Source: an uncultured Chloroflexota bacterium (GTDB lineage Bacteria; Chloroflexota; Anaerolineae; Aggregatilineales; Phototrophicaceae). Taken from it: DNA of 14,904 bases. The DNA lies in the NCBI GenBank assembly GCA_903904765.1, contig CAIVEA010000141.1, forward strand, positions 1 through 14,904, given 5' to 3'. Positions 1-14,904 of the stretch are shown one piece after another. The translations under genes were made by a program, and so were the position numbers. A model generated the notes under the pieces. That model saw only the letters and a program-made list of their open reading frames with translations. It was not told where the DNA came from and did no database searches. Numbering within the stretch: the stretch's first letter is position 1; each line of letters begins with the position of its first letter.

Positions 1-2109
1 GGCATTGACAGCCCGATTCCGAAGGCCATCCGCGAGAGCGAGATGCTCAAGCTGAATCTGTTCATGACGGATGCCGACAAGACAGCGGTACTCGATCAGT
101 TCACGCTGGTCACGAGCGACTCGGCGGATTACAACGAACTGGTCAAGACTTATCCGGTGCTGGCAACCGAGTCGATTTATGTGCTGAAAACCACCGACGC
201 GGCCACGCTGGAAACGATCAAGATGCCGATGGCGAAAGCCTTCCTCGCGGTCACAGGCATCGAACAGGCGCTGGCTGACCCCGAAAAAGCTGCTGCGATG
301 AGTGCCGCCAGTGGGAGCAGTTTTGATCTGTCCAAGCTGCCGGCTGGCACGAACGTGTTCGCCATGCTGGGGCTGCTGCCCGCTGCCACGCGGGAAAAGA
401 TGCTGGAAGCAGTCAATACGCGCTTCGCGTCGCTGGGCGAAACGATGGTCACGCAGGCAGCCATGAGCGCCGTCAAGACCGAGTACGCTGCGCTGGGTAT
501 GGATACCACCAGTATGCAGAACCAGTACATCATCAGCACCGGATTGGTCATGCTGGTGCTGTCGCTGCTCTCCGGCGCAAGCACGGTGACGGTGGGTTTC
601 TTGTCGGCACGGGCGGCAGCGGGCATGGCACGCAACCTGCGCCGCGACATCTTCACGAAGGTCGAAAACTTCTCCAATGCAGAGTTCGAGAAGTTCTCCG
701 TTTCGTCGCTCATCACCCGTTCTACCAACGATGTGACTCAGCTTCAGATGCTGGTGATGATTATGATCCGCATGATTTTCTACGCACCGATCATGGCGGT
801 GGGCGGCATCATCAAGGCCATCAGTACCGACGCTTCGATGTGGTGGACGATTGCCATTGCCGTCATCGCGCTGCTCAGCCTGATTTTCAGCGTGTTCACA
901 CTGGCGCTGCCCAAGTTCCGTATCATGCAGAAGCTGGTTGATCGGTTGAACCTCGTCACCCGCGAGAATCTTTCTGGCATGATGGTCATCCGTGCGTTCA
1001 ATACGCAGTCTTTCGAGGAGAAGCGGTTCGATCAGGCCAATCAGGATTTAACCCGCGTCAACCTGTTCGTCAGCCGCGTGATGGTGGTCATGATGCCGGC
1101 CATGATGCTAATTATGAACGGCGTTTCGCTGCTCATCATCTGGGTAGGGGCGCATCAGGTGGCGGAAGCCAATATGCAGGTGGGCAACATGATGGCCTTC
1201 ATGCAGTACGCCATGCAAATCGTGATGTCCTTCCTCATGCTGTCGTTCATGTTCATCATCCTACCGCGTGCTTCGGTGTCAGCAGATCGTATCGCCGATG
1301 TGCTGGAGGTAGAACCGAGCATCCTCGACCCGGAAAAGCCCAAGAAGTTCGCGGAGCCGTTCAACGCCAAGATCGAGTTCAAGCAGGTGTCGTTCCGTTA
1401 CCCCGGCGCGGAAGAAGATGTGCTGCACGAGTTGAACTTCACGGCGCTGCCCGGTCAGACGACGGCTTTTATCGGTTCGACGGGTTCGGGCAAATCCACG
1501 CTCATCAACCTGATCCCGCGCTTCTTCGATGTGACCGAAGGTTCGATCCTGATTGACGGGGTGGATATCCGCGAAGTATCGCAGCACGACCTGCGTGAAC
1601 GCATCGGCTATGTGCCGCAGAAGGGCAACCTGTTCTCTGGCACGATTGACAGCAACCTGCGCTATGCCGACGATGACGCTTCGGACGACATGCTGCAAAA
1701 GGCGACGGAAGTGGCACAGGCTGCCGATTTCCTGCGCGATATGCCGGACGGCCTGTTCTCGCCCGTTTCGCAGGGCGGCACGAACGTCTCTGGCGGGCAG
1801 CGGCAGCGGCTCTCGATTGCCCGCGCACTGGTCAAGAACCCGCCTATCTACATTTTCGATGACAGTTTCTCGGCGCTGGACTTCAAAACGGATGTGGCGT
1901 TGCGCCGCGCCCTCAAGGAATACACTGCCGATAGCACGCTGCTCATCGTGGCTCAGCGTATCGCCACCATTCTCACTGCCGATCATATCGTGGTGCTGGA
2001 CGAAGGGAAGATCGTGGGGCAAGGCACGCACAGCGAATTGATGATTAACTGCGAAACCTACCGCGAAATCGCGTTGTCGCAGCTCAGCATGGAGGAACTT
2101 GCATCATGA
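1..2109 (+). CDS. Heterodimeric ABC exporter, degenerate-site half (5' partial)
   Basis: Membrane-spanning half-transporter with a C-terminal ATPase domain, probably exporting drugs, lipids or peptides; the substrate cannot be read from sequence. The frame is open from base 1, so the ATG at 43 is internal and the true start, with the first membrane helix, lies upstream. Counting from base 1, residues 1-175 are a soluble stretch that in this family sits outside the membrane between helices 1 and 2. Helices follow from about residue 176 (the family stretch ending RRDIFTKVENFS is visible). The ATPase domain has Walker A GSTGSGKST (492-500), signature VSGGQ (from 596) and Walker B IFDD (Asp620-Asp621). 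Asp621 stands where the catalytic Glu normally is, and the H-loop His is Gln652 (VAQR). Both substitutions are typical of the non-hydrolysing half of heterodimeric exporters such as TM287/288. It overlaps the next gene by 4 bp. Confidence 0.93.
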   Translation, partial: GIDSPIPKAIRESEMLKLNLFMTDADKTAVLDQFTLVTSDSADYNELVKTYPVLATESIYVLKTTDAATLETIKMPMAKAFLAVTGIEQALADPEKAAAMSAASGSSFDLSKLPAGTNVFAMLGLLPAATREKMLEAVNTRFASLGETMVTQAAMSAVKTEYAALGMDTTSMQNQYIISTGLVMLVLSLLSGASTVTVGFLSARAAAGMARNLRRDIFTKVENFSNAEFEKFSVSSLITRSTNDVTQLQMLVMIMIRMIFYAPIMAVGGIIKAISTDASMWWTIAIAVIALLSLIFSVFTLALPKFRIMQKLVDRLNLVTRENLSGMMVIRAFNTQSFEEKRFDQANQDLTRVNLFVSRVMVVMMPAMMLIMNGVSLLIIWVGAHQVAEANMQVGNMMAFMQYAMQIVMSFLMLSFMFIILPRASVSADRIADVLEVEPSILDPEKPKKFAEPFNAKIEFKQVSFRYPGAEEDVLHELNFTALPGQTTAFIGSTGSGKSTLINLIPRFFDVTEGSILIDGVDIREVSQHDLRERIGYVPQKGNLFSGTIDSNLRYADDDASDDMLQKATEVAQAADFLRDMPDGLFSPVSQGGTNVSGGQRQRLSIARALVKNPPIYIFDDSFSALDFKTDVALRRALKEYTADSTLLIVAQRIATILTADHIVVLDEGKIVGQGTHSELMINCETYREIALSQLSMEELAS

Positions 2110-3995
2110 TGTTCACAGCACAACGTCCCGGTCAAAGCGGCGAGCGCGGCCCGATGGGTGGTCCGGGTGGCGGGCATGGCCCCGGCGGCATGATGGGGCC
2201 GGTTCAAAAAGCGCGTGATTTCAAAGGCACGATGCGTAAACTGGCCGTGTACCTGAAGGCGTATCAGATCTCTATCGTAGTGGTGTTCCTGTTCTCGATT
2301 GCGGCCACTGCGTTCACGATTGTCGGCCCCAAAATCCTCGGCAAAGCCACCACCAAGCTGTTCGAGGGGGTGATGGGGCAGCTTTCCGGTACGGGGAGTG
2401 GGATTGATTTCGAGTACATTGGCAACATCATCGTGCTGATGATTGGTCTGTATCTGCTTTCGACAGCCTTCAACTACTTGCAAGGCTGGATCATGACCAA
2501 TATCTCGATGCAAATCACCTACCGTTTCCGCAAGGACATCTCGGAGAAGATCAACCGGATGCCGCTGCGTTACTTCGACGGCACGAATCATGGCGAAGTG
2601 CTGTCCCGCGTGACGAACGATGTGGATACCGTCAGCCAGACGCTGAACCAGAGTTTGTCGCAGATCGTGAGTTCGATCACCATGCTGGTGGGCGTGTTCG
2701 TGATGATGCTTTCGATCAGCTTCGGCATGACGCTGGCCTCGCTGGTGATTATCCCGTTGTCGTTCGTCATCATCGCGCTGGTGATTAAGCGTTCGCAGCA
2801 CTACTTCAAGGAACAGCAGGATTATCTGGGGCATGTCAACGGACACATCGAGGAGATGTACAGCGGGCATATCGTCGTCAAGGCGTTCAACGGCGAGCAG
2901 AAAAGCATCGAGAAGTTCGATAAGTACAACGCCACGCTGTATAACACCGCATGGAAGTCGCAGTTCATCTCCGGCCTGATGATGCCCGTGCTGATGTTCG
3001 TGGGCAACCTGAACTATGTAGCCGTGTCCATTCTGGGCGGGTATCTGGCGGTGCAAGGCGCGATCACGGTGGGCGATATTCAGGCGTTCATCCAGTATGT
3101 CCGTCTGTTCACGCAGCCTATCGCGCAGATTGCCAACATCTCCAACGTGCTTCAGCAGACGGCTGCGGCGGCCGAGCGCGTGTTTGAGTTCCTCGAAGAA
3201 GAAGAAGAGGTGCCGGACACGAGCAATCCACTGAAGGTGGCGAACGTGGAAGGCCATGTGGAGTTCAAGAACGTCCACTTCGGCTACTCGCCGGACAAGA
3301 TCATTATCAACGACTTCTCGGCGGAGGCGAAACCCGGTCAGAAGATCGCCATCGTTGGCCCCACCGGGGCGGGCAAGACCACGATGGTCAAGCTGCTCAT
3401 GCGTTTCTACGATGTGAACAGCGGCGTGATTTTGCTGGATGGTCACGACATCCGTGACTTCACCCGTGATGACCTGCGCGGTAAGTTTGGCATGGTGCTT
3501 CAGGATGCGTGGCTGTACAACGACACCATTCTGGAGAACATCCGCTACGGTCGTTTGAGCGCCACCCACGATGAGGTGATCGCGGCGGCGAAAGCGGCGC
3601 ATGTAGACCATTTCGTGCGGACGTTGCCGGACGGCTACAACACGGTGCTGGATGAGGAAGCCTCTAACGTGTCGCAGGGGCAAAAGCAGTTGTTGACGAT
3701 TGCCCGCGCCATCCTTGCCGACCCGACCATCCTGATTCTGGATGAAGCGACCAGTTCGGTGGATACGCGCACCGAAGTGCTGATTCAGAAGGCGATGGAT
3801 CATCTGATGCACAACCGCACCAGTTTCATCATCGCGCACCGCCTGTCCACCATCCGCAACGCCGACCTGATTCTGGTGATGAAGGACGGCGACATTGTGG
3901 AGCAGGGCAACCATGTGGAATTGCTGGCGCGGGGCGGTTTCTACGCCGATCTGTACAACAGCCAGTTTGAGCACCCCGAAGCCAGCATCGCCTGA
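2106..3995 (+). CDS. Heterodimeric ABC exporter, catalytic half
   Basis: Partner half-transporter, 629 residues, full length. The start ATG overlaps the stop of the preceding gene (ATGA), with GGAGG at 2091-2095 ten bases upstream; a second ATG follows directly at 2109. The first 35 residues are Gly/Met/Pro-rich and precede the DFKGT segment common in this family. Six membrane helices occupy roughly residues 50-330. The ATPase domain shows Walker A GPTGAGKTT (418-426), signature VSQGQ (522-526, degenerate because Gln replaces the first Gly of SGGQ), Walker B ILDE with catalytic Glu547, and H-loop His578. With the upstream protein this gives one complete ATP site (Walker motifs and Glu from this chain, VSGGQ from the other) and one degenerate site, the normal arrangement in asymmetric exporters. 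The substrate is unknown. The two genes are evidently translated together. Confidence 0.95.
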   Translation: MMFTAQRPGQSGERGPMGGPGGGHGPGGMMGPVQKARDFKGTMRKLAVYLKAYQISIVVVFLFSIAATAFTIVGPKILGKATTKLFEGVMGQLSGTGSGIDFEYIGNIIVLMIGLYLLSTAFNYLQGWIMTNISMQITYRFRKDISEKINRMPLRYFDGTNHGEVLSRVTNDVDTVSQTLNQSLSQIVSSITMLVGVFVMMLSISFGMTLASLVIIPLSFVIIALVIKRSQHYFKEQQDYLGHVNGHIEEMYSGHIVVKAFNGEQKSIEKFDKYNATLYNTAWKSQFISGLMMPVLMFVGNLNYVAVSILGGYLAVQGAITVGDIQAFIQYVRLFTQPIAQIANISNVLQQTAAAAERVFEFLEEEEEVPDTSNPLKVANVEGHVEFKNVHFGYSPDKIIINDFSAEAKPGQKIAIVGPTGAGKTTMVKLLMRFYDVNSGVILLDGHDIRDFTRDDLRGKFGMVLQDAWLYNDTILENIRYGRLSATHDEVIAAAKAAHVDHFVRTLPDGYNTVLDEEASNVSQGQKQLLTIARAILADPTILILDEATSSVDTRTEVLIQKAMDHLMHNRTSFIIAHRLSTIRNADLILVMKDGDIVEQGNHVELLARGGFYADLYNSQFEHPEASIA

Positions 3996-4013
3996 TGCGG
4001 CTGTAGCAGGTAG

Positions 4014-4126
4014 CCCTCACCCCCAACCCCTCTCTCAACCGCTGAGTACAGCTAGGAGAGGGGAGGAATGCTGTGTCTGCCTACTTTACTCCCTTCGCCA
4101 TGAGGGAGAAGGGCGGGGGATGAGGG
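4014..4126. repeat. Nested palindromic intergenic repeat
   Basis: Outer arms CCCTCA (4014-4019) and TGAGGG (4121-4126) continue into C-rich and G-rich tracts that also largely pair. Inside lie two smaller hairpins: CCCCTCTC (4027-4034) with GAGAGGGG (4056-4063), and CTCCCT (4089-4094) with AGGGAG (4103-4108). The CCCTCACCCCCAACCCCTCT type of arm is one I recognise as a dispersed intergenic element in Chloroflexota, cyanobacteria and other genomes, so this is probably a small non-coding mobile or REP-like repeat. Its copy number cannot be seen here. It starts 18 bases after the ABC stop codon and could also act as a transcript 3' end, though it lacks a terminal T-run. Confidence 0.55.
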
Positions 4127-4145
4127 ACTCCGTTTCTTATGGCAT

Positions 4146-4205
4146 ACCCCCTTTAACGCCGAACAGGTTACACTGATCGTAGTTACGGGTTAACCTGAAG
4201 GGGGT
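4146..4205 (+). promoter_or_regulatory. Inverted repeat covering the ribosome-binding site of the DUF4432 gene
   Basis: Two perfect arm pairs are nested: ACCCCCTT (4146-4153) with AAGGGGGT (4198-4205), and CAGGTTA (4164-4170) with TAACCTG (4191-4197). The right-hand arms are contiguous; the left-hand arms are separated by 10 bases that would bulge out. The outer right arm is the Shine-Dalgarno (AAGGGGG, 4198-4204), seven bases before the ATG at 4212. If transcribed from upstream, the RNA could fold so as to hide the ribosome-binding site; as DNA it could be an operator. The pairing is seen directly; the regulatory role is inferred. Confidence 0.45.
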
Positions 4206-4211
4206 TTTATA

Positions 4212-5294
4212 ATGCTCAACCCGCGCCAGTGGACGCGAGACATCCTCGAAAAGCACAGTCTAGATATGCGGCAGTTCGTCGGCTTTCGCTCCAGCACACT
4301 CCCCAACGGGATGCGGATTGTGGAAGCCTACAACGCCGCTGGTTTGAACTTCACCATTCTGCCGGATCGCGGTCTGGACATCTGGACGGCCAGCTACAAA
4401 GGTCTGCCGCTGACGTGGGTCAGCCCCGGTTCGCCGCACCCGCCCGATGATGGCATGATGTGGCTGCGGCAGTTCAACGGCGGTTTGCTGGTGACATGCG
4501 GTCTGCTGCATGTCGGCCCGCCAGAGAAGGATGATGTGACTGGCGAGTCCCGCGATTTGCACGGGAACGCCACCCGCTTACGGGCGGGCGATGTTTCGGT
4601 GGATGGTGGTTGGGCAGCTGATGGACGCTATAAGGTCACGCTCAAGGGCGCAGTCCACGAGTCGCGGTTGTTCGCGGAGCAAATCCGTCTTGAGCGCACC
4701 TACACGCTTGATCTGGCTTCACCCGTCATTCAGATTGACGATACCATCACCAATATTGGTGATGAACCCGTCCCGTTCATGATTCTGTACCATTTCAACG
4801 TGGGCTTCCCGCTGATTCAGCATGGGACGCGCTTGATGTCCAGCGGGCAGGTGGTCGCCCGCAACGAACAGGCGATGCCGGGGCTGCCCAACTGGCCGCT
4901 GTATAACGCACCGTCTGCCAGTTATCTGGAGCAGGTTTTTTTCCATCATGTTCATGCCGATACAGCGGGTTATTCGCTGGCGGCGCTGAACGTGCATGGC
5001 GAGTTTGGCCTTGCGGTGCGCTGGCGCACGACGGAACTGCCATACCTGACCCAGTGGAAGAATACCCGTCAGGGGATTGTGGTGTGCGGCGTGGAACCGG
5101 GCAACTGCTTGCCAGAAGGCTTGAATTCCGCCCGCAAGAATGGGCGCTTGGTCATGCTCCAACCGGGGGAAACGCAGTCGTTCGCAACCGCGCTGGAAGT
5201 GCTGGATGGCGCGACGGCGGTACAGAATGCTCGCGAGGAGATCGAAACGCTGGCGGCGGAGGGCCGTCCGGTGGTGGGCTGCAAACTGCCGTAA
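4212..5294 (+). CDS. DUF4432 family aldose-1-epimerase-like protein
   Basis: A 360-residue cytoplasmic protein of the DUF4432 family, related in fold to galactose mutarotase/aldose 1-epimerase. It has no signal peptide or membrane helix. Family-type motifs are LPDRGLDI (Asp52, Arg53), GGLLVTCGL followed by HVGPP (His100), DLHGNA (His117), YHFNVGFPL (His194) and CGVEPGNC (Glu295). By analogy with mutarotases, His194 and Glu295 are reasonable acid/base candidates, but this is inference. Enzymes of this fold interconvert anomers of sugars; the actual sugar is unknown. The start is firm: an in-frame TAA at 4191 excludes a longer protein and AAGGGGG lies seven bases upstream of the ATG. It appears monocistronic, between a repeat and a terminator, with a possible RBS-occluding inverted repeat in its leader. 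Confidence 0.88.
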   Translation: MLNPRQWTRDILEKHSLDMRQFVGFRSSTLPNGMRIVEAYNAAGLNFTILPDRGLDIWTASYKGLPLTWVSPGSPHPPDDGMMWLRQFNGGLLVTCGLLHVGPPEKDDVTGESRDLHGNATRLRAGDVSVDGGWAADGRYKVTLKGAVHESRLFAEQIRLERTYTLDLASPVIQIDDTITNIGDEPVPFMILYHFNVGFPLIQHGTRLMSSGQVVARNEQAMPGLPNWPLYNAPSASYLEQVFFHHVHADTAGYSLAALNVHGEFGLAVRWRTTELPYLTQWKNTRQGIVVCGVEPGNCLPEGLNSARKNGRLVMLQPGETQSFATALEVLDGATAVQNAREEIETLAAEGRPVVGCKLP

Positions 5295-5321
5295 TCGCTG
5301 CTGAACAAACGCATGAGTCGG

Positions 5322-5350
5322 AAGGGCATGAGCGCATCATGCCCTTTTTT
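5322..5350 (+). terminator. Rho-independent terminator after the DUF4432 gene
   Basis: A perfect stem GGGCATGA (5324-5331) / TCATGCCC (5337-5344) with loop GCGCA is followed at once by six T (5345-5350). The flanking AA and TT extend the pairing by two. It lies 27 bases after the stop codon and separates this gene from the cyclase operon. Confidence 0.92.
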
Positions 5351-5405
5351 ATTCCTTATTTACGTAACAGACGTTCCCTTCACAAGCGCAGGATTGGAAC
5401 GGGTG

Positions 5406-5411
5406 TATAAT
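5406..5411 (+). promoter_or_regulatory. Putative -10 element for the cyclase operon
   Basis: A perfect TATAAT lies 31 bases before the preferred ATG at 5443, in the gap after the terminator, where a promoter is required. I could not find a convincing -35 box at 16-18 bases, so only the -10 is called. Confidence 0.45.
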
Positions 5412-5442
5412 TTTCACATTCAGCATACGGCGGGGTGTGAAC

Positions 5443-7176
5443 ATGCTTGATGGAAATACACATCCGATTAACGATGTGCAGCGTCTCAAAGTGTATATTG
5501 CCGAGGTGATCGCCGCGCTCAGCAGCCAAGCCGAAATTCTCAAGATGCGCGGCATGAATTTGCCGCCGGGCGCGATGCAGAACCTCGAAAGCATTGATCG
5601 TGATCTGACCGCGCTTCAGAAGCACATGGGTGGTGAGGATACCGAACTGGCGCAACTGCGGGCGCTGGCGGCGACTTCAGCGATGATTAACTCGTCCCTT
5701 GATCTGGACGATGTGTTGACGCAAGCCATTGATGAAGTGATTTCGCTGACGGGCGCGGAACGTGGCTATATCGTGCTTCGCAATCATGCCAGCGGCGAAC
5801 TGGATTTCCGCGTCTCCCGTGATCTGGAAACCGGGCAGTCCAGCGGGTTTCAGGGCAGCCAGACCATTCTGAACGAGGTCATTACTACCGGGCAGCCCAT
5901 TTTGAGCGATAACGCTTATGGCGACACCCGCTTGCAGCAGGTTTCGACCATCGCGCAGATGGTGCTGCGCTCGGTGCTATGCGTGCCGCTGCGCTACAAA
6001 GACCAGATTACCGGCGCGGTATATGTGGATAATCGCCTGCGCTCCGGCATGTTCTCGGATCGGGAAAAAGGGGTGCTGTCGGCTTTTGCGAACCAGATGG
6101 CCGTTGCCATCGAAAATGCGCGGCTGTTCATGCAGGCGCAGGCCTACCTGAATGAAATCACCGAACTGCAAGAGGTGATGTCGAACGTGTTCTCGTCCAT
6201 CGGTAGCGGGGTCATTACCACTACGCAGGACGATGCTATCCGCACCTTCAACGCGGCAGCGGGCGACATTCTGGGCATTGAGCCGGAACACGCGCTAGGG
6301 CAGTTGTTAGAGTCGGTGATTCCGGCGTTGAAAGATGACATTCTCACGCGCATTGAGCAGGGTGAAAGCGCCGCGTTCGAGGCGGAATATGAGCATCACA
6401 ACCGGGGACGGTTGCTCCTCGGCTTGAAATTATCTCCCCTGAAAGACCCGGAAGGGCAGCTTCAGGGTGTGGCGCTGGTGGCAGACGACCTGACTGAACA
6501 GCGTGAACGCGAAGACCGCCTGAACATCCTGCGCCGCTACCTGCCGCCCGCGATGGTAGATAATATCGAGGACATCGCCAACCTCGCCTTAGGCGGCGAA
6601 CGGCGCGAGATGACCTGCATGTTCGTGGATGTGCGTCCCTTCACGACCTTCCCGCCCGAACTGCGCCCGAAGCAGGTCATGGACTTGCTGAACGAATATC
6701 TGGCGGTGGCGACGGACTGTATAAGCGATTTTAACGGCGTGCTGGATAAGTACATGGGTACGGAAGTCATGGCGCTGTTCAATACGCAGATTAACCCGCA
6801 ACCGGATCATGCGTGGCAGGCGGTGGCGGCGGCGCTCGAAATGCGCGAACGCTTTGTCGAATTGTATGCACGACAGGGGCTTGACCCGAATAATCACCTG
6901 TACCGCGTGGGCATTCACAGCGGCGTGGCGACTACAGGCAACGTGGGGAGTCTCAGCCGCCGCGATTTCACCGCACTGGGTGATACCATCAATTTGTCTC
7001 ACCGTCTGCTGGAGAACGCCAAAGGTGGACAGATCATCATCAGCGAGGCGAATGTGGGCTATGTCCAGCAGCAACTGGATGGGTTGCCCGGTCACATTCA
7101 CCTGAAAGATCATGATCCCATCAAGGCCAAAGGCCGCCAGCAGTTCACCACTGTTTATGAGGTGTTCCGCACATGA
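5443..7176 (+). CDS. GAF-PAS class III nucleotide cyclase, C2-like subunit
   Basis: Predicted cytoplasmic sensor cyclase of 577 residues. ATG 5443 is preferred over GTG 5437 because GGGGTG (5432-5437) is then at a workable distance. Order: N-terminal helix with an RGMNLPPG motif and coiled coil (about 1-80), GAF (about 87-230), PAS (about 245-353), class III adenylate/guanylate cyclase domain (about 384-575). Catalytic residues compared with the family: first metal Asp396 is present (FVDVR) but the following Gly is Pro; the second metal Asp is Thr440 (KYMGT for KYMGD). Adenine-binding Lys436 and Thr510, and transition-state Asn517 and Arg521 (ALGDTINLSHR), are all present. Lacking the second metal ligand, this chain alone should be inactive or weak; it resembles the C2 half of mammalian adenylyl cyclase. 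The next gene supplies the missing residues and overlaps by 4 bp. The Lys/Thr pair suggests ATP as substrate. Confidence 0.93.
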   Translation: MLDGNTHPINDVQRLKVYIAEVIAALSSQAEILKMRGMNLPPGAMQNLESIDRDLTALQKHMGGEDTELAQLRALAATSAMINSSLDLDDVLTQAIDEVISLTGAERGYIVLRNHASGELDFRVSRDLETGQSSGFQGSQTILNEVITTGQPILSDNAYGDTRLQQVSTIAQMVLRSVLCVPLRYKDQITGAVYVDNRLRSGMFSDREKGVLSAFANQMAVAIENARLFMQAQAYLNEITELQEVMSNVFSSIGSGVITTTQDDAIRTFNAAAGDILGIEPEHALGQLLESVIPALKDDILTRIEQGESAAFEAEYEHHNRGRLLLGLKLSPLKDPEGQLQGVALVADDLTEQREREDRLNILRRYLPPAMVDNIEDIANLALGGERREMTCMFVDVRPFTTFPPELRPKQVMDLLNEYLAVATDCISDFNGVLDKYMGTEVMALFNTQINPQPDHAWQAVAAALEMRERFVELYARQGLDPNNHLYRVGIHSGVATTGNVGSLSRRDFTALGDTINLSHRLLENAKGGQIIISEANVGYVQQQLDGLPGHIHLKDHDPIKAKGRQQFTTVYEVFRT

Positions 7177-8969
7177 ACCCCGGATTTCATGACGATACCG
7201 CAAAAATTCGGACAAGCCAGAGTTCCGCGCAGGAGCAGTTGCGCCATCTCATCCAGCGCACGGGCGACTTGATGGAATTGTTGCGTGCCCAGCGAGACGT
7301 GCTGCGCCAGCGTGGGATGAACCTGCCTTCCGGTTCGCTGGACAGCCTGAAAAGCTTGAAGGCGCATCTGGAGAAGCTCAACAATAATCTGGCGGCCACC
7401 CTGACCGAACTGAAACAGTTGCGGGCGCTGGCGGATACGACCTCGCTCATCAACTCGTCGCTTGAGCCAGCCGAAGTGCTGAATCAGGTTATGGATACCG
7501 TCATCCGTATCACCGGTGCGGAGCGTGGCTATATCGCGCTCAAAAACCGCGAAACGGACGACATGGAATATCCGGTGCGGCGCGGTATAGATCAGGAGCA
7601 GATGGCCAAGGGCGAGATTGTGGTCAGCAAGACCATCGTGAATCAGGTAGCCAGCACGGGCGAGGCCGTCCTGACCGACAACGCCAGCAAGGATGACCGC
7701 TATCAGGGGCATCAGAGCATCATCGGCTTCCAACTACGTAGCATTCTAGCTGTGCCGCTGACGGTGCGCGAGAAGGTGATCGGTGTGGTGTACTGCGATA
7801 ACCGCGTGATGGCGGCGCTGTTCAAACCGCATGACCTGAACCTGCTCAAAGCGTTCGCCAACCAAGCGGCTGTTGCCATCGAAAATGCGCGGTTGTTCGA
7901 GGAGCTACGGCTGCAAGTGGCGCAGATGACCGAAGCCCGCGACCTGATGACCAGCATTTTCGCCTCTATTGCGGGCGGTGTCGTCACGCTGGATAACCAG
8001 AACATGATTATGGACTGTAATCCGGCTGCCGAACTCATTTTGAACTGCTCACGGGATGCGCTCATCGGGCAACCGCTGGAATTGGCGGCGGCGGCGCTGC
8101 ACGGTGTTTGTGAGGTGGCACTGGCGAAGGTGCGCGAATTGGGCGTGCGTGAACGGTTGGATGCCGAACCAAACATCCCCGGACGCGGCCAACGCTACTG
8201 GAATGTGATACTCAGCCCCTTGCGCGATGCACATCAGATGGCGCAGGGCGTGGCAATGGTGCTGGACGACCTGACCGAAACCCGCCGCCAAACGCAGCAG
8301 CTACGTATCGCGGGCGGATATAGTAAGTTCGACCCCGGTTTGCTGCGGCGCGTGGATGAAATTGGCGGTGAGGAGCGCCAGATCAGCGTGCTGTATTCGG
8401 ACGTGCGCGGATTCACCAACTTCAGCGAGAAGTTGGAACCCGAAGTGCTGATGGAGATCATTAACCGTTACCTCAGCCTCGCCAGCGACGCGATCAACCT
8501 GTACGACGGTGTGGTGGATAAGTACATGGGTGACGCGGTGACGGGGTTGTTCAATACCCCGTTGAACCCGCAGGAAGATCATGCGCTGCGGGCTGTGCGT
8601 GCTGCCATGAGTATGCGCTCCGACCTGCTGGCGCTGCACGAAATCATGCCGGAGGAACACCGTTTGTTCTACGGCATCGGTGTTCACAGCGGGCTGGCGG
8701 TGTTGGGCAACATTGGCGGCAGCAGTCGTAAGGAGTTCGGCGCACTGGGCGACGCGATGGATTTGGGCAAGCTGTTGCAAGAGAATGCCGAGGGCGGCGA
8801 AGTACTCATCAGTCAAGCGACGTATGATCTGGTGGAGCATGTGTTCGAGTGCGAGGCGATAGAGCCGCGTAAAACGAAGGCTGATCGCCCCGATTTCACA
8901 GTGATGTACCGGGTGCTGCGCTTGAAAAAGCGTACCGCACCTTTAACCCTCGAAGAACTTGGATTTTAG
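7173..8969 (+). CDS. GAF-PAS class III nucleotide cyclase, C1-like subunit
   Basis: A 598-residue paralogue of the preceding protein with the same layout: helix with RGMNLPSG and coiled coil (about 1-90), GAF (about 97-240), PAS (about 256-366), cyclase domain (about 398-585). Both metal-binding aspartates are intact, Asp410 (YSDVRGFT) and Asp454 (KYMGD), and Lys450 is present. In the other half of the active site the adenine-binding Thr is Gly523, the transition-state Asn is Asp530 and the Arg is Leu534; the alignment to the upstream paralogue in this segment is gapless. This mirrors mammalian C1 domains, which give metals but not the Asn/Arg pair. Paired with the upstream chain, one complete composite site forms. 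Start ATG overlaps the previous stop (ATGA), with GAGGTG at 7159-7164 eight bases before it, consistent with coupled, near-equal synthesis. Confidence 0.93.
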   Translation: MNPGFHDDTAKIRTSQSSAQEQLRHLIQRTGDLMELLRAQRDVLRQRGMNLPSGSLDSLKSLKAHLEKLNNNLAATLTELKQLRALADTTSLINSSLEPAEVLNQVMDTVIRITGAERGYIALKNRETDDMEYPVRRGIDQEQMAKGEIVVSKTIVNQVASTGEAVLTDNASKDDRYQGHQSIIGFQLRSILAVPLTVREKVIGVVYCDNRVMAALFKPHDLNLLKAFANQAAVAIENARLFEELRLQVAQMTEARDLMTSIFASIAGGVVTLDNQNMIMDCNPAAELILNCSRDALIGQPLELAAAALHGVCEVALAKVRELGVRERLDAEPNIPGRGQRYWNVILSPLRDAHQMAQGVAMVLDDLTETRRQTQQLRIAGGYSKFDPGLLRRVDEIGGEERQISVLYSDVRGFTNFSEKLEPEVLMEIINRYLSLASDAINLYDGVVDKYMGDAVTGLFNTPLNPQEDHALRAVRAAMSMRSDLLALHEIMPEEHRLFYGIGVHSGLAVLGNIGGSSRKEFGALGDAMDLGKLLQENAEGGEVLISQATYDLVEHVFECEAIEPRKTKADRPDFTVMYRVLRLKKRTAPLTLEELGF

Positions 8970-8980
8970 GCGAGTGCTTC

Positions 8981-9406
8981 ATGAACGATGAGCGTTATGA
9001 AGCCATCCGCAAACGGATGACCGAACGTTACCGGAGTCGCGCCGAGTTTTATGGGCATTTGATCGCATTTGTCATCATCAACCTATTTGCATGGGCGGTC
9101 ATTCCCAGTACGCTGTCTGAAGGTTTGCGGGCGACTATTCTGACGATTCTGGCGCTTATTAGTGTGGGCTGGTTCGTGGGTGTGGCGATTCACGCCATCA
9201 ACTTCATTCTGGTAGAGATGCGCGAACGTGCGATTGACCGTGAGATCGAGCGCGAACGGGGCTGGTTGGCGGGTGAAGACATGGATGAGAAACCCAAGCG
9301 CCACCGCCGGTTGGAACGCATGACGGACGATGAGGGCGAACTGTTGGACGAGGCGGCATGGGCAGCGCAGGATGAACGGGGGCAACGTTCATCTTCCGGG
9401 CGCTGA
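8981..9406 (+). CDS. Small 2TM-domain membrane protein
   Basis: A 141-residue protein with two hydrophobic helices (about residues 24-43 and 51-75), preceded by a basic amphipathic segment (RKRMTERYRSRAEFYGHL) and followed by a long charged cytoplasmic tail rich in Glu, Arg and Asp. The helix-hairpin arrangement, with FYGHL before helix 1, VIINLFAW within it and GWFVGVAIHA in helix 2, matches the 2TM domain family, found in small bacterial membrane proteins and at the N-terminus of some LytTR regulators and kinases. It begins 11 bases after the second cyclase stop, so it is very likely in the same transcript, though its ribosome-binding site is weak. A role as membrane anchor or input/output partner of the cyclase pair is inference from position only. 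Confidence 0.82.
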   Translation: MNDERYEAIRKRMTERYRSRAEFYGHLIAFVIINLFAWAVIPSTLSEGLRATILTILALISVGWFVGVAIHAINFILVEMRERAIDREIERERGWLAGEDMDEKPKRHRRLERMTDDEGELLDEAAWAAQDERGQRSSSGR

Positions 9407-9427
9407 TGATGGGTGGGCAGTCGTAGA

Positions 9428-9455
9428 TTGGCTGATCTGCAAATTCGCTTACAAT
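9428..9455 (+). promoter_or_regulatory. Putative sigma-70-type promoter of the GAF gene
   Basis: TTGGCT (9428-9433) and TACAAT (9450-9455) are separated by 16 bases, 22 bases after the 2TM stop codon and 57 bases before the ATG at 9513. The boxes match 4/6 and 5/6 of the housekeeping consensus. It would allow the GAF gene to be transcribed independently of the cyclase operon, although no terminator is seen between them. Confidence 0.4.
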
Positions 9456-9512
9456 AGGACGGTAAGATTAAGCCAGATGGTGTAAGTTTACCCAACGAGA
9501 GGATTCTGCGTG

Positions 9513-10124
9513 ATGGTCACTAACCCGATGGCTGTTCTACGGCGCGAGAACACGCGCTTGCAAGCAGAAAATGAACGCCTGACCGAAGAACTACGAGATT
9601 TGCGCGAATTTGTGCAAATTCTGAATACCCTTATGTTGTCTGCCAAGCAGTTTAGCAGTGATGACGAGTTGCTCCCGCTGCTAGAGCAGATTTTCCTGAA
9701 GGCGCTGAATCTGCTGAACGCACCGGATGGGTCGTTGTTGCTCCTCGATGACGAGAAGAACGAATTGGAATTTGTACTGGTGCAGGGGACGCTGGCGGCT
9801 AACCTGCACGGCTACCGCATTCCGGCAGGTGAGGGTGTCGCTGGATGGGTCATGCAGAATGCTGAGCCAACGCTGGTGCGTGATGTGCGCCGTGACCCAC
9901 GTTTCTCGCACATTATTGATGACCAGTTCACTTTCCGTACGCAGTCTATTGCGGCTGCCCCTCTGATTGGTGATCGTAAGGTGTACGGCTTGATCGAGGC
10001 GCTGAATCAGCCGGGGGATGAGCCGTTTTCCGAGGACGATCTGGCGCTGATGGGGTTGCTGTGCCGCTTTGCGGGCGAGGCGCTGGCAGATATCGAGCGC
10101 ATCAAGCCAACCTCTGCATTGTAG
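9513..10124 (+). CDS. Coiled-coil GAF-domain protein
   Basis: A 203-residue soluble protein. The start ATG 9513 is preferred over the adjacent GTG 9510 because GAGAGGA (9497-9503) then lies nine bases upstream. Residues about 7-36 are a strongly charged heptad-type coiled coil (RRENTRLQAENERLTEELRD), likely a dimerisation helix. Residues about 52-195 form a GAF domain with recognisable features: GSLLLLD, the IPAGEGVAGWV turn, DVRRDPRF and the AAPLIGDRKVYGLIEALN strand pair. No output domain is attached, so it probably works as a ligand- or redox-sensing partner of another protein. No Cys residues suited to haem or iron-sulfur ligation stand out. It sits between the cyclase operon and the polysaccharide operon, and which of them it serves, if either, is unknown. 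Confidence 0.87.
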   Translation: MVTNPMAVLRRENTRLQAENERLTEELRDLREFVQILNTLMLSAKQFSSDDELLPLLEQIFLKALNLLNAPDGSLLLLDDEKNELEFVLVQGTLAANLHGYRIPAGEGVAGWVMQNAEPTLVRDVRRDPRFSHIIDDQFTFRTQSIAAAPLIGDRKVYGLIEALNQPGDEPFSEDDLALMGLLCRFAGEALADIERIKPTSAL

Positions 10125-10162
10125 TGCTGCATGGTAGCCCCGGCAGGCGAGTGTTTAGGGTG

Positions 10163-10192
10163 TTGTTAGTTCACCGAAATAATCTGTACAAT
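10163..10192 (+). promoter_or_regulatory. Putative promoter of the polysaccharide operon
   Basis: TTGTTA (10163-10168) and TACAAT (10187-10192) are 18 bases apart, with TG immediately before the -10. They lie in the 104-base gap ahead of the kinase gene, 36 bases before its GTG start. The -10 hexamer is identical to that proposed for the upstream GAF gene. Confidence 0.45.
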
Positions 10193-10228
10193 GTTTCCAG
10201 CTTGTCGTAAGTCAGTGAGGTACGATTT

Positions 10229-12244
10229 GTGAAATCTGCATCCGCACCGTTTCAAATCGCTTTGAACCTTGTCCTGAAATGGTGGTGGCTTATCCTCCTT
10301 TCGGTGGCACTAGGCGCGGGCGTGGGCGCATTTGTCCGCGCACGTCAACCGGATGTGTATTATGCGCGTGCCACAATCTGGTTCGGGCAAAATATCGGTA
10401 CTGCACTGCAAGACCCTTCTGGATATTCCGCCATTCAGGATTTAATGTCCATCTATGCTGGCCTGACCACCCGCGACCGCGTATTGCAGCCGGTTGTGGA
10501 GCGTATGAACCTCAACATCAGCGCCGCTGATTTGGGTAAGCGTATTTCGGCAATCCCGGATCGCAACCTGCCGCTGCTGGAAATCTGGATGGCGGATACA
10601 GATGCCATCCGGGCGGCAGACATTGTGAACGCTGTGGCGCAGGAAGTCATCACCCAGAGTCCGACGGAGAAAGTGTCGCAGGAAACCGAATTTAAGCGCC
10701 AGCAGCTCCGCAAACTGGAACAGCAAATCACCGAGCTTCAGGACAGGTATAACCAGCTTCTTTCGGCGGGTGCGACCCTGACTTCAGCGGTGGAAATCGC
10801 CCAGAATCTCGAAGATCAGACCACGACTCAAAAGACGCTGCAAGATGTTCAAAAGTTGTACGCGGACATGAGTTCGACTCTGAATGACCCCAGTGGCGCG
10901 TTGCAAATTTACGATGTGGCGACGGCGCAGAATGCTATGCGTGTGACCGGATCATTTGGCAGCGTGTTGCTCTCCGGCGTGGCAGGGCTGGTCATCTCGT
11001 TAGCGACTATTATGCTGATCGCATTTTTCGATGACCGCCTTCAGTGGAACGAAAGTATGGACAGCATCGCCGGTGTGAAGGTGCTGGGACCGTTAGGCAT
11101 CGTTCCGCGTGCCAAATTGCCGTTGTATCTGATTACGATGCCGGAAGCCATCGAAAGCGAAATGATTCGCCAGCTTCGCGCCAAGATTGTGTTGGCAGCG
11201 GGTGGCAAACCGCCGCGTGTGATGACCATGAGCAGTTACGATTCGGGGGATGGCAAGACCGTCACAGCCTCCAACTTGGCGTTGGCATGGGCGCAATCGG
11301 GTCTACGCACGCTGCTGGTGGATGGCGACATCCGCAAAGGCAATTTGCATGAATTGTTCCGCCTGCCAAACGTGATGGGCTTGTCGGACATTCTGGCAGG
11401 GCGAGATGATGTTGGGGTATTGCTGTCGCGGGCGGTGCTGGAGAGTGGCTACGAAAATCTCGCCATTTTGCCCTGTGGACGCGCTACAGGTGATCCGGCA
11501 TCGCTGTTAAGTGGAGCACGCTTGTTGTCGCTGATTGATGCGGTAAAGCGACAGTTTGATATTGTGGTATTCGACGCAGTTCCGGCCATCGGCGGCCCGG
11601 ATACTGCGTTCCTCGCAGAACATAGCGACGGCGTGTTGATCGTTGTGCATTCCCAGCGCACCACTTACCGGGGGCTACAGCGTGTGCTGCAAATGTTTCA
11701 GCAGTCGCACAAAGCCAATATCTATGGTGTGGCGTTCAACCGCCTGCCACTGCAAGTCACCAGCACTTACAACCGTCCATACTACCGCCGTCAACTGGCG
11801 ATCAGTCCCGATCACCTCAGCCGCGAAATCGCCGCAGCCGGTACGCGCCGCTTTAAGCTGAACGCCAATGTCAACCTCGCGCCAGACGGCGTGCGTTTGT
11901 ACAGTGTGGTGGCCGCAGCGGTGCAACTGGGTGTGACCAGTGACACGATTGAGGATTGGATCAAGACCGGCTACCTGAAGATCGAAACGCACAGCCGTCG
12001 CCGCTGGATTCGGGAAACCGAGATCATGGCGCTGTTGGAACGCATCCCACGTCAATCGCTTTCCAAACTGGGTAGCGGGTCATCCAACCAGCCGCCATCG
12101 TCCCCGACTACGGCAGAATTGCCACCTGCTCCCAAGCCGACGAGTGGTAAGATTCCTGATTTGCTGCGTGGTCAGCGCGATAAGTTGCTGGCAGCGGCAC
12201 GGGGCAGCGAAAGTGCTGCGCCGCCGGATGAGGACAGAGAATAG
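10229..12244 (+). CDS. Wzz/BY-kinase fusion with C-terminal helix-turn-helix
   Basis: Inner-membrane polysaccharide co-polymerase fused to a bacterial tyrosine kinase, 671 residues, controlling chain length and export of a surface polysaccharide. GTG start with GAGG at 10217-10220, eight bases upstream. A Wzz-type N-terminus with helix 1 (about 18-37), an external coiled-coil region (about 150-180) and helix 2 (about 246-268) lead into a P-loop kinase domain (about 300-500). Walker A is SSYDSGDGKT (335-344, Lys343), Walker A' LLVDGDIR (Asp365, Asp367), Walker B VVFD (Asp449). Instead of the usual Tyr-rich tail there are only Tyr514, Tyr518 and Tyr519, then residues about 556-607 read as an excisionase/MerR-like helix-turn-helix (LGVTSDTIEDWIKTGYL, then RRRWIRE), and a Pro/Ser-rich tail. 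The kinase assignment is secure; DNA binding is inferred. The next gene begins at the base after its stop. Confidence 0.9.
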   Translation: MKSASAPFQIALNLVLKWWWLILLSVALGAGVGAFVRARQPDVYYARATIWFGQNIGTALQDPSGYSAIQDLMSIYAGLTTRDRVLQPVVERMNLNISAADLGKRISAIPDRNLPLLEIWMADTDAIRAADIVNAVAQEVITQSPTEKVSQETEFKRQQLRKLEQQITELQDRYNQLLSAGATLTSAVEIAQNLEDQTTTQKTLQDVQKLYADMSSTLNDPSGALQIYDVATAQNAMRVTGSFGSVLLSGVAGLVISLATIMLIAFFDDRLQWNESMDSIAGVKVLGPLGIVPRAKLPLYLITMPEAIESEMIRQLRAKIVLAAGGKPPRVMTMSSYDSGDGKTVTASNLALAWAQSGLRTLLVDGDIRKGNLHELFRLPNVMGLSDILAGRDDVGVLLSRAVLESGYENLAILPCGRATGDPASLLSGARLLSLIDAVKRQFDIVVFDAVPAIGGPDTAFLAEHSDGVLIVVHSQRTTYRGLQRVLQMFQQSHKANIYGVAFNRLPLQVTSTYNRPYYRRQLAISPDHLSREIAAAGTRRFKLNANVNLAPDGVRLYSVVAAAVQLGVTSDTIEDWIKTGYLKIETHSRRRWIRETEIMALLERIPRQSLSKLGSGSSNQPPSSPTTAELPPAPKPTSGKIPDLLRGQRDKLLAAARGSESAAPPDEDRE

Positions 12245-13717
12245 ATGTTGACCCTGTTCGGGCGGTCGGAAGTTATCGGCAAATTGCGCTACTACTTCCT
12301 CGACCGGAACTACAGCCTAACTATTCGCGTGGTGCTGGTGGGCATGTGCTTGGCGCTGTCTGTTGCGGCGGGGTTCACCTTCCGGGGGCTGGATACAGGC
12401 GGCAATCCAATGGTCGCCATGTTCCCGCTGCTAGTAGCGGTGGCGGTTGCCGGGTTTGTATTTCTCTATATGAATATGCACCTCGGCGCAGTGCTGGTGC
12501 TGAGTTTGTCGTTGTTCGTCCACGAAGGGATTAGCACCGGCACTGCCACCAAGTTGACCTTCACCTTCCTGTTCCTGATGGGCTGGTCAGTCATCTGGCT
12601 GATGCAGATGTTCCTCGTCAATCGTAAGGTGGAGATACGTCCTTCCACCGCCAATATCCCCGCTTTTCTGTTCATGTGTGTGGCGGTCATCTCGTATTTC
12701 TGGAGCATGGAATACGTTGAAGCGACGGTGAAGCACGTCTTTGAAGAACGACCATTTCCGCGTCTGATGTCCACTGTGGTGCTGATTATTTCGCCGTTAA
12801 CCTACATGCTGTTCGCCGCGCATATACGCTCGATGAAGATGCTCCGCATTGTCGTGATGTTGTTTGTGGTGGCGGGCATCATTAATCTGGTGACGACGTT
12901 GACCGGAGTCTCGGTTCCGCTGCTCAATGATCGTGGGCAATTTGCAGCGTGGGTAGGTATTCTGGCGATGGGGCAGGTGTTGTTCAACCAGCAATTGGAT
13001 CGGCGGTTGCGGATTTTACTGTTGAGCGTGACGGGTGGGTGGGTTTTCATCACCTTCGGTACGGCGATTTCGTGGCTCAGCGGTTGGGTTCCTCTGCTGC
13101 TGGGGTTGGGCGTGCTACTGTGGTTCTATTCGCGCAAGCTGTTCATCATCGCTACGGTGCTGGTCATCTCGGTGTATGTTATCAATCTGGCTTTCTTCGC
13201 AGAGACGTTTCAAGAAGAAAACACTATCTCCGGCGAAACGCGGGCGAATGCGTGGAGTGAAGTGTTCAAGCTGACCGGAAAGCATTTGTTGTTCGGGACG
13301 GGGCCAGCCGGGTATGAGATGTATTTCTCGACCTATATGGGCTTCATGTATCAGCTTTCACACAACAACTACATTGACATTATCGCCCAGACGGGCATCA
13401 CCGGAACCGTGACTTTTATGGCTTTCTGGTTAGCGCAGGGCATCATGGTGTGGCGCATGTATAAACTGCTGCCGCGTGGGACATTCGAGCATGGATTCGG
13501 TATTTCGCTCATCGGGTGTTATGTCATCGTCTTTCCCACCATGATGCTAGGTGATTGGGTGACTCCATTCGCCTATACGCAGGGGCTGGCAGGGCTGGAT
13601 TACACCATCTGGCACTGGATGGTGGCTGGCCTGACGGTTGCGTTCCTGTATTTGTTGAAGGAACAACCTGCTCAATCGGTGGAGCTGGTTCCGGTCAGGA
13701 TGAACGAAAGCCTATGA
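12245..13717 (+). CDS. O-antigen ligase / polysaccharide polymerase (Wzy/WaaL superfamily)
   Basis: A 490-residue integral membrane protein with about ten or more hydrophobic helices, starting directly after the kinase stop codon with GAGGA at 12230-12234, ten bases upstream. The helices run from about residue 27 to 465, interrupted by an external loop (about 320-370) containing ETRANAW (Arg333) and GTGPAGYE, followed by SHNNYIDIIAQTGITG (His373). An Arg-bearing loop then an HNxY-type motif with a Gly-rich end is the hallmark of the Wzy_C (O-antigen ligase) family, which joins lipid-linked oligosaccharides into chains or onto an acceptor. Polymerase versus ligase cannot be settled from sequence; the neighbouring chain-length kinase favours a polymerase. 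Its stop overlaps the next start by 4 bp. Confidence 0.85.
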   Translation: MLTLFGRSEVIGKLRYYFLDRNYSLTIRVVLVGMCLALSVAAGFTFRGLDTGGNPMVAMFPLLVAVAVAGFVFLYMNMHLGAVLVLSLSLFVHEGISTGTATKLTFTFLFLMGWSVIWLMQMFLVNRKVEIRPSTANIPAFLFMCVAVISYFWSMEYVEATVKHVFEERPFPRLMSTVVLIISPLTYMLFAAHIRSMKMLRIVVMLFVVAGIINLVTTLTGVSVPLLNDRGQFAAWVGILAMGQVLFNQQLDRRLRILLLSVTGGWVFITFGTAISWLSGWVPLLLGLGVLLWFYSRKLFIIATVLVISVYVINLAFFAETFQEENTISGETRANAWSEVFKLTGKHLLFGTGPAGYEMYFSTYMGFMYQLSHNNYIDIIAQTGITGTVTFMAFWLAQGIMVWRMYKLLPRGTFEHGFGISLIGCYVIVFPTMMLGDWVTPFAYTQGLAGLDYTIWHWMVAGLTVAFLYLLKEQPAQSVELVPVRMNESL

Positions 13718-14904
13718 ATGTTTTGAATGCCTTTGTTCATCGTTGGCTCTTGCTGTTGGGATGCTTGTTGTTATTGATTCCTTTTGCGTTTGTTCGTGGT
13801 CAGGGCGATACGGTAACAACGGAACGCTGGACAGCGCCGGAGCAGATCAGCAGGGGATGGTGGCAGTCCGTCGCGCTCGATCAACAGAACAACCTGCACA
13901 TGGCTTGGTACAACAGCGCGGTTGGCTCGGACGGGATAGACCGCGATACGATGTGGTACACCCGCCGTAATGCCGACGGAACATGGACGACCCCGAACAA
14001 TGTCATCTATACCGCGATCGGCGGCTATACAGTGCGTAATGCACTGGCTACCACCCATGATGGGATGCTTTTTGCCATTTTCCGTTCAGGCGTGCAGCAT
14101 TTTGTGGCGGATGCCTTCAGCTTGCAGGCCGATAATGCCATGACTTGGTCGCAAGGGGTGGCGGTGGATGACAGCGGCTACTATGTGGATATGCTATCGG
14201 ACGATGCCGATGTGCTGCACATGATTGCCAGCGGTTGGGTGGATGTGATTAAGCCCAAGCTAGTGAATGCAGAGGCCAGCCTTTGTGCGCTGTGCTATGA
14301 CTTGTTCTATCGCCGTTCTGCCGATTATGGCAAGACGTGGAGCAATCCGGTTCCACTGTCAATTGACCCGGACACGGGCGCTGACCGTGTGAATATCTTC
14401 CGGGGCAGCAGCGGCAATCTCTATGTTTCGTGGGATGAAGGCGTGGATTGGTATGTGGGGCGCGGTGTTCCCAAAGATGTGCGTATCGTCTATTCGACGG
14501 ATGGCGGCCTCACATGGTCGGCTCCGTTGATTATGGATGGGGGTGGGGCGCTGGATCGCCGACCGATTCAGGTGACCGCTGCGGAAATCCGGGGCGGTGG
14601 GTTGTTGGCGGTGTGGCGTTATTCCACCGATATTGATCGGGGCATTTATTATCAAACCACTCAGGATTTGAAAACATGGTCAGCGCCGCAGCCCATTCCG
14701 GGTTTTGTGGCGCGTGAACTGAATGATACCCCGCTGGATATGTACGATTTGCAGACCGATTTGCAGGGGCGTATCCATCTGTTCGCTGTTGGGCAGGTTG
14801 ACCAGAATAGCCGCACGAATGCCGCCCTTTACCATTTGGTTTTTCAGCAGGGGAACTGGCTCACACCGCAGCGTGTGTTCTATGATCCGGCCATGCGCCC
14901 CGAA
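13714..14904 (+). CDS. Secreted sialidase-like BNR/Asp-box beta-propeller protein (3' partial)
   Basis: Open from ATG 13714 to the last base of the window (397 residues seen, C-terminus missing). The start overlaps the polymerase stop (ATGA). Residues 1-30 look like a signal peptide: HR, then a Leu-rich core; a Cys at 17 lies inside that core and is not a convincing lipobox. The mature part is Trp-rich and repetitive, with Asp-box motifs at about 202 (SADYGKTW), 261 (STDGGLTW) and a weaker one at 315 (TTQDLKTW), each followed by S-x-P. Such motifs mark the turns of sialidase-superfamily propellers. The Arg triad and Tyr/Glu nucleophile of true sialidases could not be placed, so this may be a glycan-binding or lyase-like propeller rather than a sialidase. 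Export and operon position suggest action on the polysaccharide made by its neighbours. Confidence 0.82.
   Translation, partial: MNVLNAFVHRWLLLLGCLLLLIPFAFVRGQGDTVTTERWTAPEQISRGWWQSVALDQQNNLHMAWYNSAVGSDGIDRDTMWYTRRNADGTWTTPNNVIYTAIGGYTVRNALATTHDGMLFAIFRSGVQHFVADAFSLQADNAMTWSQGVAVDDSGYYVDMLSDDADVLHMIASGWVDVIKPKLVNAEASLCALCYDLFYRRSADYGKTWSNPVPLSIDPDTGADRVNIFRGSSGNLYVSWDEGVDWYVGRGVPKDVRIVYSTDGGLTWSAPLIMDGGGALDRRPIQVTAAEIRGGGLLAVWRYSTDIDRGIYYQTTQDLKTWSAPQPIPGFVARELNDTPLDMYDLQTDLQGRIHLFAVGQVDQNSRTNAALYHLVFQQGNWLTPQRVFYDPAMRPE

Follow-up and report, generated by a model that had tools for sequence, protein, structure and literature searches.

Two adjacent genes, A and B, of an uncultured Chloroflexota bacterium very probably encode a class III adenylate cyclase that works as an obligate heterodimer and has a single composite active site, B being the predicted C1-like chain and A the predicted C2-like chain. 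Passages of PMC4174876 describe the division of labour in this class: the metals are bound by residues of C1, and the residues that hold the substrate and the transition state come from C2. Since A and B each retain part of the machinery for making cAMP, we suggest that the two proteins very probably function only as a pair. The genes were studied in a window of 14,904 nucleotides, the whole stretch of DNA that was analysed (Table 1).

Table 1. Features of the A-B locus, with positions in the window
Feature	Position	Strand	Basis
Terminator-like hairpin between upstream DUF4432 gene and A	5320..5348	+	Consensus match only
Gene A: GAF-PAS-cyclase, C2-like chain (predicted)	5437..7176	+	ORF, Pfam
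A GAF domain, residues 88-226	5698..6114	+	Pfam GAF_2, 63.2 bits
A PAS domain, residues about 248-357	6178..6507	+	Pfam PAS_4/PAS
A class III cyclase catalytic domain, residues 391-573	6607..7155	+	PF00211, 60.1 bits; CyaC/CyaB/Cya2 fold matches
A altered metal-1/phosphate loop DVRPFT (canonical D-x-x-G-F-T)	6628..6645	+	Sequence
A KYMGT: purine Lys retained, Thr for second metal Asp	6748..6762	+	Sequence
A intact purine-Thr, transition-state Asn and Arg: TALGDTINLSHR	6970..7005	+	Sequence
Overlap of 4 bp, ATGA, A stop/B start	7173..7176	+	Sequence
Gene B: GAF-PAS-cyclase, 598 aa, C1-like chain (predicted)	7173..8969	+	ORF, Pfam
B GAF domain, residues 99-236	7467..7880	+	Pfam
B PAS domain, residues 265-372	7965..8288	+	Pfam
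B class III cyclase catalytic domain, residues 402-569	8376..8879	+	PF00211, 52.8 bits; fold matches
B intact metal-1/phosphate loop DVRGFT	8400..8417	+	Sequence
B KYMGD, second metal Asp retained	8520..8534	+	Sequence
B purine/Asn/Arg segment, decayed: Gly, Asp and Leu replace Thr, Asn and Arg (GALGDAMDLGKL)	8739..8774	+	Sequence

Active-site residues and domain organisation

Gene A starts with a GTG at 5437, giving 579 residues; the ATG at 5443 gives 577, and it is this shorter form that the preliminary description used to number A. Six active-site columns were set by alignment to the sequence of the CyaC structure (1wc1), which reads DKDTNR from metal-1 through purine-Lys, metal-2, purine-Thr and Asn to Arg. 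At these positions A has D-K-T-T-N-R and B has D-K-D-G-D-L. The individual residues given in the preliminary description are all as it placed them, namely Lys436, Thr440 at metal site 2, VRPFT, Thr510, Asn517 and Arg521 in A (438, 442, 512, 519 and 523 for the single residues in the 579-residue form) and Asp410, Asp454, Gly523, Asp530 and Leu534 in B. Its wider statement, that the chains have lost opposite halves of the active site, holds for the reciprocity of the losses but not for their extent: A still has the first metal Asp (396 in the 577-residue numbering) and B still has the purine Lys (450), so in this genome each half is lost only in part.

Both chains have the Pfam architecture GAF-PAS-Guanylate_cyc, which bears out the proposed GAF and PAS domains on each, and both score above the PF00211 cut-off of 21.9 bits. 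No membrane family is found among the Pfam matches of either chain, and neither has an NCBIfam equivalog above cut-off. The 4-bp overlap of the two genes, also described earlier, is present. A sigma-70 scan gave no promoter-like site 5' of A, and between 5200 and 9600 one terminator-like hairpin was found, against an average of 3.7 in shuffled sequences.

Single-chain models of A and B were used for fold matches alone. In Foldseek searches the catalytic domains match the folds of CyaC, CyaB and Cya2, which are the closest solved bacterial catalytic domains to both; by sequence, Cya2 (2w01, whose PDB title is guanylyl cyclase) ranks first among PDB matches for B and second for A. The whole-chain TM-scores are low for both models, and we therefore draw nothing from whole-chain superpositions. 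The model of A has low confidence at residues 501-511, beside the Thr/Asn/Arg helix. Full-length sGC chains are also among the matches of both models, sGC chain B being listed ahead of chain A for protein A and the reverse for protein B. If sGC chain A is alpha and chain B is beta, this order has the predicted sense, yet it is too weak to use.

Conservation across pairs

The pair set comprises 36 loci, the window and 35 others; one B ends at a contig end before the Arg. Contig ends truncate the B of L064 and also L145. All 36 A chains lack the second metal Asp and the GFT Gly, and all 35 readable B chains lack the Arg; these losses are invariant. What each chain retains is equally constant: the purine Lys, Thr/Ser (35 Thr, one Ser), Asn and Arg are each found in 36/36 A chains, and both metal Asp in 36/36 B chains, with a phosphate loop in which G is kept in 35 and F and T in 36 of the 36. 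Other losses, of the metal-1 Asp in A and of Asn, Thr and Lys in B, vary across the pairs. The Asn of B survives in 4/35 chains. The supposed dead site is partly conserved: the metal-1 Asp is present in 21 A chains and absent from 15, B has the purine Lys in 27/36 (Gln in the other nine), and 16 of the 35 readable B chains have a Thr or Ser at the purine-Thr position.

The core pattern, A without the metal-2 Asp and B without the Arg, thus recurs in 36/36 pairs (one B being unreadable at the Arg), and it is also seen in 120/120 A and 120/120 B homologues among the database matches listed, of which two of the 120 B homologues keep the Asn. Such recurrence is not chance. The reciprocal substitutions, which the preliminary description asked to see in orthologous pairs, are therefore conserved, and the outcome it had set in advance as a refutation, a chain regaining all six residues, was seen in none of the 72 chains of the 36 pairs (one B being readable only as far as its second metal Asp) and in none of the 240 listed database homologues. 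Neither A nor B unites both metal Asp, Asn and Arg in one chain as homodimeric bacterial class III enzymes do; the residues instead form reciprocal sets that would make up one, and only one, complete composite site, as in enzymes of the C1/C2 or sGC type.

The surroundings of these residues were compared by mean column entropy in segments that we picked around known residues. Residues 396-406 (metal-1/phosphate loop) have 1.43 bits in A, 0.56 in B and 0.63 in 29 non-pair chains, and residues 508-526 (Thr/Asn/Arg helix) have 0.64, 1.10 and 0.62 bits, respectively, the relaxed segments being only about the domain average (A 1.44, B 1.14 bits). Residues 515-523 of the helix are the most extreme of 175 equal-length segments for low H(A)-H(B), and 398-403 of the loop rank eighth of 178 for high H(A)-H(B); around metal-2 (439-445) the variability of A barely exceeds that of B (0.66 vs 0.57 bits). 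Judged from sequence, the decay covers the expected surface.

A and B are adjacent and on the same strand in 34/34 genomes, a count limited to those with a best match of E up to 1.4e-142, with three candidates scored per genome. Candidate B starts, read off the sequence, overlap the A stop by 1-8 bp in 29/36 pairs and by 4 bp in 21. Flanking genes were compared with those of the window in L001-L005 and L009; in L002-L005 no other gene of the window is a neighbour of the pair, and L001/L009, a relative that shares the window's flanks, has its pair on two contigs and was left out of the 36. With B as a single-sequence query against the genome contigs, five pair relatives and three distant matches were obtained. 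Proteins with a cNMP-binding domain (PF00027) occur in 12/12 pair genomes examined vs 10/14 control genomes.

Origin of the pair

Homologues from genomes that lack the pair (69 in all, from 50 of 116 other matching genomes in the sample and 19 loci of the phylum sample) have a complete site: both metal Asp and Asn in 69/69 and Arg in 68/68 readable, the purine Lys being variable (14/69). Of the non-pair genomes, 23 have two or more matches; the extra ones are never adjacent and lie in open frames of 631-1040 residues.

All trees were built with the active-site columns left in. A first, quick tree (LG+G4, unrooted, with a long-branch warning) gave three one-sided groups that do not decide sisterhood, and rooted trees were then built on hand-picked subsets of 63 and 45 rows. 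In the 63-row tree the chosen outgroup is not one side of a branch, one row being misplaced. The 45-row tree recovers A (100/99) and B (100/98) as sister clades (A+B 100/99), with the complete-site relative L087 as the next sister (99/96), all inside the complete-site homologues. Because A and B are sisters nested in this way, we conclude that one tandem duplication was followed by reciprocal loss. An independent bacterial origin of the split design, as first proposed, is supported by this rooted tree, which holds no eukaryotic cyclases. The residues, their conservation, the adjacency and the phylogeny are established. We consider it probable that a single tandem duplication with reciprocal loss in Anaerolineae gave rise to an unfused two-subunit adenylate cyclase of C1/C2 design, in which two different GAF-PAS sensors gate one site. 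The ancestor would have been a complete-site, presumably homodimeric GAF-PAS-cyclase of Chloroflexota.

Proposed mechanism and alternatives

Heterodimerisation, inactive homodimers, cAMP as the product and regulation through the GAF and PAS domains are what we infer. B would provide both metal-binding Asp and the phosphate loop GFT, and A would provide the adenine-selecting Lys and Thr, the ribose-orienting Asn and the transition-state-stabilising Arg. Since the metals and loop reside in B and the Lys, Thr, Asn and Arg in A, a head-to-tail dimer would have one working site and one dead site. The A-A dimer, in which the metal site is incomplete and the loop Gly is missing, is predicted to be inactive, as is B-B, which lacks the Arg and usually the Asn. 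With a GAF and a PAS domain on each chain, the one active site would receive two sensor inputs. Purine selection in class III cyclases follows a rule in which Lys with Thr or Asp denotes ATP and Glu/Cys denotes GTP. The A chains, with Lys and Thr (Ser in one), have a pair of the adenylate type (Lys with Thr, Ser or Asp), suggesting that ATP is the substrate.

Activity is a prediction from sequence and canonical catalytic residues are missing from each chain; both proteins could then be inactive pseudo-cyclases that serve as a scaffold for GAF/PAS signalling, and their reciprocal losses could be incidental decay. We regard this as very improbable: the decay is complementary, and the residues kept in every A chain and the metal Asp, F and T kept in every B chain have persisted despite a mean identity inside each clade of just 47% (A) and 49% (B). 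A scaffold would have no use for a catalytic set that is complete exactly once in each pair. It is just as improbable that B alone forms an active, atypical homodimer with A as a merely regulatory partner. The constancy of the metals and phosphate loop in B, together with its frequent Lys, would fit such an enzyme, and mycobacterial cyclase-like proteins with a replaced Asn are described in parts of PMC4886424; in the 20 mycobacterial proteins treated there, however, the Arg persists where the Asn is replaced, whereas B has lost the Arg in every readable chain and the Asn in 31/35. A homodimer of B would also leave unexplained why A keeps its Lys, Thr/Ser, Asn and Arg throughout.

A heterodimer using the composite site could instead make a product that is not, or not only, cAMP, such as another cyclic nucleotide. 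The PDB title of Cya2, a near match of both chains, and the variability of the purine Lys in complete-site relatives lean this way, but the Lys and Thr/Ser purine pair is invariant in A and is shared with the adenylyl cyclase CyaC. We think this unlikely, if less so than the two preceding alternatives, and favour an obligate heterodimeric adenylate cyclase.

Comparison with known cyclases

In mammalian transmembrane C1/C2, too, metal and substrate residues are split, giving one live and one pseudo-active site (as outlined in PMC4174876). There, however, a single membrane protein carries both halves fused, and its dead site binds forskolin, whereas A and B are separate chains of overlapping genes, each with GAF, PAS and a single catalytic domain, and match no membrane Pfam family. 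Two fused catalytic domains with two membrane anchors, the mark of the mammalian family, are not found in these ORFs of 579 and 598 residues. sGC, an animal enzyme with a nitric-oxide sensor domain, makes cGMP, whereas A and B are bacterial, have a GAF sensor and are predicted to make cAMP. Like A and B, sGC alpha and beta are homologous subunits encoded by separate genes (PAS, coiled coil and catalytic domain), and their catalytic homodimers are inactive but the mixture active, according to sections of PMC3591389. The NeoR/RGC rhodopsin guanylyl cyclases of chytrid fungi are described in part of PMC8815786 as obligate heterodimers of separately encoded cyclase chains.

CyaC, CyaB, Cya2 and Rv1625c share fold and residue positions with A and B. 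Bacterial homodimeric class III enzymes, unlike A and B, carry all the residues on a single chain and have two equal sites, and Rv1625c has metal Asp 256 and 300 (44 apart) and Asn372/Arg376 (4 apart), as given in passages of PMC4174876; the spacing in A is the same (398/442 and 519/523 in the 579-residue numbering). The Rv1625c mutants D300A and R376A are inactive singly and active together (a passage of PMC4821796, citing Guo et al. 2001), and their losses match those of A and B, one chain lacking a metal Asp and its partner the Arg. They are laboratory point mutants of one protein, whereas A and B are natural, long-diverged genes. A guanylyl cyclase of Rhodospirillum centenum is said to be a possible case of a bacterial heterodimeric cyclase. 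Among the matches listed from the open-access literature, in the portions covered, we found no class III cyclase from bacteria that is described as a heterodimer with a split site; a survey of Actinobacteria (PMC2447327) has the word "heterodimer" three times in its text.

Implications

If our model is correct, these bacteria have passed through a duplication like the one that has been proposed for the membrane cyclases of eukaryotes, and complete-site relatives of the pair still exist. In the A/B family, duplication and division of labour would have taken place with the chains left unfused; with those relatives and 36 diverged pairs at hand, one could test when, and in what order, a symmetric enzyme turns into an obligate heterodimer. 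A and B may also offer a naturally occurring pair through which two inputs control the synthesis of a cyclic nucleotide.

Catalytic residues of the paired cyclases

Positions of the genes under discussion and their neighbours in the window
Feature	Position	Strand	Description
Gene A	5437..7176	+	GAF-PAS-class III cyclase
Gene B	7173..8969	+	GAF-PAS-class III cyclase
A/B overlap	7173-7176	+	Four bases, ATGA
ABC half-exporter	43..2109		Membrane domain fits Pfam profile only from profile position 33 (residue 156 on); preceded by a long N-terminal stretch without family match
2TM protein and lone GAF protein	8981..10124		Downstream of the pair
ParA/AAA_31-type protein	10229..12244		Upstream of an O-antigen ligase-like gene; weak C-terminal helix-turn-helix match to HTH_17 over residues 557-605, where a score of 21.7 bits falls short of the cut-off (27)

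Chains A and B are paralogues with 40% identity across almost their full length. Their six catalytic positions (in order, metal-1 Asp, purine Lys, metal-2 Asp, purine Thr, Asn and Arg) were set by alignment to the sequence of the CyaC structure, which reads DKDTNR; A has DKTTNR and B has DKDGDL. The preliminary description had claimed adjacent cyclase paralogues with opposite losses, GAF and PAS domains on both chains and a 4-bp gene overlap; all of these hold, and its residue numbers are correct when A is begun at the ATG at 5443. In the AlphaFold2 single-chain models (mean pLDDT 78.0 for A and 79.5 for B), the catalytic domains are mostly predicted with confidence: ten-residue means are 78-96 from residue 391 onward in A, but 43 at 501-510, and 68-94 over residues 401-570 in B. 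The modelled catalytic regions resemble CyaC, CyaB, and Cya2 (target-normalised TM-scores 0.74-0.89).

Conservation of the pair

When 396 genomes from the class of an Anaerolineae MAG (G002) were searched with A, 150 had matches with E no higher than 1e-55, and the 34 best-matching genomes (E up to 1.4e-142) each held exactly two matches, adjacent and on the same strand, A then B. With the window and one further locus (L005) these make 36 pairs, each read along its whole length apart from one B that a contig end truncates. The metal-2 Asp is present in none of the 36 A chains, which all keep Lys, Thr/Ser, Asn, and Arg; the metal-1 Asp is found in 21 and is otherwise Glu (13), Thr (1), or Ser (1). 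Both metal Asp residues occur in every B chain, Lys in 27 (Gln in the other nine), while the readable B chains have Thr/Ser in 16/35, Asn in 4/35, and Arg in 0/35. At their core (no metal-2 Asp in A, no Arg in B) the reciprocal substitutions, which the preliminary description had proposed checking in related genomes, recur there. Among database homologues, metal 2 is occupied by Thr, Asn, His, Ser, or Gln but in no case by Asp in the best 120 of 4947 matches to A, of which 88 retain the metal-1 Asp and all retain Lys, Thr/Ser, Asn, and Arg; among the best 120 of 2504 matches to B, all retain both metal Asp residues and Lys, Arg is gone in 120 and Asn in 118, and 40 have Thr or Ser at the purine-Thr position.

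The Gly of the GFT phosphate loop, beside metal 1, is found in 0/36 A chains, 35/36 B chains, and 29/29 and 39/40 chains of two non-pair sets; the Phe and Thr occur in 9/36 and 6/36 A chains, respectively, and in every B chain. Residues 396-406 have a mean entropy of 1.43 bits in A, compared with 0.56 in B and 0.63 across the 29 non-pair chains; for residues 508-526 the corresponding values are 0.64, 1.10, and 0.62 bits. In the metal-2 region (439-445) the three groups differ little (0.66, 0.57, and 0.35). The relaxed segments lie close to the average of their own domain (A 1.44, B 1.14). As the loop goes with the metals and the helix with the transition-state residues, each chain is relaxed mainly in the half retained by its partner.

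As a control, we took 69 homologues (29 + 40) from genomes yielding no adjacent pair; 50 of the 116 non-pair matching genomes in the 396-genome sample were read for residues. Both metal Asp residues, Asn, and Thr/Ser are present in 69/69, Arg in 68/68 readable chains, and Lys in 55/69. Twenty-three non-pair genomes had more than one match, the extra ones never adjacent and in longer open frames. Because the control homologues are complete at the metal Asp, Asn, and Arg positions, incomplete residue sets accompany the pair within the homologues read. The 14 Lys exceptions (Ala 10, Met 3, Gly 1; within L120-L135) all fall among the 20 loci of a phylum-wide sample; these 14 still have both metal Asp residues, Thr, Asn, and Arg, and their substrate selection may possibly be altered.

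In 29/36 pairs the end of A and a candidate start of B overlap, the extent being 1-8 bp (4 bp in 21 of the 29); the other seven pairs have gaps of 5-76 bp. A close relative (L001/L009, chains 92-93% identical) shares five of the window's other genes. In L002, L003, L004, and L005 the pair has no other gene of the window beside it; among the loci compared, the 2TM and lone GAF genes adjoin it in L001 only.

Origin of the pair

A careful tree of 45 proteins, selected from those retrieved, was built with IQ-TREE under LG+C20+F+G4 and takes phylum-distant homologues as its root. Its A clade (100/99) and B clade (100/98) are sisters (A+B 100/99), adjoined by L087 (99/96) within a series of complete-site homologues; a deeper fork is weak (82/35). 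The A+B clade reappears (99) in a quick 63-protein tree, again with L087 alongside (94). L087 (genome G293), the nearest sister of the pair, has a complete site, DKDTNR, and is by its position and residues a good putative stand-in for the pre-duplication state. The simplest history would be a single tandem duplication of one complete-site cyclase gene, after which A would have lost the metal-2 Asp and loop Gly, and B the Arg, before the sampled pairs split, with additional decay in some lineages only; this order comes from the residue distribution rather than ancestral reconstruction. The putative independence from mammalian C1/C2 rests on nesting within Chloroflexota proteins in a tree built without eukaryotic cyclases.

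A predicted heterodimer

Class III cyclases that work as heterodimers are familiar from eukaryotes. Bacterial class III cyclases are described as homodimers in passages of several papers (PMC4174876, PMC4821796, PMC4886424, PMC9552081), and a passage of a 2022 review gives the fused dimeric form as unknown in bacteria (PMC9552081). No bacterial split-site cyclase pair was found among the open-access literature matches listed.

The class III site lies at a dimer interface, to which C1 brings the metal-binding residues and C2 those for substrate and transition state (PMC4174876); B matches C1 and A matches C2. We suggest that A and B most likely form a heterodimer of this kind, as the preliminary description had proposed. 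A close experimental precedent is Rv1625c, in which the inactive point mutants D300A (metal Asp) and R376A (Arg), a metal-Asp loss in one chain and an Arg loss in the other, are reported together to give active enzyme (PMC4821796, which cites Guo et al. 2001). Soluble guanylate cyclase is likewise described as a heterodimer of separate chains whose catalytic homodimers are inactive, activity returning on mixing (PMC3591389).

We predict ATP as the substrate because A has both Lys and Thr/Ser at the purine positions. This combination is the rule for ATP. As PF00027 cNMP-binding proteins occur in 12/12 pair genomes examined, a cAMP signal would find possible receivers there, though such proteins are also common in control genomes (10/14). 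Since each chain carries GAF and PAS domains, the arrangement suggests two inputs onto one site.
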